Positions 1 to 64,000 of a stretch of 64,000 nucleotides of DNA are shown here, one piece after another; positions within the stretch are counted from its first letter, which is position 1; each line of letters opens with the position of its first letter. The notes beneath the pieces are model-generated. The model had not been told where the DNA came from. It ran no database searches and worked only from the letters and a program-made list of their open reading frames with translations. A program made the position numbers and the translations under genes. Source of the stretch: Methanoculleus thermophilus (lineage in GTDB: Archaea > Halobacteriota > Methanomicrobia > Methanomicrobiales > Methanoculleaceae); the NCBI RefSeq assembly GCF_001571405.1, contig NZ_BCNX01000003.1, positions 62,001 through 126,000 on the forward strand, in the 5' to 3' direction.

Positions 1-207
1 CTCGGCTCCTGGAAGGCCAAGGAGATCTCGAAGGTCAATTATGTTTGTGATCTCGCCTCGCAGATTGATGATGCCTGCAAGGTACCGGGGGGCACGGGGG
101 AGTGGAGTGATTGGCATCATCTCCACAATCTCCCGAGCTATCTGGATATCCAGCGCGTAGTGTTCCTCCCCGAGCTGAAACTCCACGACATCTATGGATG
201 CTGCCAT
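1..207 (-). CDS. cheW: CheW-like chemotaxis coupling protein (3' part outside window)
   Basis: The first 69 residues are readable from an ATG at 207; the rest lies beyond base 1. They show the start of a CheW fold: a short beta strand (VEFQLGEEHYALDI), then the pattern EIVEMMPITPLPRAPRYLAGIINLRGEI, here written only in outline, that is typical of the CheW core with its conserved NLRG turn. CheW bridges chemoreceptors and the CheA kinase in the cytoplasm. The start lies 11 bases after the stop of the receptor gene on the same strand, so the two are probably co-transcribed and the protein is likely the coupling partner of that receptor. CheA and the other che genes would be expected just outside the window. 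Confidence 0.85.
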   Translation of the reverse strand, partial: MAASIDVVEFQLGEEHYALDIQIAREIVEMMPITPLPRAPRYLAGIINLRGEITNIIDLRDLLGLPGAE

Positions 208-217
208 CGGCTCTCCC

Positions 218-3200
218 TCAGTTCAACTTGAACTGCCTCATCATCTTCTCGAGCTGCTCGGCCATCTCTGCCAGTTCGTGCGCTGCGCTCCCGACCTCTT
301 CTGTCGATGCACTGACTTCTTCAGCGAGGGCCGCCATATCCTCGGTGCGGGTCAGAGTCTCCTTGATCATGCTGTTGGACTCGTCCATCTTTTGCATGAC
401 CTCGTTCGTGGAGTTTGCCTGGTCTTCGGTGGCCTTGGTTATCTCGGTGATACCGTGGGTCACCACTTCCACGCCGTTGACGATGCGGTTTAAGCTTGCG
501 ATGACCTTGTTGACGCTCTCGATGCCTGCCTGGATCTCCTGGTGGGACGCCTGCATCGAGCCTGTAGTCTTCTCGGTGCTTGCCTGGATAGTCCGGATCA
601 GGTCTTCGATATCCTGGCTCGCCCGCTTTGACTCACCGGCAAGGTTCCTGATCTCCCCGGCGACCACGGCAAACCCGCGACCATGCTCCCCTGCACGGGC
701 GGCCTCGATTGCGGCGTTGAGCGCGAGGAGGTTGGTCTGGTTGGCGATGTCGGCGATAAGTTTGACAATGTTATCGATCTCGCGCATCTGGTTGTTGAGG
801 GCGCTGATCTCATCCACGGTCTGTTTGGAGATCTCCTCGACAAGGTGCATCTTCTTCGTCGCAACTTCACCCAGGGCAGCCGCATCGTTTCCTTCCTTCG
901 AGGCCTTCATGGCGTGCTCCATGACCTCCTGCGACGTGCTTGCGATTTCCTCGATGGATGCGGATAAGTCATTAATGTCCTTGTTGATCTCCTCGATCTT
1001 CTCAAGCTGCCGCCGCGCATCCTCCGAAGAATGCTGCGTCGAGGTCGCGACCTGCTCCGTGGCCCGGATGATCTCGTCCGAACTCTTGCTGACCTCTTTC
1101 GTTGTCTGGTCTACCTGTTGAACGGCCTTTGCCACCTCGGCGAGGAGAGAACGGATGGAAGTCAGTGAGGCATTATAATCGTTCTTAACGTTCCCCAGAG
1201 GATCATCGGCCTCTGTGGTCACAAATACTGTCATGTCACCTTTTGCCAAAGCGGCGAGCGCTTTTCCAAGTTCACTGGCGCTCCTTCCGAGTCTCTCGCT
1301 CTCCTGTTTGGCGGTTTCCATCAGTTCTTTAATCTGCTCCTCTTTCTTCCGCTGCTCGGTGATGTCGTTGTAGACGGTGAGGACCGAGTCGAGGTTCCCC
1401 TCACGGTTGAGGAGCGGGATGTTGTACCGCTCAAGGATGCGGATGCCGGATGGGAACTCTACCGTGACCTCTCCATGGTTTGCCTGCCGGCTGTGTATGG
1501 TGTCGATAATCCCCTGACCCGACTGGGAGAGATACTTCATGTCGTGGACGGTGAGCCTCGAGGCCTGATCTTGGGTGTACCCCGAGAGTTTCAGGAATGC
1601 CTTATTCGCCATTCTCAGTGTCGCATCCGGGTTCCAGAGGAGAATGGGCATCGGATTCTCCTGAACCATGACCTCGGTCTGCTCCTGCAGCTCCTTGACC
1701 CTCTCCATCTCTTCCTGTTGCTTGGTCCAGTCGTTCCAGACGTAGAAGGCCATCTCGATATTGCCGTCCTTATCGAGGATGGGAATGGCGTTCAGGGTAA
1801 GGTACTTCTTCACACCGTCAGGCCACTTGACCAGGGCATCAGTCCGTGCGAGCCTCTTCGTCTCGTAGCAGGCGTAGAAGTGTTCGCCGTCAAGGATGGT
1901 GATATCATAATCGTAGAGTTTCTTTGCAAGCGTCTCTTCCCGCGTTCCCCGCCACATCCGGACGTATTCGTCGTTGATGTCAATCCGGCTCTTATCGGGC
2001 CCGAGGAGTGCAATTGCAAGCGGATTCTGCTTGATCATCGCGTCCACACGGTACTCGGCCTTCTTGACCTCCTCTTCCTTCTCCTTCAGTTCGGTCCAGT
2101 CGTTCCAGACGTAGAAGGCTCTCTCGATATTGCCGTTCTTATCGAGAATGGGGATGGCGTTCAGGGTAAGATACTTCTTCACGCCGTCCGGCCACTTGAC
2201 CATGACGTCCGTCCGCGCGAGTTTCTTCGTCTCGTAGCAGGCGTAGAAGTGTTCGCCGTCAAGGATGGTGATATCGTAGTCGTAGAGTTTCTTTGCGAGC
2301 GTCTCTTCCCGGGTTCCCCGCCACATCCGGGCATACTCGTCGTTGATGTCGATCCGGCTCTTGTCAGGCCCGAGGATTGCGATCGCAAGTGGGTTCTGCC
2401 GGATCATCGTGTCGACGCTATGCTTGAGTTTCTCGGCCTCCTCTTTCCTTTCCTGAAGGTCGGTCCAGTCGTTCCAGACGTAGAAGGCTACCTCGATATT
2501 GCCTTTCTCATCAAGAATGGGGATGGCGTTCAGGGTAAGATACTTCTTCACGCCGTCCGGCCACTTGACCATGACGTCCGTCCGCGCGGGTTTCTTCGTC
2601 TCGTAGCAGGCGTAGAAGTGCTCGCCGCGGATCACCGTGATATCATAGTCGTAGAGTTTCTTTGCAAGCGTCTCTTCCCGCGTTCCCCGCCACATCCGGA
2701 CATACTCGTCGTTGATGTCGATCCGGCTCTTGTCGGGCCCGAGGATTGCGATCGCAAGCGGATTCAGCTTGATCATCGTGTCAATACGACGCTGCATCCG
2801 GTAGATCTCTTCCTCTTCCTTCCTTCTCTCAGTGAGATCGTTATAGATGTTTAGAATCCCGGTTAATTCGTTCCTCTCGTTTAGGAGCGGAATCCCGTAT
2901 TGCTCAAGAGTGTAGACGCCTGTGGGGAACTCAACCGTCACCACTCCGCGAACCCGCCTCTTCTCACTGAGCACCTTCCTGATCCCCTCTCCCTTCTGGT
3001 CAAGGACTTTGAAGTCCCCGAGGTACATTGTGGTGACACGCGACTGGTCAAGGCCCGTCATCTGGAGATATGCCTGGTTGACTGTGCGGATCTTCATCGA
3101 GGTGTCAACAACCAGAATCGGCATTGGGTTTTCCTGTACGATCGTCTCGAACTGCTTCTGGAGAGATTCCACAGCCTCAAGTCTGCTCTGAAGTGCCTGC

Positions 3201-3433
3201 TTCTCCTCCTGCTTCTTGTCGAGTATTGCGTTGATCGAAGTGGCCAGAGCCCTGAACTCCTCTGGAACGCTGGCCAGATCGATCCTTGTGGAGTCATCGC
3301 CGTTAATTCCTGCGTGGAGCGCAGCCTCAAGTGCCTCAGGCAGTACAACCGTGCCAGACTGCTGCGCCTGGCCTGCCGCGCCTGGCACAACCGGTCCGGT
3401 AAATAATGCTTTTCTTCCAGGTTTATCACTCAT
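218..3433 (-). CDS. Soluble methyl-accepting chemotaxis protein with five PAS domains
   Basis: 1071 residues with no hydrophobic segment, so a cytoplasmic receptor. Order: a non-repetitive head (1-90), PAS at about 95-205, three near-identical PAS copies at about 215-325, 339-448 and 463-572, a fifth PAS at about 583-695 that resembles the first, a HAMP-like linker (about 720-770), and a long coiled-coil signalling domain (about 780-1065). The signalling tip reads [20 protein letters not shown], the CheA/CheW contact hairpin. Each triplicated PAS carries [11 protein letters not shown] with one cysteine and ends in a YVWNDWT strand. PAS domains usually sense redox state, oxygen or small ligands; the ligand here is unknown. 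The cheW gene follows directly and a ParA-like gene precedes it, which fits a cytoplasmic receptor array positioned by a ParA-type ATPase. Confidence 0.93.
1676..2791 (-). repeat. Three tandem ~372-bp copies encoding near-identical PAS domains
   Basis: Inside the receptor gene, three consecutive units of about 124 codons are nearly identical at protein level and very close at DNA level; the blocks around 1740-1990, 2100-2360 and 2470-2730 can be matched by eye. Differences are concentrated at the linker between units. This looks like recent tandem duplication or continuing gene conversion. Such arrays can change copy number by recombination. Confidence 0.9.
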
Positions 3434-3446
3434 AGATTACACATCC

Positions 3447-4316
3447 TCATTGCTTTTCGTCTAATTTCAGCACTGCTGTTGCCACTGCGTGGTATTCTCT
3501 ACCAGCATCGCTCTCTGGTGCATAGTGGGAGATTGGAAGCCCTTTCTGCTGCGAATCATAGATTGAGGGCGAGTATGGGACCACAAATACCTGTTTGAAT
3601 GCCTTTTTGACTTCGGCTTCAAACGCCCTCAATCGTTCAGCCTCTTTTTCGTCCTCGGCTGATGGACTTCCCAGGAAAATCCGTTTCAGGAAGAGCGCAA
3701 GCCCCCCAGTCTCGGTTGCCTGGCTGTCGGAATTCTTCCAGCGAGTCAGGATGGCGAAGTCTGCAGCGATCTCTTCTCCGAGCATCTCTTTGATGTCATC
3801 GAAGAGTGTTGACAGGGCTTCCATACCCCTAAGAGCGAAGGTACCGGGATCGAGAGTGACGATGATGTAGTCTGCTGCAACAAGGCCGTTGATGACAAAC
3901 TGCCCCATGCTTGGGGGCGTGTCGATCAGGATGAAGTCATAGGTGCCTTGTACCCGGGTGAGCGCTTCTTTGAGCAGTCCTGCCCGGTTCTCTATGCTGT
4001 AGAGATAAGGCTCGACCCCTACAAGATCCAGGGTTGCCGGAGCAAGGTCGACCCCTGCCGCCGTGGGAATGATAACATCGTCAATCTCGATGTCAGGAAA
4101 CCCTTCAAAGGAGTTCATGAAGACATCATACATGCTCACTTCAAGTGATTCAGGGTTGATCCCGAGTCCTGCAGTAGCGTTTGCCTGTGGATCGCAGTCT
4201 ACTACCAGGACACGTTTTCCCTCCTTCTGAAGGAACCCTGCAATGTTGAGGCACGATGTTGTCTTTCCTGTGCCACCTTTATGGTGGGCAAACGTTACAA
4301 TTGTTATATCCAGCAC
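3447..4316 (-). CDS. ParA/Soj-family ATPase next to chemoreceptor
   Basis: About 290 residues. A deviant Walker A motif, HHKGGTGKTT, is at the N-terminus, followed by a Walker A' region (VLVVDCDPQANATAGLG) and a Walker B region (DFILIDTPPSMG). These define the ParA/MinD group of dimerising ATPases, and the DPQ-N-T-G pattern is ParA/Soj-like rather than MinD-like. No membrane-binding helix is apparent. The gene ends 13 bases before the receptor, so it probably acts on receptor-array placement, as ParC does in bacteria; that role is inferred from position. The start is uncertain. GTG at 4316 and TTG at 4343 are in frame, but a GGGGTG Shine-Dalgarno lies six bases before an ATA codon at 4307, which would give the usual family N-terminus (M)TIVTFAHHKGG. 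Confidence 0.85.
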   Translation of the reverse strand: MLDITIVTFAHHKGGTGKTTSCLNIAGFLQKEGKRVLVVDCDPQANATAGLGINPESLEVSMYDVFMNSFEGFPDIEIDDVIIPTAAGVDLAPATLDLVGVEPYLYSIENRAGLLKEALTRVQGTYDFILIDTPPSMGQFVINGLVAADYIIVTLDPGTFALRGMEALSTLFDDIKEMLGEEIAADFAILTRWKNSDSQATETGGLALFLKRIFLGSPSAEDEKEAERLRAFEAEVKKAFKQVFVVPYSPSIYDSQQKGLPISHYAPESDAGREYHAVATAVLKLDEKQ

Positions 4317-5087
4317 CCCTGAATATTCTCTTGGTAATGCCAATTATTAAACCTATTTCTATTGTATCGAAAATATGCAGGCATTGTTCTGAATTTAGAA
4401 GTTTCTGATATCTCTGATTGCTAATCTGGCCCTTCAGATGTGCGCGGTGTTCACAGAATGGCGATCGGTACCTGTGGCTACAGTCGATTCCCTCAGGTTT
4501 GTTCTCCCGCGCGTTACAGAAGAGATCACTGCTTTCTGGCAGCATCTTATAGAAACCCGTTTTGTAAACGAGTCTTTTAGCCTGTATCTGGCCATCGAGT
4601 CCGGATCATCCGCACGCGCTCGGAGACGGATGGCTGGTAGTCGGGTTCCGACCGGGAAATTCGGGAGATCATCCTTGAGAGATAGTCACCTCTCTTACGG
4701 TGTGAGGCTGGCGCTCCATCCAGCGGATTGGAGAGGAGGCTCCGGGGGAGATCTTCGGGATCCCTGATCTGGGTAACAGCGCCCCAGCGCTTAGGCCGCA
4801 TACCGGTCGGCGGCGATAGTATGCCTGGCCGGGGAGAGCGGTCTGGAGGATGAGAATGGAAGGGAGTGATCTCCATCCAGGTATGATATCTGGAGGAAAA
4901 CGGAGCAGAGCGGGGAGAATAGAGGAATGGAGAACTTGAAAGGATCTGATTATTTGCAATCGCTGGTCTTCCGTACAAGGACGCTTTTTGGCGGTGAATG
5001 GAGGCAAGAAGTTTTCAACGTCTGTTTTTTCATAATATATTAATATCATCAACCAGAACTGTGAATAAACAGAATGGAGGTGAATCT
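4317..5087. other. Intergenic region without a supported gene
   Basis: About 770 bases. The part near 4340-4380 is AT-rich and is probably the promoter of the ParA-like gene. Frames between 4438 and 4978 are open on both strands but show no domain, no good ribosome site and mutually overlapping low-complexity translations. At 5029-5046 an AT-rich stretch (CATAATATATTAATATC) is a good TATA candidate for the lipoprotein gene that starts at 5088. Confidence 0.6.
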
Positions 5088-5516
5088 ATGGTACCGATGG
5101 GCTTACGTGGTCCGTACTGCATTGCTGCAGCATGTATGCCCCGGTCCTTTGAGCAAATGTCCGGCAGATACCTTGTTCTCCTAATACTCGCTCTCGTCAC
5201 CCTTATTGGAACTTCAGGATGCTTATCTACAACGATCGGGGAGATCTCCTATGAACGCGGCTCCCTGCAACTTCATGTGGAGAATGCTGCCGAACCTGTC
5301 GAGGATGCTGTGCTTCAGGTAACGATTATGGAAGTGGATATGCTTGAGCAGCGCGAGGTCTATTCTGAAGCACGGTATATCGACCTTGATGCGGGAGAGA
5401 ACACGTATACTCTTCATGTCGACCTGCAACCAGGTTCGTATAAACTCTTCCTGACAATATTTGTCGGCGATGAACGGAGGACGTCCGTCATCCGTGATCT
5501 GGAGGTGACGCACTGA
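5088..5516 (+). CDS. Small secreted lipoprotein of unknown function
   Basis: 142 residues. The ATG at 5088 is chosen because GGAGGTGA lies at 5076-5083, four bases upstream. A basic stretch is followed by a hydrophobic helix (YLVLLILALVTLIGTS) and a lipobox-like cysteine (SGC), so the mature protein is probably lipid-anchored outside the membrane. The remaining ~90 residues look like one beta-sandwich domain: alternating hydrophobic strands, with a DLQPGSYKLFLTIFVGDE stretch typical of carboxypeptidase-regulatory or FxLYD-like folds. I do not recognise a specific family. Its TGA overlaps the proposed CTG start of the adenine deaminase gene, and the deaminase ribosome site lies inside its last codons, so the two are likely translationally coupled. 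Confidence 0.7.
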   Translation: MVPMGLRGPYCIAAACMPRSFEQMSGRYLVLLILALVTLIGTSGCLSTTIGEISYERGSLQLHVENAAEPVEDAVLQVTIMEVDMLEQREVYSEARYIDLDAGENTYTLHVDLQPGSYKLFLTIFVGDERRTSVIRDLEVTH

Positions 5517-7171
5517 TCTCGACCGGGCTTGCGGCGGCGCGGGGGCTTGAACCTGCTGATGTCGTCTTTACCGGTGGAGAGGTCTTCAGCCCGTTCACGT
5601 GTACCTGGGAGTGCGTGGACTTTGCAGTGAAGAACGGCCGCATTGTGGGCCTCGGGGAGTATGAGGGGCGGCGGGAGTACAACCTCTCGGGAACTTATGT
5701 GGTGCCCGGTCTGATCGACGCGCATGTCCACATCGAGAGTTCACTTCTTGCGCCGACGGAGTACGCACGGCTAGTTCTTGCGCACGGCACGACGACCGTG
5801 ATCGCCGACCCTCACGAGATCGCGAACGTCTGCGGGGCATCAGGGATCGAGTACATGCTCGCGGAGGGAGCGCGGACGCCGCTCGATATCCTGATCATGC
5901 TCCCGGCTTGCGTCCCGGCAACACCCCTCGATATGGGTGGTGCGCGGCTGACTGCTGATGATCTCGCCCGGTTCCGGGGCCGAGAAGGAGTCATCGGGCT
6001 TGCCGAGGTGATGAATGTCCCCGGCGTCCTCTCTGGGGACGGTGACCTCCGGGAGAAGATGGACCTCTTTCCCGTGATCGACGGTCATGCACCGCTCCTC
6101 TCCGGGAAGGACTTAAATGCCTATATCTACGCAGGGGTTCAGAGCGACCACGAGTGCACTTCACTTTCCGAAAGCAAGGAGAAACTCCTTAGAGGGATGT
6201 ACATCCTGATGCGGGAGGGCTCGACCGAACGAAACCTCCGTGAACTTCTGCCGCTCGTCAATGCCTGCACGGCCCCGCGGTGTTGTTTTGCCACCGACGA
6301 CCGGCATGCCGATATGCTCGTGAGCGAAGGGCATATTGACGACTGCATCAGAAAAGCAATTGCCTCGGGCCTGGAGGTCGAGCAGGCACTCCGTATGGCC
6401 ACGCTCTCTGCTGCCGAGCGATTTGGGCTTCACGATCGCGGCGCCCTTGCACCGGGGAGGCTTGCCGACTTCTGTATCCTCGACGATCCGGACCGTTTCG
6501 AGGTCCGGCGGATGTTCAAGCGCGGTGTCGAGGTGATTGGCGCCGGCTACCATCCTCCAGTCTGCCCCATGGCCACCCTGCGCGCCCGTGTACCTGAGCC
6601 CCATGAGATTCGGATCACCGGCCGGGGAGAGGCGCGGGTGATCGGGATCGTGCCCGGCCAGATCACAACCCGGGATCTGCGCTTCGCCGTGGATGCTGCA
6701 AAGATCCCCGATATTGAGCGCGATATTCTCAAGGCCGTCGTCACCGATCGCTACCGGGCAACCGGTTCCGGAGTCGGGCTTGTCCATGGTTTTGGCCTGC
6801 GGGAGGGGGCGATTGCCGGATCTGTCTCGCATGACTCGCACAATATCGTCGCGGTAGGGGTCGGCGACGCTGATATCATCCGGGCTATCGGCGAGGTGGT
6901 CAGGCTCGGAGGGGGGCTCGTGGTCGTCTCCGGCAATGATGTCACTGCGCTCCCCCTTGAGTGCGCCGGGCTGATGTCGGCGCTCCCCTACGACGAGGTC
7001 GTGGGGCGGCTTGAGGCCCTCAAGAAGCACGCCCGGCGGCTCGGGGCAATCGATAACCCCTTCATGTACCTCTCGTTCCTCGCTCTGACCGTCATCCCCG
7101 AACTGCGGGTCACGGAACGGGGGGTCTTTGATGTCCGGGCGTTTTCCGACGTTCCACTCTTCTGCGATTGA
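5513..7171 (+). CDS. ade: Adenine deaminase
   Basis: Amidohydrolase that converts adenine to hypoxanthine and ammonia in purine salvage. Motifs of the family are complete: DAHVHIESS, ADPHEIANV, DGHAPLLSG, SDHECTS and FATDDRHADM, which together supply the metal ligands and the catalytic acid. The C-terminal half carries the usual GRGEARVIGI to SGNDVTALPLECAGLMS segments. With a start at 5513 the protein is about 552 residues, normal for the family. The conserved N-terminal strand (ADVVFTGGEVFSPFT) lies upstream of the first GTG (5615), and between that codon and the preceding in-frame stop the only initiator-like codon is CTG at 5513. A GGAGGTGA site at 5501-5508 is correctly spaced for it. 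The CTG overlaps the TGA of the lipoprotein gene. Confidence 0.93.
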   Translation: MISTGLAAARGLEPADVVFTGGEVFSPFTCTWECVDFAVKNGRIVGLGEYEGRREYNLSGTYVVPGLIDAHVHIESSLLAPTEYARLVLAHGTTTVIADPHEIANVCGASGIEYMLAEGARTPLDILIMLPACVPATPLDMGGARLTADDLARFRGREGVIGLAEVMNVPGVLSGDGDLREKMDLFPVIDGHAPLLSGKDLNAYIYAGVQSDHECTSLSESKEKLLRGMYILMREGSTERNLRELLPLVNACTAPRCCFATDDRHADMLVSEGHIDDCIRKAIASGLEVEQALRMATLSAAERFGLHDRGALAPGRLADFCILDDPDRFEVRRMFKRGVEVIGAGYHPPVCPMATLRARVPEPHEIRITGRGEARVIGIVPGQITTRDLRFAVDAAKIPDIERDILKAVVTDRYRATGSGVGLVHGFGLREGAIAGSVSHDSHNIVAVGVGDADIIRAIGEVVRLGGGLVVVSGNDVTALPLECAGLMSALPYDEVVGRLEALKKHARRLGAIDNPFMYLSFLALTVIPELRVTERGVFDVRAFSDVPLFCD

Positions 7172-7319
7172 GGGTTGCCAGAGGGCGGCGGAAGCTGCCC
7201 CCGCTACCACGAAGATTGCCCCACCTCAAAAATAGGGTCGGAGTTTAGCAGTACTCTCCGATCTCCTTTGCCGGGCCGGGTGAGGGTCCGATCTGCCTAT
7301 GTGGAGCGCTTCACACTCG

Positions 7320-7637
7320 CTAAAGACTGCCCTTTTTTCTCGAAGATCGACGATTATTCTCCCGGGATATCGCCTGAAGCCCGCGTCCTTTATGCGGAGA
7401 TCTTCCGCCGGCCTGCGCTACGCGCTTCCGGGTTTCAATACTTGCGGCCTGGAGGCCTCTTGCCACGTGCGGTGCCTTGCCTCCGGCTCTCCCGACCCGC
7501 TGTCGGGTTTCATAGGAAGCAGCCTGGAGCCCTCGTGCTACGTGTGGTGCCAATCCACCAATCTTTGCGACACGCTTTCGTGTCTCTTCATCTGCAGATG
7601 CAAGGCCACGTTTTGTCTTTCTCCTCTCTCCAGTCAT
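7320..7637 (-). CDS. Basic KGG/GsiB-type repeat protein
   Basis: 105 residues, strongly basic and hydrophilic, built from three ~23-residue units of the form ETR-RV-(I/R)AGG-APHVARGLQAAS. The glycine pair after a short amphipathic helix, repeated at even spacing, resembles the KGG or GsiB stress-protein repeat (also seen in plant LEA-like and fungal con-10 proteins). No signal peptide or membrane segment. A GGAGG site lies upstream of the ATG at 7637. It converges with ade. Role in desiccation or general stress is inferred from the repeat type only. The high arginine content would also fit a nucleic-acid-binding protein. Confidence 0.65.
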   Translation of the reverse strand: MTGERRKTKRGLASADEETRKRVAKIGGLAPHVARGLQAASYETRQRVGRAGGKAPHVARGLQAASIETRKRVAQAGGRSPHKGRGLQAISRENNRRSSRKKGSL

Positions 7638-8140
7638 CCCACCATCCTCCCGGGACGTTGTTCAGATTCCATTTCTGGGTGAACTACGCCCTTTTTGGTC
7701 CAAAATGAGGTGAATTCGGCCCTTTGCCGGCATTGATCTCCTTTGTACAGTCTGTTTAGTCATCCAGTTCCCGGAGGCTGCTATCAGCAGAATGCTGCTG
7801 GATCTTACTATTCGTACATTCACACTCTGGACCGTCACCACGGTCACCCCGGTGATACCGCGCACAATAGCGTGACTATTATAAAAACATTGTTATTATT
7901 ATGGTCTAATTCATTTTACTGAAATTATTTTGGAATTTGATGCGCTTATATTGCTCTAATTTAAAAACAGGCTTTGACTAACAATGAAAGTGTTATACCT
8001 TGTTCCTCATGCAGGGAACATGTCGTGAACCCCTATGATAGAACGGACGTCTCGGATGTGCATCAATAGATTGATGCAGAGTGCGGGTAAGTGGGGTGAG
8101 CGCAACAGGCCGTTCGTTGCCAGGGCCGGAGGTTTGCTCT
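7638..8140. other. Intergenic region with possible IS-end repeats, AT-rich promoter and a dyad
   Basis: No convincing gene. At 7678-7694 and 7709-7725 lie two imperfect 17-bp direct repeats (GGTGAACTACGCCCTTT against GGTGAATTCGGCCCTTT, 14 of 17 matching), which resemble the short direct repeats at the ends of some insertion sequences. From about 7880 to 7980 the sequence is very AT-rich and contains candidate TATA boxes for the gene at 8141. A perfect 9-bp inverted repeat is at 8059-8078. Confidence 0.5.
8059..8078. promoter_or_regulatory. Perfect 9-bp inverted repeat upstream of DUF2121 gene
   Basis: TGCATCAAT and ATTGATGCA are exact reverse complements separated by AG. The site is 62 bases before the ATG at 8141 and downstream of the AT-rich promoter region, so it could be an operator near the transcription start or a leader hairpin. 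The AT content of the arms favours a protein-binding dyad over a terminator. Confidence 0.4.
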
Positions 8141-8719
8141 ATGACGCTTGTAATTGCGTTCGTCGGGAAACATGGCGCCGTTATGGCGGGGGATATGCGG
8201 GAGATTGCATTTCAGGGGGACGACTCCTGCATTGAGGAACTGGAATGCGAACTTTATAGCGGCCGAATTACGTCCGATAGTGAGTTAAATACCAGGGCTG
8301 ATGAGGTTGGAGTGACAATCCAGGTCAGGGACGATAAGGCCAAGGTATCGCAACAGGACGGGGTGCTCATCGGTGAGGTGACCGAGAGTGATGGGCCGGC
8401 CGTCCGCAGAAAGAGGCTATACGCTACAACAGGGAAGTTCGCGATCGCTGAGGTCACTCATTCGCAGTTGAAGGTAACTGAAAGAGGCGGGGCAAGCAAC
8501 TTTGTGGTTTTGGGAAACGAGATCACAAAGCGGATTGCCAACCAGTGTATTCAGGGGGCCTGGGAGGGTGGATCGGTCCCGGATGCCATCCGGCTCATCA
8601 TGCTCATCATGCAGATAGCGGCGAGCGTGACGGCATCGGTGAGCAGAACGTTCATACTGGTGCACACAGATCTCACAGGCAACCTGGATGATGCCATCAG
8701 TCAGGGTCTCCGGGTATAA
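8141..8719 (+). CDS. DUF2121-family protein (methanogen-conserved)
   Basis: 192 residues from an ATG preceded by GGAGGT at 8128-8133. The opening (TLVIAFVGKHGAVMAGDMRE), the ELYSGRITSDSELN block, the VRDDKAKV block and the late ITKRIANQC/TASVSRTFILV segments match my recollection of the methanogen family DUF2121, whose function is unknown. The first strand pair, with a small-residue motif AVMAGDMR, resembles the proteasome beta N-terminus (VVLATEMR in the psmB gene of this window), so an Ntn-hydrolase-like fold is possible; that is my inference. There is no catalytic Thr/Ser/Cys at residue 1 or 2 apart from Thr2. It stands alone and converges with aIF1A. Confidence 0.65.
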   Translation: MTLVIAFVGKHGAVMAGDMREIAFQGDDSCIEELECELYSGRITSDSELNTRADEVGVTIQVRDDKAKVSQQDGVLIGEVTESDGPAVRRKRLYATTGKFAIAEVTHSQLKVTERGGASNFVVLGNEITKRIANQCIQGAWEGGSVPDAIRLIMLIMQIAASVTASVSRTFILVHTDLTGNLDDAISQGLRV

Positions 8720-8814
8720 TTGCCACCTGGATGGCGGATCCTGGGTCATTCCCCCGATCAGCGGTGGGGCCCTTGAGTCTGTGCCATCTCTCAATCGTGG
8801 CACAGAAGCGCAGG

Positions 8815-9126
8815 TTATTGGTTGAGGTAATTGTGCTTCTTGAGCCAATCGACCTGGGGCTTGATATAACGGTAGACGATATCGCACTTCTCATCCTGGA
8901 AACTCCAGGGAATAACAATCAGGAGATCGCCTTCACGGATCCAGAGCCGCTTCTTGATCTTACCCTTGATCCGACCGGTGCGCGTCACACCGTCCTCGCA
9001 TCGGACACGTATATGGTTTGCCCCGAGCATCAGGTCGGCTCGGCCGAATATCTCTCGATTTCGCTTCTTCGGTAACCGTACTCGTACAATCTCTTCGCTG
9101 TTTTGGGTTCCTCGTGTATTTGTCAG
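8815..9126 (-). CDS. eif1A: Translation initiation factor aIF-1A
   Basis: S1/OB-fold factor that binds the A site of the small ribosomal subunit during initiation. The core reads EIVRVRLPKKRNREIFGRAD, MLGANHIRVRCEDG, GRIKGKIKKRLWIREGD, IPWSFQDEKCDI and ends VDWLKKHNYL, all strongly conserved in archaeal and eukaryal eIF1A. An ATG at 9030 would remove the first 32 residues, including the first OB strand. Upstream of it the frame stays open to a TAA just before 9126 and contains no ATG, GTG or TTG. CTG at 9126 gives 103 residues, the normal family length, with GGAG eight bases upstream. A five-codon ATG mini-ORF ends in a TGA that overlaps this CTG. Confidence 0.93.
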   Translation of the reverse strand: MTNTRGTQNSEEIVRVRLPKKRNREIFGRADLMLGANHIRVRCEDGVTRTGRIKGKIKKRLWIREGDLLIVIPWSFQDEKCDIVYRYIKPQVDWLKKHNYLNQ

Positions 9127-9479
9127 TTAATCAACTCCATAACAGGCAGTGACGCAGACTCAAGCCTACGTCATTCCTGGAGGTGTATACCAATGACCCG
9201 AGCTACCATTAATGTATCTATCCCGAGGCGTATCGGGAACTCTGTGTCAGGGGGTCTAGTAACTAGTAAGATGGATCTCAATCCAATCCCCGGCCTCACT
9301 CACTGTATGGGCCATACTCCCCGGCGGTCTGCGGAGATGGTACCCCTATCCCGCCGGGCTCTGACCGCATAGGAGGCACAACCGTTATGCAGTCTCAGTG
9401 CTGCAGCGTTGCCTGTGCTTGCAGCCTCCTCCGAAGGGTTGTTAAAGTTTGAAGGTATACGGGTGGAGAGGATCTTTGA
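9127..9479. other. Intergenic region with possible small leader ORFs before the RRM gene
   Basis: Two short plus-strand frames have good ribosome sites but no recognisable family. One runs from ATG 9193 to TAG 9372 (59 codons, GGAGGTG seven bases upstream). The other runs from ATG 9387 to TGA 9452 (21 codons, four cysteines in MQSQCCSVACACS, AGGAGG at 9371-9376). They could be genuine small proteins or leader peptides of the RRM gene. Codon use in the first is not clearly coding. Confidence 0.35.
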
Positions 9480-9740
9480 ATGGAAAGCAGTACGCTGTAC
9501 GTCGGAAACCTCACCTACTCGGTAAGTGAAGAGCAGTTGAAAGAGTTGTTTACCCAGTATGGGACGGTAAATGACGTCAGAGTTATCGAACGCAAAGGGT
9601 TTGGATTTGTTGAGATGTCCACTCCCGAAGAGGCAGAAAAGGCAAAAGAGGCCTTAAACAACACTGTATTCGAGGGGCGCACGTTAAAGATCGACGAGGC
9701 ACGGCCCCCAAGACCGAGAAGCGAGTTTCGCCGGTACTGA
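9480..9740 (+). CDS. Single-RRM RNA-binding protein
   Basis: 86 residues forming one RNA recognition motif. RNP2 is TLYVGNLTY near residue 5; RNP1 is RKGFGFVEM near residue 38, giving the exposed aromatic side chains that stack on RNA bases. A short basic, proline-rich tail (RPPRPRSEFRRY) follows. Small RRM proteins of this size are widespread in bacteria and in some methanogens, where transfer from bacteria has been suggested; their RNA targets are mostly unknown. The start ATG follows GGAGAGGATC at about 9463-9472. A T-rich stretch (CTCTTTTTATAG) at about 9783-9794 may end the transcript. Cold-shock control is common for bacterial RRM proteins, but nothing here shows it. Confidence 0.85.
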   Translation: MESSTLYVGNLTYSVSEEQLKELFTQYGTVNDVRVIERKGFGFVEMSTPEEAEKAKEALNNTVFEGRTLKIDEARPPRPRSEFRRY

Positions 9741-9915
9741 GTTCGTGCTCGGTAGACCACGGAACAGTATCCCGAATACCCCTCTTTTTATAGTATAGAT
9801 TCGAGTTCCACCTTGATCGACGCGGCCTCTCTTGAAAGCCACATTCGCCGGAGATATGCGGACTGCGTTTAAAGTCCCGGAAGCGCGAGCGCTTCCGGCG
9901 GAACCTTCATCCTCT

Positions 9916-10200
9916 TCACTCAGAGACTGCTCTATACTCCTGCATCAGGGCATCCCCATACGCCTCCCTCTTCTTTGTAGGGATGTAATTGAACGCTGAG
10001 GCCCTTCTGAGGAGCTCTTCGCGAACTGCGGCGTCGCTATCCAGATGCAGGTCCCGAACACTGGAGATGATAAACTCAAGTTGATTGATCCCGGTCGCCT
10101 TCCCGTCCACGAGGATCGTCTTGATCTTGATCGCATCTGGCCTGACCCCGCCGCAGATGGTGCAGTAGTTACCATCTTTATCGTTTGTCATGTCCATCAT
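9916..10200 (-). CDS. Conserved hypothetical protein with one CxxC
   Basis: 94 residues from the ATG at 10200, which overlaps the TGA of the cupin gene as ATGA. It opens with a YCTICGG knuckle, followed by KIKTILVDGKATGINQLE and a helical C-terminal half ending EAYGDALMQEYR. No signal peptide or membrane segment. A single CxxC could bind metal only as a dimer or take part in thiol chemistry. The tight overlap shows translational coupling to the upstream cupin, so the two probably act together. I do not recognise the family. Further in-frame ATGs at 10197 and 10191 are alternative starts. Confidence 0.6.
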   Translation of the reverse strand: MMDMTNDKDGNYCTICGGVRPDAIKIKTILVDGKATGINQLEFIISSVRDLHLDSDAAVREELLRRASAFNYIPTKKREAYGDALMQEYRAVSE

Positions 10201-10532
10201 TCCCTGATCATCGTCAGCATCATCTTGAACCGCGTGATGGCCGAGAGAGCGTGGGGAACATTTGCCGGGAAGATGATCGTATCTCCCTCGCGCATATGGT
10301 GTGTCTCGCCCGCGACCCAGACCTCGCACTCCCCGTCGAGGATCGTTACCACCGCATCGTAGGGTGCAGTATGCTCCGAGAGCCCCTCGTCCTCGTCGAA
10401 CGAGAAGAGGGTGATGCTCCCCGAGGGTTTGTTGATGATCATTCTGCTTGCCACGGTCCCGTCCTGGTAGGAGACAAGGTCCGCCAACCGAAGGACCTTT
10501 CCCTTCAACTCTGCACGCTTCTCTTCAGACAT
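10197..10532 (-). CDS. Small cupin-domain protein
   Basis: 111 residues forming one cupin barrel. Cupin motif 1 is seen around SEHTAPYDAVVTILDGE, and motif 2 around MREGDTIIFPANVPHAL, with histidines positioned as metal ligands. Such stand-alone cupins bind a metal and act as dioxygenases, isomerases or small-molecule sensors; nothing indicates which. It is followed by the coupled CxxC protein. About 20 bases upstream on the same strand lies the end of a decayed cupin of a related type, so the locus once held two cupins in a row. Confidence 0.85.
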   Translation of the reverse strand: MSEEKRAELKGKVLRLADLVSYQDGTVASRMIINKPSGSITLFSFDEDEGLSEHTAPYDAVVTILDGECEVWVAGETHHMREGDTIIFPANVPHALSAITRFKMMLTMIRE

Positions 10533-10555
10533 AGTTCATCCACTCACTGTATAAC

Positions 10556-10914
10556 TCATCCATCCCGCCGGCAATCTATTTTTCGCATCTTGCTCACGAA
10601 TAGACGAGCATCCTGTCCACCGGGCACCGACTGGAGCGCCAGAACTGGCCCGGTGGCCTTCACCACGAGCACCCGAATGTACTATTACTCTCGTTGATCC
10701 GGCGATGCGGTATCGATGCCCGGTTCTCGACCTGGCGGTCCTTCCCGATCTCGACGATCCTTGCTCCTTCGAGGACGGAGAAGAGGACGTCCACCGGTGT
10801 TCTGCGCTCCTTGAGTGGTTCTCCGGGCGCAAGCGTTATCCCCACCGCCGCCGAGTGCTCGGTGTCGTAGATCTTCCGTGCATCGCTGTGGGGTTTGGTG
10901 ATCGGTACTTTCAG
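10556..10914 (-). pseudogene. Decayed cupin gene (frameshift)
   Basis: A frame opening with CTG at 10914, inside a CTGA overlap with the stop of the DUF2115 gene, reads KVPITKPHSDARKIYDTEHS, then GITLAPGEPLKERRTPVDVLF and VLEGARIVEIG, a recognisable cupin. It stops early at 10660 after NESNSTFGCSW. The next frame over continues RVLVVKATGP, which is the normal cupin C-terminal strand, so one base appears lost near 10673. Compared with related cupins as I remember them, a loop of about eight residues between the two cupin motifs also seems missing. The shifted frame runs to a TGA at 10556. I read it as a recent pseudogene rather than a working gene. Confidence 0.65.
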
Positions 10915-11693
10915 CCTTTATAGTTCGTCCAGTAGTTTGCGAGACATTCCCGTTTCCTCCGCTCATAACGGCGGGCCCGCATCTCCGGGTAGGTCGGCTC
11001 CTTGCTCTGGACCGCCGGGCAGTAGGGGCAGAGTGCGAAAGCCACATCATTGGCCTTATCCCTGACCGGACAGAGATAGGTCCCCTCCCACTCGTCGACG
11101 ATCTGCCCGCCGGGGAACGGTGTGCCGACCGGGTGGGCGGGCTCTTCCATGACGAACATGGTGAATGCGGAGAGGAGGTACTTCAGGTAAAGGTACCTGG
11201 GGTCTTTCTCCCGCGCCTTCTCGGCGCAGGCCTCCGCCACCATGGCGCAGTAGGCACGAAGCGCCGGGTTCGGTGGGGCGTCCAGCTCGGGACCGCCGCC
11301 GTTCCGGGAGAGGAGGATCAGGCGGTGGTGCGCCCCGAAGATCTCCTCGCGGACGCTTTCAAGAAGGCGGTCGCGGTAGTTCTCGGGGAGGTCAGCGACC
11401 TTTCGTTTGAACCGGGCGTTCATCACCTCAAGGTCGTGCAGGTCGAAGATCCCCACTTCGCAAGCGATCACACCTAGGAGGTCTCTCTTCGTTGTTGCCT
11501 CTCCCATCCGCTGGCAGGCCTTCCTGATGGTCGAGACCGATACCGACTGCCCGTTCTTCTCGTCTTCCTCCCAGTTATCAGTGAAGGGGTCGATGATGAA
11601 GGAGCAGGCATCGCGAGAACCGGCCCCGGGTGCATCGCGGGCGTCCCGGCCGATGAACCGTCGGAAGCGTTCAAGGATTCTTCTCAGCCGCAT
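10911..11693 (-). CDS. DUF2115 / UPF0305 family protein
   Basis: About 260 residues. The C-terminal part has a cluster of cysteines in CPVRDKANDVAFALCPYCPA, which looks like a metal-binding site, and a helical middle (FGAHHRLILLSR, YCAMVAEACAEKARE, YLKYLLSAFTMFV). This arrangement matches my recollection of DUF2115, a family of unknown function found in methanogens. No signal peptide or transmembrane helix, so cytoplasmic. ATG at 11693 is preferred; a TTG at 11714 is in frame but coincides with GGAG that could serve as ribosome site. Its TGA is shared with the CTG start of the decayed cupin, suggesting that the two were once coupled. Confidence 0.65.
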   Translation of the reverse strand: MRLRRILERFRRFIGRDARDAPGAGSRDACSFIIDPFTDNWEEDEKNGQSVSVSTIRKACQRMGEATTKRDLLGVIACEVGIFDLHDLEVMNARFKRKVADLPENYRDRLLESVREEIFGAHHRLILLSRNGGGPELDAPPNPALRAYCAMVAEACAEKAREKDPRYLYLKYLLSAFTMFVMEEPAHPVGTPFPGGQIVDEWEGTYLCPVRDKANDVAFALCPYCPAVQSKEPTYPEMRARRYERRKRECLANYWTNYKG

Positions 11694-12103
11694 GGTCTCA
11701 CTACTATTCTCCAATGAAGGTGGGGCATGGGGGTGTTTAATTCTGGTGTAGTTGCCATGGTAACAAAGACAAATGACCCCTTCTGGAACCAGACGATCCT
11801 CGGGTTGCGCCGCCTGCGGCCTTGCGGCCGTCAGTCTGGAACAGTTAAATCAGCGAGTTTGCCATATACTGCCGATATGTCGCAGGGCCACCCCATTGGA
11901 TCCTTCTCCCGTCCGAGAGATATGGAATCCGAAAACCGCTTGGGAACGCTTCCCTCCATGCCCCACAATCCTTTTGCAACTTCTTTTTTGGGAATATCTT
12001 CAAGAAGACCCATTGCGCCCGATCCTGGTGAGTGGCTCGATACTTATGACCGCGCCTGCATGATCATCTACCGGGGACGGTCGAAAAAGAGGGTTATTAT
12101 CGC
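11694..12103. other. Intergenic region, no supported gene
   Basis: About 400 bases between the DUF2115 start and the end of the CooS-like gene. At 11746-11759 a near-palindrome (GTTGCCATGGTAAC) lies just upstream of DUF2115 and may be an operator. A minus-strand frame of 60 codons at 11831-12013 has no family resemblance. A run of alternating GGC/GCC near 11810-11830 could form a hairpin. Confidence 0.5.
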
Positions 12104-14014
12104 CTATATTCCCAGCTTCTCCCGCTTCGCCTCGATGTGTGCGAGGATCCCCTCCGCTGCCTCCACCGCATCCGTCTCGACGTGGAGCACCCCGCCGGTG
12201 ATGCCGGGGAGGTCTTGCGTGAGGAGTTTGACGAGGTCCGGCCCCCCGGTCACGGTCGGGACCGGATTGACGTAGGTGTAGAGACCGAGCGCGAGCGCAA
12301 ACAGGGCGTCGATCGTCGCCTTCTGCTCCATGTACTCTGGAGCTGCGACGGCGACCGGGAGGTCGGGGAGGGGCACGCCGCCGAGGGCTTTGGAGACCGC
12401 GAGAAGGAGGTCGGCGCACCTACCGGTGTCGGTGCAGGTCCCAAACCCGAGCACCGGCGGTACACCGAGCGCTGAGCAGAGTCTCTTCAGCCCCGGCCCG
12501 GCCTTCTCCTTCGCCTCCGGTGAGCAGAGCCCGGCGACCTGGAGCCCGGCCACGCCGCAGCCCATCCCGAGGACCAGGATATCGCGCGCGATCAGGTTCT
12601 CCGCGACCGCGACGGTATGGACGTCCTGCCCGTAATCGCGCAGCGTGGTGCAGGAGACGAGCCCGACGACGCCCCGGATGGTCCCATCCTTGATGGCACT
12701 AAGCAACGGGTCAAGACTCCCCCCGAGCGCCTCGACGATGCTCTCTGTGGAGAACCCGACCACCGCCTCCCGCACGGGAAGACCCGGGATCGGCCTTACC
12801 TTCTCGCGCCGCTCCCGGAAGTTCTCGATCCCCATCTGGAGGAGCGCTGCCGCCTGTTCTTTTGCCTTCTCGGGGACGTACTCGAGCCTCTCCGTCCCGC
12901 CCTCAAAGACGACGACTTCGCTGACCGGGATCAGCTTGAAGTGATACTTCTCGGCGTAGAGGGGGTCGAGCGGGAGCGAGCAGTTCATGTCCGCAGCAAA
13001 GACGTCGACCGCCCCGGTGGCAAGCACCGCCTCCTGCATGATCCAGTTTCCCGTGTAGCCGTAGAAGACATTGTCCATCTCTCTTCTCTGGATCAGTTCC
13101 TGCCCGGTCTCGATGTTCGCGATGATCCTAAGCCCCTTCGCCCCCACGGCCCGAGCTTTCTCCTGCCACTCGTCGGTGCGGGCGAGGTCGATGAGAGCGA
13201 ACCCGAGGAAGGGTTCGTGGCCGTTCGGGAGGATGTTGACGTAGTCTGGATCGAGCACCCCGAGGTCGACCCGCATGGGGTGCGGGCGGGGGACGCCGTA
13301 GAGGATGTCCTGGATGTACTCGAGCACGATCTGACTCTGGTAGGCCATCGCGACGCCGAGGCGCATCGCCCGCATGGCGTGGCTCGCGTACCATCCGTCG
13401 ACGTTCGTGAGGGTCGAGGCGGTATCGACGATCGTCTCCCCATAGATCCCGCCGGGGAATAGCCCGAGACGCTTCCAGACCTCTTTACGCTCCTCCGGAG
13501 CGAGCCGCTCCACAATCAGGCTCGGCTCGTAGGTGAACCGGTGGAAGTCCTCCTCCACGAAGTCGCAGAGCCGGAGCGCGACCTCGGCATCGCTCCCGCT
13601 CGTGTCAATCCCGAGCCGTTCGGCAAACGTCCGAAGTTTTCCGGAATCCGCGATCGTGAACGGGGTCTTCCCTTCCGCGGTCGCCCGGAGGGTTCTCACC
13701 GCCTGCGCCGCATGAAAGTGGTAATTCGATGCCCCCATGACGTTCCGGAGGAGCATCATCCGCATCGCCATGCCGTCGGCGTTGATCCCGCAGACACCGC
13801 GCCAGTTCCGGGAGGCATCGGCCCGGCAGGGGCCGTTCGAGCAGAAATCGCATCGAGCGCCTGCCCGGCAGAAGGCGCATCGCCGGTCGGGGTCGTTCCC
13901 GAGACCCTGAGCCTCGTAGCGGTCCCAGACGTTCGACATGCCGTCCGCTTTGAGCCGCTGATAGACGGTCCTCACCGAGTCGTGGTAGGATATCCTGTCG
14001 CTCTCCATGGTCAT
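12104..14014 (-). CDS. cooS: CooS-family Ni-CODH catalytic subunit homologue, atypical active site
   Basis: 636 residues from the ATG at 14014. The N-terminal CxxC plus C-x2-C-x4-C cluster (Cys46, 49, 55, 58, 63 and Cys75) supplies the B- and D-cluster ligands. C-cluster ligands aligned with C. hydrogenoformans CODH-II numbering are His266 (GHEP, for H261), Cys345 (ADMNC, C333), Cys455 (VSCTT, C446), Cys486 (GMGC, C476), Cys527 (GTC, C526) and Lys565 (EQK, K563). The position of Cys295, normally within CCTGNE, reads IETGQE here, so the ligand is Glu302. Glu at this site is a ligand in hybrid-cluster proteins. CO oxidation therefore cannot be assumed. No cooF, cooC or acetyl-CoA synthase gene is near. 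A TATA-like ACATACTTATGG about 30 bases upstream suggests a leaderless transcript; the in-frame ATG at 14008 is an alternative. Confidence 0.88.
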   Translation of the reverse strand: MTMESDRISYHDSVRTVYQRLKADGMSNVWDRYEAQGLGNDPDRRCAFCRAGARCDFCSNGPCRADASRNWRGVCGINADGMAMRMMLLRNVMGASNYHFHAAQAVRTLRATAEGKTPFTIADSGKLRTFAERLGIDTSGSDAEVALRLCDFVEEDFHRFTYEPSLIVERLAPEERKEVWKRLGLFPGGIYGETIVDTASTLTNVDGWYASHAMRAMRLGVAMAYQSQIVLEYIQDILYGVPRPHPMRVDLGVLDPDYVNILPNGHEPFLGFALIDLARTDEWQEKARAVGAKGLRIIANIETGQELIQRREMDNVFYGYTGNWIMQEAVLATGAVDVFAADMNCSLPLDPLYAEKYHFKLIPVSEVVVFEGGTERLEYVPEKAKEQAAALLQMGIENFRERREKVRPIPGLPVREAVVGFSTESIVEALGGSLDPLLSAIKDGTIRGVVGLVSCTTLRDYGQDVHTVAVAENLIARDILVLGMGCGVAGLQVAGLCSPEAKEKAGPGLKRLCSALGVPPVLGFGTCTDTGRCADLLLAVSKALGGVPLPDLPVAVAAPEYMEQKATIDALFALALGLYTYVNPVPTVTGGPDLVKLLTQDLPGITGGVLHVETDAVEAAEGILAHIEAKREKLGI

Positions 14015-14061
14015 GGTGAGTGACACTCGCCACAACCATAAGTATGTGTCGGTACCGCGGC

Positions 14062-14406
14062 TTACCCCTCCTCAAGGTAGCGTTTCAGCGCCACGGCGTT
14101 GTTATGCTCCTCGTCTTTAGCGGCGTAGAGAAGCGTCACGGTCCCTTCAGCCGCCTCTCTCTGGAGTTTGGCGAGCGTCTCCTCTTTTTCCTCGAGTTCG
14201 GCCCGGTAGCGCCGGAGGAACTCCTCCCACTTTGCCGGGTCGTGCCCGAACCATCGGCGCAGTTCGTTGCTCGGTGCAAGGTCTTTCTCCCACCGGTCGA
14301 CCACTGCCTTCTCCTTCGAGAGACCCCGCGGCCAGAGCCGGTCGACGAGGATCCGGGTCCCGTCGTCCTCCGAGGGTTCTTCATAGATCCTCTTTGTACG
14401 CAGCAT
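14062..14406 (-). CDS. DUF488 (YeaO-like) family protein
   Basis: 114 residues with the hallmarks of DUF488: TRILVDRLWPRGLSKE near the N-terminus, WEKDLAPSNELRRWFGHD in the middle, and TLLYAAKDEEHNNAV near the end, the last usually ending in a conserved histidine-asparagine pair. The family is small, cytoplasmic and of unknown function; it is widespread in bacteria and archaea. It ends 47 bases before the CooS-like gene on the same strand and may be co-transcribed with it. About 150 bases of divergent promoter separate it from the cupredoxin gene. Confidence 0.88.
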   Translation of the reverse strand: MLRTKRIYEEPSEDDGTRILVDRLWPRGLSKEKAVVDRWEKDLAPSNELRRWFGHDPAKWEEFLRRYRAELEEKEETLAKLQREAAEGTVTLLYAAKDEEHNNAVALKRYLEEG

Positions 14407-14515
14407 GAGGGGGGATACGGCGGCCCCTCACATAACACTGTCCCCCGCGAAAACCTGGCCGGTATTTCAGGACATTCACGAAGATCTCGATGTATATTGG
14501 TGTATGGTACACACC

Positions 14516-14530
14516 TGCGAAAAGTATATT
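14516..14530 (+). promoter_or_regulatory. TATA promoter shared with the PQQ gene
   Basis: TGCGAAAAGTATATT with the TATA-like core about 30-35 bases before the ATG at 14558. The same 14 bases (TGCGAAAAGTATAT) occur 41 bases before the ATG of the gene at 15593. Matching sequence and spacing in front of two genes with shared domains point to a duplicated promoter. Confidence 0.65.
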
Positions 14531-14557
14531 ACACTCGTTTCCATCCCCTGCCCCCGT

Positions 14558-15334
14558 ATGACTGGATTGGCGAGACTCCTGATCGTCACCCTGATGATAG
14601 GGTGCGTGGCTCTCTTCTCCGGGGCGGTTGCCCAGGAGTATGGGGGCGACCAGACCCCGGTCCCGACCATGGCCGGGGGCGAGACCAATGAGACAAATGT
14701 CACCATCACGTCGCCGGAGGTTAATGCCAGCATCCCTGCTGGAAACGTCACGGTGAGCGTGAACGTCACGAACTTCACGCTCGTCGAGCCGACCGGGCAG
14801 CCGAATGTGCCGGGCGAAGGGCACCTGCACTACTACCTGGACGCCCCGATACCGACGAATGCAAGTGAACCGGCCATCCCGCCGACCGGCGGCTACGTCA
14901 TCTCCACGAACCTCACCCATACCTGGGAGAACGTGACGGCGGGCGAACACAACTTCTCGGTTCAACTGGTCAACAACGACCACACGCCGCTCATTCCGCT
15001 CGTCTTTGCAACAGTGAACGTCACCGTCGATGGGAACGCGACCGAAAATGCAACGACGGTAAACATCACGGCACAGGATATCGCGTTCGATACGGAGACC
15101 ATCACGGTGCCAGCGGGAGCGAACGTGACGATGGTCTTCAATAATATGGACAGCGTCCCCCACAACGTTGCAATCTATGACAGTTCTCTCCGGTCGGAAG
15201 AGATCTTCGTGGGCGATATCATCACCGGCCCTGCTGAGATCACCTACAACTTCACGGCGCCATCCGAGCCGGGAACCTACTACTTCCAGTGTGATGTCCA
15301 TCCATCCATGAATGGTGACTTCATTGTGGAGTGA
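14558..15334 (+). CDS. Secreted cupredoxin protein with an N-terminal beta-sandwich domain
   Basis: 258 residues. A signal peptide (LLIVTLMIGCVALFSGAVAQ) is followed by a short Thr/Asn-rich linker and a beta-sandwich at about 45-155 with EGHLHYYLDAP and NNDHTPLIPLVF, which looks like a DUF4399-type domain. A cupredoxin at about 168-258 ends the protein. Type-1 copper ligands are visible: His in VPHNVAIY, then Cys, His and Met in CDVHPSMNG. Many N-x-T/S sequons suggest glycosylation outside the cell. Small blue-copper proteins carry single electrons or buffer copper. The neighbouring PQQ-like gene has the same signal peptide and cupredoxin, so both probably act in one extracytoplasmic redox process; the partner is unknown. 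Confidence 0.88.
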   Translation: MTGLARLLIVTLMIGCVALFSGAVAQEYGGDQTPVPTMAGGETNETNVTITSPEVNASIPAGNVTVSVNVTNFTLVEPTGQPNVPGEGHLHYYLDAPIPTNASEPAIPPTGGYVISTNLTHTWENVTAGEHNFSVQLVNNDHTPLIPLVFATVNVTVDGNATENATTVNITAQDIAFDTETITVPAGANVTMVFNNMDSVPHNVAIYDSSLRSEEIFVGDIITGPAEITYNFTAPSEPGTYYFQCDVHPSMNGDFIVE

Positions 15335-15551
15335 TCGGAACAAACGGGTGTGAAGAGCTGGGCTGCTCGCTCTTCTTACCCCTCTTCTCTTCGATACCGG
15401 TACTGTGTAGATCTATCGGCTCCGGGAGCGGATCAGCGTTCGGGTAGGCATCCGATCAATCGCACTTCTACGGATCCAGCACAGCATGACTGGGCCTGTG
15501 TAATATGGTATTCAGTCAAACGGGCTTATTCTGGCAAAATTACGGCATTCT

Positions 15552-15566
15552 TGCGAAAAGTATATA
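15552..15566 (+). promoter_or_regulatory. TATA promoter of the PQQ-cupredoxin gene
   Basis: TGCGAAAAGTATATA, 41 bases before the ATG at 15593. It repeats the element in front of the upstream cupredoxin gene, so this gene has its own promoter although it lies on the same strand, with about 260 bases in between. Confidence 0.65.
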
Positions 15567-15592
15567 GCACGCACATATCATCCCTGCGCCGT

Positions 15593-17749
15593 ATGCAGAG
15601 ACTGTTGAGACTCCTGATCGTCACCCTTGTGATAGGGTGTTTAACGCTCTTCTCCGGGGCGGTCGCCCAGGAGGAGAACGCGACTAACATGACCAACGAG
15701 ACAGCAGGATCACAGACGGCGGACGGAGTCCCGCTGGAGATCGTGCAGTATGCGGCTGATTGGCCGCTACCCAATAGAGATTACGAGAATACCCGGGCAA
15801 CGACAGATGTATCGATTAGCAAAGAGAACGTGAACGATCTGGCAATCGCCTGGACGTTCGATATCAACGCCACCGGCACCTTTGGCGGCGCAAGCAGCAA
15901 CCCCATCATCATGGGGGACACCGTCTACTTCCAGGATCTCCACGCCAACACCTACGCCTTAAACCTCGCCGATGGTTCGGTGACGTGGGAGAAGATCTAC
16001 AACAACACCACCGTGACCGGGCCGAACGGGCCGGCGGTCGGGTGGGGTAAGGTCTTCGTGACGAACGACCCCTTCTCCATCGCAGCGTTGAACGCATCGA
16101 GCGGTGAGGAACTCTGGGTGATGCAGCTCATCAACACCACGCCTCTTGCCGGGGAGATCATCGGTGAGGGTATCGACATTCAGCCCACGGTCTACAACAA
16201 CCTCGTCTTCACCTCGACGGTCCCCGGACGCGGTGATGTCTTCTACCGGGGCGGCGCCGTAGGGATCCTCTATGCTCTCGACCAAGAGACCGGTGAGGTT
16301 GTCTGGAACTTCAGCACGGTCGACGACCCGGCGAGCATCTGGGGCAACCCTGAGGTCAACAGCGGCGGCGGAGCCTGGTACACTCCGGCCGTGGACACCG
16401 GGACCGGCATTACATACTGGTCGATAGCAAACCCGGCGCCGTTCGCGGGAACACCTGAATTCCCGAACGGCGCAAGTCGTCCCGGCCCGAACCTCTACAC
16501 AAACACCCTGATGGCACTCGACCATGCAACCGGGGATATGGTCTGGTTCACGCAGGTTCTCCCGCACGACCTCTTCGACCACGACCTCCAGATGCCGCCG
16601 ATCCTCGCCGATGCCAACATCAGCGGAGAGGATCAGAAGATCGTGATCAGCGGCGGAAAGATGGGCAGGGTCTACGCCTTCAACCGTGACACTGGCGCTA
16701 TCCTCTGGGTGTCCGTCGTGGGCAGGCACGAGAATGATCATCTTGCAGCCCTCCCGCCCGGCAACACCACGGTCTACCCTGGAGCGCTCGGCGGTGTCGA
16801 GACCCCGATGGCCTACGCGAACGGCACGGTCTACGTGCCCTACGTTGACCTCTACACCAACTGGACGCCGGAAAGCTCGCTCTCCATTGGTGTTGAGGGC
16901 GCACCTCAGGCGGAGATCCAGCCGGTTCCCGAAGGTACGGGCGGGCTTGTGGCTATTGAGGCCAATAGCGGCAAGGTCCTCTGGGACAGGAAACTTGACT
17001 CCATCAACGTCGGCGGCGCAACGGTCGTCAATGACCTGGTCTTTACGGGAACGTTCAACGGGACGATCTACGCGTTTGACGCGGTGACCGGCGAAGAGGT
17101 CTGGAACTTCACTGCACCTGCAGGCATCAACGCCTGGCCTGCGGTTGCAGGAGACACCATCGTCTGGCCCTGCGGTGTCGGTGAGATGGCCCAGGTCATA
17201 GCACTCCGTCCGGGTGGTATGGCCAACGTGACCCCGACTCCGACGGTGAACGTCACTCCGGCAGCGCCAGTGAACATGACCCCGACTCCGACGGTGAATG
17301 TCACTCCGGCAGCGCCAGTGAACATGACCCCGATGCCAACAATGAACGTCACCCCGACTCCGACGGTGAACGTGACGCCAACAGTGAATGTCACCCCGGC
17401 GCTGACGGTCAACGTCACTCAGACGCCAACGGAGAACGTGACCCCGACAACCCCCGAGGCCGAGATGATGGTGAACATCTCTGCCGATAACCTCGCCTTC
17501 GACACGGAGACCATCACGGTGCCGGCGGGGGCGAACGTAACGATGGTCTTTGACAATCAGGACGGGGGTATACCTCACAACGTCGCTATCTACGACAGTC
17601 CCCTTCGATCCGAGGAGATATTTGTGGGTGAGGTCATCACCGGACCTGCCCAGATCACCTACAACTTCACGGCGCCATCCGAGCCGGGAACCTACTATTT
17701 CCAGTGCGATGTCCACCCCTCGATGAATGGCGACTTCATTGTGGAGTGA
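15593..17749 (+). CDS. PQQ-dehydrogenase-like beta-propeller fused to a cupredoxin
   Basis: 718 residues from the ATG at 15593. The signal peptide is nearly identical to that of the previous gene. Residues about 50-545 form a propeller with repeated blade ends of the type TGE(V/L)xW (TGEVVWNF, TGAILWVS, SGKVLWDR, TGEEVWNF). LPHDLFDHD followed by PPILAD matches the region of PQQ alcohol dehydrogenases that carries the catalytic Asp. GGGAWYTP and IANPAPF sit where those enzymes have the PQQ-stacking Trp and a calcium-ligand Asn. Then comes a linker of NVTPTPTV-type repeats (about 545-620) and a C-terminal type-1 copper cupredoxin (His in IPHNVAIY; Cys, His and Met in CDVHPSMNG). The arrangement suggests direct transfer from a quinone site to copper outside the cell. 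Substrate and cofactor loading are unknown, and no PQQ biosynthesis genes are in the window. Confidence 0.85.
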   Translation: MQRLLRLLIVTLVIGCLTLFSGAVAQEENATNMTNETAGSQTADGVPLEIVQYAADWPLPNRDYENTRATTDVSISKENVNDLAIAWTFDINATGTFGGASSNPIIMGDTVYFQDLHANTYALNLADGSVTWEKIYNNTTVTGPNGPAVGWGKVFVTNDPFSIAALNASSGEELWVMQLINTTPLAGEIIGEGIDIQPTVYNNLVFTSTVPGRGDVFYRGGAVGILYALDQETGEVVWNFSTVDDPASIWGNPEVNSGGGAWYTPAVDTGTGITYWSIANPAPFAGTPEFPNGASRPGPNLYTNTLMALDHATGDMVWFTQVLPHDLFDHDLQMPPILADANISGEDQKIVISGGKMGRVYAFNRDTGAILWVSVVGRHENDHLAALPPGNTTVYPGALGGVETPMAYANGTVYVPYVDLYTNWTPESSLSIGVEGAPQAEIQPVPEGTGGLVAIEANSGKVLWDRKLDSINVGGATVVNDLVFTGTFNGTIYAFDAVTGEEVWNFTAPAGINAWPAVAGDTIVWPCGVGEMAQVIALRPGGMANVTPTPTVNVTPAAPVNMTPTPTVNVTPAAPVNMTPMPTMNVTPTPTVNVTPTVNVTPALTVNVTQTPTENVTPTTPEAEMMVNISADNLAFDTETITVPAGANVTMVFDNQDGGIPHNVAIYDSPLRSEEIFVGEVITGPAQITYNFTAPSEPGTYYFQCDVHPSMNGDFIVE

Positions 17750-17997
17750 GGGAAAGACGGGACAAACCCGTCTTTCTTACCTCTTTCTCTTCACGGGTTT
17801 GGTGGGGACCCTGTGTGCGGTAACGGGGACCGGGATTTCCGTCTTGCTCGCAGTATGAAACCCTGGTCGTCCGGGTGGGCGCATCGTTGCAGAAGAGAGC
17901 CGGAGCGGGTGAAGGTGCGAACGCAGGCATTGGGCTCTCTATCTTCGGTGCGCCCAAGTAAATTATAAATATCATGTATGCCACGACCCCACCTCTC

Positions 17998-18258
17998 ATG
18001 AGGCCGAACCTAGTCCTTCTGGCGGTGCTTCTCATCGTGGGCGCCGGCATACTGATTGCAGGGTGCGTCTCGCCGAGTGGAGACGGCATGCAGCCGATCG
18101 AGACCGAGACCCCGATAGATACGGAGACAGTGGCAACCCCTACAGATATGGAGACCGAGGAGACCCCGACGGATATGGCGACTGAAGTTACTTCAACCAC
18201 CATGGAGACATTACCCGGCGCGACGGACGCGGAAGCAGGCGGCCAGACCGGGTATTGA
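17998..18258 (+). CDS. Small Thr/Glu-rich lipoprotein
   Basis: 86 residues from the ATG at 17998. A hydrophobic segment (VLLAVLLIVGAGILIAGC) ends in a lipobox-like cysteine at about residue 22. The rest is low-complexity and acidic (TETPIDTETVATPTDMETEETPTD), with no predicted fold. Such proteins are surface-anchored spacers or cell-wall-associated peptides in methanogens; no function can be assigned. A TATA-like AAATTATAAATATC lies 30 bases upstream, so translation may be nearly leaderless. It follows the PQQ gene after about 250 bases with its own promoter. Confidence 0.65.
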   Translation: MRPNLVLLAVLLIVGAGILIAGCVSPSGDGMQPIETETPIDTETVATPTDMETEETPTDMATEVTSTTMETLPGATDAEAGGQTGY

Positions 18259-18617
18259 TGAGTTTGCGAAAGGATTGTAGAAGAGGGGATGGACTTCCCC
18301 GTTTTTAAATTTCAGATTGAGATTTGAGCCTCTTGTATACACTGCTCTCTCTGAAACTGATGACTCGCCTATACACCTAAGGGTGGAATTGGTGCTATCG
18401 GGCGGCAGTGTGCGTCCTAGTGCATTCGCATGTCCCGGGACGGGTCTTTCTGGATGCATCAACAGCCGTAATTTCCGGGATGCGTTTCAGAGGAAAGGCG
18501 AAGATCCATTCCAGGAGTGAGCCGGCACCTATCGGGTGAGTAGCCGGGGATCTTCCTCCATCTAGATATCTGCTATTTTGGTTTCTTCAGGATTGGTGCG
18601 GTAAAAAAAAGGGAGAA
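18259..18617. other. Convergent intergenic region with terminators
   Basis: Between the stop of the lipoprotein gene and the stop of the giant surface protein gene. GGGGATGGACTTCCCCGTTTTT at 18285-18306 (given in outline: GGGG, loop, CCCC, then T5) is a probable terminator for the plus-strand gene. No gene is seen. Confidence 0.55.
18603..18610 (-). terminator. T8 tract after the giant surface protein gene
   Basis: Eight A residues on the plus strand, read as T8 on the minus strand, lie 8 bases beyond the stop codon. Long T tracts are the main signal for intrinsic termination in archaea. Similar tracts follow several other minus-strand genes in this window. Confidence 0.6.
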
Positions 18618-21600
18618 TTAGTGTCTCCGCCTCGCCCAGAGGAGGAATGCCAGCGGAGCGAGGAGTGGCGCGTAGATGAGCGGTGTTACCTGTGCCTCCA
18701 CCGAAACGGTGGTTGGCTCTGTCGTCGCACCCTCGGTCACGATCTCGGTGGGCGTGACGTCTAACTCCTCTCCAGCAGTTGCGTTGGTCTCACCTCCGAC
18801 TGTTGCATTGGTCTCCCCGATGGGCGTTACGCTCGCCGATGCTGCAGTGATGGCAAAGGTGGAGAACCCCGGTATGATTGCCCGGAAGTGGTAATTGCGC
18901 CCTTCATTTCCGATGACTGTGGTCTCCAGGCTCTGCCAGGTGTTGTCGACGTAGCGCATGAGCCTGACATCCTCTGCGGTCGCGTCATGCTCATCGAGCC
19001 AAGCGCCGGGGACGGTGAAGACCACCGTTGCGTTGCTGATGCGTTGCGGGTTCACCCAGTTGAGATTGATCTCGAAGTACTCGTAGACGTCACCGGCGGG
19101 AGGTCTCGCCGCAGAAGGCTGAGAGGTCTCCTTTACGGTCACCATCATCCTCGGGATAGTCTCGGCTGCCGTGACGGCGACACTGCTGACCGATGAGATG
19201 GGGATATTCATAAAGGTGAACGTCTCCCCGGCTCTCAGATTCTCTCGTACTCCTGCATAGAAGGTGGGACGGCTGTCACCACTGTCGCCCCCGCCACCTC
19301 CGCCACCGCCTCCGGGGGTGGGAGTTGGTTCGGGCCCGGCGCTGGTCGTGATAGTGACTGTCGCCATCTCGATCGCGCTTCCCGCTGATGCGATCACGTC
19401 CACGGTTCCCTCCGCGAACGCGGCAAAGAGCCCGGCACGGTCGATGGAGCCTTTATCCATGTCTGATGAAGCCCAGTCAATCCGGACCCAGTCAATCTCA
19501 TTCTCGTGCTGGTCAAAGACCTTAGCAGTGAACTCCTGGATATCTCCAGGCTTCACCGTTGCCGTCGGGGGCTCAAGCTCGATTCTGGTCGGGATGGAGA
19601 ACGAGGGCTCAACGGTCACCTGGATCGAGCCCGAGGCACCTCCCGTTGATGCGGTCAGGGTCACGGTGCCCTCTTTGAGAGCCGTGAAGGTGCCGGACTC
19701 GTTGACTGTCCCGACGGCATCGTCACTGCTCTCCCAGGTGAGATTACCGGCAGGTATGACGCTGCCGCTCTCATCCCTCACAGTGAGTGCCAGGGTGTTG
19801 TTCGCGGCGATGGTGAAACCGGACGGGCTGACCGTGATCTGCGTAAGCGCCATGGGCGCCGGGAGAACGGTTACCGTTGCGGCCCCGGTCTCGTTGAGCC
19901 CCTCAACCGACGCGGTGATGGTAGTGGTACCTTCCCGGAGTGCCGAAAAGACCCCGTCGGATCCAATCTCACCAACGCTCGGGTCATCGGATGACCAGGT
20001 CACCTCCCCAGACACTACGCTGCCCTCCGAATCGTATGGAATCGCGGTGAATCGCCTGGTGTCACCCGCATAGACGGTGATCTCCGATGGGGTGACCACG
20101 ACCCCGGAGGATTCATTGGTGACCCTCACATCCACCGTTCCGGTGATGTTTTGGCCTGATGCTGTGATGGTCGTCCTTCCTGCGGCACGAGCGGTGAAGA
20201 TGCCTCCCGCATCGATGGTCCCGACGGTCTCGTCGCTACTTGTCCAGTTGATACTGCCGACAGTTATGGGGCGGCCGTTCTGGTCGAGAGCGTTCGCAGC
20301 AAAGACTGCGGTGTCGTTGACGTTCAGGGTGATTGCCGCCGGTGTGATGGCGAGGGTCGTTGCGATCGGTTCTTCTTCTCCATCATTGACGGTGACGGTA
20401 GCAGTCCCGGATACATTGTCTGCCGTCACGGTGACGTTCGTCGTTCCCACGGCAAGAGCAATGAAGGTGCCAAACTCATCGATGGTTCCGACGGTCTCGT
20501 CGCTGCTTGCCCAGGTGACCGCAACGTCGGAGACGACGTTACCGGACCGGTCAAATCCGCTGACCTCAAAGAGCAGGTCGTCGCCGACATTCAGGGTGAC
20601 TGCGGACGGCTGGATCACAAGCCTTGCAAGCACCGGTTCATCAGCGTTGACGGTGATGGTTGCTTCTGCGGATATGTTTCCTGCCGATGCCGTGACGTTC
20701 GTCGTTCCCGCGGCAAGAGCGGTGAAGATGCCGTTCGTGTCAATGCTCCCGACTGTCTCGTTGCTGCTAGTCCAGTTGATCTCGCTGACGGACATGGGCT
20801 GGCCGTCCTGATCGAAGATGGTCGCCATGAATCTCTGAGTATCGTTGACCGCGAGGGTGGCACGCGGCGGCGTGATCCTGATCTCTGTTGCGATGGGCTC
20901 TACCTCGCTGTCGTTGACGGTGACGGTTGCTTCTGCGGATATGTTTCCTGCCGATGCGGTGACGTTCGTCGTTCCCGCGGCAAGAGCGGTGAAGATGCCA
21001 TCGGCGTCAATGCTCCCTACGGTCGTGTTGCTGGACGTCCAGGTGACCGTAACGTTGATCATCTCACGGCCACGCTGGTCAAGGACGGTTGCATTGAACC
21101 TCTCAGTCTCGTTGATGGCGAGCGTGGCGGTGGGTGGACTGATCGTAATGCTTGTTGGAACCGGTTCGGCCGGTATATCCTCACTGACCGTGACGCTTGC
21201 CGTGCCGGAGACGTTATCTACCGATGCCGTGATCTCCGTCGTCCCCACAGCAAGAGCGGTGAAGATGCCATCGGCGTCAATGCTCCCTACGGTCGTGTTG
21301 CTGGACGTCCAGGTGACCGTAACGTTGGTCATCTCACGGCCACGCTGGTCAAGGACGGTTGCATTGAATCTCTCAGTCTCATTGATGGCGAGTGTAACGG
21401 TGGACGGGCTGATCGTAATGCTTGTTGCGACCGGTTCGGTCGGCGCATCCTCACTGACCGTGACGTTTGCCGTGCCGGAGACGTTGCCGGATGTCGCCGT
21501 GATCTCTGTTGTGCCCACTGCAAGAGCGGTGAAGACACCACTTGTATCGATGGTTCCGACGGTCTCGTTGCTGCTTGTCCAGTTGATCTCGCTGACGGTC

Positions 21601-22775
21601 ATGGGCTGGCCATTCTGGTCGAGAGCGGTTGCGTTGAAGGTTATGGTGTCGTTAACGTTCAGAGTGATAGTCTTGGGAGTAACGTTGATGGTCGTCAATA
21701 CCGGTTCGGTCGGTGCTTTGGGCTCGTAGACAAACATGTAAAGGTTCGAGTTAGGACTCTGGCCCCTCTGCCAGACGATCGTATTGCCGCTGGCAACAGG
21801 GTAGAGTTGCTCGTCATCGGGGCCTGCTGGTTCAAAAGCGATCATCTCTTCCCCATCACTCGAGAGGTCGTACATGTATATGGCCCGTGGCCCGTCGCGC
21901 ATGTCCTCCCAGGCGATGAGACGCTCGCTGATTGTCGGCGAGACCTGATAACCTGGGGCAGTGGTGATCCGCCGCTCTGTCGCTGCCGGATTGTCGAGGT
22001 CGGCCATATAGATCTCAGGGTTCGTAGTCCCGTGCCGGTAGTCCTCCCAGGCAATAAGGCTCCCGGACAGCGAGGGCCAGGACTGATACAAGGGAGACGT
22101 GGCAGTCGTGGATACCCGGCCAACTACCGATCCCGCCTCGATATCATAATACCAGAGTCGCTCCCCACTGTCAGATTCGTTCACCCAGGCGAGATACCTC
22201 TCGGAGAGCGCTGGCCTGAATTCGGTCCCCACAGTCGAGAAAGGAATCGTCGTCTTTGCGTTGGCCTCGATGACGGCCTTCACGGCTCCGGCGCCGATGT
22301 CGTAGAGGACGATGTTTGTCTTGCCGGTACTGTTGTCGTACCAGGCGGCGTAGTTTCCGCGGACTATGGGCAGCCACTGATAGCCGGAATCGTTGGTGAG
22401 CGGTCTCTCTTCACGAGTGGAGATGTCATAAAGATAGATATCCGAGTTTCCGTTCCGGCTATCCTGCCAGACGATGTAGTTCCCCGAGATGGACGGCATC
22501 GCCTGCGAGGCAGGATCAGTCGTTATCCTCTCGCCGGTGTAACTGCCGAGCGATCTTCGGAAATCGCCTACGGTTCCAAGATAGATGTCGTTGTTGCCGT
22601 TCCGGTCGTCTTGCCAGACGATTCTGTCGCCGTCGATATCCGGGCGGTCCTGCGCTCTGTCGAAGCCACGATATATGTGCTCCCCCGGCGCAGCCTCTAT
22701 CGCCATAACCGGTGATATCAACAGTCCGAGAACAACAACTGTGCACAATAGTGCCAGATGTGTATATTTAGTCAT
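18618..22775 (-). CDS. Giant surface protein: TolB-like propeller, nine Big_2 domains, PGF-pre-PGF domain
   Basis: 1385 residues from the ATG at 22775. Signal peptide; then about residues 30-370 with repeated VWQDDRNGNNDIYL/AWEDYRHGTTNPEIYM units, a TolB-like six-bladed propeller. Nine Ig-like Big_2 domains of about 85-90 residues follow, each with ATLAINETERFNATVLDQ- and TVGSIDADGIFTAL-like strands; the middle ones are nearly identical. Next are a proline/glycine linker (PTPGGGGGGGGG) and a domain ending in RAIIPGFSTFAIT, the pattern called PGF-pre-PGF in methanogen surface proteins. A Thr/Glu-rich stalk and a C-terminal membrane helix with a basic tail (LAPLAFLLWARRRH) finish it. Dozens of N-x-T sequons imply heavy glycosylation. 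It is likely an S-layer-attached adhesin or scaffold with the propeller at the tip. AAGGGGGGAAAG precedes the ATG. Confidence 0.88.
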   Translation of the reverse strand: MTKYTHLALLCTVVVLGLLISPVMAIEAAPGEHIYRGFDRAQDRPDIDGDRIVWQDDRNGNNDIYLGTVGDFRRSLGSYTGERITTDPASQAMPSISGNYIVWQDSRNGNSDIYLYDISTREERPLTNDSGYQWLPIVRGNYAAWYDNSTGKTNIVLYDIGAGAVKAVIEANAKTTIPFSTVGTEFRPALSERYLAWVNESDSGERLWYYDIEAGSVVGRVSTTATSPLYQSWPSLSGSLIAWEDYRHGTTNPEIYMADLDNPAATERRITTAPGYQVSPTISERLIAWEDMRDGPRAIYMYDLSSDGEEMIAFEPAGPDDEQLYPVASGNTIVWQRGQSPNSNLYMFVYEPKAPTEPVLTTINVTPKTITLNVNDTITFNATALDQNGQPMTVSEINWTSSNETVGTIDTSGVFTALAVGTTEITATSGNVSGTANVTVSEDAPTEPVATSITISPSTVTLAINETERFNATVLDQRGREMTNVTVTWTSSNTTVGSIDADGIFTALAVGTTEITASVDNVSGTASVTVSEDIPAEPVPTSITISPPTATLAINETERFNATVLDQRGREMINVTVTWTSSNTTVGSIDADGIFTALAAGTTNVTASAGNISAEATVTVNDSEVEPIATEIRITPPRATLAVNDTQRFMATIFDQDGQPMSVSEINWTSSNETVGSIDTNGIFTALAAGTTNVTASAGNISAEATITVNADEPVLARLVIQPSAVTLNVGDDLLFEVSGFDRSGNVVSDVAVTWASSDETVGTIDEFGTFIALAVGTTNVTVTADNVSGTATVTVNDGEEEPIATTLAITPAAITLNVNDTAVFAANALDQNGRPITVGSINWTSSDETVGTIDAGGIFTARAAGRTTITASGQNITGTVDVRVTNESSGVVVTPSEITVYAGDTRRFTAIPYDSEGSVVSGEVTWSSDDPSVGEIGSDGVFSALREGTTTITASVEGLNETGAATVTVLPAPMALTQITVSPSGFTIAANNTLALTVRDESGSVIPAGNLTWESSDDAVGTVNESGTFTALKEGTVTLTASTGGASGSIQVTVEPSFSIPTRIELEPPTATVKPGDIQEFTAKVFDQHENEIDWVRIDWASSDMDKGSIDRAGLFAAFAEGTVDVIASAGSAIEMATVTITTSAGPEPTPTPGGGGGGGGGDSGDSRPTFYAGVRENLRAGETFTFMNIPISSVSSVAVTAAETIPRMMVTVKETSQPSAARPPAGDVYEYFEINLNWVNPQRISNATVVFTVPGAWLDEHDATAEDVRLMRYVDNTWQSLETTVIGNEGRNYHFRAIIPGFSTFAITAASASVTPIGETNATVGGETNATAGEELDVTPTEIVTEGATTEPTTVSVEAQVTPLIYAPLLAPLAFLLWARRRH

Positions 22776-23603
22776 TCTTTCCCCCCTTGCTTGATAACAC
22801 TCCACCTGCGGGATCGTCGATGCATACCTTACGGTACGCACAAACGGGCTGGCTAAAGCAGGCGCTCGGCCGAGCACCCGGCAGGTGTACTGCGAATTCC
22901 AATCAAGACCCGGTCATAGGGCAACCGGTGAATGGGTGAATAGTGATATAAATATATATCCTTTACGGTGGTATATTCACAGATTTTTATAATAAATTCA
23001 GGTAACCCACATCTATCATCATGAGTACAGATGTGTTGAGAGGGCTCCACTCCCATGCGCCGGGCAGCGATCGCGGATATGTGGTCATTGGCACCCGCTG
23101 ACTCTATAAAGATTTCTAGATTCTAAATTTTCGCTAAAATCCCCTGTACTCTGTAGATCGGCGCATTACTCTGCATGGTTTTGGAGAAGAGCCTGATCAT
23201 CAATAGTGGGCGCTGCAATCGCTTTGGACGTTATTATTATGGATTAAGGAGGAGCCGACCGTTCAACGCGTCCCGGCAGGGTCCGGCGGATCCGCTGATA
23301 ATCCACTCAACGGTTCTCCCCGCAGCATCGTGGAGCGGGGTTGATCGGGGCATCAGTGTTGCAGTGAGTGGAAGGGATCGGGCCAGTCTCGCTCTATCCA
23401 GTAAGTATGGTCGGCCGGGGCGGATTTTGTGAGCTCGTTATATCAGGCATGCAGCGCTCTGTGTCGAGGGATACGAACAGATATTGACCTCGATCCTCAC
23501 CCTATCAATATTGTTTCTTGGTGCTATAGCCACATGTGAAGGATTTATGCTTCCCGGAGTAATACAGGCAGCCTTTTAGGAAAAGGCCGAGAATTACCCA
23601 TTT
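22776..23603. other. Intergenic region: promoter and leader of the surface protein; no gene
   Basis: AT-rich TATA candidates on the minus strand at about 22943-22965 (GATATATATTTATATC) imply a leader of roughly 150 bases for the surface protein gene. Within it, 22822-22839 can form a 7-bp hairpin closed by a GUAA tetraloop. Between 23000 and 23600 frames on both strands are short and without domains; an open frame at 23175-23432 shows no family resemblance. Confidence 0.5.
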
Positions 23604-23984
23604 ATGGAATGTACGGATACAGAGGACGGGATCTCAGAGGTGGTGGGCACGCTTCTTGTGGTGGCGCTCGTGGTCGCTTTTGCGGCGGTTGCGATCTCGA
23701 TGATCTCCGGGACGGAGATGCCGGATGAGCCAAAGACCGTCGTGGTGACGGTGATCCGGTCGGGAGATACGGTCACGTTCACCAACCACGGTGGAATGAA
23801 TATGGACCGGGTATCGGAGATCAGGTGCTGGATCGGCGGGGTGGAATCTGGAAATGAGAACTTCACCCTCGAAGCCCGGGTGGGGGCGACGCGAACGTAT
23901 ACTGTGGAGGAGATGACCCGGATTGTAGTCATCGGGAAGTTCGCCGGGAACGAATCATGGATACTGTTTGACGAGATGGTTTGA
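23604..23984 (+). CDS. Type IV pilin-like protein (archaeal pilin N-terminal domain)
   Basis: 126 residues. A short polar leader (MECTDTEDGISE) is followed by a hydrophobic helix (VVGTLLVVALVVAFAAVAISMI), the class III signal-peptide layout cut by the archaeal prepilin peptidase before the helix. The leader lacks the usual basic residues near the cleavage site, having Asp-Gly instead. The remaining ~90 residues form a small beta domain (DEPKTVVVTVIRSGDTVTF and later strands), as in DUF1628-type proteins. It is exported and assembled on, or anchored in, the membrane as a pseudopilin or minor pilin. A major-looking pilin is encoded 1 kb away on the other strand. Confidence 0.82.
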   Translation: MECTDTEDGISEVVGTLLVVALVVAFAAVAISMISGTEMPDEPKTVVVTVIRSGDTVTFTNHGGMNMDRVSEIRCWIGGVESGNENFTLEARVGATRTYTVEEMTRIVVIGKFAGNESWILFDEMV

Positions 23985-24141
23985 TGGGTTTGCTCGTTTT
24001 TGAGGTGACGGCTCTGCTCCATGGGTGGCGATAGCCGGTGATGTGTCGTGCCCGGGTCTGTATGATCAAGATTCGGATGCGCCGTTAATGGGATTCGGTC
24101 TTAAAAGGGATGATTTACTGCTCTCCTTCAATATCTTCTCC

Positions 24142-24633
24142 TTAGTCCTCGTCCTCATCGCCATCATCCCCCACCTTTGCGATGTACCACGCTACCGCGA
24201 GAATGAGCGGCACCCCGACCGGGACGGAAAGCCCCGCCGGGCCGTGGAGGAGGGGGCCGTACTGGAGTATACAGGAGAGGAGATAGGCGGCGGCACCACC
24301 GGCGACGAGGAGGACGAGCTGTTTCTTGGTCCCGGTAATCCCATCATACCGGCAATAGACGAGGTACCCGGCGGCCGCGAGGAGGAGGCCGGTGCCGAGG
24401 ACCCAGACGAGGATCGAGAGAGCCGACCGGCCGCCGATAGTACCGGACGTGACATAGCTGAGATCACCGACGAGTGTGATGACGCTCGTCCCGAGGTAGG
24501 TCTGCTGGTAGCGGAGGAGGGGCGACTGGAGGCCGGCGCCGAGGCCTTCCTCCCCGACGAGGTAAATGTTCATCGGCAGGATAAGGGCGGCCGCGAGGAG
24601 GCAGAAAAGGATAGTTTGATTCTTTGTGAGCAT
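24142..24633 (-). CDS. Four-helix integral membrane protein, unknown function
   Basis: 163 residues with about four transmembrane helices: residues 8-26 (ILFCLLAAALILPMNIYLV), about 45-60, about 68-90 (LSILVWVLGTGLLLAAAGYLV) and two short ones near 107-150 that may be one hairpin each. An acidic C-terminal tail (VGDDGDEDED) probably faces the cytoplasm. The segment between helices 1 and 2 (EEGLGAGLQSPLLRYQQTY) is likely extracytoplasmic. I do not recognise a family. It lies between the two pilin-like genes but has no overlap with either, so a role in pilus assembly is only a guess. Confidence 0.65.
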   Translation of the reverse strand: MLTKNQTILFCLLAAALILPMNIYLVGEEGLGAGLQSPLLRYQQTYLGTSVITLVGDLSYVTSGTIGGRSALSILVWVLGTGLLLAAAGYLVYCRYDGITGTKKQLVLLVAGGAAAYLLSCILQYGPLLHGPAGLSVPVGVPLILAVAWYIAKVGDDGDEDED

Positions 24634-24954
24634 TGTTCATCTCCATTTTACTCGATGGCTGCGGGATGATTCACTGTCCTATCAGTATCTTAAAATATCC
24701 TCTCATTTGCTACTGAGCCCGATCGAGCGTCGGAGAGTTCAGGTGCAGGAAACAGGGAACATTGTCGGGTTGTTATACAATACGCACTCCCCGGAAAAAT
24801 GTGCTCATAGTTGTCCTTTGACTCTAGGCCCATCTATGTTTCTTCCTCCACCCAACAGAGCGTTTTGAGATGAGCTTCATAGTTTATCCAGGGCATAGAA
24901 GAAACACATTAGACATTCGATTGGGTTAAGCGGTGCAAATAAAAAAAGGATGGT
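24634..24954. other. Intergenic region, terminator only
   Basis: About 320 bases between the start of the membrane protein and the end of the pilin gene. Apart from an A7 run at 24941-24947 (a T7 terminator for the pilin gene on the minus strand) I see no gene or repeat. Confidence 0.55.
24941..24947 (-). terminator. T7 tract after the pilin gene
   Basis: Read on the minus strand the sequence after the stop is CCTTTTTTTATTTGC, beginning 8 bases beyond the pilin stop. It is a plausible strong intrinsic terminator for an abundant transcript. Confidence 0.55.
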
Positions 24955-25347
24955 TTAGTAGAATTTGTCCAAGACAACCTGTTGTGACCCATCGGCGAAG
25001 TGTGCAACAACTACTACATGATTCCCAGGCGTAATATTGGCAGCGCTGTAGAGTTGCGCACCAACACGGATATCGTCACCCGAAATTTCGCTGAAGTTAC
25101 CACCATCGATTGACATATTGAGCGAATTCAGCAGATCAACATCGCCACTACCCTGGAGGGTTACTACAAGGCCCTGTGTGTTGTTTAAGGCAGCCGTAAC
25201 CGCAACTGTCTTCGTCGTGTCAACATTCGAGCTCATCCCAAACACAAACGCCGCAATAACCGCAGCGAGGATCACGGTGATGGCGACCATGAGGATGACG
25301 CCGATCACCGGTGAGACTGCATCTTCATTCTCTCTGAAGTTCATCAT
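24955..25347 (-). CDS. Type IV pilin (archaeal DUF1628-type)
   Basis: 130 residues. The leader MMNFRENEDAVSPVIG followed by VILMVAITVILAAVIAAFVFG is the classic archaeal pilin or archaellin-like N-terminus, with a conserved Ser-Pro-Val-Ile-Gly at the start of the helix. The mature head is small and beta-rich (KTVAVTAALNNTQGLVVTLQ), with two N-x-T/S sequons. ATG at 25347 is chosen over 25353 because AAGGAG sits seven bases before it. A strong TATA (GTATATATAATTAAAAA, about 25412-25427) and a T7 terminator suggest high expression, so this may be the main subunit of a surface pilus. Confidence 0.88.
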   Translation of the reverse strand: MMNFRENEDAVSPVIGVILMVAITVILAAVIAAFVFGMSSNVDTTKTVAVTAALNNTQGLVVTLQGSGDVDLLNSLNMSIDGGNFSEISGDDIRVGAQLYSAANITPGNHVVVVAHFADGSQQVVLDKFY

Positions 25348-25353
25348 ACTCAT

Positions 25354-25750
25354 TCTCCTTATTTGATCTCACGCCTCCGATTGGTGCGTAAGTCGACGAT
25401 ATCACCTAATTTTTAATTATATATACGTTTATCGCAGCGATTTCTATAGGAATAGATATATACGATTATCTGCACTTAATCGAAAGATCATTTCATCCCA
25501 TATATGAGTTGTTGAAAAGAACAAACAGTCATCATCAACGGTATCTCGTATGATGTGAGCTTATGGCGCTGAGATCGCGATGTTAAGGCTCAACATAGGC
25601 CCTATGGGTGCGGCAGGTGGGTGAAATTCCGGGGCCAAATCAGGCTCTGATCGCGGGGAGTGCGCGATGCTCCCCCGGGATATGGCGCGGGAGTAAATCA
25701 TGCGGCAGGAAGAAGGCGTTCGTCCTTGCATTGAAGACGCTAAAAAAAGA
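25354..25750. other. Intergenic region: pilin promoter; otherwise unassigned
   Basis: The half nearest the pilin gene is AT-rich and holds its promoter. The stretch at about 25550-25740 is GC-rich with several short self-complementary patches but no clear RNA family. A7 at 25742-25748 gives a T7 terminator right after the stop of the zinc-ribbon gene. Confidence 0.5.
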
Positions 25751-26275
25751 TTACTCCTGCCACCTCGGCAGTGTTGAGAGATACTGTCGCACCATCTCCT
25801 GCGCCTTTTCGAGGGGTATGTCGAGGTTTTTAGCCATCATCGGTGCGTACTTCCCGATCGCCTGCTCTCGGGTGAGATCGGGCTCGGTGAATCTCCCGTT
25901 CTGGTAGCAGTAGGTGCAGTAAGCCGTACTCCGCGTTCTGTCCGCCTCTGTCCCAGCATCCTCGTCGCGAAGAAGAGGCATCCCGCAGCTCCCGCAGAAG
26001 GCAACCTCCTTCCCGGCCCATCTCTTCAAGCACGATATCTGCTCCCGGGCGAACCGTTCTGCATTTTTGACCGGGATGTCGTAGAGTTGCGACATTATCG
26101 CCCCACATCTCTTGGCCATCTCGTCGATGGTGATCTCGGGCTCGGTGAAAGCGCCGTCCCGGTAACAGTAGACACAGTAGTCCTTCGAGAGAGTGCCGTT
26201 TGCTTCCGTCCCTAAATGCTCATCCTCGCTCATCGGCATGCCGCAACTCTGGCACGTTCGTGATCTTTTCTCCAT
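25751..26275 (-). CDS. Tandem zinc-ribbon protein
   Basis: 174 residues made of two copies of one module. Each has a first knuckle CQSCGMPM or CGSCGMPL, a middle HLGTEANGTLSKDYC or DAGTEADRTRSTAYC, and a second knuckle YCVYCY or YCTYCY, followed by about 45 helical residues (EITIDEMAKRC, DLTREQAIGKY). Each copy can hold one zinc through four cysteines. This is the putative zinc-ribbon family (zf-ribbon type, Pfam PF12674 as I remember it), usually single and of unknown role. The internal duplication is uncommon. No DNA-binding or membrane segment is seen. The start ATG at 26275 lies 144 bases after the end of the upstream gene. Confidence 0.82.
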   Translation of the reverse strand: MEKRSRTCQSCGMPMSEDEHLGTEANGTLSKDYCVYCYRDGAFTEPEITIDEMAKRCGAIMSQLYDIPVKNAERFAREQISCLKRWAGKEVAFCGSCGMPLLRDEDAGTEADRTRSTAYCTYCYQNGRFTEPDLTREQAIGKYAPMMAKNLDIPLEKAQEMVRQYLSTLPRWQE

Positions 26276-26419
26276 AGCCTTCCCCTGGCGCTGAAACGCC
26301 TTTAGTAAATGAACGAGTCCTACGGTAGATAAATATTCGCAAAAGTGTTCGGGGAAAACCGGCTGCCGGGGTAGCGGCCGAGCACCCAACCGCGGGCTCA
26401 TACCCCGGCCAAGGTTGCT

Positions 26420-26878
26420 TTATTCTTTTCGGGGTGGGAACCGGATCGTCATCCTGCCCCCGGAGACGGGCTCAAGGACTGCGTCGTGCTGGAGCACCCG
26501 GATGTAACCCGTAAGGTAGTGCTCAGCCACACGAATATCTGCGAATGTCTCGCGAATAGCCGCTGCGGCGCCGTCTCCGCCGATGCTGAGGATTGCGCTC
26601 CCATCGGCTTCATCAATATGCTCACAGGGTATCCCCCATGTTAAGAGGATCCCCTCCATCAGGGTCGGGGGATCGAACTGCTCCTCGGTGTGAGCGAGAA
26701 GTGCCGTACCGTCTTCTTTACCGAGTTGCTCGGCGATCACGGCAATTCGCCTGGTAAGATCCAGGGTGGCCTCGGCAAGAAGCCTCTGAATCAATGGTCT
26801 AGTGACATCGTGCCGCCGCAGGGACCGGGCTACCTTGATCAGTTGCCAGTCCCGGGCAAACGAGGTACCGGCGCGCAT
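26420..26878 (-). CDS. Conserved hypothetical protein, third gene of the Lrp operon
   Basis: 152 residues, soluble. The N-terminal half is helical (DWQLIKVARSLRRHDVTRPL, LAEATLDLTRRIAVIAEQL). The C-terminal half has a strand-rich pattern ending ISIGG-, AEHYLTGYIRVLQHDAVLEP and MTIRFPPRK. I do not recognise a family; the C-terminal half is reminiscent of small sensor domains, but that is weak. It starts one base after the stop of the membrane protein gene, so translation is coupled. Together with the membrane protein and the Lrp-type regulator it may form a small membrane sensing unit. Confidence 0.6.
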   Translation of the reverse strand: MRAGTSFARDWQLIKVARSLRRHDVTRPLIQRLLAEATLDLTRRIAVIAEQLGKEDGTALLAHTEEQFDPPTLMEGILLTWGIPCEHIDEADGSAILSIGGDGAAAAIRETFADIRVAEHYLTGYIRVLQHDAVLEPVSGGRMTIRFPPRKE

Positions 26879-26879
26879 C

Positions 26880-27158
26880 TCATCCTCTCAGAATGCTATG
26901 CGTCATCACGCAGAGGCCGATGATCACCACGATGCGTGAGAAGACCGCGGACCAGGCGATGAGGAAGGCGTCGGGCGTGAAGATGCTCACCAGATCCACA
27001 AACGTGATCCCCACGATCAGCGTAAATAGCCCGTAGATAAAGGTGAGCAGCGTCTGTTGCCTGATGATCCGGTAGGCATTGAATATGACTGCGATAAGAA
27101 GTGCTCCTAAAAGAAGCGTCACAGTCGAAAGCATCTGCTGCATTGTCTCGATTTGCAT
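26880..27158 (-). CDS. Small three-helix membrane protein
   Basis: 92 residues with three transmembrane helices: about 8-28 (VTLLLGALLIAVIFNAYRI), about 35-58 (LLTFIYGLFTLIVGITFVDL) and about 65-87 (FLIAWSAVFSRIVVIIGLC). Arginines after helix 1 place that loop in the cytoplasm. It resembles the small three-helix proteins often found next to archaeal HTH regulators (DUF7521-like); this is a comparison of layout only. It is 10 bases downstream of the Lrp gene and its stop abuts the start of the next gene, so the three form one operon. Confidence 0.7.
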   Translation of the reverse strand: MQIETMQQMLSTVTLLLGALLIAVIFNAYRIIRQQTLLTFIYGLFTLIVGITFVDLVSIFTPDAFLIAWSAVFSRIVVIIGLCVMTHSILRG

Positions 27159-27168
27159 TCTCTTCCAC

Positions 27169-27600
27169 CTATATTTGCTCTTTGACCTTCCTCACCGAGA
27201 TGATCGTCTGGATATCCTTAACCCCCGGGAGGCCAGAGAGGGGGATTAGCACACTCCGCTTCAGTTCGGCGATGTTCTGGACCCTGACCTTGACAAAGAA
27301 GTCTCCAGGTTCTAGAATCTCATAGATCTCAAGGATGCTGGGGAGATTCCGCAGAAATTCCTCGACCTCCGATTTATCATCGGGCTGAGCCCTGATGTTC
27401 AGAAAGGCGATAAGCGTATGCTCAAAACACTTCTGGTTGATGACAATCGTAAATCGTTCGAGGATACCGGCACTTTTCAGTTTCTCGATTCTCTTAAAGA
27501 CCGTCGACGGTGCGATGCCCAGCATCGAGCCGAGCTCTGCCATAGACATTCGCCCGTCTCTCTGCAGTTCTCGAAGAATCGCATCGTCAATCTCATCCAT
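27169..27600 (-). CDS. Lrp/AsnC-family transcriptional regulator
   Basis: 143 residues. Residues 1-60 form a winged helix-turn-helix (DAILRELQRDGRMSMAELGSMLGI, then PSTVFKRIEKLKSAGIL); residues about 70-140 form the RAM domain that makes the dimer and octamer and binds amino-acid or other ligands (VKVRVQNIAELKRSVLIPLSGLPGVKDIQTIISVR). In archaea such proteins act as activators or repressors of local genes. The AT-rich region just upstream (27601-27740) is a likely self-regulatory site. The two downstream genes, a membrane protein and an unknown soluble protein, are probable operon partners. Confidence 0.9.
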   Translation of the reverse strand: MDEIDDAILRELQRDGRMSMAELGSMLGIAPSTVFKRIEKLKSAGILERFTIVINQKCFEHTLIAFLNIRAQPDDKSEVEEFLRNLPSILEIYEILEPGDFFVKVRVQNIAELKRSVLIPLSGLPGVKDIQTIISVRKVKEQI

Positions 27601-27786
27601 TCTAACAGTAATTACAGATTCTTATATATTAAACCTCTGTATTTGGATTAGATAATCATGTGGATATTTCATACTTTTATGGTGTTATTCCAAAGATATT
27701 GGATATTTACAGGAATATTGAACTCCAATAAAAAAATATGATATGTTCAGGCGAGATTGGAAATAAATATCAAAATATTGCCGGGA

Positions 27787-28602
27787 TCAGGAAATGTCTT
27801 TTCGATATCTATGGATGATTGCTCCTCCCGGATTGACGATTCTCGCGGGCCCAAAATCTCCTGCTGCTTCCCGAATGGCCGTATCGATGAACTTTCGGGC
27901 CGCCGCAAATGCGCGGCGCGCAGACTCTCCCCGGGCGAGGTGAGCGGCAAGCGCCGCAGAGAAGCAGCATCCCGACCCATGCACCGAGTAAGGGTACCGC
28001 TCCCCGGAGAGTTGCATCACTCCATCCGCGTCAAGAAAGAGATCGACGACCGCGCTACCGGAAAGATGCCCTCCCTTCATAATTACGGCCTGAGCGCCGA
28101 GGTCGAGGATGCGCTCGCCGGCTCTGGCCATATCCTCAACGCTTTCGATCCTCATCCCGGCGAGCACCTCTGCTTCCGGCAGATTCGGCGTGACGACCGC
28201 GGCTTTGGGGATGAGCAGTTCGGTGAGATCCTTGATTGCATCCTCTGCAAGCAGCCGGTGGCCTGACGTCGAGATCATCACGGGATCGATGACGAGGGTC
28301 GCCTCCTCCGGCAGGGTCTCAGCGACGGCCCGGATGACGGATGCGTTTCCGAGCATTCCCGTCTTCCATGCTCCGATTGCAAAATCGTCCGCGACCGCCG
28401 CGATCTGGGCCCGGACTGCCTCAGGAGGAAGCATCCAGGCTCCCCGCACTTCACGAGTGTTCTGAGCCGTGACTGCCGTAATTACCGTCAGCCCCCACAC
28501 CCCGAGGGCCGTGAACGTCTTTAGGTCCGCCTGGATGCCCGCTCCCCCTCCAGAATCCGAACCCGCTATAGAGCAGGCGGCGATCATCCTTGCATGTGCC
28601 AT
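27787..28602 (-). CDS. thiD: Hydroxymethylpyrimidine/phosphomethylpyrimidine kinase
   Basis: Thiamine biosynthesis enzyme that phosphorylates HMP and HMP-P. 271 residues. Ribokinase-fold motifs: [19 protein letters not shown] at the N-terminus (substrate site), [26 protein letters not shown], and the C-terminal anion-hole motif [18 protein letters not shown] with the catalytic-region Gly-Ser-Gly-Cys. Length matches stand-alone ThiD. Archaeal ThiD is often fused to a ThiN domain; here it is not. It diverges from the AIR-synthase relative. An A7 run near 27729-27735 gives a T7 terminator about 50 bases past the stop. No TPP riboswitch is seen upstream. Confidence 0.93.
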
Positions 28603-28689
28603 TTCCTCAATTGTCGGCGCAGATCCGCATGAACATTTGCCTCTTCCCCGCCACTCCCTTTATCTCGTCGTGCGCCGACCACTCATATA

Positions 28690-30018
28690 ATGGATGTAGA
28701 AGAGTTCAGCCGCCGGCACCTCGCTGCCGGCACCCCTGACGACGATATCGTGCGCTTTCTTGCAGAAGATATCCTCACAATCAAGCGTAACCGCGTAACC
28801 CCTGCCTACGCCGAGGCGTTCGCCCGTGCGGTCTTAACTGAAGCGAAGAATTCAACCGGTCTTTCCGGCGACCTCTTCACCTACGAGCCCTCAGGCTCGA
28901 CGATGGGTGAATTCGGCGTCGGATCACGGGGGTCCGGCGACTTCTTCGCCCATCGGCAACTCGCCCGGATCATCGGCCGGACGAAAGCGGCGGTCGGCGT
29001 CGATGAGATGGACGATGCCGGCGCTGTCCGTGCGGACGGCGATTATATCGTCATCACCGTCGATGGAATGCACTCTCGTCTCTCCGACTTTCCATTCCTC
29101 GCCGGGTTCCATGCCACCCGGGCGACGCTCCGGGATGTCTACGTCATGGGTGCGAAACCCGTCGCCCTCCTCTCCGACATCCACGTCGCCGATGACGGCG
29201 ATGTCGCAAAGATCTTTGATTATACCGCTGGAGTCTCCGCCGTCGGCGAGGCGATGGGCGTTCCGCTCGTGACCGGCTCGACCCTGCGCATCGGCGGGGA
29301 CATGGTGCTCGGCTCCCGGATGACCGGGTGCGTCGGCGCCGTCGGGGTCGCCCGGCACCTCACGGCAAGAAAGCAGATCACTCCTGGCGACGTCCTCCTC
29401 ATGACCGAGGGGGCCGGGGGCGGGACGATTGCCACCGCTGCGATCTACTCCGGGTTCCCGGAGGTCGTCGAGGAGACGATCAACCTCCACTTCCTCAAGG
29501 CCTGCGAGGCGCTCCTTGCAAGCGACGTCCTCTCCGGCATCCACGCCATGACCGATGTCACGAACGGCGGGCTGCGGGGCGACGCCTACGAGATGGCGGA
29601 GACCGCAGGCTGCCGGATCGTCATCGTCGAGGACGAACTCCGGACTCTTGTGCAGCCCAAAGTCCTCTCGATGCTCGATGCCCTCGAGATCGACTACCTC
29701 GGCGTCTCGCTCGACGCTCTCCTGGTTGTCGCGCCGCCGGAACTCGCGCCCGAGATCCAGCGTGTCGTCGCGTCCGCAGGCGTCGTGATGAAAGAGGTCG
29801 GTTACGTCGAGGAAGGAGCTCCCGAGTCGGTGCTCTCCGTCAACGGCGAGATCCGTGACTTCTCGCCCCGGTTCCGGGAGTCGGCCTACACGCCGGTCAA
29901 GAAGGTCGTGGACGAGGACAAAAGGGATTTCGATGAGATGAAGGTAGGGGTTGAGCGGGCGGCGGAAGCGGCGCTCCAGAAGAAGCTCCGGATCCTCTCC
30001 CGGCTTCGCTCCTCTTAA
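28690..30018 (+). CDS. AIR synthase-related protein (HypE/SelD/ThiL superfamily)
   Basis: 442 residues. The pattern of the PurM/HypE/SelD fold is present: a glycine-rich ATP-binding loop near GEFGVGSRGSGDFF, MDDAGAVRADGDYIVITVDGMH, GFHATRATLRDVYVMGAKPVALLSD, and in the C-terminal half GGGTIATAAIYSGFPEVVEETINL and AMTDVTNGGLRGDAYEMAE. These enzymes activate carboxyl or carbamoyl groups with ATP. This long, N-terminally extended form is typical of methanogens and has no proven reaction; it is not HypE itself, which ends in Cys, since this one ends in LSRLRSS. It probably initiates close to its transcription start. It converges with the methyltransferase gene, with a 4-base overlap. Confidence 0.8.
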   Translation: MDVEEFSRRHLAAGTPDDDIVRFLAEDILTIKRNRVTPAYAEAFARAVLTEAKNSTGLSGDLFTYEPSGSTMGEFGVGSRGSGDFFAHRQLARIIGRTKAAVGVDEMDDAGAVRADGDYIVITVDGMHSRLSDFPFLAGFHATRATLRDVYVMGAKPVALLSDIHVADDGDVAKIFDYTAGVSAVGEAMGVPLVTGSTLRIGGDMVLGSRMTGCVGAVGVARHLTARKQITPGDVLLMTEGAGGGTIATAAIYSGFPEVVEETINLHFLKACEALLASDVLSGIHAMTDVTNGGLRGDAYEMAETAGCRIVIVEDELRTLVQPKVLSMLDALEIDYLGVSLDALLVVAPPELAPEIQRVVASAGVVMKEVGYVEEGAPESVLSVNGEIRDFSPRFRESAYTPVKKVVDEDKRDFDEMKVGVERAAEAALQKKLRILSRLRSS

Positions 30019-30731
30019 TCTTCCGGTTTTTTGCCCGCTGCGCAGACGTTATACGCCAGGTACGGCAGTTTCTCCTCGATGATGGGCTCCACTTTCCGGG
30101 CGAGGTTAAAGACCGGATCAGCGAGGTTTAAGTGCGCAAACGAGCATCGGCTGACCGAGAGGTCCTCGAATCCTGCCTCCCGGAAGAGTGACTCAATCTC
30201 GGCGTTGGTGTAGTAGTGCTCGTTAAAGTCCCCGACTCCAACCTTCTTTAAGCCGACCATCTCTCCTATGTGATAGATGACCGGGACGATGCTCGTAAAG
30301 ACAGTCCGCGAGAGTGTGCAGACCGCGATCCGGCCGCCGGGTTTCAGGACCCGGTAGGCCTCGCGGAGCATTCCCTCCGGGTTTGGGATGTAACTGAAGG
30401 CGAGCAGGCTTGCGAGAGCATCGAAGGTGGAGTCCCGGAACGGAAGGATATCGGCCGTTCCAACGCAAAACTCGCACTCGGGGCAGCGCTGCCGCCCATG
30501 TTGAACCATTCTAGGGCTGATATCGAGTCCTACAGCTCGACCCCCTTCAGCGACGTAGCGCTGGACAAAAAGCCCTGTCCCACACCCGAGGTCGAGAAGG
30601 TACCCACCCTTCGGGAGTTCTCTCATCACGTGATCCGAGATGTGGCCGTGGTAATACTTCCCGCGGTGGCCGTCGTAGCGGTCGTCGTAGATATCCGCAA
30701 CCTCATCATAGTGCTGCTGTACTTTCTTCAC
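30015..30731 (-). CDS. Class I SAM-dependent methyltransferase
   Basis: 238 residues. SAM-binding motif I is LLDLGCGTGLFVQRY, the acidic residue of motif II is VGLDISPRM, and motif III is ADILPFRDSTFDALASLLAFSYIPN, followed by LREAYRVLKPGGRIAV. This is the UbiE/MenG-like branch (Methyltransf_11); the substrate is unknown. The GTG at 30731 is chosen because GGGAGGTG lies four bases upstream and the reading MKKVQQHYDEVADIYDDRY is typical for the family. The frame is open much further, but only antisense to the RFC gene. It overlaps the end of the RFC paralogue by 26 bases and is the last gene of this operon. Confidence 0.87.
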   Translation of the reverse strand: MKKVQQHYDEVADIYDDRYDGHRGKYYHGHISDHVMRELPKGGYLLDLGCGTGLFVQRYVAEGGRAVGLDISPRMVQHGRQRCPECEFCVGTADILPFRDSTFDALASLLAFSYIPNPEGMLREAYRVLKPGGRIAVCTLSRTVFTSIVPVIYHIGEMVGLKKVGVGDFNEHYYTNAEIESLFREAGFEDLSVSRCSFAHLNLADPVFNLARKVEPIIEEKLPYLAYNVCAAGKKPED

Positions 30732-31716
30732 TGAACACCTCCCGGGCAATTCGGGCAAGTAGTGCATTGAGCTGCACAAAGTCGTCCGCATTATGGCAGA
30801 GACGGTGGTCCGCATCGGCGAGTGCGATGGCAAGCGCCGGATGATTGTATTCCCGCCTGACCACCTGCCGGAGCTCGCCGACGACCTCCCGCGCCGAGAG
30901 CCCATACTCGATCATCAGCGACTCAACGATCCTCTTTGCCGCTGCAAAATTGCCGGCCCGGATAGCATCGAACGCGGATGTTGCGACGTTTCCGGTCTCC
31001 GAGCGCGAGAGATCCGCGAGGTCGAAGTCCTTCTTTGATTGTGCGGCGATCTGAGCGTACATAATCGCCCGCCGCAGGTCGCCCTGCGCCGCGTGTACGA
31101 TCAGGTCGAGGTCATCGGCCGGGATTGTGGCCCCCTCTAGAGCGAGGATCTCGTTGAGACGGGCACGGATGACCTCACTCTCAAGCGGGGCAAAGAAGAT
31201 CGGCAGGCAGCGCGACGCGATAGCCGGGATGATCGCCGACGGCCGGGTGGTGACAAGGATGAACCGGCAGGTGGCGCTATAGCGCTCCATCGTCCGGCGC
31301 AGAGCCTGTTGCGCCTCAAACGTCAGGCTCTCAGCATCCTCAAAGACCATCAGTTTGAAGTCGGCATCGAGCGGTCGCATCGAGGCGTACCACTTCACGA
31401 TCTGCTTGAAATTAACGATCAGGCTCAGATCTTTGCGGTAGATCTGGGCGAATCGTTCATCTGTTTCAAGAGCGCTCTTCCCCTTCCCAAGGAGGTCGGC
31501 GGCGCTGAGGATGGTCGTATTTGCCTCCCAGGTCTCGCCGTAGAGCCGTTTTGCGAGGCTTTCCACAGCGATAGACTTGCCGGTGCCGTGCGGGCCGGAG
31601 ATGAGCATATGCGGCACGCTCCGCGTATCCGCAAACGTCATCAGGTGGCGGACGACTCTCTCCTGCCCGACGATCTCCTCGCATCCCTTGGGTCGGTGGA
31701 TCTCACTCCAGAGCAT
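30706..31716 (-). CDS. RFC small-subunit-like AAA+ ATPase (paralogue)
   Basis: 336 residues. It has the clamp-loader layout: RFC box near EIHRPKGCEEIVGQERVV, Walker A SGPHGTGKSIAVE, a Walker B region reading MVFEDAES, sensor region RRTMERYSATCRFILVTTRPS, and the arginine finger motif ASRCLP. A canonical RfcS in this window has FLDEADAL at Walker B, so here Glu and Asp are exchanged and ATP hydrolysis may be slow or lost. In related methanogens clamp loaders contain more than one small-subunit type, and this may be the second; alternatively it serves another process. It overlaps the phosphopantothenate ligase gene by 14 bases. Confidence 0.85.
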   Translation of the reverse strand: MLWSEIHRPKGCEEIVGQERVVRHLMTFADTRSVPHMLISGPHGTGKSIAVESLAKRLYGETWEANTTILSAADLLGKGKSALETDERFAQIYRKDLSLIVNFKQIVKWYASMRPLDADFKLMVFEDAESLTFEAQQALRRTMERYSATCRFILVTTRPSAIIPAIASRCLPIFFAPLESEVIRARLNEILALEGATIPADDLDLIVHAAQGDLRRAIMYAQIAAQSKKDFDLADLSRSETGNVATSAFDAIRAGNFAAAKRIVESLMIEYGLSAREVVGELRQVVRREYNHPALAIALADADHRLCHNADDFVQLNALLARIAREVFSEESTAAL

Positions 31717-32434
31717 GGGCCAGTCTCTCTCTCATCTCATCTATTGCTGCCCTAAGAAGATAGGCATTATCAAGCGAGGCGATCAGGCGTTCTCCCTCCC
31801 CCGGCTCAAGGGAGGTACATGCCGTGGTGATCGCAGGGAGAGCACGTGTCACCTCATCGACGATCGTGAGGTTTGCCGTCCGCGCTGTCCGGGAGAGCGG
31901 GTTTAAGTCGATGGTAATGACGGTCTTGCCCATCTTTCGGAGCGCTTCGCAGCGATCCCCGTCCTCGAGGGGGACCAGGATGACATCAGCGTCTCCAATC
32001 CCCTCCGGGAGACAGAGCGCACGGTCGTGGGAGAGCGGGATGAGCCGCTCCGGCGTACCTGAAAGAACCCGGACGCCGTGCTCTTCAAGCAAGTTGGTGA
32101 TCAGCCGGATCCGCTCGTCAGTCCGGTGGAAGAGGTTCACCTCGACATCGGCATTGCTTGCCCTCTGCAGTTCAGCGATCTCTCTTGCCGCAAGCGCCGC
32201 CGTGTTCCCGTTCACCGATATCACCGCATGCCGGGCGGATAGAAGCATCGCGGCGGCCGTCCGGGCGGCAAGAAGTGCGCTCTCCGTTGTCTTTTCGCCG
32301 ATCAGGTAATCGAACGCCTCCCCGCGCCCGTGGGAGGCAAGCCCCTCGAGGGCGACGATGCCCTCGCGGGCGCACTCGGCAAGCCGTTCACGGACGACAA
32401 GAGAGCGGTAGCGTGGATGGTCTTTTGGGATCAT
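31703..32434 (-). CDS. 4-phosphopantoate--beta-alanine ligase
   Basis: 243 residues from the ATG at 32434, which overlaps the stop of the pantoate kinase gene as ATGA. The archaeal enzyme joins 4-phosphopantoate to beta-alanine using ATP and replaces bacterial PanC. Family marks are IPKDHPRYRSLVVRERLAE at the N-terminus, ISVNGNTAALA, NLFHRTDERI, and the C-terminal half VITIDLNPLSRTARTANLTIVDE. Length is normal. The frame is open further upstream only because it runs antisense-free through the kinase gene; homology starts at this ATG. Its neighbours pantoate kinase and CoaBC catalyse the steps before and after it. Confidence 0.92.
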   Translation of the reverse strand: MIPKDHPRYRSLVVRERLAECAREGIVALEGLASHGRGEAFDYLIGEKTTESALLAARTAAAMLLSARHAVISVNGNTAALAAREIAELQRASNADVEVNLFHRTDERIRLITNLLEEHGVRVLSGTPERLIPLSHDRALCLPEGIGDADVILVPLEDGDRCEALRKMGKTVITIDLNPLSRTARTANLTIVDEVTRALPAITTACTSLEPGEGERLIASLDNAYLLRAAIDEMRERLAHALE

Positions 32435-33273
32435 GGTCTCATCTCGATCAGGTATGCGCCGCGGCGTGCGACGCAAAGCCGGTAGACCTCCCCGAACCGG
32501 GAGAGGACCGCCTCCGCACCGTTGCCGCAGGCGAAGACGCCGTTTCCCAGCATCGTCATGCTCGCCGGGACACCTGCAGTATCGCAGGCCTGGAGCACCT
32601 CTCGTACCTCTGCCGCAATAAGCCCGCTGCTTTCGGCAAATCTGCGCGAGAGACGGCAGAAGTCGGCAAGATCCCGGGGGCAGCGGTCCGGGTACGCGGC
32701 GGCTATCCGGGCCATCGCCTCGGGCGACGAGAGGACCGAGGCGGTCGGGAGTGGACCGAGGCTTATGGCGTAGAGTGGTTCCTCCGGGTAGATGCGGGTG
32801 ATCTCTGCATGGATGCCTGCACCTTTTCTGCAGACAACCCCGCCTGCCTGGATCGCGGCGACGTCCCCTAGACCGGTCCGGTGCAGGACCTCGGCTTCGT
32901 GGGCATAAGCAGCCACCTCCTCTGCGGTAAGAGTGAGGGCGAAGAGTTCGTTTGCGGCCGTGAGTGTCGCAAGAAGCGCAGCCGCCGAGAGTCCGAACCC
33001 GGCCCCGATAGGTAGCCGGCACTCCGTGGTGACGCGGGCGGCAACACCCAGCCGATCGAGGGCATACTCGATCGGCGGCGACCCGGCGAACGCGTGGCCC
33101 TGGTGGATCACCCGGACGCTCGTCTCGCGGGCCGGCTCAACCGTCGAACGCACCCCTTCATTGATGACCACGCCGGCCCCGATGCTCCCGGTCGATGCAG
33201 GGTCGCTCCCCTCGACGCGTCGGAAGTAGCCGGATATGTGCCCGGGGGAGAAGGCTACAGCAGTCTGGACCAT
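32431..33273 (-). CDS. Pantoate kinase (GHMP family)
   Basis: 280 residues. It phosphorylates pantoate in the archaeal CoA route. GHMP-kinase signatures: an N-terminal AFSPGHISGYFR strand with substrate contacts, a glycine/serine-rich P-loop LPIGAGFGLSAAALLATL, and a C-terminal MTMLGNGVFACG (GHMP motif 3). The Gly-His-Ile-Ser pattern at the start is typical of archaeal pantoate kinases as opposed to mevalonate or homoserine kinases. It starts 19 bases inside the end of coaBC and its stop overlaps the ligase start, so the three are translated from one message. Confidence 0.9.
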   Translation of the reverse strand: MVQTAVAFSPGHISGYFRRVEGSDPASTGSIGAGVVINEGVRSTVEPARETSVRVIHQGHAFAGSPPIEYALDRLGVAARVTTECRLPIGAGFGLSAAALLATLTAANELFALTLTAEEVAAYAHEAEVLHRTGLGDVAAIQAGGVVCRKGAGIHAEITRIYPEEPLYAISLGPLPTASVLSSPEAMARIAAAYPDRCPRDLADFCRLSRRFAESSGLIAAEVREVLQACDTAGVPASMTMLGNGVFACGNGAEAVLSRFGEVYRLCVARRGAYLIEMRP

Positions 33274-34382
33274 ATCGCCGCAGCGACCTCCTCCTTGGTC
33301 CCGGAGATCTCGGTAGTCTCCCCGGTGGTCATGATCCGAAACGATCCCGCCGCCGCGCCCATCGTCGGGGGTGTGTTCACGACGACAACGCTTGCGCCTG
33401 CTTCAAGCATCGCCCTTGCCCGCTCCTCCTCGTTCCAGCCCAGTTTGAATGCCACCGTCATCGGCCGGTAGGTCTTCATAACCTCGCTGATGATCTTTGG
33501 GAGAGGATTGAGCCGTATGCTCAGCGGCTCTCCGCTTGGGATCTTTCCCTCCCGGCGCTCGGGGGCAAAGTCCGATATCGCCGCGGCGCTGATGTAGATA
33601 TCGACCCCCTCGTCCCGGCAGACCGAGAGGACGGCATCCCGCATCTCGGCCGCAGTCGTGGCGCGGATATTTCTCACGCACGGGAATGAGCCGCTGTGCA
33701 CCACCGTCACGTCGGCCCCGAGCCGGAAGGCCGCGAGGGCGAGGGCTCGCCCCATCTGGCCCGTCGACCGGGTGGTGAGGACCCGGACGTCGTCGAGGGG
33801 CTCCGCACACGCCCCGCTCGTGATGAGAACCTTCTTTCCGGCGAGCGGATGGCCCATCACTGCCCGTTCGGCGTGAAGGACGATCGTCTCGTTATCGGCG
33901 ATCTTCGCCTTCCCCTCCTCGATCCTCGGGTCGACGACGACGATGCCCCAGGACTGGAGTCGTCGGAGGTTCTCCCTGACCCCCGGATGGTTGTACATAC
34001 TCTCGTGCATCGCCGGGACGACCACCACCGGCATCCCTCGGCCAAGCGCCGTCGTCGCGAAGGTGGTCACCGGAGTATCGTCGATCCCGCAGGCGATCTT
34101 GCTGATGGTATTTGCCGTGCAGGGGGCGATGAGGAGGAGGTCTGCCGCCCCGCCCTCCCCGCAGTAGAGGACATGCTCCACAAGGCCGGTGATCCGGGTG
34201 ATCGTTTGCCGGCCGGTTGCGTAGGTCAGGGCGTCGGGGTGGATGATCCCCGCCGCTGCATCCGTCATGACCGCCTGCACCGTCGCACCCCGGCGGCGCA
34301 GCGCGTGGGCGAGTTTCACCGTCTCGACGGCTGCAATGCTCCCCGTTACGGCAAGCACCACCGTCTTTCCTGAGAGTGTCAT
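33255..34382 (-). CDS. coaBC: Bifunctional phosphopantothenate-cysteine ligase/decarboxylase
   Basis: 375 residues from the ATG at 34382, overlapping the stop of the Taw2-like gene (ATGA). The N-terminal half is the flavoprotein decarboxylase CoaC: TVVLAVTGSIAAVETVKLA, an APCTANTISKIACGI segment, the catalytic histidine region and PAMHESMYNHP. The C-terminal half is the CTP-dependent ligase CoaB: VLITSGACAEPLDDVRVLT, TRSTGQMGRALA, and the KIISE to VAFKLGWNEEE core, where the conserved Lys and Asn act. It makes 4'-phosphopantetheine from phosphopantothenate. The gene precedes pantoate kinase and the ligase, giving three consecutive CoA steps in one operon. Confidence 0.94.
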   Translation of the reverse strand: MTLSGKTVVLAVTGSIAAVETVKLAHALRRRGATVQAVMTDAAAGIIHPDALTYATGRQTITRITGLVEHVLYCGEGGAADLLLIAPCTANTISKIACGIDDTPVTTFATTALGRGMPVVVVPAMHESMYNHPGVRENLRRLQSWGIVVVDPRIEEGKAKIADNETIVLHAERAVMGHPLAGKKVLITSGACAEPLDDVRVLTTRSTGQMGRALALAAFRLGADVTVVHSGSFPCVRNIRATTAAEMRDAVLSVCRDEGVDIYISAAAISDFAPERREGKIPSGEPLSIRLNPLPKIISEVMKTYRPMTVAFKLGWNEEERARAMLEAGASVVVVNTPPTMGAAAGSFRIMTTGETTEISGTKEEVAAAIWSRLL

Positions 34383-35260
34383 CACGATATCGTCACATCC
34401 TGCACCATATGCCATGCGTGCGGGCCGTATTTCTTCACCCGGCGGGAGGTTACTGCCGCCTCAAGGCCGGCCTTGGCGACCTCTTTCTGGATCGTTTCGG
34501 TCGCGTTCCCGATGCTGTGGACGTGGAGCACGCTCCCGCTCCGGACGTGAGCGAGGGCATCGGCAAGCATCGAGGGTGCATCGAAGTGACCCATCAGGAT
34601 CCGATCATAGATGCCGGAGAGATGCTCCCTGCAGTCCCCAAGAACTCCCGTGACCCGGTCCGCGAGATTGTTTGCCATAATGTTTCGTTGAAGGTATTCA
34701 AAGGCTATTGGGTTGATCTCCATTGCATGGACCTGTGCACCGCTCATGGCCGCGGGTATCGAGAAGTAACCGATTCCTGCAAACATATCGGCGATGCGTT
34801 CGCCGGGCCGGACAAGGGAGGCGATTCTTGCCTTTTCTATACGGTTTCCCTGAGCAAACATCACCCGTGTCGGGTCAAGGATGAACGTGTAGCCCTGCTC
34901 GCGGTGGCGCACCTCGCCGGCGGTCCCGTAGAGCACCTCCACGTCCGGGATGCGCATCACACCCGTATACCCTTTCACCCGGATGACGCCTCGGGGGCGG
35001 CAATGCTCCACGATCGCGGCAAGTTCGTCCTTTGTCGGTGCGTCGCCGTGGAGGATCGCGATATCCCCGACGAGGTGATATCCCCGGCCCCGGTATCGCG
35101 TACGCTCGGGGAGATTCTCGTCGGCAGGATAGCCTTCCCGGACCGGGACCCAGGCGGTCCCGTCCCGGACGTAAGGCCGGCGGGTCGGGTCGACCCACTC
35201 CTCCCCCGCAAGATCGGCGAGGGTGTTCGCCGGCACTTTGCGCGCACGCATGGGAATCAC
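34382..35260 (-). CDS. Taw2-like class I methyltransferase-fold enzyme (tRNA wyosine pathway)
   Basis: 292 residues. The N-terminal domain holds RGYHLVGDIAILHGDAPT, the Trm5/Tyw2 D1-type segment, and KGYTGVMRIPDVEVLYG. The Rossmann domain follows: RIADMFAGIGYFSIP is motif I, and HAMEINPIAFEYLQRN is motif II. Where Trm5 methyltransferases have an NPP active-site motif, this protein has ILMGHF, the form seen in Tyw2/Taw2, which transfer the aminocarboxypropyl group of SAM to tRNA(Phe) guanosine-37 derivatives. So Taw2 is more likely than Trm5. Start at 35260 overlaps the nmd3 stop; the ATG at 35251 is also possible. Confidence 0.8.
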   Translation of the reverse strand: MIPMRARKVPANTLADLAGEEWVDPTRRPYVRDGTAWVPVREGYPADENLPERTRYRGRGYHLVGDIAILHGDAPTKDELAAIVEHCRPRGVIRVKGYTGVMRIPDVEVLYGTAGEVRHREQGYTFILDPTRVMFAQGNRIEKARIASLVRPGERIADMFAGIGYFSIPAAMSGAQVHAMEINPIAFEYLQRNIMANNLADRVTGVLGDCREHLSGIYDRILMGHFDAPSMLADALAHVRSGSVLHVHSIGNATETIQKEVAKAGLEAAVTSRRVKKYGPHAWHMVQDVTIS

Positions 35261-36300
35261 CCGACGATGACCAGGCGATCCTCCACCTCATCGCGGAGCA
35301 CCCGGATTGGCTGCCCCTCCACCGGGAACGTCCAGGGCACCGCATTCACCTCTTTGGTCTGGTAGGTCTTTGGGTCCATCAGTCCTACGGCGCCCGGTTG
35401 CGTGAAGACCACGAGCGCGGACTCGGCCTCGCGAACGTTTCCGATGAGGCGCTCCACCTCATCCTCAGTGAGGGTCCGGGCCGTGCCGTTCTGCAGGTCA
35501 AAGACCCGGAGACGTTGCCCGTCAATCTCACGCACCTCAAAGTAGCCGCCCCGGGCGACCACCACGTCGCCTTTCTGGTAGAACGGCAGCCGAATCGAGT
35601 AGGTGATCCGGTAGAGTGCCCTTCCCTCCTTCTCACCGACCAGTTTCGGATGGGTTGTAAACCGTCCGCCGAGCGCTCCGGTTATCATCCTTGAGATCTC
35701 AAGGCCGAGGTGTTGTGTCCCGACGGTGATATCGACGCCGTCTTTTGTGTCCTGGAGATCCGATATGAACGAGAAACGGTCGCCCGACTGCTGGAGCGAC
35801 TCTTCGACCTGCTCCGCAATCCTTGCGGCAACTTCGCGCTCGTAGGCGTTGATCTTTCTGTTCGTAGCCCGTACCTGGACGATCCCCTCGTAGTAGCCCC
35901 CGGAGATGCGGCTGCACCGGTCGCAGGACTCCTTCTGCCAGATGATCTCGGTCTCGCAGGTCTCCTTCACCGGGACCCCATACATCGTCGCTTCCACCTC
36001 GACGGTGCAGGTCGTCCTGTTCGGCCCGGTCTCCTGCGACCGGACGGTGACCCGGATATCCTTTGCATCCTCGTGGATGCTCGTCGCCGATACCGCCAGT
36101 TCGGCGATCAAGTCCTCACGCGGCATCTGCAGGTCCGACCAGGTCTTGCCGCGCTTCTGCGAGTCGCAGACCGGACAGTAGACCGCCGTCACCCGGGGCT
36201 GGCAGGTGAGTAGTCGGACATCCGCGGCCCGGCACTGCGGACAGAGCCCTTCTTCGGTCGGCTGCCCGCATCGGGGGCAGATGCTCGTCTGGATGGTCAT
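35257..36300 (-). CDS. nmd3: NMD3-related ribosomal export/assembly factor
   Basis: 347 residues. Two N-terminal zinc ribbons are visible: CPRCGQPTEEGLCPQC and CPVCDSQ with a later SCDRCSR pair. The rest follows the NMD3 core (ETEIIWQKESCDRCSRISGG, GGRFTTHPKLVGEKEGRALYRITYSIRLP, KGDVVVARGGYFEV), including the OB/SH3-like C-terminal part. In eukaryotes Nmd3 binds the 60S subunit; archaeal forms lack the nuclear-transport tail and are thought to act in large-subunit maturation. It ends at the start of the Taw2-like gene and begins just after DUF424, placing it in a translation-related run. Confidence 0.9.
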   Translation of the reverse strand: MTIQTSICPRCGQPTEEGLCPQCRAADVRLLTCQPRVTAVYCPVCDSQKRGKTWSDLQMPREDLIAELAVSATSIHEDAKDIRVTVRSQETGPNRTTCTVEVEATMYGVPVKETCETEIIWQKESCDRCSRISGGYYEGIVQVRATNRKINAYEREVAARIAEQVEESLQQSGDRFSFISDLQDTKDGVDITVGTQHLGLEISRMITGALGGRFTTHPKLVGEKEGRALYRITYSIRLPFYQKGDVVVARGGYFEVREIDGQRLRVFDLQNGTARTLTEDEVERLIGNVREAESALVVFTQPGAVGLMDPKTYQTKEVNAVPWTFPVEGQPIRVLRDEVEDRLVIVG

Positions 36301-36304
36301 GGGA

Positions 36305-36598
36305 TTATATCCTGAATATCTGAGCATGGGGGACGTCGCCGATCATGATGCAGTCCTCCTCATTGACGAGCCCCATGGCTTCTGCGAGGGCTACGACACG
36401 CTTCCCTATTATATTAACGTTATCGGCACCGGCAAGAGCTCTCCTGACATCTTCCTCAGCAACACGCTCCGTGCCGTAAAATTCTCTGGTGATGCAGACT
36501 TCCACGTCGCCGTGCATCAGGGTGACGTCGAGCAGCTCGGAATCGCAGGCAGCCACCACTTCACCGGCGCCCGGTATACGGTGCACTTTCAAGTACAT
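36305..36598 (-). CDS. DUF424 family protein
   Basis: 97 residues. The sequence MYLKVHRIPGAGEVVAACD, EVCITREFYGTERV and NIIGKRVVALAEAMGL to VPHAQIF matches the short archaeal family DUF424 as I remember it. No metal site, membrane segment or signal is seen. The family is often encoded beside translation genes such as eIF2-beta or NMD3, which is also the case here (4 bases before nmd3), so a ribosome-linked role is plausible but unproven. It is probably the first gene of the long minus-strand operon that continues to the methyltransferase at 30015. Confidence 0.82.
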   Translation of the reverse strand: MYLKVHRIPGAGEVVAACDSELLDVTLMHGDVEVCITREFYGTERVAEEDVRRALAGADNVNIIGKRVVALAEAMGLVNEEDCIMIGDVPHAQIFRI

Positions 36599-36643
36599 TG
36601 CAGATATCTTGATCGGGAATCATCAAAAAGGTGCGCTGTTGCC

Positions 36644-37474
36644 TCAAGGAAGGGCAATATCAACGCCGTAGGTGCGGGATGGCGTCTCGACATGGATGCG
36701 CCAGGCATCCTCTTCGGTGATGAGTCCTTCCTCGAGGTACCTGCGTGTGAACCGCGGAACGGACTTCGGCCCGATGACCGCTCCGGGCCGGCTGTTCTCG
36801 TCCATGTAGTCGCTCTCCATGGTGAACCGCCGCCCCTCGCGGGCAAGCGCGGGAATATCCTCGTGCCGCGCGATGAAGGAGGGCATGAGCGGGGTCTCCG
36901 GCGTCGCAAAGTGTTTGACGACCCTCTCGATCGGGATACCCGCTTCGGCGGCCATCTCGACGACATCGATGCAGGGTCCGCTCTCGGCGTGGAGCTGGAC
37001 GGCGCAGCCGTGTTCGGCGCCAAGTTCGAGTGCGTGGAAGAGGACCGCGTTTGAGGCGCTAAGCACCTCCGGCGGGACCTCGTAGTGGGGCCGACCGCTC
37101 TTGAGAGCAACAGCCCGTCCCTCCTCGACGTAGCGGGCCGCAAGGTCGAGACCGGCCATCATGACCGCGGCGGCCTCGTCCAGAGTCATCCGCGCCGCAA
37201 GGCGGTTCATCTCCGCAGGGTGGACCCCGAGGACCGGGTAGACGACGAGTCCGGTCTCGCGGACCATCTCGGCTACCCGGAGCGTCGCCTCGAAGACCTC
37301 CCGGTAGTCCTCGCCAGACGAGGGTTCGATCCCGAACGACCAGGAGGGCTTTGAGACCAGGAAGATGTGCGTCCCCCCGCTGCGGCGGAAGTCCTTCGCG
37401 GCCTCGATCCCCCGGCCGTTCACCGGGTCGATGTGGATATGGTCGTCAGTGATCGGTATCGCTGGTGGTTTCAT
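36644..37474 (-). CDS. Archaeal TatD-related metal-dependent hydrolase
   Basis: 276 residues. A TIM-barrel hydrolase with an N-terminal metal motif DDHIHIDP, a central VYPVLGVHPAEMNRLA, AVALKSGRPHYEVP, and HAESGPCIDVVEMAAEAG followed by KHFATPETP and a late FTMESDYMDENSRPG. These match an archaeal branch of TatD-like phosphohydrolases. TatD enzymes are nucleases, but this branch has not been shown to be one. The gene overlaps mptD by 29 bases and is likely translated with it; whether it works in pterin metabolism is open. Confidence 0.85.
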   Translation of the reverse strand: MKPPAIPITDDHIHIDPVNGRGIEAAKDFRRSGGTHIFLVSKPSWSFGIEPSSGEDYREVFEATLRVAEMVRETGLVVYPVLGVHPAEMNRLAARMTLDEAAAVMMAGLDLAARYVEEGRAVALKSGRPHYEVPPEVLSASNAVLFHALELGAEHGCAVQLHAESGPCIDVVEMAAEAGIPIERVVKHFATPETPLMPSFIARHEDIPALAREGRRFTMESDYMDENSRPGAVIGPKSVPRFTRRYLEEGLITEEDAWRIHVETPSRTYGVDIALP

Positions 37475-37799
37475 GGATCTCGACGATCTCCATCATGGGG
37501 TAATCGTCCTCGAGGTGCAGTCGGGCCCGGCAGACGGTCGTCCCGACTGTGGTCGTGATCTCGACATCAAACATCTTTCCGGCAAGTTCCGAGTAGCCGA
37601 ACCGGTTCGAGACCATCATATCCCGGTTCAGCCGGACGCGGATATCCGTCACGTAAGGCTGCAGTCCGACGGCCTGCTCGATGGCGGTCTCAACGGCGGC
37701 AGCGGTCTCGCGGGCGATCGGCGTCCCGACGAACTGGTGGTAGAGGGCGCCGAGCTTGATCCCGGCTTCGAAGGCCGCTTTCTCGCGGTCGGTGATCAT
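37446..37799 (-). CDS. mptD: Dihydroneopterin aldolase MptD (methanopterin pathway)
   Basis: 117 residues. The N-terminus ITDREKAAFEAGIKLGALYH and the core VTDIRVRLNRDM, RFGYSELAGKMFDVEITT and ARLHLEDDYPMMEIVEI match the archaeal DUF372 family (MJ1585 type), which cleaves dihydroneopterin to 6-hydroxymethyl-dihydropterin in tetrahydromethanopterin synthesis. This archaeal enzyme is not related to bacterial FolB. ATG at 37799 gives the normal family length; the frame upstream of it is open but without homology. It is the promoter-proximal gene of a pair with the TatD-like hydrolase. Confidence 0.88.
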   Translation of the reverse strand: MITDREKAAFEAGIKLGALYHQFVGTPIARETAAAVETAIEQAVGLQPYVTDIRVRLNRDMMVSNRFGYSELAGKMFDVEITTTVGTTVCRARLHLEDDYPMMEIVEIHETTSDTDH

Positions 37800-38156
37800 G
37801 GTTAGTAGGTTGGAGGTGCGGGAGTAAGAAGGTGCGCCCCGGGGGCGATGAGAATGAGGAGGTTTTGTTTTACACGCGTTCATAAACACGCAGGAACTTT
37901 GGTTTTGTGGGGTTCGGCATCGAGGGTGGCGTAGTTGTGCCGTCTGGAGTACTGGCGGATGTGGGCATCTCTAAACATCTTTGCCGGGAGGGGGACACCC
38001 CCTCCCGGTCCCTCCCCCGCGTGGCGATATGCGATGGTTCGTAGAACCGGAGCTGGAGCACCGCCAGGTGCGACTCCCGGTGGATAGCCGTTTCACTCTT
38101 CTGAATCTGATATGATGCCGTTGTTCTCAGGCGCATCGCTCCGGTGGATGGAGCCA
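37800..38156. other. Intergenic region with a strong GC hairpin
   Basis: About 350 bases between mptD and the end of the membrane-protein gene on the same strand. Apart from the 11-bp hairpin at 37984-38008 and a nearby G/C run (CCTCCCCCGCG), I see no gene. The mptD promoter probably lies near 37820-37890, which is AT-richer and contains a TTTTACACG stretch. Confidence 0.5.
37984..38008. repeat. Perfect 11-bp GC-rich inverted repeat
   Basis: CCGGGAGGGGG and CCCCCTCCCGG are separated by ACA. It is intergenic and downstream of the membrane-protein gene. It is not followed by a T tract, so it is not a usual terminator; it could be an mRNA 3'-end stabiliser or a dispersed palindromic element. 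Confidence 0.6.
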
Positions 38157-38731
38157 TTATCCCATCTTCTCCCCTTTCCCCGTATCTGGGTGGCGAAGGG
38201 AGATGACCAGCCGGAGGATGACGTAGAAGACGGCGGCGACCAGCACGCACTCGAGGTAGAACCCAAGAAGCAGGAACGCAGAGAATGCCAGGTCGTGTGC
38301 AGCTGTACCTTCGGCGAGCGGCAGTGCGCTCATGATATCGTCAAGAAGCCGCCCAAAGATCGGCAATCTGTCCGCGAGCAGCGGAGGCTCGCCTCTCCAG
38401 CGGTGCGGGGTTATGAACAGGGGAAATACAAGCGGGGTCGTTGCTGCGGCGGTGACGAGCATCGCCTGAATCTTTCCGTGAAACGAGAGGACGCCTGAAA
38501 CAATCGGGAACGGTGTCGCGGCCCCGGCAACCGCAAGGATCATGAGCACCAGAAAGAAGGCGAGGATGGCGTAGAGCGGTGCGGGCCCCGGATGACCCGA
38601 GGCGACGCTGGCGAACCTACCCAGACGGCCCACGCAATGGCCGCGACGAACGGTGGGATTACGAACCGCAGCCGGCTTTGGGAGAGGCGCTCGAGGAGGG
38701 GGTGGAGGTTTGCGGAGGACGATGCTCTCAT
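38157..38731 (-). pseudogene. Membrane protein gene with a probable frameshift
   Basis: The ATG at 38731 has GGTGATCC seven bases upstream and overlaps the stop of the previous small gene. Its frame begins RASSSANLHPLLERLSQSRL, then a transmembrane helix FVIPPFVAAIAWAVWVG, but stops at 38540. From about 38620 the neighbouring frame carries on with three more helices (LYAILAFFLVLMILAVAGA, MLVTAAATTPLVFPLFI, LLLGFYLECVLVAAVFYVILRL) down to 38157. A GTG at 38744 can read this second frame through, but its N-terminus (LRKPPPPPRAPLPKP) looks like out-of-frame DNA. One frameshift around 38600-38640 joins the two parts. It may be a real mutation or a sequence error. The family is unknown. Confidence 0.6.
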
Positions 38732-38904
38732 CGGACCGGATCACCCTGTTTCGCGCCCGCGTGAGGCCTTCCTGGCAGAGATTCTGGCGCGGGAAGAGGG
38801 TGGTCTCGACTTAAGACCAGCAGGACAATCCAGATGATGACCAACAGAAGCCCAAGTGTGGATCCAAGCTCTTTATCGTAGTTATCCGGGCCCGGCTCCG
38901 CCAT
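38728..38904 (-). CDS. Small single-helix membrane protein (58 aa)
   Basis: 58 residues from the ATG at 38904 to a TGA at 38728. The sequence is a short acidic head (MAEPGPDNYDKEL), one transmembrane helix (LGLLLVIIWIVLLVLS) and a proline-rich basic tail. A TATA-like ACTATAAG about 28-35 bases upstream suggests a nearly leaderless transcript. The stop overlaps the start of the next gene as ATGA, which is good evidence that the frame is real and that the downstream membrane protein begins at 38731. The two probably form a two-gene membrane unit of unknown role. Confidence 0.6.
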   Translation of the reverse strand: MAEPGPDNYDKELGSTLGLLLVIIWIVLLVLSRDHPLPAPESLPGRPHAGAKQGDPVR

Positions 38905-38973
38905 ACAGGAGCCTGGGTGTTGGGTTACTTATAGTTTCTGTCCTCGCTCTCTACACGTCCGGCGTCCTGCTGC

Positions 38974-38981
38974 AAAAAAAA
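38974..38981 (-). terminator. T8 tract downstream of mcm
   Basis: On the minus strand GTTTTATTTTTTTTGCAGC lies 75 bases after the mcm stop; eight Ts are the core. Likely the transcript end of the rfcS-mcm unit. Confidence 0.5.
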
Positions 38982-39055
38982 TAAAACAAAACGCTTCGCC
39001 GAAAAAATAGGGCCGGCAAAGGAGGACCCGGTGTGCCGGGGGAGAAGGCATCCCC

Positions 39056-41161
39056 CTACCCGATCAACTTCACCAGCCCGTGCCGGGGCTCGAGCACTTC
39101 GCCGCCCCGCTTCAGCTGCTCGATGGTGTGCTCGATCTTGTCGCGGGCGAATCCCTGCTGCACCAGGATCTCAATAACCTCCTCGACCTTCGCCTGGCCG
39201 CCTCCGTCGGCGGAGGCGTTCCGGATCGCCTCCTTGACCGACCGGATGATGTCGCGCTGCGCCTTCGTGACCCCGGTCACGAGTTTGTCGATATCGAAAC
39301 TCCCGGTCTCGGCGTCGTAGGCGACCTGCCGGAGAGATGCATCCACAATCTTTAAGATCCGGTCGGTATCTTCCGTATCAACGGTGTTCGAGAGCCGCAT
39401 CCGGGCGCTCGCCTCCGAGAGCCGCACCAGCGCTTCGAGTTGCCGGGCGGTAACCGGGACGGGCTTGTTGCCGCTTGCGAGGTTGCGGAGACGCATGTAG
39501 TAGGCGACGAGCGCCTCCTTTGCCCCGTCGGAGAGGATGGGGAAGCATGTCCTCTTCGCGTAGGCGATGTACTTCCGGAGAAGCGACGGGTCGATGTCGG
39601 GTGTGACCGGCGCAAGGGCACGCTGGATATATGCGTCGTCGACGTTCGGCAGGGGCTTATACTCGTGCTGCTTGATCAGTTCGCCCACTGCGTGGGTCTT
39701 GATGATATGGTTGGCGATCGCCTCGTCGCGCTCGGCCTGCGGCTGATCGGTCATCACGAAGATGAGGTCAAAGCGCGAGAGGAGCGAGGGCGGCATGTTG
39801 ATCTGCTCGCCGATCGGGACGAATTGGTCAAACCGCCCGAGTTTCGGGTTCGCCGCGCCGAGGAGGGCGCAACGGGACTTCAAGGTCGCGGTGATCCCGG
39901 CTTTGGCCACCGAAATAGATTGCTGTTCCATTGCCTCGTGCAGCGCGCTCCGGTCCTCTTTCTGCATCTTGTCCATCTCGTCGACAGCGGCGATCCCCAT
40001 ATCCGCGAGGACCAGGGCACCGGCCTCGAGCGTCCAGCGCCCGTCGCCGAACTCGTCCTTGACCGCCGTTGCCGTCAGACCGGCGGATGTCGACGACTTG
40101 CCGCTCGTGTAGATACCCCGGGGCGAGAGTTTCACGACGTAGCGCAGGATTTGACTCTTTGCTATACCGGGGTCTCCGACCAGGAGGACGTGGATGTCGC
40201 CGCGGAGACGGGAGCCGTCCGGCATCTCCTTTGCGATGCCGCCGAAGAGCTGGAGCGCAATCGCCTCCTTTACGTCGTCCGTGCCGTAGATCGTAGGTGC
40301 GATCGACCGGGCAATCTTCTTGTAGATCTGGGGATCGCGGGCGAGCGCCTGGATCTTCGCCTCGTCCTCCTCGGTGATCGAGACCTCCTCGAACTCCTTC
40401 TCGGCAACCTCGATGGAGTTGCACTCAAGGTAGATGTCAAAGAGCGTGCTCTTCTGGCCGTAGTTGACCCTCTGAACCGAGCGCAGGATCCCATTCACCA
40501 CAACCCGATCCCCCGGTGCGACCATCCCGGTGAGGTCGTCGGTGACGTCGATATCGAGCGTCTGGGGCTGCTCGCCGCCACGGAGCCCCTCAGGCGACTC
40601 CTGGATCCGGAGTTTCTGTGCATCGACGAACTGACATCGGTTCATGACGAGATCGAGACGAGTCTTGCGCTCGCAGTTCGGGCAGAATTCAGGCTCATCG
40701 AACCGTCCGTAACTCTGGGGAACAGGATCCGTGTTCTTTCCGCAAGTGCGGCAACGGAAGACCGCGCTCACGATCCGGGGGCGGACCTCGGTCGTCTTTC
40801 GGAGGATTCCTTCAATGCTGATGAAAGTGTTGATCTGCTCGGCCCTGATATCCCGGATGTTGGTCCTCTGCGGCAGGTTCGTGAACCGAATGTTGATCAG
40901 GTCGGGGTCCTGGCCGTCCTTGAGTTTGATGAGTTTGTTCTGGATGATTGCATCCCGGATATCCCCGATGACCTTTCCTGGGCTTCGCAGGAGCTCGAAC
41001 GCGAGCTTATTATTCAGAATTTTCCGAAAATCTATATAGAGCGACCGTTTGTGGGGATACTCGCGGGAGAGTTCGGCAAGTTCTCGCTTATACTGCTTCT
41101 TCAAGAACTTCGTCCACTCACCGACGACATCGGTGACTTCCACGGTTATCTCTTTTGGCAC
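39056..41161 (-). CDS. mcm: Replicative DNA helicase MCM
   Basis: 701 residues. N-terminal domain with a zinc knuckle (CRTCGKNTD to EFCPNCERK) and OB fold; AAA+ domain with Walker A GDPGIAKSQIL, Walker B VLADMGIAAVDEMDKM, the sensor-1 region LLGAANPKLGRFD and the arginine finger SRFDLIFVM; and a C-terminal winged helix (about 625-700, IEHTIEQLKRGGEVLEPRHG). It forms the hexameric 3'-5' helicase at the fork. No intein is present, and length is normal. It follows rfcS by 10 bases on the same strand, giving a replication operon that also faces the RPA-like gene. Confidence 0.97.
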   Translation of the reverse strand: MPKEITVEVTDVVGEWTKFLKKQYKRELAELSREYPHKRSLYIDFRKILNNKLAFELLRSPGKVIGDIRDAIIQNKLIKLKDGQDPDLINIRFTNLPQRTNIRDIRAEQINTFISIEGILRKTTEVRPRIVSAVFRCRTCGKNTDPVPQSYGRFDEPEFCPNCERKTRLDLVMNRCQFVDAQKLRIQESPEGLRGGEQPQTLDIDVTDDLTGMVAPGDRVVVNGILRSVQRVNYGQKSTLFDIYLECNSIEVAEKEFEEVSITEEDEAKIQALARDPQIYKKIARSIAPTIYGTDDVKEAIALQLFGGIAKEMPDGSRLRGDIHVLLVGDPGIAKSQILRYVVKLSPRGIYTSGKSSTSAGLTATAVKDEFGDGRWTLEAGALVLADMGIAAVDEMDKMQKEDRSALHEAMEQQSISVAKAGITATLKSRCALLGAANPKLGRFDQFVPIGEQINMPPSLLSRFDLIFVMTDQPQAERDEAIANHIIKTHAVGELIKQHEYKPLPNVDDAYIQRALAPVTPDIDPSLLRKYIAYAKRTCFPILSDGAKEALVAYYMRLRNLASGNKPVPVTARQLEALVRLSEASARMRLSNTVDTEDTDRILKIVDASLRQVAYDAETGSFDIDKLVTGVTKAQRDIIRSVKEAIRNASADGGGQAKVEEVIEILVQQGFARDKIEHTIEQLKRGGEVLEPRHGLVKLIG

Positions 41162-41171
41162 AGAGAATCCC

Positions 41172-42140
41172 TCAACGGTGCTGCTTGGAAGCGATGACGA
41201 ACCGGGCGAGCAGCGCCTCCATCTGGATGTCGCTGTTTGCCCCTTCCGAGAGACGGAAATCGGTCTCGCCGAGGGCGTCGATCAGTTTTACTTTGAGCGT
41301 CCGGTCCATATCGCGCTGGACGAGAGCGCGGTAGCACTGGTTGATCAACTCGTTCGGGGCAATGCCCCGGTCGCGGGTCAATGCGGAGAGAGCCTGTTCC
41401 GCCTCATCGAACCTTCCTTCTATTGCGAGGTCGAGAAGTTCGTCGATCTCATCCGGGCGGGCGGTTGCGGTGATTGAGTAGATTGTCTCTTCGTCGATAT
41501 TCGCCTGGAGGATGGCCGCGCCCTGGAGAGCGTTGATTGCCTTCCTCATGTCTCCCGATGCGACATAGACGATGGCATCGAGCGCTCCATCCGTGATGGT
41601 GAGGCCTTCGGCTGCGGCAATCCGCTGCACCTCCTCAATGACGGCCTCTCTATCGAGCGGCCTGAACCGGTAGATGGCGCACCGGCTCTGGATGGGATCG
41701 ATGATCTTTGACGAGTAGTTGCACGAGAGGATGAACCGGCAGGTCCGGGCGTAAGTCTCCATTGTCCTTCGCAGAGCTGCCTGAGCGTCCGTCGTGAGTG
41801 CGTCTGCCTCGTCAAGGAAGAGGATCTTGAACGTCGCGTCACCAAGCGGTGATGTCCTGGCGAAGTCCTTGATCTGGTTTCTAACGACGTCAATGCCGCG
41901 CTCGTCGGAGGCATTCATCTCACGGAAGTTCATCTGCCAGGTGTCGCCGAAGAATTCCCGTGCGAGCGCCACGGCTGCAGTCGTCTTCCCGATCCCCGCG
42001 CTGCCTGTAAAAAGGAGGTGTGGCAGGTTGCCGGTCTTGACGTAGGATTGGAGGCGCACCACGATCTCCTTCTGTCCGACCATCTCTTCGAGTCTTCTGG
42101 GCCGATACTTCTCTATCCAGATGGTGTGGTTGCCTTCCAT
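41172..42140 (-). CDS. rfcS: Replication factor C small subunit
   Basis: 322 residues from the ATG at 42140. Clamp-loader motifs are all canonical: RFC box [16 protein letters not shown], Walker [17 protein letters not shown], Walker [11 protein letters not shown], sensor 1 [12 protein letters not shown], and the arginine finger QSRCAIYRF. It loads the PCNA clamp at primer-template junctions together with RfcL, which is not in the window. No intein. The ATG at 42167 is also in frame; homology starts at 42140. The second, diverged paralogue at 30706 has an altered Walker B. The gene diverges from the RPA-like gene and shares a 100-base promoter region with it. Confidence 0.95.
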
Positions 42141-42239
42141 TGCATGGAATTGTTGGCGCTCGAGCATCGTAAAAGCATCGCTATCTCGGCGATGATCCTT
42201 TTTAGAGGGGTGAGAACGAACAAGTAAGTACAGGTACGT

Positions 42240-43055
42240 ATGGAAATACCGGAGGTTCGAATGGAGATCCGGCATTTCCGCACCCATAACGAACGTATGG
42301 AACTTTCAGGACGGATATTTGCGCGTGATCTCTCCTCCGCGCGTCATACTATAGACTCGAGCGAAGACCGGGACGGCTCCTATGTGGTGACGCCAACCGG
42401 GGCATGGTGCCGCCGCCTCTTCGTCGTCGGTGCAATCACCGAGCAGAAAGGGAGCGGAGATGTTATTTGGGCCCGGGTTGCCGACCCCACCGGGACGTTC
42501 CGGGTCACGGCGGACTGGCAGAGCCCGGATGCTCTTGAGACACTCAGGTACATTGAACCTCCGGCATTCGTCGCCGTCACCGGGCGGGCAGTGCTCATCG
42601 GTTCCGGGGCGAGAGCAAACGCGACGGTGAACGCCGAGGCGCTCTGCGCGGCGGATCGTACAGCCCGTGACCTCTGGGTGCTCGCGACCGCCGATGCAAC
42701 GCTTGATCGGCTCGAAGCCCTCAAGAAATGCGCTGATGAGCGGACCGCGACCGCTCGCCGACTCTATCAGACCACGGATGAGGATATCCGGGATATGGCC
42801 GGGATGGTGCGGACCGCGCTTGCAAGTATTCGCCCGGATATCTCCGTCGGCGAGATCACGCCTATCATCGGGCGCGACCTACTCCTTGCCGCCCTCGAGG
42901 ATAAGGGCGGAAGCAGGGGCATCGGAGTTGAGGATGCAATCGCCGTCGGGGTGCAGTCCGGCCTCTCCGCCCGCGACGCCCGGGTCGCGCTTGAAGAACT
43001 TCTTGCCGCAGGGGAATGTTACCAGCCCGCATCGGGCATGATCAAACTTATCTGA
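42240..43055 (+). CDS. RPA-family OB-fold protein (COG3390-like)
   Basis: 271 residues. An N-terminal OB-fold region ([58 protein letters not shown]) is followed by a helical C-terminal part ending in a winged-helix-like segment ([30 protein letters not shown]). This matches the RPA-associated archaeal family described as COG3390, which binds ssDNA with, or modulates, RPA. Substrate binding is inferred. It diverges from rfcS and is 6 bases before the phosphoesterase gene, so replication or repair work is likely. Confidence 0.72.
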
Positions 43056-43061
43056 CATACT

Positions 43062-43796
43062 ATGCGCCTTCATTTTATCGAGAACGGCCCGGCCCTCCTG
43101 GTCGAGCATGACCGGCGCGTGCTGGTCGTCGCCGACCTGCACATGGGCATCGAATCGGGCCTCGAGCGCCACGGCGTCCACATCCAAAGCCGGAGCGCCG
43201 CGCGGACCAAGCGCGTGCTCGCCTGCATTGAAGAGACGAATCCCGACCTCCTCCTCCTCTTGGGGGACGTAAAACACAACGTCCCGATAACGAGCAGGCA
43301 GGAGTACCGTGAACTTCCGGGCGTCCTGCAGGAATTCCGCGACCGGGTCCCGATTGCCGTCACTCCGGGCAACCATGACGGCGGTATCGGTCGCTTTCTT
43401 AACCCCGGAGAACTCCTCCCGGCCGAGGGCGCACTCATCGACGGCGTCGGCTACCTTCACGGCCACACCCATCCGGACCCGGAACTCTCCGGTCACCTCA
43501 TCGTCATCGGCCACCACCATCCGGTCATCTCGATCGTGGATGCCGTCGGGTGCGCAGCACGTGCCAGGCCTGCCTACCTCTACTCGTGGATCGAAGAGCC
43601 GTCGGGAGATCGCACCCGGCTCCTCTTTGTCCCCGCCTTCAACGAATTTGCAGGAGGAATCGACGTCGGACGGTTGAAGAAGAGCGGGCTTGGGCCCCTT
43701 TCACGGTGCATTGATGAAAAAAGCGCGGAGGTGTATCTCGCAGATGGCACGTACGTCGGCACGCCGGCAACACTCTGCCCCACAGACGGCGTTTGA
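43062..43796 (+). CDS. Calcineurin-like metallophosphoesterase (COG1407 type)
   Basis: 244 residues. Dimetal phosphoesterase motifs are complete: VVADLHMGIE, LLLGDVKHN, TPGNHDGG, and a late HGHTHPD with IGHHHP. This matches the archaeal ICC-like family that is very often found next to an Lhr-type helicase, as here. A role in nucleic-acid end processing is assumed from that pairing and not shown. It lies 6 bases after the RPA-like gene and overlaps the helicase start by 53 bases. Confidence 0.9.
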   Translation: MRLHFIENGPALLVEHDRRVLVVADLHMGIESGLERHGVHIQSRSAARTKRVLACIEETNPDLLLLLGDVKHNVPITSRQEYRELPGVLQEFRDRVPIAVTPGNHDGGIGRFLNPGELLPAEGALIDGVGYLHGHTHPDPELSGHLIVIGHHHPVISIVDAVGCAARARPAYLYSWIEEPSGDRTRLLFVPAFNEFAGGIDVGRLKKSGLGPLSRCIDEKSAEVYLADGTYVGTPATLCPTDGV

Positions 43797-46473
43797 TCTC
43801 CTCGATCCTAGGGTGCAGGAGGTCGTCCGGAAGCGCGGGTTTACTGAGTTGTCTCCCGCTCAGGAGCAGTCTATCCCGCGGCTCCTTAACGGGGAGAACC
43901 TGATCCTGGTAGCGCCGACCGGCACGGGAAAGACCGAGAGCGCAATGCTTCCGGTCTTCGACCGGCTCCTTGAGATTACCGGGGCGGGGTTCAAGGCTGT
44001 CTATATCACACCGCTCCGCTCCTTAAATCGGGACATCCTCAATCGGATGGAGTGGTGGTGCCGGGAACTCGGACTCTCGATCGGGGTCCGGCACGGGGAT
44101 ACGCCGCAGAACGAGCGGCGAAAGCAGGCATTGAACCCGCCGGATCTCCTCATCACGACCCCTGAGTCCTTGCAGACACTGTTCATAGGCAAGCGCCTCC
44201 GCAAGCACCTGGAGAATGTCAGGTATGTCGTCGTCGACGAGATTCACGAGCTTGCCGACAGCAAACGGGGAGCCCAACTTGCGGTGGCGCTCGAGCGCCT
44301 GGTTGCCTGCGCAGGGGAATTCCAGCGGATCGGCCTCTCGGCGACCGTCGGGAACCCGGACGATATCGGTCGGTTTCTCTGCGGGAATCGCCCGTTCTCG
44401 CTCGTCGAGGTCCCGGTCGCAAGCAGCCTCGCGATCAACGTCCAGTTCGCCGGAGAGGACTTCTCCTCCCAGACGCGGGCCGTCGAGAAGTGCCTCGATG
44501 CCCCCGGCTCCACCCTCGTCTTCGTCAACACCCGGGTGACTGCTGAGGCCCTCGGCCATCAGCTCTACTCCCGCGGCGACGTCGAGGTCCATCATGGCTC
44601 GCTCTCACGGGACGTCAGGGTCGATGCCGAGGAACGGTTCAGGAAGGGCGAGATCCGGACACTCATCGCCACATCCTCGATGGAACTCGGGATCGATATC
44701 GGGCATATCGAACACGTCGTCCAGTTCGGCTCCCCCCGACAGGTCTCGCGCCTGGTCCAGCGGGTCGGCCGGGCCGGCCACCGTCTCGATACCGTCTCGC
44801 GCGGGACCGTCCTTTCCACGGGGTTTGACGATCTCCTGGAGTCGCTCGTGATCGCACGCCGGGCGAGGGCGAACGAGTGCGAGCGGATCATCCCGCCAGC
44901 CGGGGCTGCCGATGTGCTCGCGAACCAGGTGGCGGCGATTGCGGTCGAGTACGGCGAGATCGAGGTCTCCCGCGTTCGGGAGATGATCGAGCGATCGGGG
45001 GTCTTTGCCGGCTGCGGGCCGCTCCTTGATTCCGTCTGCCGCCAGATGGTGGAGCACCGGCTGATCCGGATCGACGGGACCCGGATCGTCCGGACGGGGC
45101 GGGCCCGGCGTTACCTCATCGAGAACCTCTCGATGATCCACGACGAGCGCAAGATGGAGATCTTCGATATGGTCTCGCGCCGCACGGTCGGGACGCTCGA
45201 CGAGTCGTTCGTCCTCGGGTGGATGCATACCGGCGCGGTCTTCATCACGAAGGGCCAGCTCTGGCAGGTGCTCGAGATTGAGGGAAACAGGATCACGGTC
45301 GAGCCGGCCACCCGGGCGAAAGGCGAGGTCCCGTCATGGGAGGGTGAGCAGATCCCGGTGCCGTTCGCTGTCGCCCAGGAGGTCGGGGCGCTCCGGAGAA
45401 CTCGGGCGTTTGACCGCTACTCAGACGATCCCTGCGCGATAGCATACGCAGAGCGGTTCATGGCCGGAATGGACGAGGGAAACTACCCCGTCCCCACCGA
45501 CCGCCTCATCACCCTCGAGAACACCGACGAAGGCGTCGTCTGCAACGTCTGCGGCGGACACAAGGCGAACGAGGCGCTGGCACGCGCGCTCTCGGTCCTC
45601 CTATCGGCCCGCTACGGGACGACCGTCGGGATCGAGGTCGGCGCTTACCGGTTCCTCCTGCGCCTGCCCCCGGAGATCCGCGCACTGGAGGTTCAGGAGA
45701 CCCTTGCGGCGCTCGAACCCATGCATCTTTCGGGGATTCTGAAACTCGCCCTGAAACGAACGGCGCTCTTTAAGTGGAAACTTGTGCAGGTGGCAAAGAA
45801 GTTCGGCGCCATCGATGCGGACGCCGACTACGAGCGGTTCAGCATCCACCGGCTCATCGAGCTCTTTGACGAGACCGTCATCGCCGCCGAGGCATACCGG
45901 GAACTCTTCGCAAACTCGATGGACGTGGACGCAGCGCAGGAGATCCTCAAACGCCTTCGCGACGGCAGGATCGCGGTCGTCACGGGGCGGTTAAGCCCGC
46001 TCGGGAGCGATGTGCTCTCGTCTTCCCGGGACATGATTCCGCCGCCGATGATCGACCAGGCGGTGATCGGGACGTTGATGCGCCGGCTTGAGAAGGAGGA
46101 TGTCGTCCTCTTCTGCATGCACTGCCGGAAGTGGAAGAGCCGGACGACCGTGGAGCGGGTCCCGGATCGCCCGCAATGCCCACTCTGCAATGCGCGCCTC
46201 ATCGCGGCGTTAAAACCCTGGGACGAGCAGCTCATTCCGGCGGTGAAGAAGAAGAACAAGTCCGATGAGGAGCGGGCGATCGAGGTCAGGTTCCTTCGAA
46301 ACGCCAACATCGTCCTCTCCAGCGGGAAGAAGGCGATAATAGCCCTCGCGGCAAAGGGCGTCGGCCCTGAGGTGGCGTCACGGATACTTGCCACCATGAC
46401 CGAAGGGGATGCTTTCTACCGCGAGATCCTCAAGGCCGAGCGGAACTACGTAAAGACGCACAGGTTCTGGTAG
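43744..46473 (+). CDS. Lhr-core type DEAD/DEAH-box DNA helicase
   Basis: 909 residues from the ATG at 43744, which has GGAGGTG ten bases upstream inside the phosphoesterase gene. Superfamily 2 motifs: Q-motif region FTELSPAQEQSIPRL, motif I APTGTGKTES, motif II VVDEIHEL, motif III LSATVGN, motif V LIATSSMELGIDIG, motif VI QRVGRAGHR. After the two RecA domains comes the Lhr winged helix and the beta-barrel of Lhr-core (FVLGWMHTGAVFITKGQLWQVLEIEG), then a C-terminal region with two zinc knuckles (CNVCGGHK and CMHCRKWKSR to CPLCNAR). Lhr-core helicases unwind RNA-DNA hybrids and forks in repair. The RPA-like, phosphoesterase and helicase genes form one repair operon. Confidence 0.94.
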   Translation: MARTSARRQHSAPQTAFDLLDPRVQEVVRKRGFTELSPAQEQSIPRLLNGENLILVAPTGTGKTESAMLPVFDRLLEITGAGFKAVYITPLRSLNRDILNRMEWWCRELGLSIGVRHGDTPQNERRKQALNPPDLLITTPESLQTLFIGKRLRKHLENVRYVVVDEIHELADSKRGAQLAVALERLVACAGEFQRIGLSATVGNPDDIGRFLCGNRPFSLVEVPVASSLAINVQFAGEDFSSQTRAVEKCLDAPGSTLVFVNTRVTAEALGHQLYSRGDVEVHHGSLSRDVRVDAEERFRKGEIRTLIATSSMELGIDIGHIEHVVQFGSPRQVSRLVQRVGRAGHRLDTVSRGTVLSTGFDDLLESLVIARRARANECERIIPPAGAADVLANQVAAIAVEYGEIEVSRVREMIERSGVFAGCGPLLDSVCRQMVEHRLIRIDGTRIVRTGRARRYLIENLSMIHDERKMEIFDMVSRRTVGTLDESFVLGWMHTGAVFITKGQLWQVLEIEGNRITVEPATRAKGEVPSWEGEQIPVPFAVAQEVGALRRTRAFDRYSDDPCAIAYAERFMAGMDEGNYPVPTDRLITLENTDEGVVCNVCGGHKANEALARALSVLLSARYGTTVGIEVGAYRFLLRLPPEIRALEVQETLAALEPMHLSGILKLALKRTALFKWKLVQVAKKFGAIDADADYERFSIHRLIELFDETVIAAEAYRELFANSMDVDAAQEILKRLRDGRIAVVTGRLSPLGSDVLSSSRDMIPPPMIDQAVIGTLMRRLEKEDVVLFCMHCRKWKSRTTVERVPDRPQCPLCNARLIAALKPWDEQLIPAVKKKNKSDEERAIEVRFLRNANIVLSSGKKAIIALAAKGVGPEVASRILATMTEGDAFYREILKAERNYVKTHRFW

Positions 46474-46618
46474 TGAGCTCGTGCGGTATCGCCGGAGTTG
46501 CACTGGAGTAGCAACACATCCGGTACCGCCACAGTCGGGCAAGATGAGGCTCTTCTAACCCAGGTTCTCCCGACGGCATCATGCCCGGCAGAGTAATCTG
46601 GCGATAACCTTACAGCAC

Positions 46619-46648
46619 AAAAAAGAGGCTTTCCTCGGCCTCATTTTT
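46619..46648. terminator. Bidirectional terminator between lhr and tbp
   Basis: A 5-bp stem (GAGGC at 46625-46629 and GCCTC at 46638-46642) is flanked by A6 on the left and ATTTTT on the right. Read on either strand, a hairpin is followed by a T run, so it can end both the Lhr and the TBP transcripts. Confidence 0.65.
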
Positions 46649-46677
46649 ACTCAGAAAATGAACAACAGTAAAGAGGT

Positions 46678-47232
46678 TTACACGATTGTTTCAAGCCGCT
46701 GTTCCAGGAAATCGAGTCCTCGCTTGATATCCTCGATGTTCTTTCCGCCGGTCAGGATGATCTTTCCGGAACTGAAGAGGAGGGCGACAATCTTTGGATC
46801 CTCAATGCGGTATACAAGTCCCGGGAACTGCTCAGGTTCGTACTCGATGTTCTCAAGGTTGAGAGTGATGACCACCTTGTTCAGGTTGATGTACCTGCCC
46901 ATGTCATACGAACAGACAATGTTCGTGACCGCGACCTGTGGCTCGTCATACGTATCGATACCGGCATCCCGAAGTGAGTGCATGATGATATCAAGGCCTT
47001 CGCGGAGGTCCTGCTTGTTCCTGATACCGGTGAGCACGACTTTTCCCGAGGAGAAAATCAGGGATGCGATCTTCGGCTTCTCAATGCGATAGACCGCTCC
47101 GGGGAACCTCTTCGTATTCAGTTCGCAGTTTTGTATTTTATCTGATACTTTTTCGAGGTCGATCGAGTCGGCAATCACCCCGGAGGCAACGATGTTCTCG
47201 ATTTTCAGTGACTCGTATCCCTTCTCATCCAT
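46678..47232 (-). CDS. tbp: TATA-box-binding protein
   Basis: 184 residues from the ATG at 47232. Two imperfect repeats form the saddle: LKIENIVASGVIADSIDL to FPGAVYRIEKPKIASLIFSSGK, and VAVTNIVCSYDMGRYINLNK to FPGLVYRIEDPKIVALLFSSGK. The paired phenylalanines that wedge into the TATA minor groove and the GK(V/I)(V/I)LTG strands are present. General transcription factor that with TFB directs RNA polymerase to promoters. In-frame ATGs at 47259 and 47247 would add a few residues; a TATA-like CATAAAGA about 25 bases upstream of 47255 leaves this open. It diverges from the acyl-CoA synthetase gene. Confidence 0.94.
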   Translation of the reverse strand: MDEKGYESLKIENIVASGVIADSIDLEKVSDKIQNCELNTKRFPGAVYRIEKPKIASLIFSSGKVVLTGIRNKQDLREGLDIIMHSLRDAGIDTYDEPQVAVTNIVCSYDMGRYINLNKVVITLNLENIEYEPEQFPGLVYRIEDPKIVALLFSSGKIILTGGKNIEDIKRGLDFLEQRLETIV

Positions 47233-47358
47233 CGATATGAGTATCATTTTTCGGACCATAATACTAATGGATAATCTTTATGGCCATTACGAATTTAGAG
47301 CGTTCTTCACGGTCGTGCATTCTTTAAATCATGAGCGCGCAATTTTATTGATCACGTT

Positions 47359-49062
47359 ATGGCAGATGATACGCAAAACCCCCCATCCTATGAAGACCTC
47401 TGCGCCAACTTCAAGATAGACGTCCCTGAATACTATAACTTCGGCTTCGACGTGATCGATGCATGGGCGAAGAAGGATCGGAATAAACTGGCGATGATCT
47501 GGACCGACCAGAAGGGCAACGAGAAGAAATACACATTCTATGACCTCATGCGGCTCTCAAATCAGGCGGTCAACATCTGTCTGAAATATGGTATAAAGAA
47601 GGGTGACCGGGTGATGTTGATGCTGCCCCGGGTGCCCGAGTGGTGGATCTTCGTTATCGCCCTCATCAAACTCGGTGCTGTCTACTGTCCCGCAACGACG
47701 ATGCTGACACCGAAAGATCTGAAATATCGCATCCAGGCAGCCGAGATCAAGATGGTCATCACCCTGGCCGAACATGCGGACAAGGTCGATGAGATCTGTG
47801 ATGAGTGCCCCACGCTCGCGGTTCGGCTCCTGATCGATGGCGTGAGAGAGGGGTGGGTCAGCTACCCGGTTGAACTTGACTACCCCGCACCCTGCTCACA
47901 CAGGCTGGTGAACCTCCCCGGAATGCAGCGGACCAAATCGACGGACCCTATGCTGATCTTCTTCACCTCCGGGACTACCGGCGAGCCGAAGATGGTGGTC
48001 CATGACTACTCCTATCCGCTCGGGCATATCGTCACCGCGCAACTGTGGCACGACCTGCATCCGAACGATCTCCACCTGACAATATCAGACACGGGCTGGG
48101 GGAAGAGCGCATGGGGAAAACTCTTCGGTCAGTGGATCGTCGGCGCGTGCATCTTCGTCTACGACATCAGGGGGCGGTTCCACGCCACCGAGATCCTGCC
48201 GCTCATGGAGAAGTACGGGATCACGACATTCTGCTGCCCCCCGACCATCTACCGGATGCTCATCCTCGCCGATCTCGACAAGTTCGATCTCTCCGACCTG
48301 CGCCACTGCTGCAGCGCCGGTGAGGCTCTCAACCCCGAGGTGATCCGGGCATGGAAGGAAGGGACAGGTAAGACGATCTATGAGGGCTACGGCCAGACCG
48401 AGACGGTGCTCTGCATAGGGACTCTTCCTGGCATGAAGTGCAAGCCCGGATCCATGGGGAGGCCCATGCCCGGCTGGCATGTCGAACTTCACGACGATGA
48501 AGGGAATCCGGTCGGTGTCGGTGAAGAAGGGCGGATCGCGATCAGACTCGATCCCCGGCCTGTGGGGCTCTTCCGCGGCTACCTGAACAATGAAGAAGAG
48601 AACCGCAGGGTCTTCCAGAATGGGTTCTATTATACCGGCGATAAAGCCTACATGGACGAGGACGGCTACTTCTGGTTCATCGGGCGCGACGACGATGTCA
48701 TCAAGTCATCCGGCTACCGGATCGGGCCGTTCGAGGTCGAGAGCGCGCTCATGGAGCATCCGGCTGTGCAGGAGGCAGCGGTCGTTGGCTCTCCCGATGT
48801 GATCCGGGGCCTGATTGTCAAAGCCTTCATCATCTTAAAACCGGGATATCAGCCCAGCGAAGCGCTGGTCAAGGATATTCAGAGGTATGTTAAGCGAGTG
48901 ACGGCGCCCTACAAGTATCCCCGTGCGATCGAGTTTGTGGAGTCGCTCCCAAAGACCATATCCGGCAAGATCAAGCGCTATGAACTCCGGGAACTCGAGA
49001 TGAAGCGGTTCATGGATAACAACAACCACAACCCTCCCCCCTCCACAACGAGCGGGGAGTAA
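47359..49062 (+). CDS. Medium-chain acyl-CoA synthetase (AMP-forming, ACSM-like)
   Basis: 567 residues. The adenylate-forming motifs are complete: P-loop FFTSGTTGEPKMVVH, the aromatic motif YEGYGQTE, the hinge YTGDKAYMDEDGYFWFIGRDD, and the catalytic lysine near the end in KTISGKIKRYE. The LTISDTGWGKSAWGKLFG segment is typical of the ACSM branch, which prefers medium or branched short acids; a methanosarcinal member of this branch has been characterised with 2-methylbutyrate, as I recall. The likely role is activating carboxylic acids taken up as carbon supplements. It lies alone between tbp and tRNA-Leu. An Asn/Pro/Ser-rich tail (NNNHNPPPSTTSGE) has no function I can name. Confidence 0.9.
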   Translation: MADDTQNPPSYEDLCANFKIDVPEYYNFGFDVIDAWAKKDRNKLAMIWTDQKGNEKKYTFYDLMRLSNQAVNICLKYGIKKGDRVMLMLPRVPEWWIFVIALIKLGAVYCPATTMLTPKDLKYRIQAAEIKMVITLAEHADKVDEICDECPTLAVRLLIDGVREGWVSYPVELDYPAPCSHRLVNLPGMQRTKSTDPMLIFFTSGTTGEPKMVVHDYSYPLGHIVTAQLWHDLHPNDLHLTISDTGWGKSAWGKLFGQWIVGACIFVYDIRGRFHATEILPLMEKYGITTFCCPPTIYRMLILADLDKFDLSDLRHCCSAGEALNPEVIRAWKEGTGKTIYEGYGQTETVLCIGTLPGMKCKPGSMGRPMPGWHVELHDDEGNPVGVGEEGRIAIRLDPRPVGLFRGYLNNEEENRRVFQNGFYYTGDKAYMDEDGYFWFIGRDDDVIKSSGYRIGPFEVESALMEHPAVQEAAVVGSPDVIRGLIVKAFIILKPGYQPSEALVKDIQRYVKRVTAPYKYPRAIEFVESLPKTISGKIKRYELRELEMKRFMDNNNHNPPPSTTSGE

Positions 49063-49099
49063 TTAGATTTATTTTGTTGGAGATACTACAATATTAGGC

Positions 49100-49183
49100 G
49101 CGAGGGTTGCCAAGCCAGGTCAAAGGCGCTGGATTCAGGGTCCAGTCTCGAAGGAGTTCGAGCGTTCAAATCGCTCCCCTCGC
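49100..49183 (+). tRNA. tRNA-Leu, anticodon CAG
   Basis: 84 bases. The acceptor stem pairs GCGAGGG with CCCTCGC. The D arm lies in GCCAAGCCAGGTCAAAGGC, the anticodon arm is CTGGA/TCCAG around the loop TTCAGGG, giving anticodon CAG, and the long variable arm (TCTCGAAGGAGTTCG) marks a class II tRNA. The T arm is GAGCG-TTCAAAT-CGCTC. CCA is not encoded. No intron is needed to fold it. It reads CUG leucine codons; the flanking ATTCTTTTGA could end the transcript. Confidence 0.95.
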
Positions 49184-49198
49184 ATTCTTTTGACGCGT

Positions 49199-49206
49199 AA
49201 AAAAAA
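49199..49206 (-). terminator. T8 tract after the DUF2795 gene
   Basis: On the minus strand the stop codon at 49210 is followed within four bases by T8. This is a plausible terminator, opposing the tRNA transcript. Confidence 0.55.
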
Positions 49207-49209
49207 GAG

Positions 49210-49464
49210 TTATTTGACCCTGCCAAACTCCTGACTGACTTCTGCTGCGGACTGGAAGGTCTGGTCTTGGAACATCTCAAGAACCTGAATCACTGCGTTG
49301 GGTGCATTGTTCTTCCTGGCATGGTTGATCAGGTCCTGCTTGTTGGCGGGGTAGTCCATGCCGGCAAGATACTTCTGGAATGCGGATGCACTCAACTCTT
49401 CAACCGATGCTGTCTGTGCTACAGAGGCCTGCCCGCCTCTAACCGAGGGTCTCTCTTCTGCCAT
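49210..49464 (-). CDS. DUF2795 family protein
   Basis: 84 residues from the ATG at 49464, with AGGTGGT seven to thirteen bases upstream. A low-complexity head precedes the domain: SASAFQKYLAGMDYPANKQDLINHARKN, given here only as far as needed, then NAVIQVLEMFQDQTFQSAAEVSQEF. The KYL-GMDYPA-K-DLI-HA pattern defines DUF2795, a small helical domain common in actinobacteria and present in archaea, of unknown function. It resembles the folding of helix-turn-helix-like nucleic-acid binders, but no binding is known. Confidence 0.85.
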   Translation of the reverse strand: MAEERPSVRGGQASVAQTASVEELSASAFQKYLAGMDYPANKQDLINHARKNNAPNAVIQVLEMFQDQTFQSAAEVSQEFGRVK

Positions 49465-49847
49465 TGTTCTTACCACCTTTTCTTGTTTGCATCCCTTCCG
49501 GAGGGACACACGCATGCCCATAGCTCTAGGTGAATAAAAAAGTTACTGTGTTTTGAGGCCAAAACGACGATAATATGAAGAGAACTAGTTCTGAGTTGGT
49601 GATGACCGGATACGGCAGACCCACCCGGTATCATCGGTTCGCCGGAATGCCTCTTGGAGAGGAGTGCTCCTGTTGGCTATCGGGCAAACGGATCTAGGCC
49701 CTGGTGTCACTGTGGGCCGTCGGGTTGATCAATTTACGGAATGCCTCCATTGTAACGAGGAGAGATCCGGACCGGTTCACCAGATCAACGCTGGCAACAT
49801 ATTGCCGGTTTTTGGCACCCGGGAAAATTTCCCTCAAAATTAAAAAA
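49465..49847. other. Intergenic region without a supported gene
   Basis: About 380 bases between two minus-strand genes. The first 100 bases beyond 49464 are the likely promoter of DUF2795. A run near 49838-49847 (TAAAAAATTA) is the terminator of the large fasciclin gene. Open frames here are extensions of that gene's antisense strand and show no domain. Confidence 0.5.
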
Positions 49848-52800
49848 TTATGCGCTGATGGCAGCCAGTCTGCCCTCATCGCGCATGAACAGCCAGTAGC
49901 CCTCGGTTGGATTGAGTCTCTGGTTCTCACCCTGTGCTCCGGTCTGGTTGTTGATGAGCACCGAGCGATACATCTGGTTCTCCGCATCGAACCCGACGAC
50001 ATAGACCCAAGCGTCCTCCACTGATCCCAGGGCTTCATCCGCAGTTCGTGGTGTCATGTCAGAGTAGCCAATGGCATTCCAGCCTGAGCTGAGCGTCCTC
50101 ATGGCGGGCGCTCTCACCGGGTTGGTGCTGAGACTCAGTTCTATGGTTGTATCCTCGGTTGAATAGACCCAGTATCCAACAAGGACTTCCAGAGTCTCGT
50201 TCTCGCCCACCGGAGTGAAGCCGGTTGCCGGTTCAAATGTGTAGATCGGCCGCCCATCAGTCTCGACTTCACTGAAAACCTGTCCTACAGTGTCGTTGCC
50301 TACAGCAAGCTGTCTTGGGATGGAGATGAAATTCCAGCCCTCATAGAGTTCGAGGTCCATAGTCTCCCCGGTCGATGGGGTTGGCGTCGTCGGTGTTGGA
50401 GTGACGTTGACCGTCGGCGTCGGGGTCACATTGACTGTCGGTGTCGGTGTGACGTTGACTGTCGGCGTCGGAGTCACATTCACTGTCGGTGTTGGGGTGA
50501 CGTTGACTGTCGGCGTCGGGGTCACATTCACCGTCGGCGTCGGCGTGACGTTGACTGTCGGCGTCGGAGTCACATTCACTGTCGGTGTTGGGGTGACGTT
50601 GACCGTTGGTGTCGGAGTCACATTCACCGTCGGCGTCGGAGTGACGTTGACCGTCGGTGTCGGAGTGACGTTGACCGTCGGTGTCGGAGTCACATTGACC
50701 GTCGGTGTTGGTGTGACGTTGACCGTTGGTGTTGGGGTCACATTGACCGTCGGCGTCGGGGTTACATTCACCGTCGGTGTCGGAGTCACAGTCACTGTTG
50801 GTGTCGGCGTCGGCGTGGGTGTTGGGATTGTGACATCCGGCGGGATCAGGACACCGTCAATCACGTAGACATTGATGTTATTCGTGATCTGGATCTGGTT
50901 CTGGACGGTGAAGTTGTTGATGATCAGCTGACCGCCGTCTGTTATTGAAACGTTGACCCCTGATCCTTCAACAGTCGGCAGGGATATCTGGCCGTCGGTT
51001 GAGTTCTGGCACAGCATCACGAGTTCTTCGATCGTGTAGTCGCCCTGGATGACGTGATACTCGAGGATAGTGTTTAAGAGCGTGGTGTTGTTGAAGATGA
51101 GCGAGAGCGTCTCGTTGCCGAGTTCGTCAAACGCATCATTCGTCGGGGCGCATATGATGTAAGTTCTGTTCTCTTCAAGGCTCTGGTCGAGAGTGGAGTT
51201 GTTTACGACTTCGACGAAGGTCGTCAGATTCTCTTCATCAGCAAGCTCAGCGACGATCAATTCGGTGATATTCACCACCGGAGTCGGCGTCGGAGTCACA
51301 TTGACCGTCGGTGTCGGCGTGACGTTGACTGTCGGCGTCGGAGTCACATTGACCGTCGGTGTCGGCGTGACGTTGACTGTCGGCGTCGGAGTCACATTGA
51401 CCGTCGGCGTCGGCGTGACGTTGACTGTCGGCGTCGGAGTCACATTGACCGTCGGCGTTGGAGTGACGTTGACCGTCGGTGTCGGGGTCACATTGACCGT
51501 CGGCGTTGGAGTGACGTTGACCGTCGGTGTCGGGGTCACGTTCTCTTCGACCGTGACGTTCACCGTCTCAAAGACGAGCGGACTGAGCGGCGTGTGGTCG
51601 TTGTTGACCAGCTGGACCGAGAGGTTGTGCTCTCCCGGCGTCACGTTCTCCCAGGTGTGGGTGAGGTTCGCGGAGACGACGTAGCCGCCGGTCGGCGGGA
51701 TGGCCGGTTCGCTCTCATTCGTCGGTATCGGGGCGTCCAGGTAGTAGTGCAGGTGCCCCTCGCCCGGGGCGTTCGGCTGCCCGGTCGGCTCGACAAGCGT
51801 GAAGTTCGTGACATTCACGCTCACCGTGACGTTCCCGGTGGGGATGCTGGCGCCCTCCATGGGTTCAATGATGGTGACGTTCGCTTCGGCGGCCGGCGGG
51901 GTTGGCGTCACCGTCGGCGTCGGTGTGACGTTGACTGTCGGTGCCGGAGTCACGTTCACCGTCGGTGTCGGAGTCACATTGACCGTTGGTGCCGGAGTGA
52001 CATTCACAGTCGGTGTTGGAGTGACGTTGACTGTCGGTGCCGGTGTTACGTTCACCGTCGGGGTCGGAGTCACATTGACCGTTGGTGTCGGGGTGACGTT
52101 CACTGACGGCAGTCCCCCGGTCACGTTGAATGCCTGCTGGACAGGGCTCCCGTTCAGGAGGACCGGCACGTCAGGGCCCGGGAACTCGTGGACGCCAAGT
52201 ACTCCCTGGTCAAGGTGGAGCATGGCGTAGAGGACCGGCGTTGCCTCCTCGACATCAATTGCAATGGTCACGTTCTCGTTCACACCCGGACTGATCGGGC
52301 TGAAACCGATGACCGGCCCCGGGGTTCCGTTCTCGTCTGCGTGAATGTCCGCCCATCCGGGTCGATGAATCGTGGCAGTGTCAACGACCACCGTAGCGTT
52401 TTCAATCGACTGGTCGGAGATGTTGATCGCCGGTGTCACGTTCTCTGCTGGCGGTGGAATCCCCGTCGGTGTCGGTGTTACGTTGACCGTTGGTGTCGGG
52501 GTCACGTTCACTGTCGGTGTCGGAGTCACATTGACGGCTGCCCCGAGTACAGTCGCATTGACTATCAGCGTATACGAGGCGTTCTCTATGGTGTGGTTAA
52601 GAGGTCCGTAAGAGTAGATGATGCTGTCGCCGTCGGTCACGTTCGTCACTGCAGGTCCGGTTGTACCCCGTTCGTCATTTATCCAGTATGTCCAGTTATG
52701 CGGAGTGCCGTTCACAATCTCGTTAGAGATGTTCATAATCGACAGGATGCTGAGGTTTCCCTCTTGTGGAGGCAGATCTTCAACAACCTGATACTCGAAT

Positions 52801-53006
52801 GCACCAAGGTTTGAGGCTACGTCAAGGGCTCCAAGCACGCTAATCTGAGGCACCTCATACGTCTCGGTACTGTTAACCGGTGTAATGCTTACAATCTCAT
52901 CCGGGTTCAGTTCAACAGGCCCCTCCCCGATCAGCACTGCCGTGCTTGCGGCAGCGATTGATAGGAGAAGAACGATGCACAAACTGAACTCTACAGGTCT
53001 TCTCAT
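49848..53006 (-). CDS. Large secreted mosaic protein with fasciclin domain and NVTPTPTV repeats
   Basis: 1052 residues. Signal peptide (SLCIVLLLSIAAASTAV); a DUF4430-like domain (about 50-155, with WTYWINDERG and DGDSIIYSYG); three 8-residue repeats; a DUF7282-like domain (about 200-298, with GWADIHADENG and YAMLHLDQGVLGVHEFPG); eight repeats; a DUF4399-like beta-sandwich (EGHLHYYLDAP), nearly identical to that of the gene at 14558; about eleven repeats; a fasciclin domain (ITELIVAELADEENL to YVIDGVLIPPD); about seventeen repeats; and a C-terminal domain (LELYEGWNFISIPRQLA) that looks like the dockerin-free, WNFIS-type domain of archaeal surface proteins. No membrane anchor at the C-terminus, so retention must be by S-layer or glycan contact. 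Every repeat carries an N-V-T sequon, so the stalks are probably heavily glycosylated. Confidence 0.85.
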   Translation of the reverse strand: MRRPVEFSLCIVLLLSIAAASTAVLIGEGPVELNPDEIVSITPVNSTETYEVPQISVLGALDVASNLGAFEYQVVEDLPPQEGNLSILSIMNISNEIVNGTPHNWTYWINDERGTTGPAVTNVTDGDSIIYSYGPLNHTIENASYTLIVNATVLGAAVNVTPTPTVNVTPTPTVNVTPTPTGIPPPAENVTPAINISDQSIENATVVVDTATIHRPGWADIHADENGTPGPVIGFSPISPGVNENVTIAIDVEEATPVLYAMLHLDQGVLGVHEFPGPDVPVLLNGSPVQQAFNVTGGLPSVNVTPTPTVNVTPTPTVNVTPAPTVNVTPTPTVNVTPAPTVNVTPTPTVNVTPAPTVNVTPTPTVTPTPPAAEANVTIIEPMEGASIPTGNVTVSVNVTNFTLVEPTGQPNAPGEGHLHYYLDAPIPTNESEPAIPPTGGYVVSANLTHTWENVTPGEHNLSVQLVNNDHTPLSPLVFETVNVTVEENVTPTPTVNVTPTPTVNVTPTPTVNVTPTPTVNVTPTPTVNVTPTPTVNVTPTPTVNVTPTPTVNVTPTPTVNVTPTPTVNVTPTPTPVVNITELIVAELADEENLTTFVEVVNNSTLDQSLEENRTYIICAPTNDAFDELGNETLSLIFNNTTLLNTILEYHVIQGDYTIEELVMLCQNSTDGQISLPTVEGSGVNVSITDGGQLIINNFTVQNQIQITNNINVYVIDGVLIPPDVTIPTPTPTPTPTVTVTPTPTVNVTPTPTVNVTPTPTVNVTPTPTVNVTPTPTVNVTPTPTVNVTPTPTVNVTPTPTVNVTPTPTVNVTPTPTVNVTPTPTVNVTPTPTVNVTPTPTVNVTPTPTVNVTPTPTVNVTPTPTVNVTPTPTTPTPSTGETMDLELYEGWNFISIPRQLAVGNDTVGQVFSEVETDGRPIYTFEPATGFTPVGENETLEVLVGYWVYSTEDTTIELSLSTNPVRAPAMRTLSSGWNAIGYSDMTPRTADEALGSVEDAWVYVVGFDAENQMYRSVLINNQTGAQGENQRLNPTEGYWLFMRDEGRLAAISA
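50395..50810 (-). repeat. Array of about 17 24-bp repeats (NVTPTPTV)
   Basis: Minisatellite in the reading frame. The unit is 24 bases, encoding NVTPTPTV with silent drift at third positions; a V instead of N occurs once at the distal end. It separates the fasciclin domain from the C-terminal domain. Confidence 0.85.
51275..51545 (-). repeat. Array of about 11 24-bp repeats (NVTPTPTV)
   Basis: Same unit as the other arrays, between the DUF4399-like and fasciclin domains. Pairs of units alternate in third-position bases, showing a 48-bp higher-order period, a sign of expansion by multi-unit steps. Confidence 0.85.
51895..52105 (-). repeat. Array of about 8 24-bp repeats, alternating PTPT/PAPT
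   Basis: The units alternate NVTPTPTV and NVTPAPTV, so the array grew as a 48-bp dimer. It links the DUF7282-like and DUF4399-like domains. A further three-unit array is at about 52470-52545. Confidence 0.8.
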
Positions 53007-53014
53007 GCATATCC

Positions 53015-53032
53015 CCCCTTGCGGCCAAGGGG
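53015..53032 (-). promoter_or_regulatory. Inverted repeat at the leader of the large fasciclin gene
   Basis: CCCCTTG and CAAGGGG, separated by four bases, are exact reverse complements and include most of the GGGGGG ribosome-site tract that precedes the ATG at 53006. A TATA-like TTTTTATATTACA at 53041-53053 places the transcription start near the dyad. It could hide the ribosome site in RNA or bind a regulator at the start site. Confidence 0.5.
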
Positions 53033-53390
53033 ATAATCGTTGTAATATAAAAATATTGTCATAAAAATTTTTTAGTGGATATTAGGTCAAATAAAGGTTT
53101 GATCAGAGGCATTTCTACATCCTCATTCATCATGAACAGACACATCAACGGCTGGTCCCCAGCCGTCGTAAAAGCGGACGGCATGTTCTTTTGAGGCATG
53201 GGGTTCCGCTTGCAATCCTCGATGACCCGGCTTGCCTCTTACCCCGGCGCAGTTGACGGTTCCGGGTGCCATAGTGGAGCAACTTGCAGTCTGTGCAATA
53301 ATATCCCCAAAAAAAGAGTAGTTAAGAGAATAATCCGCCTCTTCAGTACCCGGAACCGATACTTGCTGCCATCCCTCCTGGCCGTTTACG

Positions 53391-54116
53391 TCATTGCACG
53401 ACTCCCACCAGAGGCTGACTCTCAGTCATCGTCTCTGTCGGGATCGGCGTCATGGTCTGATTTTCGGCTGCTGTCAGGTTCAGGGCCGGAGGCACCAGGA
53501 CCCGGTCGATGATATGAATCACACCATTGGTTGTGTTGATGTCCATGATGGTGATGGTTGCATTCTCAACCATGACTTCGCCGTCGCTGGTGGTGACGTT
53601 TAAGGTCTCACCGGAAAGCGTGTTGAGCGTCGTCATGTTCCCGGCCTCTTCACCACCGAGGAGTCCGCTGATGATCTCGATGACGCCGCCGTCAGACTGG
53701 CCTCCTGTCTGGTTCTGGCTCATGTTGGTGAGGTTCGCTGCGGTGTACTCGCCCTCAATAACGTGGTACTGGAGCAGTATAGTCAGGTTCCCGGGTTCGT
53801 TCATGAGCTGGGTGACGGTATCATTGCCGAGCGCAATGAACGCTTCATTGCTTGGAGCAAAGACCGTGTACGGTCCCGTCGTATTCAGGGTGTCAGAGAG
53901 CCCGGCCGTATCGATTGCTTCGGCCAGCGTTGTCAAATTCCGGTCTTGATTGATGTACTCGACAATCGTCACATTTTCTGTCAGATTGACCGGTTGCCCG
54001 GTCTGGCCCACGGGTGTCATCGTTGCATTCTCGTCCCCCACCACTGCCGCCGTCACACCAAGCGGCATTGCCAGAAAGACGAGGATGCAGATGCACAGAG
54101 TCATCCATTGTCTCAT
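53391..54116 (-). CDS. Secreted fasciclin-domain protein
   Basis: 241 residues from the ATG at 54116. Signal peptide (MTLCICILVFLAMPLGVTAA), then a Thr/Asn-rich stretch, and one FAS1 domain (about 50-215): TIVEYINQDRNLTTLAEAID, the FAPSNEAFIALG motif, LLQYHVIEGEY, and the final VIHIIDRVLVPP. The tail is low-complexity. Fasciclin domains mediate adhesion between cells or to polysaccharides. It has many N-x-T/S sequons. No membrane anchor is seen. A second ATG at 54125 is in frame but lies inside the inverted repeat and the ribosome site. It precedes the other fasciclin gene on the same strand with separate promoters. Confidence 0.88.
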   Translation of the reverse strand: MRQWMTLCICILVFLAMPLGVTAAVVGDENATMTPVGQTGQPVNLTENVTIVEYINQDRNLTTLAEAIDTAGLSDTLNTTGPYTVFAPSNEAFIALGNDTVTQLMNEPGNLTILLQYHVIEGEYTAANLTNMSQNQTGGQSDGGVIEIISGLLGGEEAGNMTTLNTLSGETLNVTTSDGEVMVENATITIMDINTTNGVIHIIDRVLVPPALNLTAAENQTMTPIPTETMTESQPLVGVVQ

Positions 54117-54118
54117 TC

Positions 54119-54150
54119 TATCCATCCCCCCTTGGGAGGGGGGATGGATA
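54119..54150 (-). promoter_or_regulatory. Perfect 13-bp inverted repeat over the start region of the fasciclin gene
   Basis: TATCCATCCCCCC (54119-54131) and GGGGGGATGGATA (54138-54150) are exact reverse complements with a 6-base spacer. One arm contains the G6 ribosome site and the in-frame ATG at 54125. TATA-like TTTATATAA (54160-54168) lies just upstream, so the transcription start should fall in or at the edge of the dyad. Confidence 0.65.
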
Positions 54151-54307
54151 CGTATTCAATTATATAAATCTTATTTATGGTTGTGACCGGGTCTTGGTGA
54201 TAGATCCGGTGACCGGGGCAATCTTCTCACTCCAGCTGCTAGGGAGATGAGCGGCCAATATCGACTCGTATTCCAGGAATCATTGCATCCGTTGGGATAT
54301 AAGAGGC

Positions 54308-55738
54308 TTAGAGGCGTATCAGGACAGTCTTCTCCTCTGTGTACTCCTCGAGCGCCCGGCTGCCGTTCTCTCTGCCTATGCCGCTTGATTTCATCCCTCC
54401 AAACGGCACCTCCGGCGGAATCCGAAGATGCTGGTTGACCCAGACAATTCCCGCCTCGAGGCTTTCCGTCGCCCGGGCGATCACATCCGCGCTCCGGGTC
54501 CATACTGAGGCCCCGAGGCCGTAACGGCTATTGTTTGCGAGATCAATCGCCTCATCGAGGCCCGAGACGGTCGCTATCGGGAGCACCGGGCCAAAGACCT
54601 CCTCCGAGAAGAGGATTGAGTCATAGGGGACATCGGTTACAAGCGTCGGCAGGAAGAAGAACCCTCGTTTGTATGCTTCACCCTCAGGAGTCCGCCCTCC
54701 CGTGATGATCGTTCCCTCGTCCTGTTCCCGGGCGGTATCGACCTGGGTGACGACCCGCATGAAACCTGCCCGGTTGTTCAGCGGTCCCATGCTGACGCCG
54801 CGATCCAATCCGTTCCCGACGACGATCTCCTCGACCCTCGATTTTAAGTGTCGGATGAATTCATCCGCGATAGAATCAAAGAGATAGAGTCTTTTGACTG
54901 CCGTGCAGACCTGACCGCAGTTGTAGAATCGACCCCGGATGACCCCCTCAACCGCCATCCCGATATCGGCATCATCCGCAACGATCATGGGATCGCTTCC
55001 TCCGAGTTCCAGTGTGAGGTGCTTCATTGTCGGTGCGGCGTCCATGGCGACCTGCCTTCCTGTCCCGACTTCGCCGGTGAATGAGACCTTCCGAATGCCC
55101 GGGTTCCTCGCAATCTCGCGGCCGACGGTCTCTCCCGGGCCGGTGACGATGTTCAAGACGCCGGGAGGAAGCCCTGCCTCTTCGAGGATCTCTGCGAGCC
55201 GTATACAGGTCAGCGGGGCAGTGCGGGCAGGCTTCAGGACCATGGTGTTCCCTGCCGTCAGAGCCGCCCCGATCTTCCAGCCCATGATGATCGCCGGCAT
55301 ATTCCAGGGAATAATGGCACCACAGATGCCGAGCGGACGTCTCTGGACTGCAGCGTGGCCGTAGCCCCGGATCTTTAAGTACTCTCCCTGTTCCCTCGCA
55401 GAGAGGGCGTGGTAGTATTCAAGAATATTTGCAAATCCGTTGATCTCATCAACCGCTTCGCGGATGGGCTTTCCCTGTTCGGTGGTGAGAAGCGTCCCAA
55501 GTTCGGTGTTCCGGCGGCGAACCTCCGTTGCAGCAAAGAGGAGGATTTTTGAGCGAACCCGTGGATCTTTCGTCGACCAGTCCGCGAATGCCTCCCCGGC
55601 GGCCTCTACAGCAGCCCTGACGTCGTCCTCGTTACCGAACGGCACCTCCTCGATCAGATCCCCCGTAGCTGGATTACGCACCTCAAAGACCTTTCCGGAG
55701 GCTGCGTCACACCACTCACCGTTGATCAGCATCTTCAT
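54308..55738 (-). CDS. NAD(P)-dependent aldehyde dehydrogenase
   Basis: 476 residues. Canonical ALDH: cofactor-binding PWNMPAIIMGWKIGAALTAGN and LKPARTAPLT, the catalytic glutamate in LELGGSDPMIV, the catalytic cysteine in FYNCGQVCTAVKR, and GGMKSSGIGRENG near the C-terminus. The length and the CTAVKR version fit the succinate-semialdehyde/lactaldehyde branch rather than the CoA-acylating one. Lactaldehyde oxidation for F420 side-chain synthesis is one possible role in a methanogen; others include detoxifying aldehydes. It is near the MFS transporter, with no close coupling (40 bases), so joint function is uncertain. Confidence 0.92.
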   Translation of the reverse strand: MKMLINGEWCDAASGKVFEVRNPATGDLIEEVPFGNEDDVRAAVEAAGEAFADWSTKDPRVRSKILLFAATEVRRRNTELGTLLTTEQGKPIREAVDEINGFANILEYYHALSAREQGEYLKIRGYGHAAVQRRPLGICGAIIPWNMPAIIMGWKIGAALTAGNTMVLKPARTAPLTCIRLAEILEEAGLPPGVLNIVTGPGETVGREIARNPGIRKVSFTGEVGTGRQVAMDAAPTMKHLTLELGGSDPMIVADDADIGMAVEGVIRGRFYNCGQVCTAVKRLYLFDSIADEFIRHLKSRVEEIVVGNGLDRGVSMGPLNNRAGFMRVVTQVDTAREQDEGTIITGGRTPEGEAYKRGFFFLPTLVTDVPYDSILFSEEVFGPVLPIATVSGLDEAIDLANNSRYGLGASVWTRSADVIARATESLEAGIVWVNQHLRIPPEVPFGGMKSSGIGRENGSRALEEYTEEKTVLIRL

Positions 55739-55778
55739 GGATGATCGTTATGACCGGGGTGGTAATATGTGCTCTGGG

Positions 55779-56846
55779 TCACCCACGGAACTCACACCGG
55801 CACCTGCCGATAGGGATGGCCATCATCGCCGACATCCCCGCAAGAAGGAGAAATGCGGGCAAGAATCCGATCTCTCCTGCGACCAGCCCGGCAAGGGCGG
55901 GAAGGACTGTAAACCCTGCGTATGCGGAGGTGTTGAAGAGCCCGGTCATCACACCCTGCTGGATCTTCGTCTCTGCGAGGAACGCAAGGATTGCGACAAT
56001 GATCACCCCTGTAAGGGCGCCGATGATTGGAAAGGCATAGGGGGTTACGTAACTTGCCCCGACCGCCCCGGCCATAAGGAGCGAGGAGATCCGGATGGTC
56101 GGAGCGGGACGGAAGGTGATACGGGGCGCGATGAGCACGGCAACGACGGTCGCAACGTTGATCGTTGCAAGCTGCAGGGCAAGAAGCGACGAATCGTTTC
56201 CGCTATACTCCGGGTAGATGGCTGCCACTGCCCCGGTCATCCCCACCAGGACGACTGTTGCCGCAAAGAGCCAGAAGTAGTTTCTGACGATCCCGGCAAG
56301 ATCCGCTCTTGCGAACGTTTCGAGTTTGCTCTCCCTGATTGCGACGCTCGTCGCAAGCGCGGGGATGGAAAGTATCGTAAAGAGGGCTATCCCCGCGAGG
56401 TGGTTATCGAGCGTCGAATCGAGCCAGCCTGTCGCGAGGAGCCCCATGACCAGGCCGAGGTTCTGGGCCGCGACGACGTACCCGCTGATCCGCCCGGATG
56501 ACGGGTGCGAATTCGCCCACGCGAGTGCCGCTGAGAAGAAGAGGCCGGCCCCGATCCCCTCGATTCCCCGGAAGATGAGGAGGGGAAGGCCAGAGGGGAA
56601 GAGCAGGATGAGGACCCCGCTTGCGAGGGTCAGGAGAAGGCCGGCACGGATGAGCGGGACACGGCCGATCCGGTCGCTCGCTATCCCCGCCGGCAACACC
56701 GAGATGAATGTGCCCAGAAAGTATGCGGCGTAGACCGCACTCTGGGCTGCCGCCCCATCCGCGAAATCCGGGAGCACGGGAACGACGGCGTTTGATAACG
56801 CCATCACCACGAATATCCCGAGAAGGATGGGGAGGCTCCGCAGCAT
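55779..56846 (-). CDS. MFS-family transporter
   Basis: 355 residues, rather short for MFS, with about ten to eleven hydrophobic helices. The MFS signature between helices 2 and 3 is seen as AGIASDRIGRVPLIRAG, which is the standard gate loop. Helix 1 begins LPILLGIFVVMALSNAV. The pattern of the second half repeats the first loosely. Substrate unknown; members of this size in archaea are often drug or metabolite exporters. It starts 3 bases after the end of aCPSF1 on the same strand and may be co-transcribed with it, with the aldehyde dehydrogenase following. Confidence 0.88.
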   Translation of the reverse strand: MLRSLPILLGIFVVMALSNAVVPVLPDFADGAAAQSAVYAAYFLGTFISVLPAGIASDRIGRVPLIRAGLLLTLASGVLILLFPSGLPLLIFRGIEGIGAGLFFSAALAWANSHPSSGRISGYVVAAQNLGLVMGLLATGWLDSTLDNHLAGIALFTILSIPALATSVAIRESKLETFARADLAGIVRNYFWLFAATVVLVGMTGAVAAIYPEYSGNDSSLLALQLATINVATVVAVLIAPRITFRPAPTIRISSLLMAGAVGASYVTPYAFPIIGALTGVIIVAILAFLAETKIQQGVMTGLFNTSAYAGFTVLPALAGLVAGEIGFLPAFLLLAGMSAMMAIPIGRCRCEFRG

Positions 56847-56848
56847 AC

Positions 56849-58741
56849 CTAGATCATGCGGTAGGTCTCGAGATTCATGGGAGAGTGCGTCTCGATGCGG
56901 TGCCGCTTATATATGGAACTTGCAAGGTCGATTGTCTTATTCTCATCACCATGGATGGTGAAGATCTTCTCCGGCCGGGGCTGGAGGTGAGCAACGTAGT
57001 TCATCAACTGCTTGCGGTCAGAATGGCCTGAGAATCCGTCGACCGTCGCGATCTCAAGATTGATCACGATCGTCTCACGCCATCCGAGCGGGATCTCGCG
57101 CCAACCTTTCTGGATCCGCCGCCCGAGCGTCCCCTCTGCCTGATAGCCGACGAAGATGAGCGAGTTGCGCTCGTCGGGACCGAGAGCCTTGAGATACTCC
57201 ATCACCGGACCACCGTTGAGCATACCGCTCGTCGTGATGATGACGCAGGGGTCGCCTGAGATCACCTTCTCGCGGAGATCCGGCGAATCGACCTGGACGA
57301 AGGCCTCGGAGAGGAAGGGGTTCATACCCTCGCGGAAGATCTGGTTTCGAAGGTCGCTATTCAGATACTCCGGATAGGTCGTGTGGATCGCCGTCGCTTC
57401 CTTGATCATACCGTCGAGGTAGATCTTCACTGCCGGCATCTTCTCTCGCCGGATCCCCTCTTCGAGGGCAAGCATGACCTCCTGCGACCGGCCGACGGCG
57501 AACGCGGGGATGATCACCTTCCCGCCGCGCGTGATCGTCGTCGAGATCATCTCGTAGAGTTTCTCTTCCGCCTCCTTCCTCTGCGGCTGGATATCGTTCG
57601 CTCCGCCGTAGGTGCTCTCCATGAAGAGGGCTTCAAGCCGGGGGAAGGACGATACCGCGGGAGAGAAGAGCCTCGTCTTCTGGTAGTTGAAATCCCCGGT
57701 GAATGCAATGTTGTAGAGCCCATCGCCGATGTGGAAGTGCGCGATTGCCGACCCGAGGATATGCCCCGCGTTGTGGAAGGTGAGCTTGACATCGGGAGCG
57801 ATGTCCGTCACACTGCCGTAATTGAGAGTGATGGAGTGCTTTATGTAGGTTTTTACCTCGTTTGAGGTGTAGGGGATCTTATCCGTCTCTTTCCGGATAA
57901 CATCGAGGTAGTCGAGCTGGAGCATCGCCGAGAGGTCCCTCGTCGGAGGGGTGGAGTACACCGGCCCCTCGTAGCCATACTTAAAGAGGAGGGGGACGAG
58001 AGCACAGTGGTCGAGATGTGCGTGAGTAAGGACGACCGCATCGAGCGTGTCGAGGGGGTAGATCTCGGGCACGTAAAGGTACGGCGTCCCGTTCGCGGTG
58101 CTCCCTGGCTTCTCGCCGCAGTCCACCAGGATCTTGCTCTCCGGCGTTGATATAAGGAACGCAGCACGGCCGACCTCACGGCAGCACCCGAGCGTGGTAA
58201 CCCGCAGCCACTGGTCTTTGCTTGTGACCTCCCGGTGGATGCGGCGGCCGATCGCCCGCAGGAATGCCTTGCGCTCGTCCTTCACCGACCGCAGATAGGT
58301 GCGGATCTGCTTCACCGTCGCGCTCTCGATTGGCGGCGTTCGGACTACCTTCGGCGTCCAGCCGATCTGCTTTGTGATCTCCCGGAGGGTTATGCCGTTC
58401 TTGCCGATGACTACCCCGGGCTTTTCTGCCTCGATCAGGACTTCGCCCGTCTCCGGGTCGAAGAAGAGATCTGTGATCCCGGCGCTTTCTGGAACAACAG
58501 CCCGGATCTCCTGGGCCGCCCGTTCAGGGTCTTCGAGAATATTCGGGCGCACGACGATGCGCTTGCGCAGGTCTCGCGCCAATATTTTTATAAGATCTGC
58601 CTGGTCGGCAAACAGTTTCGGGTCGTCGGTGTAGATTACAAGTTCAGGGCCTTCAAACTCAACATCTGAGACTGTGATCCCGCTGGGAACGATCTTGTTG
58701 ATCTGCTCCTTAAGTTCCTGAAGTTTCTCTTCAATCACCAT
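56849..58741 (-). CDS. Archaeal CPSF-type beta-CASP ribonuclease (aCPSF1)
   Basis: 630 residues. Two N-terminal KH domains (about 1-145; KPGVVIGKNGITLREI is the GxxG loop), then the metallo-beta-lactamase domain with LTHAHLDHCALVP and the beta-CASP insert (HILGSAIAHFHIGDG, FMESTYGG), ending with GFSGHSDRKQLMNYV and IHGDENKT. The ligand set for two zinc ions is intact. In methanogens aCPSF1 is a general transcription terminator that cuts RNA 3' ends after U-rich tracts. The many T runs behind genes in this window fit that enzyme. Essential and broadly conserved; it follows psmB by 20 bases. Confidence 0.95.
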   Translation of the reverse strand: MVIEEKLQELKEQINKIVPSGITVSDVEFEGPELVIYTDDPKLFADQADLIKILARDLRKRIVVRPNILEDPERAAQEIRAVVPESAGITDLFFDPETGEVLIEAEKPGVVIGKNGITLREITKQIGWTPKVVRTPPIESATVKQIRTYLRSVKDERKAFLRAIGRRIHREVTSKDQWLRVTTLGCCREVGRAAFLISTPESKILVDCGEKPGSTANGTPYLYVPEIYPLDTLDAVVLTHAHLDHCALVPLLFKYGYEGPVYSTPPTRDLSAMLQLDYLDVIRKETDKIPYTSNEVKTYIKHSITLNYGSVTDIAPDVKLTFHNAGHILGSAIAHFHIGDGLYNIAFTGDFNYQKTRLFSPAVSSFPRLEALFMESTYGGANDIQPQRKEAEEKLYEMISTTITRGGKVIIPAFAVGRSQEVMLALEEGIRREKMPAVKIYLDGMIKEATAIHTTYPEYLNSDLRNQIFREGMNPFLSEAFVQVDSPDLREKVISGDPCVIITTSGMLNGGPVMEYLKALGPDERNSLIFVGYQAEGTLGRRIQKGWREIPLGWRETIVINLEIATVDGFSGHSDRKQLMNYVAHLQPRPEKIFTIHGDENKTIDLASSIYKRHRIETHSPMNLETYRMI

Positions 58742-58761
58742 TAAAATCGTCCTAAAAAATG

Positions 58762-59406
58762 TCAGGTTGTCGAGCGGGCTACCGAGGGTCTCTGCACCCC
58801 GCTTTCTATATGTTCTTCGTATTTGTCCTTCGTGATCACGACGAGCATAATATCCTCCCCCGACGCGGAGTCACGGCGCATCGCTGATCGGACAGCGCGA
58901 AGGGCGAGGTCTCGCGCCTCATCCTCTTTCATATCGGCATGGTACTGATCTTCGAGCACGCCGTAGGCAAAGGGAGACCCGGAACCGGTGGCGACGATCT
59001 CCTCTTCCTTGGTTGCCCCGCCCATGGCATCAACGGAGTAGATGCTCGGTCCCTCATTATCGAATCCGCCTACCAAGAGCTGGACATAGTAGGGATAGTA
59101 GCGATTCTGGTTCAAGTAGTTCGAGAGCAGGGTAGATGCTGCACCGACCGACATGGTCTTTCCACGGCGCATCTCAAAGAGGTTGCACTCGACCTGCATG
59201 ATTCGGACGAGTTGTTGCGCGTCGCCGACGCCGCCGGCAGTGGTCATACCGATCCTCGGCGTGATCTGGTATATCTTCTTGGCACGCTTGCTCGCGATCA
59301 TGTTCCCCATCGTCGCACGCATCTCAGTGGCAAGGACGACTCCGTTATCAAAGATCAGTCCTACCGTGGTTGTGCCCTTCATAATCTCCTGGGAAATATC
59401 AAGCAT
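58762..59406 (-). CDS. psmB: Proteasome beta subunit
   Basis: 214 residues from the ATG at 59406, with GGGGTG five bases upstream. The short propeptide ([11 protein letters not shown]) is cut before the catalytic Thr in [19 protein letters not shown]. Active-site Asp and Lys analogues appear in [20 protein letters not shown], and [12 protein letters not shown] marks the C-terminal half. It makes the inner rings of the 20S core. The alpha subunit is not in this window. An inverted repeat lies at 59493-59514 and an ATAAATTTAT box at 59481-59490 in the promoter. It precedes aCPSF1, joining protein and RNA degradation in one operon. Confidence 0.95.
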
Positions 59407-59492
59407 TGAAGCACCCCTAAAACCATTAAAACGCTTTATCACGCTCAAAAGCGGTTATGCGTATAGCGATACCATAAAACATAAATTTATCG

Positions 59493-59514
59493 TCGTGCCG
59501 AATTTTTGGCACGA
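59493..59514 (-). promoter_or_regulatory. 7-bp inverted repeat between the CBS gene and psmB
   Basis: TCGTGCC and GGCACGA are exact reverse complements separated by eight bases. The site lies just upstream of the probable TATA of psmB and 38 bases beyond the stop of the CBS gene. It may be a regulator site for psmB or part of a terminator of the upstream operon. Confidence 0.4.
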
Positions 59515-59551
59515 TATGATAAGCATCTATATGTTATATGAATGTTGCCCC

Positions 59552-60412
59552 TTAATTCTTTCGTAACCCCTGTTGCTCGGGCAGCAGGACTTTGATCAAC
59601 TCCCGATCGAAGAGCATGGCGATAAGCCGCTTGTTTCCATTGACTACCGGGAGCTGGTCGACTCGGGCGCGCTTCATCTTTAATGCGCACTCACTGACCT
59701 CGGAGTTTAAGGGGACGGCAAGAACGTTCTTGACCATTGCATTCTTCACCGGGATTGGGAGCAACTGGATCCTTGAGATACCGTAACTGATGGTGTGCAT
59801 ATCCCGGATACTCTCCCAGGTCCACTCATCGTCATCCGTACCGTTCGAGAAATCGCTGACCTCGACGCCGTCCTCGATACGAGTATGTCTGATGAGGTCC
59901 CGTTCCGATATGATACCGGTCAGCGTGCCGTCTTCCATCAGGATGGGAATGGCGTCATAACCGGAGATCTCAAGGATTCGTCCGACAAGCGAGAGGGGGG
60001 TCTCTTCCCAGAGGGCATAGGTCTTGCTGACGTAGTTGTCCTTGATCGGTATGTTCAGGCGCATCTGAGCAATAGCACCGATGAGGTCGGCCACGCTGAT
60101 GAGCCCGACCATTGACCCATCTTCCACGACCGGGAGCCTTCTTATGTTGTGATGCACCATCAGACTGGCCGCCTCAGAGATTGATGCATCAGGCCCGATG
60201 ACGATCGGGTCAGGTGTCATCAGGAGCCCAAGCTGGGTCTCATCTGTTTTCCGGAGGAGATCTTTTCGGGTGATGATGCCGACGAGTTCACCGTCTTTTA
60301 AGACCGGCACACCGCTTATGCCCGTGCGCTTTAAGATCCGCAGGACATCGTCCCGGTTTCCGGGAATCTCGACACAGACGACGTCGGTGACCATGAAGTC
60401 CCGAACAAGCAT
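59552..60412 (-). CDS. Protein with four CBS domains
   Basis: 286 residues consisting of two Bateman pairs. CBS copies begin at about 6 (MVTDVVCVEIPGNRDDVLRI), 65 (MTPDPIVIGPDASISEAASL), 128 (SLVGRILEISGYDAIPIL) and 220 (AMVKNVLAVPLNSEVSECAL); each shows a GVPV/LPVV strand and a GLIS/GIIS-type turn followed by DL. Such pairs bind adenine nucleotides and report energy state. No catalytic domain is attached, so it must act on a partner. It lies 14 bases after the UspA-like gene, another ATP-linked sensor, so the two probably work together. Confidence 0.93.
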   Translation of the reverse strand: MLVRDFMVTDVVCVEIPGNRDDVLRILKRTGISGVPVLKDGELVGIITRKDLLRKTDETQLGLLMTPDPIVIGPDASISEAASLMVHHNIRRLPVVEDGSMVGLISVADLIGAIAQMRLNIPIKDNYVSKTYALWEETPLSLVGRILEISGYDAIPILMEDGTLTGIISERDLIRHTRIEDGVEVSDFSNGTDDDEWTWESIRDMHTISYGISRIQLLPIPVKNAMVKNVLAVPLNSEVSECALKMKRARVDQLPVVNGNKRLIAMLFDRELIKVLLPEQQGLRKN

Positions 60413-60426
60413 CTGCTGCGAAGAGG

Positions 60427-60855
60427 TTATGATCTCACCACCGTTGTCGTTATGGGACTGTTGCGCACAACGTACTCGGTCACGCTGCCAAGCAGGAGGC
60501 GATCGACGCCGCTCTTACCGTAGGAACCGAGGAAGATGCGGTCGGCACCGAGTTCTTCGGCGAGAGAGATAATCTGTGACCCAGCATGCCCCTGCCGAAG
60601 ATGAGTGGTAAGCGAAACACCCACTTCATCGGCCTTCTTTCGAGCGGATTTGAGGATATCCTCGCCTTCCTTCTGCAAAACACTATAGATAATCTCGAGT
60701 GTGTTGTCCATGGGAAGGGATGAAAAGAGCCCGGATTCGACAACGTAGACGGCATGAACATCGGTGTCCCGACCAACCGCATCATCGAGAGCTTCCTGCA
60801 AAGCCCGGTTGGCTGGTTCGGAACCATCTATTGCAACAAGTACCTTACGGAACAT
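60427..60855 (-). CDS. Universal stress protein, UspA family
   Basis: 142 residues from the ATG at 60855 (GGTG just upstream). It opens FRKVLVAIDGSEPANRAL and ends with FLGSYGKSGVDRLLLGSVTEYVVRNS, the G-2X-G-9X-G(S/T) nucleotide-binding motif of the ATP-binding Usp subgroup. An in-frame GTG at 60864 is less likely. Cytoplasmic dimers of this type bind ATP and respond to stress, but the target is seldom known. It is co-transcribed with the CBS-domain protein that follows. Confidence 0.93.
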   Translation of the reverse strand: MFRKVLVAIDGSEPANRALQEALDDAVGRDTDVHAVYVVESGLFSSLPMDNTLEIIYSVLQKEGEDILKSARKKADEVGVSLTTHLRQGHAGSQIISLAEELGADRIFLGSYGKSGVDRLLLGSVTEYVVRNSPITTTVVRS

Positions 60856-60892
60856 ACACACCACGCAGAACAGATACTTCTTAAGTGTTTTT

Positions 60893-61939
60893 CTACTGCA
60901 TGGTTAAAACGTTTTGGCAAATGAATGATGGATTCAACCGTTTTACAACTGTTGCCCTGATGTCTTTGCTGAAGGAGAGGTTCCCCTTTGCCGGATCGAT
61001 GACGATAAATGATGCTTTTTGCCTTTCCTCGATATATCCGCTGTTTCCGGCGAGTTGAGCCCCTGCAACGGCGGCGCGAAGGATCTCTTCTGGGGGCGCG
61101 CGGTAGATTGTCGCTGTGAATGCCATCTCCGAAAAGAGGTCCGGCTGGACGAACATGACATTATCCGTCCCGAGGAGGAACCTGCCGCCGAGTTCGAGGA
61201 TACGCTTGATCGGCGGGTGGGCCGACGATGCTGCGACGCCGAGCAGCCAGTTTGATCGCGGGCAGACGGCGATGGGAATTCCCATATCGACGATTTGCCG
61301 GAGTTGTGCGTCTGTAGCATGGGTGCAATGGACAAGGAGGTCGGGTTCAAACGCGAGTGCATCATCGATGTCGTTCTGGTTCTTCTCCCCGGCATGAAAG
61401 GCGACGAGTTTCCCTGCGGCTCGTGCATTCCTGACGACCTCTTCGGCATTCTTGATATCGTGGACGCTGCTGATGCCCGCACCGTCGCTCACCAGTTCCC
61501 CTCCTTCGCGGCCGAGGATGACGGGGCGGCAACAGAGCCCTGCGGCGGCCTCCCGCAGCGCCGCGACTCCTTCGATCCCTCCCTCTCGAAAGTCAGCAAA
61601 TCCGGCCGTTCCGGCTGCGATCATCGTTATCATGCTCGAACGCATTGCCCGAACGAGGTCATCCCGTGGGGTTGCTGCAAGGATCCTGTGTTTTAAGCCG
61701 TTTGGGGGTTTGACGAGGTCTGCGAGGCTCCCATGAGCGGGGAGATCCATCGCCACGGTGTCGCCGAGGTGGGTATGAGCGTTGAAGAGGGCGGGCACGA
61801 TCCAGCGATCCGGTCTCCGGGAAAGGGGTTCTATCGAGGTTATGATACCGTCCGAGACGGTGATACTCACATCTTCTTCCCTGAGTTCTTCACCAAGGAG
61901 TGCCCGACCGGTGACGACGTATGATCTGGTTTCCTGCAT
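60893..61939 (-). CDS. Amidohydrolase-family protein (adenosine/cytosine deaminase-like)
   Basis: 348 residues from the ATG at 61939. It has the amidohydrolase metal sites: VPALFNAHTHLGDT (HxH), AFHAGEK (His), LLVHCTHAT (His) and RFLLGTDNVM (Asp). The architecture resembles chlorohydrolase/cytosine-deaminase-type enzymes acting on a ring C-N bond; the substrate is not obvious. Part of the small N-terminal beta-sandwich is at 1-45, and the C-terminal strands at 300-340 (ASFIVIDPAKGNL). It starts 43 bases from the divergent Sec61-beta gene and shares a small AT-rich promoter (TTTTATATATTG) with it. Confidence 0.87.
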   Translation of the reverse strand: MQETRSYVVTGRALLGEELREEDVSITVSDGIITSIEPLSRRPDRWIVPALFNAHTHLGDTVAMDLPAHGSLADLVKPPNGLKHRILAATPRDDLVRAMRSSMITMIAAGTAGFADFREGGIEGVAALREAAAGLCCRPVILGREGGELVSDGAGISSVHDIKNAEEVVRNARAAGKLVAFHAGEKNQNDIDDALAFEPDLLVHCTHATDAQLRQIVDMGIPIAVCPRSNWLLGVAASSAHPPIKRILELGGRFLLGTDNVMFVQPDLFSEMAFTATIYRAPPEEILRAAVAGAQLAGNSGYIEERQKASFIVIDPAKGNLSFSKDIRATVVKRLNPSFICQNVLTMQ

Positions 61940-61982
61940 CTTGGACCTTTGTTTTATATATTGCGAGGGAGAATATTTCAGT

Positions 61983-62141
61983 ATGGCGAAAAAATCTGGC
62001 GGGAGACTGGTATCCTCTGCCGGCCTGGTCAACTACTATGACAGCGAAGACCACCGGGCCATCCATATCAGCCCGAAAGCGGTGATCGCTGTGACCATCG
62101 TGACCGGAGTGGCAGTCTTTGTTCTCAATGCCCTCTTCTAA
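61983..62141 (+). CDS. Preprotein translocase Sec61-beta subunit (SecG-type)
   Basis: 52 residues. The archaeal Sec61-beta pattern is complete: AKKSGGRLVSSAGLVNYYDS, then a short polar stretch, and one C-terminal membrane helix (VIAVTIVTGVAVFVLNALF) with the tail-anchored layout. It is part of the SecYEG/Sec61 channel through which the many signal-peptide proteins of this window would leave the cell. GGGAG lies about 11-15 bases upstream of the ATG. It overlaps the end of cofE by 4 bases, tail to tail. Confidence 0.94.
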   Translation: MAKKSGGRLVSSAGLVNYYDSEDHRAIHISPKAVIAVTIVTGVAVFVLNALF

Positions 62142-62893
62142 TCCTTTTTGCTCTTCAGTGCCGCCCTGATGATATCCTGCTCGGGCGTGAAGTAGACGGT
62201 ATCGTGTCCGGTCCAGGTCCGGCAGTTTCTAAAGACCACCGCAGGGACTCCCTGGTGGCTCTCGCCCATGACGAAGTTTGCGAAGGCTGCTATCTCATCG
62301 ACCACTGCTTCCTCGGTGATCTCAAGGACATGGCCGAAGAGATCGGTGTCGCCCCGGTAATCGTTGATCGCAGTCATCCCTGCCCACCCGATAGCAATGC
62401 CGGTCTGGCCGCGCCTAAACGACCGACCGCAGGTGTCGGTGATGAGCACCCGGACATTTTTGCCGGTGATGCGGCGGATAGAGTCCCTGATCTCGGCAGC
62501 CGCCCCCATGGGATCGGGCGGGAGAATGATGATCCGGCCGTCTTCAACGTTGCTGTGGTCGACACCCGCCCGCACGCCGATATGGCCGGAAGGTAACTCC
62601 GATAGGATGAACGGGTACTCAAGCAGGATATCGGCGGACGAGTCCAGCACCGCCTGGACAAAGCGGGGATCTTCCTTGGTCTTTTCCGCGATCCGCACCG
62701 CGTCCGCACCGGGGGTGATCGTGGCGAGGTCCCGGGTGAAACCTTTTGACTTTGAGTAGACCGATGAGGCGACGGCGAGGATATCCCCATCCTGAAACGC
62801 GACCCGTTCACAGATCAGGGCAGGCAGGTCGTCGCCCTGCTGTATCAGGGGGAGGCCCAAAACTCCGATTACCTGGATATCCATGGAATTCAT
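62138..62893 (-). CDS. cofE: Coenzyme F420:L-glutamate ligase
   Basis: 251 residues. It adds one or two glutamates to F420-0 with GTP. Family marks are IQVIGVLGLPLIQQGDDL, KTKEDPRFVQAVLDSS, GVDHSNVEDGRIIILPPDP, the metal/GTP site VLITDTCGRSFRRGQTGIAIG, and AAFANFVMGESHQGVP. Length is normal for the archaeal stand-alone enzyme, without the FbiB extension. In-frame ATGs are at 62893 and 62884; neither has a clear ribosome site, which is usual for near-leaderless messages. F420 is the hydride carrier of hydrogenotrophic methanogenesis, so this gene fits the methanogen assignment. Confidence 0.95.
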   Translation of the reverse strand: MNSMDIQVIGVLGLPLIQQGDDLPALICERVAFQDGDILAVASSVYSKSKGFTRDLATITPGADAVRIAEKTKEDPRFVQAVLDSSADILLEYPFILSELPSGHIGVRAGVDHSNVEDGRIIILPPDPMGAAAEIRDSIRRITGKNVRVLITDTCGRSFRRGQTGIAIGWAGMTAINDYRGDTDLFGHVLEITEEAVVDEIAAFANFVMGESHQGVPAVVFRNCRTWTGHDTVYFTPEQDIIRAALKSKKD

Positions 62894-63228
62894 GGATCAG
62901 TGATCGTCTTCACTTCCAGAAAAAGGCTCGGGTTCTCTTGCGGAGGATGACGCGGGATTTTGGGATTATTCGCCCCGGGAAGGGGCGCAACGCATCCTCG
63001 AGAGGAGGAGAGCGTTCGGGGCATGATCCCCGAAGGCGCGAGCACTGACGATTCGGAAACGATCAGGGGCCTTCGCGGTGCAACAGGCACAAATGGACGA
63101 GACAAGGGGAAAGCCTGGTGGCCGTGACCCGCGGGAACGCGCACCGCTGGTGCTCGATACTGGAAGAGCAACCGGCCGTCTGGAGCAGAGGTTCGCGAAA
63201 AGGAGAGACACCTGCGGTGCGACCACGA
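62894..63228. other. Intergenic region, GC-rich, no supported gene
   Basis: About 335 bases between the cofE start and the end of the glycosyltransferase gene. Frames are open on both strands but overlap each other and lack domain resemblance. A short stretch near 62965-62985 (CGCCCCGGGAAGGGGCG) can form a hairpin and may end the glycosyltransferase transcript. Confidence 0.5.
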
Positions 63229-64000
63229 TCACCCGCAGGGCAGCCCCACGTCCTGCTTCAGCCGGAACTCCGGTTCGAACGAGGCAATCAGGTCGAGGTA
63301 CTGCTCGACGGTCCGGGTGATGAGGAAGTTCTCCCGCACCCTCTCGCGCGCTGCGTGCCCAAGTTGCTTGCGGAGATCAGGGTCGCGGAGCAGCTGAACG
63401 ATCCTCTTTGCCGCCTCATCGACCGAGGAGACCAGAAACCCGGTCTCTCCATCGCGAATCTGGTAGCGGATGCCGCCGACGTTCCCCCCGATCACCGCTG
63501 CACCCTTCCACATCGCCTCCGATACTGTCAGCCCGAACCCCTCCCGGAGGGACTTTTGCAGGACGACCGCCGCCCGCCGCTGGAGTGCGTTCACAAGTGC
63601 TCCGTCCTGGACGCTCATCACGATGACCCGCTCGCTACGGTGGGCGAGAAGCGATCGGTAGACCTCGGCCCCCTCCGGATCGTCGGTCGCAACGTTCCCG
63701 ACAAGAACCAGGGTGCACTCCTCCTCTTTTCGCGCCATCTCAAACGCCTTGATAACCCCCACAGGGTCCTTCCAGTGATCGAACCGTGAGATCTGCACAA
63801 CCAGAGGGAGATCTGTCGGGATACCGTAATGTTCGAGGCGCTCGTCAATGGCGCTCTCCGAGAGTTCCCGGTTCACGATGGAGAAGGGGTCGATCCCGGG
63901 CGTGAAGAAGACCTGCGGTCTCTTGAGATCCAGGCGGTACTCTCCGCAGGAGAGGACGATGGCGTCGTACTTCTCTATGAACGGGACGAGGTAGTTCCAG
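63229..64000 (-). CDS. Glycosyltransferase family 4, trehalose-synthase (TreT)-like, N-terminal part outside window
   Basis: The reading frame enters at base 64000 and ends at 63229, giving the last ~257 residues. It includes WNYLVPFIEKYDAIVLSC, FFTPGIDPFS with the IDP motif, LVVQISRFDHWKDPVGVIKAF, and the UDP-sugar site QKSLREGFGLTVSEAMWKGAAVIGG (E-x7-E). The WNYLVPFIEKYDA and IDP region is typical of archaeal TreT, which makes trehalose from NDP-glucose and glucose. It could also be another GT4 retaining enzyme. Trehalose as a compatible solute would be consistent with a salt-tolerant methanogen, but that is an inference. Confidence 0.8.
   Translation of the reverse strand, partial: WNYLVPFIEKYDAIVLSCGEYRLDLKRPQVFFTPGIDPFSIVNRELSESAIDERLEHYGIPTDLPLVVQISRFDHWKDPVGVIKAFEMARKEEECTLVLVGNVATDDPEGAEVYRSLLAHRSERVIVMSVQDGALVNALQRRAAVVLQKSLREGFGLTVSEAMWKGAAVIGGNVGGIRYQIRDGETGFLVSSVDEAAKRIVQLLRDPDLRKQLGHAARERVRENFLITRTVEQYLDLIASFEPEFRLKQDVGLPCG

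Follow-up and report, generated by a model that had tools for sequence, protein, structure and literature searches.

A CooS-V-type protein as the only carbon monoxide dehydrogenase homologue in Methanoculleus

In Ni-containing carbon monoxide dehydrogenases (CODHs), Cys295 ligates the nickel-iron C-cluster. We analysed 64,000 nucleotides of the Methanoculleus thermophilus genome (the window; contig NZ_BCNX01000003.1, positions 62,001 to 126,000), in which an initial annotation had noted a CooS homologue with glutamate at this position. Is the product of this gene still a CODH and, if not, what might a methanogen use it for?

Gene and cluster residues

The longest open reading frame runs uninterrupted from a TTG start at 14035 to 12104 on the reverse strand and encodes a full-length CooS-type product. 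The ATG at 14008 is favoured as the likeliest start, because most relatives outside Methanoculleus align from residue 10 of this reading frame; the predicted protein (12104–14008, reverse strand) would then comprise 634 amino acids. Residue numbers below count from the TTG, from which the glutamate in question is residue 309. It is residue 302 from the ATG at 14014, the numbering used in the initial annotation, and residue 300 from the ATG at 14008.

We aligned the window protein with CooS-V of C. hydrogenoformans and with three true CODHs (6T7J, 6B6V, 6ELQ). The motif IETGQE stands opposite CCTGNE of the Cys295 CODHs and IESGQE of CooS-V, with the GAG codon at 13109–13111 (reverse strand) at the position of Cys295 of CODH-II and Glu295 of CooS-V. 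The substitution was thus annotated correctly, and the alignment offers no substitute cysteine at the site. The other five C-cluster ligands and the catalytic lysine had been described as retained, and all six were matched. On the reverse strand, they are His273 (13217–13219; CooS-V His259, CODH-II H261), Cys352 (12980–12982; CooS-V Cys338, C333), Cys462 (12650–12652; CooS-V Cys449, C446), Cys493 (12557–12559; CooS-V Cys480, C476), Cys534 (12434–12436; the persulfide Cys521 of CooS-V, C526) and Lys572 (12320–12322; K563).

Further residues on the same strand complete the picture. Tyr105 (13721–13723) occupies the position of the acid–base residue His93, and asparagine precedes the Cys333 position. 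Glu570 (12326–12328) aligns with Glu556 of CooS-V and Glu494 of the D. vulgaris hybrid-cluster protein (HCP; Inoue 2019, PMC6344411), at a site that is Ser or His in the true CODHs compared. The D-cluster motif is of type III (C-x2-C-x5-C) with Cys53 and Cys56 (13868–13879) and Cys62, while the B-cluster cysteines are Cys62, 65, 70 and 82 (13790–13852). Hence, the glutamate at 295 appears in the alignment as only one part of a signature, accompanied by the tyrosine for His93, the second glutamate (E570) and Cys41 of the D-cluster.

This signature of structural group D-1 (Glu295, Tyr for His93, Asn before Cys333, the second Glu, Lys563 and Cys41 of the D-cluster) was invariant in 82 of the 82 aligned sequences, a count that for the second Glu and the Lys is partly by construction, because both sat in a search pattern. 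Apart from the window protein and CooS-V, the set consists of 80 loci distributed over Methanomicrobiales, Methanosarcinaceae, Archaeoglobus, Thermoplasmata, ANME-1, Asgard archaea, Bathyarchaeota, Chloroflexi, Actinobacteria, Desulfobacterota and WOR-3. The signature was also invariant in nine archaeal sequences of 51–55% identity. For the window gene against five congeners, dN/dS was 0.08–0.13, and among in-frame Methanoculleus copies in general it ranged from 0.08 to 0.18 (comparisons with locus L045 were out of frame and left out). The presence of Glu in all 82 sequences, together with the low dN/dS, implies that it reflects neither chance nor decay.

Two deviating homologues were seen in other genomes. 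One (L132, G064:C3, 1513–3375, reverse strand) is 42% identical to the window protein and has aspartate at the Cys295 site (MDTGQE), together with Tyr for His93 and the HCP-type Glu; its Cys41 site is Gly. It amounts to a naturally occurring C295D-like variant, and its branch lies outside the Glu group. The other (L135, G132:C15, 1549–3333, reverse strand) is a CooS on a long branch that keeps the HCP-type Glu but has Tyr in place of His93 and Gln in place of Lys563; it resembles clade C or a further deviant form.

Relation to CooS-V, Ni-CODHs and hybrid-cluster proteins

A phmmer search against the PDB returned CooS-V of C. hydrogenoformans (7B7Q) as the top hit (674 bits, 53% identity over the whole chain), followed by a Thermococcus CODH at 403 bits. 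An AlphaFold (AF2) model built with 28 relatives (pLDDT 90.3, pTM 0.92) had CooS-V as its best fold match (TM 0.96, rmsd 1.5; top PDB hits 7B9A/7B7Q), compared with TM 0.91–0.93 and rmsd 1.9–2.5 for the true CODHs listed. In a tree obtained by quick search, the window protein, CooS-V and the Glu relatives formed a group of 96 rows apart from the Cys295 CODHs (SH-aLRT 92); the position of the root is unsure because the outgroup branches are long. Within this group the window protein belongs to a subclade of 86 rows (support 100) that excludes CooS-V. Members of the subclade from outside the genus are about 66–75% identical to the window protein, across phyla, versus 53% for CooS-V.

The window protein shares with CooS-V (7B7Q/7B7T/7B95/7B97/7B9A; PMC9311411) the B-, D- and hybrid-cluster residues, the fold and the whole length. 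CooS-V likewise has Tyr for His93, Glu295, Glu556 and Lys558; its B-cluster spacing is x12, whereas that of the window protein is x11. Every feature tabulated for group D-1 by Inoue 2019 (PMC6344411) is shared as well: the type III D-cluster, the H/E/C/C/C/C row, Tyr, Lys and the HCP-type Glu. By these sequence features, the protein is assigned to the CooS-V type of CODH clade D, structural group D-1, a type that has already been published (Inoue 2019; Jeoung 2022).

HCPs have a similar active-site ligand chemistry. The set of H, E, four C, E and K is present in the window protein; its E570 lines up with the Glu of the HCP that this genome encodes, and the first Glu is not aligned by sequence. 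In contrast to HCPs, the window protein has a CODH-type predicted fold and a D-cluster, and the HCP model TIGR01703 gave 28.8 bits, below its cut-off of 360.8.

The structure and chemistry of CooS-V have been described by Jeoung 2022 (PMC9311411). Its cluster is [4Fe-3S] when reduced and [4Fe-2S-S*-2O-2(H2O)] when oxidised, which bears out the statement in the initial annotation that CODH-V holds a hybrid-type cluster rather than NiFe. CooS-V has neither nickel nor CO oxidation or CO2 reduction, its NO reduction was not above background, and it reduces hydroxylamine slowly (kcat 0.13 s-1, kcat/KM 20 M-1 s-1). In the oxidised state a persulfide on Cys521, the counterpart of Cys534, blocks the channel, from which the authors suggested a reductase (PMC9311411). 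They describe Glu295 as binding Fe3 in the oxidised and Fe4 in the reduced state (PMC9311411); Fujishiro 2023 (PMC10502027) differs in describing it as not ligated.

Could the window protein nevertheless be a divergent Ni-CODH that still oxidises CO, with Glu coordinating the unique Fe? It shares with monofunctional Ni-CODHs (CODH-II, CODH-IV, D. vulgaris, Thermococcus sp. AM4) the fold, the B-cluster, five of the six C-cluster ligands and Lys563, and it scores 701 bits against TIGR01702, the NCBIfam equivalog model for CODH, with a cut-off of 478. Yet it differs from them by Glu for Cys295, Tyr for the acid–base His93, Asn for the Gln before Cys333 and Glu for the Ser or His two residues before the Lys. 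Moreover, its nearest characterised relative has no nickel and no activity with CO or CO2, and the C295E variant of CODH-II is cited in PMC9311411, together with C295A, as Ni-deficient and inactive on CO when produced in E. coli. The genome also lacks CdhA and CdhC. We consider a functional Ni-CODH very improbable. The view that this CooS homologue is not a Ni-CODH and has a hybrid-type cluster is well supported by homology, because every sequence feature that defines the CooS-V branch is present.

Genome content and gene neighbourhood

The genome encodes two proteins of the prismane family, the CooS-V-type protein and an HCP of 538 amino acids, of class I by cysteine spacing and length. CdhA was not found over the cut-off in any of 35 Methanoculleus genomes, and was found in one genome of another genus of the family; a whole-genome search for CdhC/ACS in the window genome gave none. 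Deficiency in CODH/ACS and a requirement for acetate have been reported for Methanoculleus (PMC8621161). Since CdhA and CdhC are both absent, the window genome has no acetyl-CoA pathway for the CooS-V-type protein to serve.

Hence, in Methanoculleus the CooS-V type is the only CODH homologue, which is new with respect to the published accounts considered here. Whereas C. hydrogenoformans has four true CODHs, the window genome has none, and this sole-homologue status contradicts the published view that genes of this type are always accompanied by another CODH (PMC6344411). Among 296 genomes of the phylum, 57 have a close D-1 gene, and 20 of these lack CdhA; 15 of the 20 have no second CooS among the matches listed. 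Outside Methanoculleus, a single CooS match is firm in G162 and G238 only.

Several Methanoculleus genomes carry a gene for a bifunctional ACS alpha/beta protein of 673 amino acids (NF040764, over cut-off; e.g. L194, 206–2227, forward strand) despite having no CdhA. This raises the idea that the CooS-V-type protein stands in for the absent CODH beside the retained acetyl-CoA synthase. The window genome, however, has CooS-V and no CdhC, and the two genes occur independently, with ACS in 9 of the 20 genomes with CooS-V and 7 of the 20 without. The distance between them in G002 is about 145 kb. Such a partnership is extremely unlikely.

The initial annotation had found no cooF, cooC or ACS nearby, and indeed none was among the neighbours, which are DUF488, DUF2115 and cupin genes. 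Directly upstream of the CooS-V-type gene, and on the same strand, lies a DUF488 gene of the inactive subclade N3i (14062–14406; Pfam PF22752, 146.9 bits); it has this position in 8 of the 9 Methanoculleus loci compared. The gene order shared by most of the Methanoculleus genomes examined runs from DUF488 through CooS-V, a NirB-like siroheme protein (some genomes only), DUF2115, cupin A, a NapH-like 4Fe-4S membrane protein and cupin B to a small CxxCGG protein. The window locus retains, all on the reverse strand, DUF2115 (10911–11714), cupin B (10197–10532; Cupin_2) and an uncharacterised CxxCGG protein of about 91 amino acids (9919–10191; 73% identical to a Methanoculleus homologue, no Pfam match). 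It lacks the NirB-like and NapH-like genes, and cupin A (10675–10899) is a decayed remnant, a shortened 61% partial match with a broken frame. In three loci without CooS-V (L191, L192, L193), DUF488 adjoins the NirB-like gene, with the CooS-V gap between them, and they are otherwise collinear with loci that have the gene (L119, L121). The CooS-V gene is thus a presence/absence cassette at one fixed site behind the DUF488 gene.

Three ideas about the neighbours were discarded. The NirB-like protein is not an obligate partner, since genomes that lack CooS-V can have it too and the window genome does not. Selenocysteine in the NirB-like paralogues was rejected, the inner TGA being most simply the normal stop codon that closes the match (BLAST alignments had no internal stops). 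The 4Fe-4S protein is not a local electron donor, since the genome's homologue is on another contig. We found no relative among the viral contigs searched and no PADLOC match to a defence system. Divergent from the locus, positions 14405–17749 (forward strand) encode a secreted cupredoxin-like protein and a fusion of a PQQ-type beta-propeller with a cupredoxin, here in a methanogen; other Methanoculleus have related copies close to the locus.

Outside the genus, neighbours of D-1 cooS genes were counted with close relatives included and uncorrected for relatedness. Cupin B homologues lie at most about 200 bases downstream in 10 loci (Methanomicrobiales, Asgard archaea, a Dehalococcoidia and others), cupin A homologues are adjacent in 8 loci, six of them in Actinobacteria, and the 4Fe-4S protein in 13. 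A putative copper-type P-ATPase follows directly in six Methanosarcinaceae (L072, L074, L076, L093, L099, L114), and regulators named Rrf2-like by eye adjoin the gene in three loci, upstream of it in WOR-3 bacteria. In several Asgard loci, a rubredoxin-type NAD reductase is divergent from the D-1 gene, and a putative flavodiiron protein (named by eye) lies further on. These stress-type neighbours are absent from the window locus, and for clade D a survey of CODH neighbourhoods published in eLife discerned no clear pattern (PMC13056359).

Candidate function and implications

Taken together, the D-1 signature, the predicted fold, the clade and the absence of CdhA and CdhC are best explained by a CooS-V-type protein that probably holds a Ni-free hybrid cluster and acts as a low-potential reductase without CO chemistry. 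By analogy, the window protein is likely to share the cluster type and the channel gating of CooS-V, as well as its lack of CO chemistry. It would form a homodimer built on the CODH scaffold, with Glu in place of the cysteine ligand of the unique Fe in the Ni-Fe C-cluster, giving a nickel-free [4Fe-3S-nO] hybrid cluster. Electrons would enter via the intersubunit [2Fe-2S] D-cluster and the [4Fe-4S] B-cluster. Once the protein is reduced, the persulfide Cys534 would swing off and open the gas channel; a small oxidised substrate could then bind the cluster and be reduced, after which the cluster would rearrange and close. Neither CO oxidation nor CO2 reduction would take place.

In a CODH/ACS-deficient methanogen, the likeliest role would be that of a low-potential reductase for reactive nitrogen or oxygen species. 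We regard such a function in redox or nitrosative stress as plausible, at somewhat less than even chances. The initial annotation had proposed hydroxylamine reduction or a role in redox stress instead of CO oxidation; homology supports the exclusion of CO oxidation, but the hydroxylamine part is a weak guess, because CooS-V is slow and showed no NO reduction. For the same reason, the proposed substrate class as a whole is weak. The HCP gene in the window genome points towards a stress role, and so do the rubredoxin-type NAD reductase, the putative flavodiiron protein and the Rrf2-like regulators near D-1 genes of other lineages. In genomes of the family, HCP and CooS-V occurred together in 17, one without the other in 3 and 3, and neither in 17 (Fisher p 2e-5), but the association was not significant once corrected for relatedness on an aEF-2 tree, with too few independent pairs to decide, and a functional link to HCP was therefore not retained. 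No HCP was found in the 28 genomes of the subgroup with 49–55% identity.

An alternative is that the protein works mainly as a redox sensor or regulator rather than an enzyme, its hybrid cluster reporting potential or a small molecule. Clade D genes are reported to be mostly solitary, with regulators among the few genes nearby, and redox sensing has been suggested as their role (PMC13056359); in CooS-V the channel and the cluster switch with redox state, and turnover of the sole tested substrate is slow (PMC9311411). The retained B- and D-cluster electron path and the channel-gating Cys would rather suit a reductase, and no conserved transcription factor lies beside the gene in Methanoculleus. 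We therefore regard a sensor as unlikely.

More speculatively, D-1 CooS could be a widespread, horizontally shared module with small cupins, and with the 4Fe-4S protein in many lineages, for a still undescribed low-potential reduction unrelated to CO, which in Methanoculleus would operate without any CODH in the cell; we hold this broader picture to be doubtful.

These results imply that genomes of this kind will receive a CODH annotation although they almost surely have no CODH, as the NCBI model scores well above its cut-off. The CooS-V carriers investigated to date (C. hydrogenoformans, A. fulgidus, C. autoethanogenum) produce true CODHs as well. Because CooS-V is the sole CODH homologue in Methanoculleus, its role could be tested there without the background of a real CODH, and close relatives that miss only the CooS-V gene at the same site would allow a clean comparison.

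Follow-up and report, generated by a model that had tools for sequence, protein, structure and literature searches.

A quinoprotein alcohol dehydrogenase-like propeller fused to a blue-copper domain in a methanogen, with an invariant catalytic core and an altered PQQ pocket

Results

A propeller–cupredoxin fusion in Methanoculleus thermophilus

We analyzed a 64,000-nucleotide stretch (the window) of the M. thermophilus genome, which is 99.5% complete, and found a gene whose product joins a propeller of the PQQ-dependent alcohol dehydrogenase (PQQ-ADH) type to a blue-copper domain. The protein has the full fold of these dehydrogenases, a catalytic core that is invariant among orthologues, a complete copper site, and a near-universal pairing with a redox module across its family. 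Our best explanation, to which we give about an even chance, is that it is a secreted cell-surface redox protein, quinoprotein alcohol dehydrogenase-like, coupled to a blue-copper acceptor. The locus contains the following features.

14558..15334, + strand: upstream gene with the same leader, a DUF4399-like domain, and a cupredoxin domain (Pfam); kept upstream in relatives
15554..15565, + strand: BRE/TATA-like promoter element CGAAAAGTATAT of the fusion gene (exact match)
15593..17749, + strand: fusion gene, 718 amino acids, with signal peptide, PQQ-ADH-type propeller, stalk, and cupredoxin (open reading frame, Pfam)
15593..15667, + strand: signal peptide, amino acids 1–25, likely cleaved between AVA and QE (read from sequence)
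15746..17212, + strand: eight-bladed propeller, amino acids 52–540 (PF01011, AlphaFold model, Foldseek, VIA)
17213..17446, + strand: NVTPTPTV stalk with many N-x-T sequons (sequence)
17447..17746, + strand: cupredoxin domain with type-1 copper ligands H662, C705, H708, and M711 (PF13473, PF00127)
17750..17778, + strand: terminator-like hairpin directly 3′ of the fusion-gene stop (12-pair stem, equally common in shuffled sequence)

The reading frame begins with ATG and is free of internal stops. Its start is supported by the archaeal BRE/TATA-like element CGAAAAGTATAT 27 nt upstream. A second copy lies at nearly the same spacing (28 nt) 5′ of the preceding cupredoxin gene; these two are the only matches in the window, where 0.09 would be the chance mean. 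The signal peptide and the stalk that the initial annotation had read are both present, and the leader recurs in near-identical form in the upstream gene. That gene is likely a partner or paralogue of the fusion gene and seems to reflect duplication of the leader and the copper domain. The hairpin after the stop is at most a weak candidate for a terminator. The closest relatives of the fusion protein, at 81–85% identity, come from Methanoculleus metagenome-assembled genomes (MAGs).

On the opposite strand, a gene at 12104–14035 encodes what we take, from reading it, to be a protein resembling CooS-type carbon monoxide dehydrogenase; it lies near the cupredoxin cluster, and such a gene is also found at loci L009 and L012. 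Farther along on the same strand, 18618–22877 encodes a repeat-rich surface protein of about 1400 amino acids, propeller-like at its N terminus and with repeats of the Ig-like kind. Five Methanoculleus relatives also have it downstream of their fusion gene.

The propeller has the fold of PQQ dehydrogenases

The Pfam PQQ propeller profile (PF01011) matched over its gathering score with an E value of 1.5e-42. We then used an AlphaFold model of the propeller part, built from 18 sequences (pLDDT 82.8, pTM 0.89), in structure comparisons. The best 30 Foldseek matches in the PDB were all PQQ dehydrogenases, and VIA-align superposed ∼465 residues on 1yiq, 1kv9, XoxF (6dam), and SolV (4mae) with Z scores of 36–39 and an rmsd of about 2.5–3.0 Å. 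The PQQ-dehydrogenase-like propeller proposed from the letters alone was thus borne out by profile, model, and both comparisons. The fold by itself is no proof of function, because the computationally designed eight-blade propeller 6tjg also reaches a Z score of 39, but over 314 residues; what sets the PQQ dehydrogenases apart is that they align along the entire model. Against curated models, the protein stayed below the cut-off of TIGR03075, for PQQ-dependent alcohol dehydrogenases of the methanol/ethanol family (185.9 vs. 480.05 bits), and of BamB/YfgL TIGR03300 (94.7 vs. 285.2). BamB was ruled out as the true relative by its far weaker scores. High aromatic content, cited for the methanogen surface quinoprotein SqpA, was likewise rejected as a distinguishing mark: at 9–11.5% in family members and controls alike, it is ordinary for the propeller fold.

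The catalytic core is invariant among orthologues

We mapped functional sites with alignments to solved enzymes and a panel of 33 sequences that included 22 orthologues. The roles of the mapped positions are established for methanol and ethanol dehydrogenases.

16376..16378, + strand: Trp262, at the position of the PQQ floor Trp (W237/238 of methanol dehydrogenases); invariant in 22/22
16430..16432, + strand: Asn280, equivalent of the metal ligand N255/256; invariant in 22/22
16577..16585, + strand: Asp329, aligned with the catalytic base D297/299, and Asp331, aligned with the lanthanide-type second Asp (D301); both invariant in 22/22
16658..16660, + strand: Lys356 (the R324/K position); invariant in 22/22

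The two motifs that had drawn attention at the outset turned out to be the functional ones: GGGAWYTP bears W262, the Trp after GGG, which we placed by counting back from the metal Asn, and LPHDLFDHD bears D329 and D331. All five residues are unchanged in every orthologue, at identities down to 48%. Finding five of five preselected columns among the 105 invariant columns of 500 has a chance probability of 3.8e-4, an approximate value that ignores relatedness. The initial annotation had allowed that the Asp, Trp, and Asn motifs might fall away from the catalytic positions; in the alignments, W262, N280, D329, D331, and K356 appear to occupy the expected ones. The metal Glu (E171/172) is the exception, since the residue aligned with it is variable, which counts against our best explanation. 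An acidic residue, D215, is present in the adjoining inserted loop in 21 of the 22 orthologues, in a region where the model is uncertain, and could substitute for this Glu.

The PQQ-anchoring side of the pocket is replaced

Other positions, among them the residues that anchor PQQ, have changed. Among the orthologues, Glu55 is replaced by Ser, Ala, or Asn and Trp467 by Val, Leu, or Phe; Arg109 is Asn and Asn387 is Glu in 22/22, Thr153 is Asp in 20/22, Ser168 is Val in 21/22, and the vicinal Cys-Cys ring over PQQ is absent from all 22. Compared with quinoprotein alcohol and methanol dehydrogenases (1kv9, 1kb0, PedH 6zcw, XoxF 6dam, and 4mae), the fusion protein therefore shares the full-length eight-bladed fold, the floor Trp, the metal Asn, the catalytic Asp, the DxD lanthanide signature, and the Lys/Arg position but differs in lacking the Cys-Cys ring, in its replaced Glu55, Arg109, Thr153, and Ser168, and in its fused blue-copper domain. 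The loss of E55, R109, T153, S168, and Cys-Cys from all orthologues weighs against our best explanation.

Several of these losses occur in our PQQ controls as well. Controls of the mGDH and sorbose dehydrogenase types also lack the Cys-Cys ring and Trp467, and mGDH lacks Arg109, so these three features are dispensable in such enzymes, and we dropped their absence as proof of PQQ loss. Every position that is universal among the PQQ controls is kept in the orthologues except E55, which is Glu in 15 of 16 controls and paralogues and Gln in the other. Judged from sequence, the pocket is unusual rather than plainly dead, and PQQ binding is doubtful; we put it no more strongly because some of the losses are found in genuine PQQ enzyme types (mGDH). 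Since the PQQ-anchoring features were tested for and not found, we do not file the propeller as a PQQ dehydrogenase, although it may work like one all the same. A second PQQ-ADH-like subfamily (L083, at G156:C2:258703-260274; L077; and L033) keeps Glu55 and mostly Trp467 and has His at the Arg109 position.

The retained control-universal positions and the tolerance of mGDH- and sorbose dehydrogenase-type controls for the Cys-Cys, Arg109 (mGDH), and Trp467 losses fit a true PQQ enzyme that would scavenge PQQ from neighboring bacteria, oxidize an alcohol or sugar, and pass the electrons to its cupredoxin. E. coli glucose dehydrogenase uses PQQ released by other bacteria in this way. We regard this as possible but doubtful for the fusion protein, given the change of the near-universal E55 to Ser, Ala, or Asn, the Asp at position 153, which would add a negative charge where the PQQ carboxylates sit, and the results of our search for PQQ synthesis genes.

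PQQ synthesis and cytochrome c assembly genes

The initial annotation had remarked on the tension between a PQQ-type enzyme and a host not expected to make PQQ, and our searches upheld it. In the host genome, PqqE gave no match over the curated cut-off, only matches below it; the same held for PqqB in the host and 26 other genomes, which are mostly holders of the propeller gene. PqqC also gave nothing over cut-off in the host and 26 other genomes, a weak zero because no positive control scored. The lack of a synthesis gene over cut-off argues against both scavenged PQQ and our best explanation and is a further difference from the quinoprotein dehydrogenases compared above. We also found no cytochrome c assembly gene (PF01578, Ccm-type) in the host and six other genomes, while the control Methanosarcina acetivorans was detected, and the absence of this acceptor route is another point against our best explanation. 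One tentative and less likely alternative is a quinoprotein-fold redox enzyme in which a non-PQQ cofactor, such as a methanogen quinone or phenazine, would sit over a calcium or lanthanide center that the fusion would wire to blue copper or DOMON, giving methanogens without c-type cytochromes a surface electron route.

A complete copper site and a recurrent redox partner

The C-terminal domain matched Cupredoxin_1 (PF13473, E 2.1e-9) and Copper-bind (PF00127, E 5.2e-7), both over the gathering score. As first read, its type-1 copper site is complete: C705, H708, and M711 follow the C-x2-H-x2-M spacing of the amicyanin loop, and H662 is the fourth ligand. The agreement with amicyanin lies in the loop spacing alone, the TIGR02657 score being 28.3 bits against a cut-off of 110.2. 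The ligand motif is complete in 44 of 45 cupredoxins of the family; the remaining one is cut by the end of its locus.

We examined the partner of the propeller in 21 of the 22 orthologues, the last (L026) being cut by a contig end. In 13, from the host's taxonomic order, propeller and cupredoxin are fused, some with DUF4399 or fasciclin between them. Four orthologues (L029, L031, L072, and L073) have an unfused propeller beside a cupredoxin gene, and for L072 and L073, which belong to a second archaeal family, this neighbor is a DUF4399–cupredoxin protein like the one upstream of the window gene. Three more from the second family (L071, L075, and L076) carry DOMON fused to the propeller instead of cupredoxin (E 6.9e-25); no DOMON domain was found in four Methanoculleus-type genomes checked. 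Only L030 has neither partner, so a redox module accompanies the propeller in 20/21. The propeller–DOMON fusion of L071 spans 1393–3582, and L075 has a further DOMON gene alongside. In L023 and L032, fasciclin domains lie between propeller and cupredoxin or are inserted within the propeller.

The pairing extends beyond the orthologues. L033, from the distinct PQQ-ADH-like subfamily, is likewise fused to a cupredoxin of the same type. The host genome also encodes a fusion of a GSDH-type propeller (soluble glucose/sorbosone dehydrogenase) with cupredoxin (G000:C8:175538-177594; L054, L055), followed by a separate cupredoxin gene; the GSDH propeller is unrelated to the PQQ-ADH type and yet is fused to the same type of cupredoxin. 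At L012, a GSDH–cupredoxin gene lies directly downstream of the propeller–cupredoxin gene. The nearest solved relatives of this L012 homologue are hedgehog-interacting proteins.

Because the partner is almost always a redox module, electron transfer is favored over a purely structural role. The initial annotation had offered as one reading a propeller that kept the fold and lost PQQ; in that case, it would be a structural or adhesive surface module whose redox chemistry is gone, with the cupredoxin there to bind copper or to supply a fold module. Other surface modules in the same proteins (fasciclin, DUF4399, and N-x-T stalks) are consistent with this, and such loss is recognized among PQQ-ADH relatives: acido-empty-quinoprotein group A (TIGR04528) is PQQ-ADH-like in sequence and named as lacking PQQ, although the fusion protein scores far below its cut-off (151.7 vs. 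650). A structural role is nevertheless unlikely in view of the core invariant in 22/22, the complete copper site, and the near-constant redox partner, and without a common redox chemistry it is difficult to account for cupredoxin and DOMON replacing each other as partner.

Discussion

Enzymes of the PQQ/lanthanide alcohol dehydrogenase type pass their electrons to a separate azurin or cytochrome. In our preferred reading, the propeller would keep the metal and acid catalytic center of these enzymes, bind a metal there, and exchange electrons with its own tethered cupredoxin; with the PQQ site altered, the cofactor would be another planar molecule or else scavenged PQQ in a different binding mode. 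Electron exchange between propeller and copper is the best explanation because quinoprotein-type propellers are repeatedly paired with carriers and the core is invariant. The other reading offered at the outset, a redox enzyme that hands electrons to copper, is only half supported as a PQQ enzyme, given the altered PQQ-anchoring residues.

Pairing of a quinoprotein with a small type-1 copper protein is familiar from methylamine dehydrogenase and amicyanin and from quinohaemoprotein alcohol dehydrogenase and azurin. The fusion protein resembles these pairs in this respect and in its amicyanin-like C-x2-H-x2-M spacing; it differs in that the copper protein is separate there, the cofactor is TTQ, or PQQ and haem, and the amicyanin model falls below cut-off here. 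PQQ dehydrogenases of marine heterotrophic Thaumarchaea are also archaeal and without Cys-Cys, several have DxD, and they have been proposed to feed blue copper (PMC7300363), but their hosts are aerobic and encode PQQ synthase, and their copper proteins are separate.

Among methanogens, cupredoxin and PQQ-domain surface proteins of Methanosarcina barkeri are up-regulated during direct interspecies electron transfer (DIET). PQQ synthesis is reported absent from this organism, and a different cofactor, for example methanophenazine, is proposed in the same study (PMC6315138). Methanothrix highly expresses the surface quinoprotein SqpA together with several copper-binding surface proteins (PMC10470525). 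These proteins, which we compared by description alone (SqpA being Mthe_0878 of Methanothrix thermoacetophila), are likewise methanogen surface propellers annotated as PQQ proteins, with copper-binding surface proteins co-expressed, but they are not reported as fusions. Both reports lend some color to an electron-uptake protein for DIET, in which electrons would enter at the cupredoxin and move inward. We consider this very improbable, since the potentials known for cupredoxins and PQQ are too positive (PMC6315138), the host has no cytochrome c assembly gene, and SqpA expression is equal under DIET and on acetate (PMC10470525). The potentials of known cupredoxins, too positive to feed methanogenesis, also count against our best explanation (PMC6315138).

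The initial annotation had suggested a cell-surface electron route not described for this group. Surface quinoproteins and cupredoxins had in fact already been proposed for electron uptake (PMC6315138, PMC10470525), but our literature search, which included Methanoculleus with quinoprotein or plastocyanin and “empty quinoprotein,” found no paper on the fusion. What appears to be new is the fusion with its intact core and the exchange of cupredoxin for DOMON, surface “PQQ” and copper proteins having been proposed before in Methanosarcina and Methanothrix.

The finding bears on electron exchange between methanogens that lack multihaem cytochromes and their surroundings. It provides a single defined gene family whose propeller nearly always comes with a redox carrier, whose core is intact enough for a direct test, and whose cofactor pocket differs from that of every PQQ enzyme in the comparison. 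With its DxD signature, the protein also prompts the question whether a methanogen uses lanthanides. Loose proposals of surface quinoproteins in Methanosarcina and Methanothrix are thereby turned into a testable protein, for which one can ask which cofactor it holds and whether its own copper domain is reduced.
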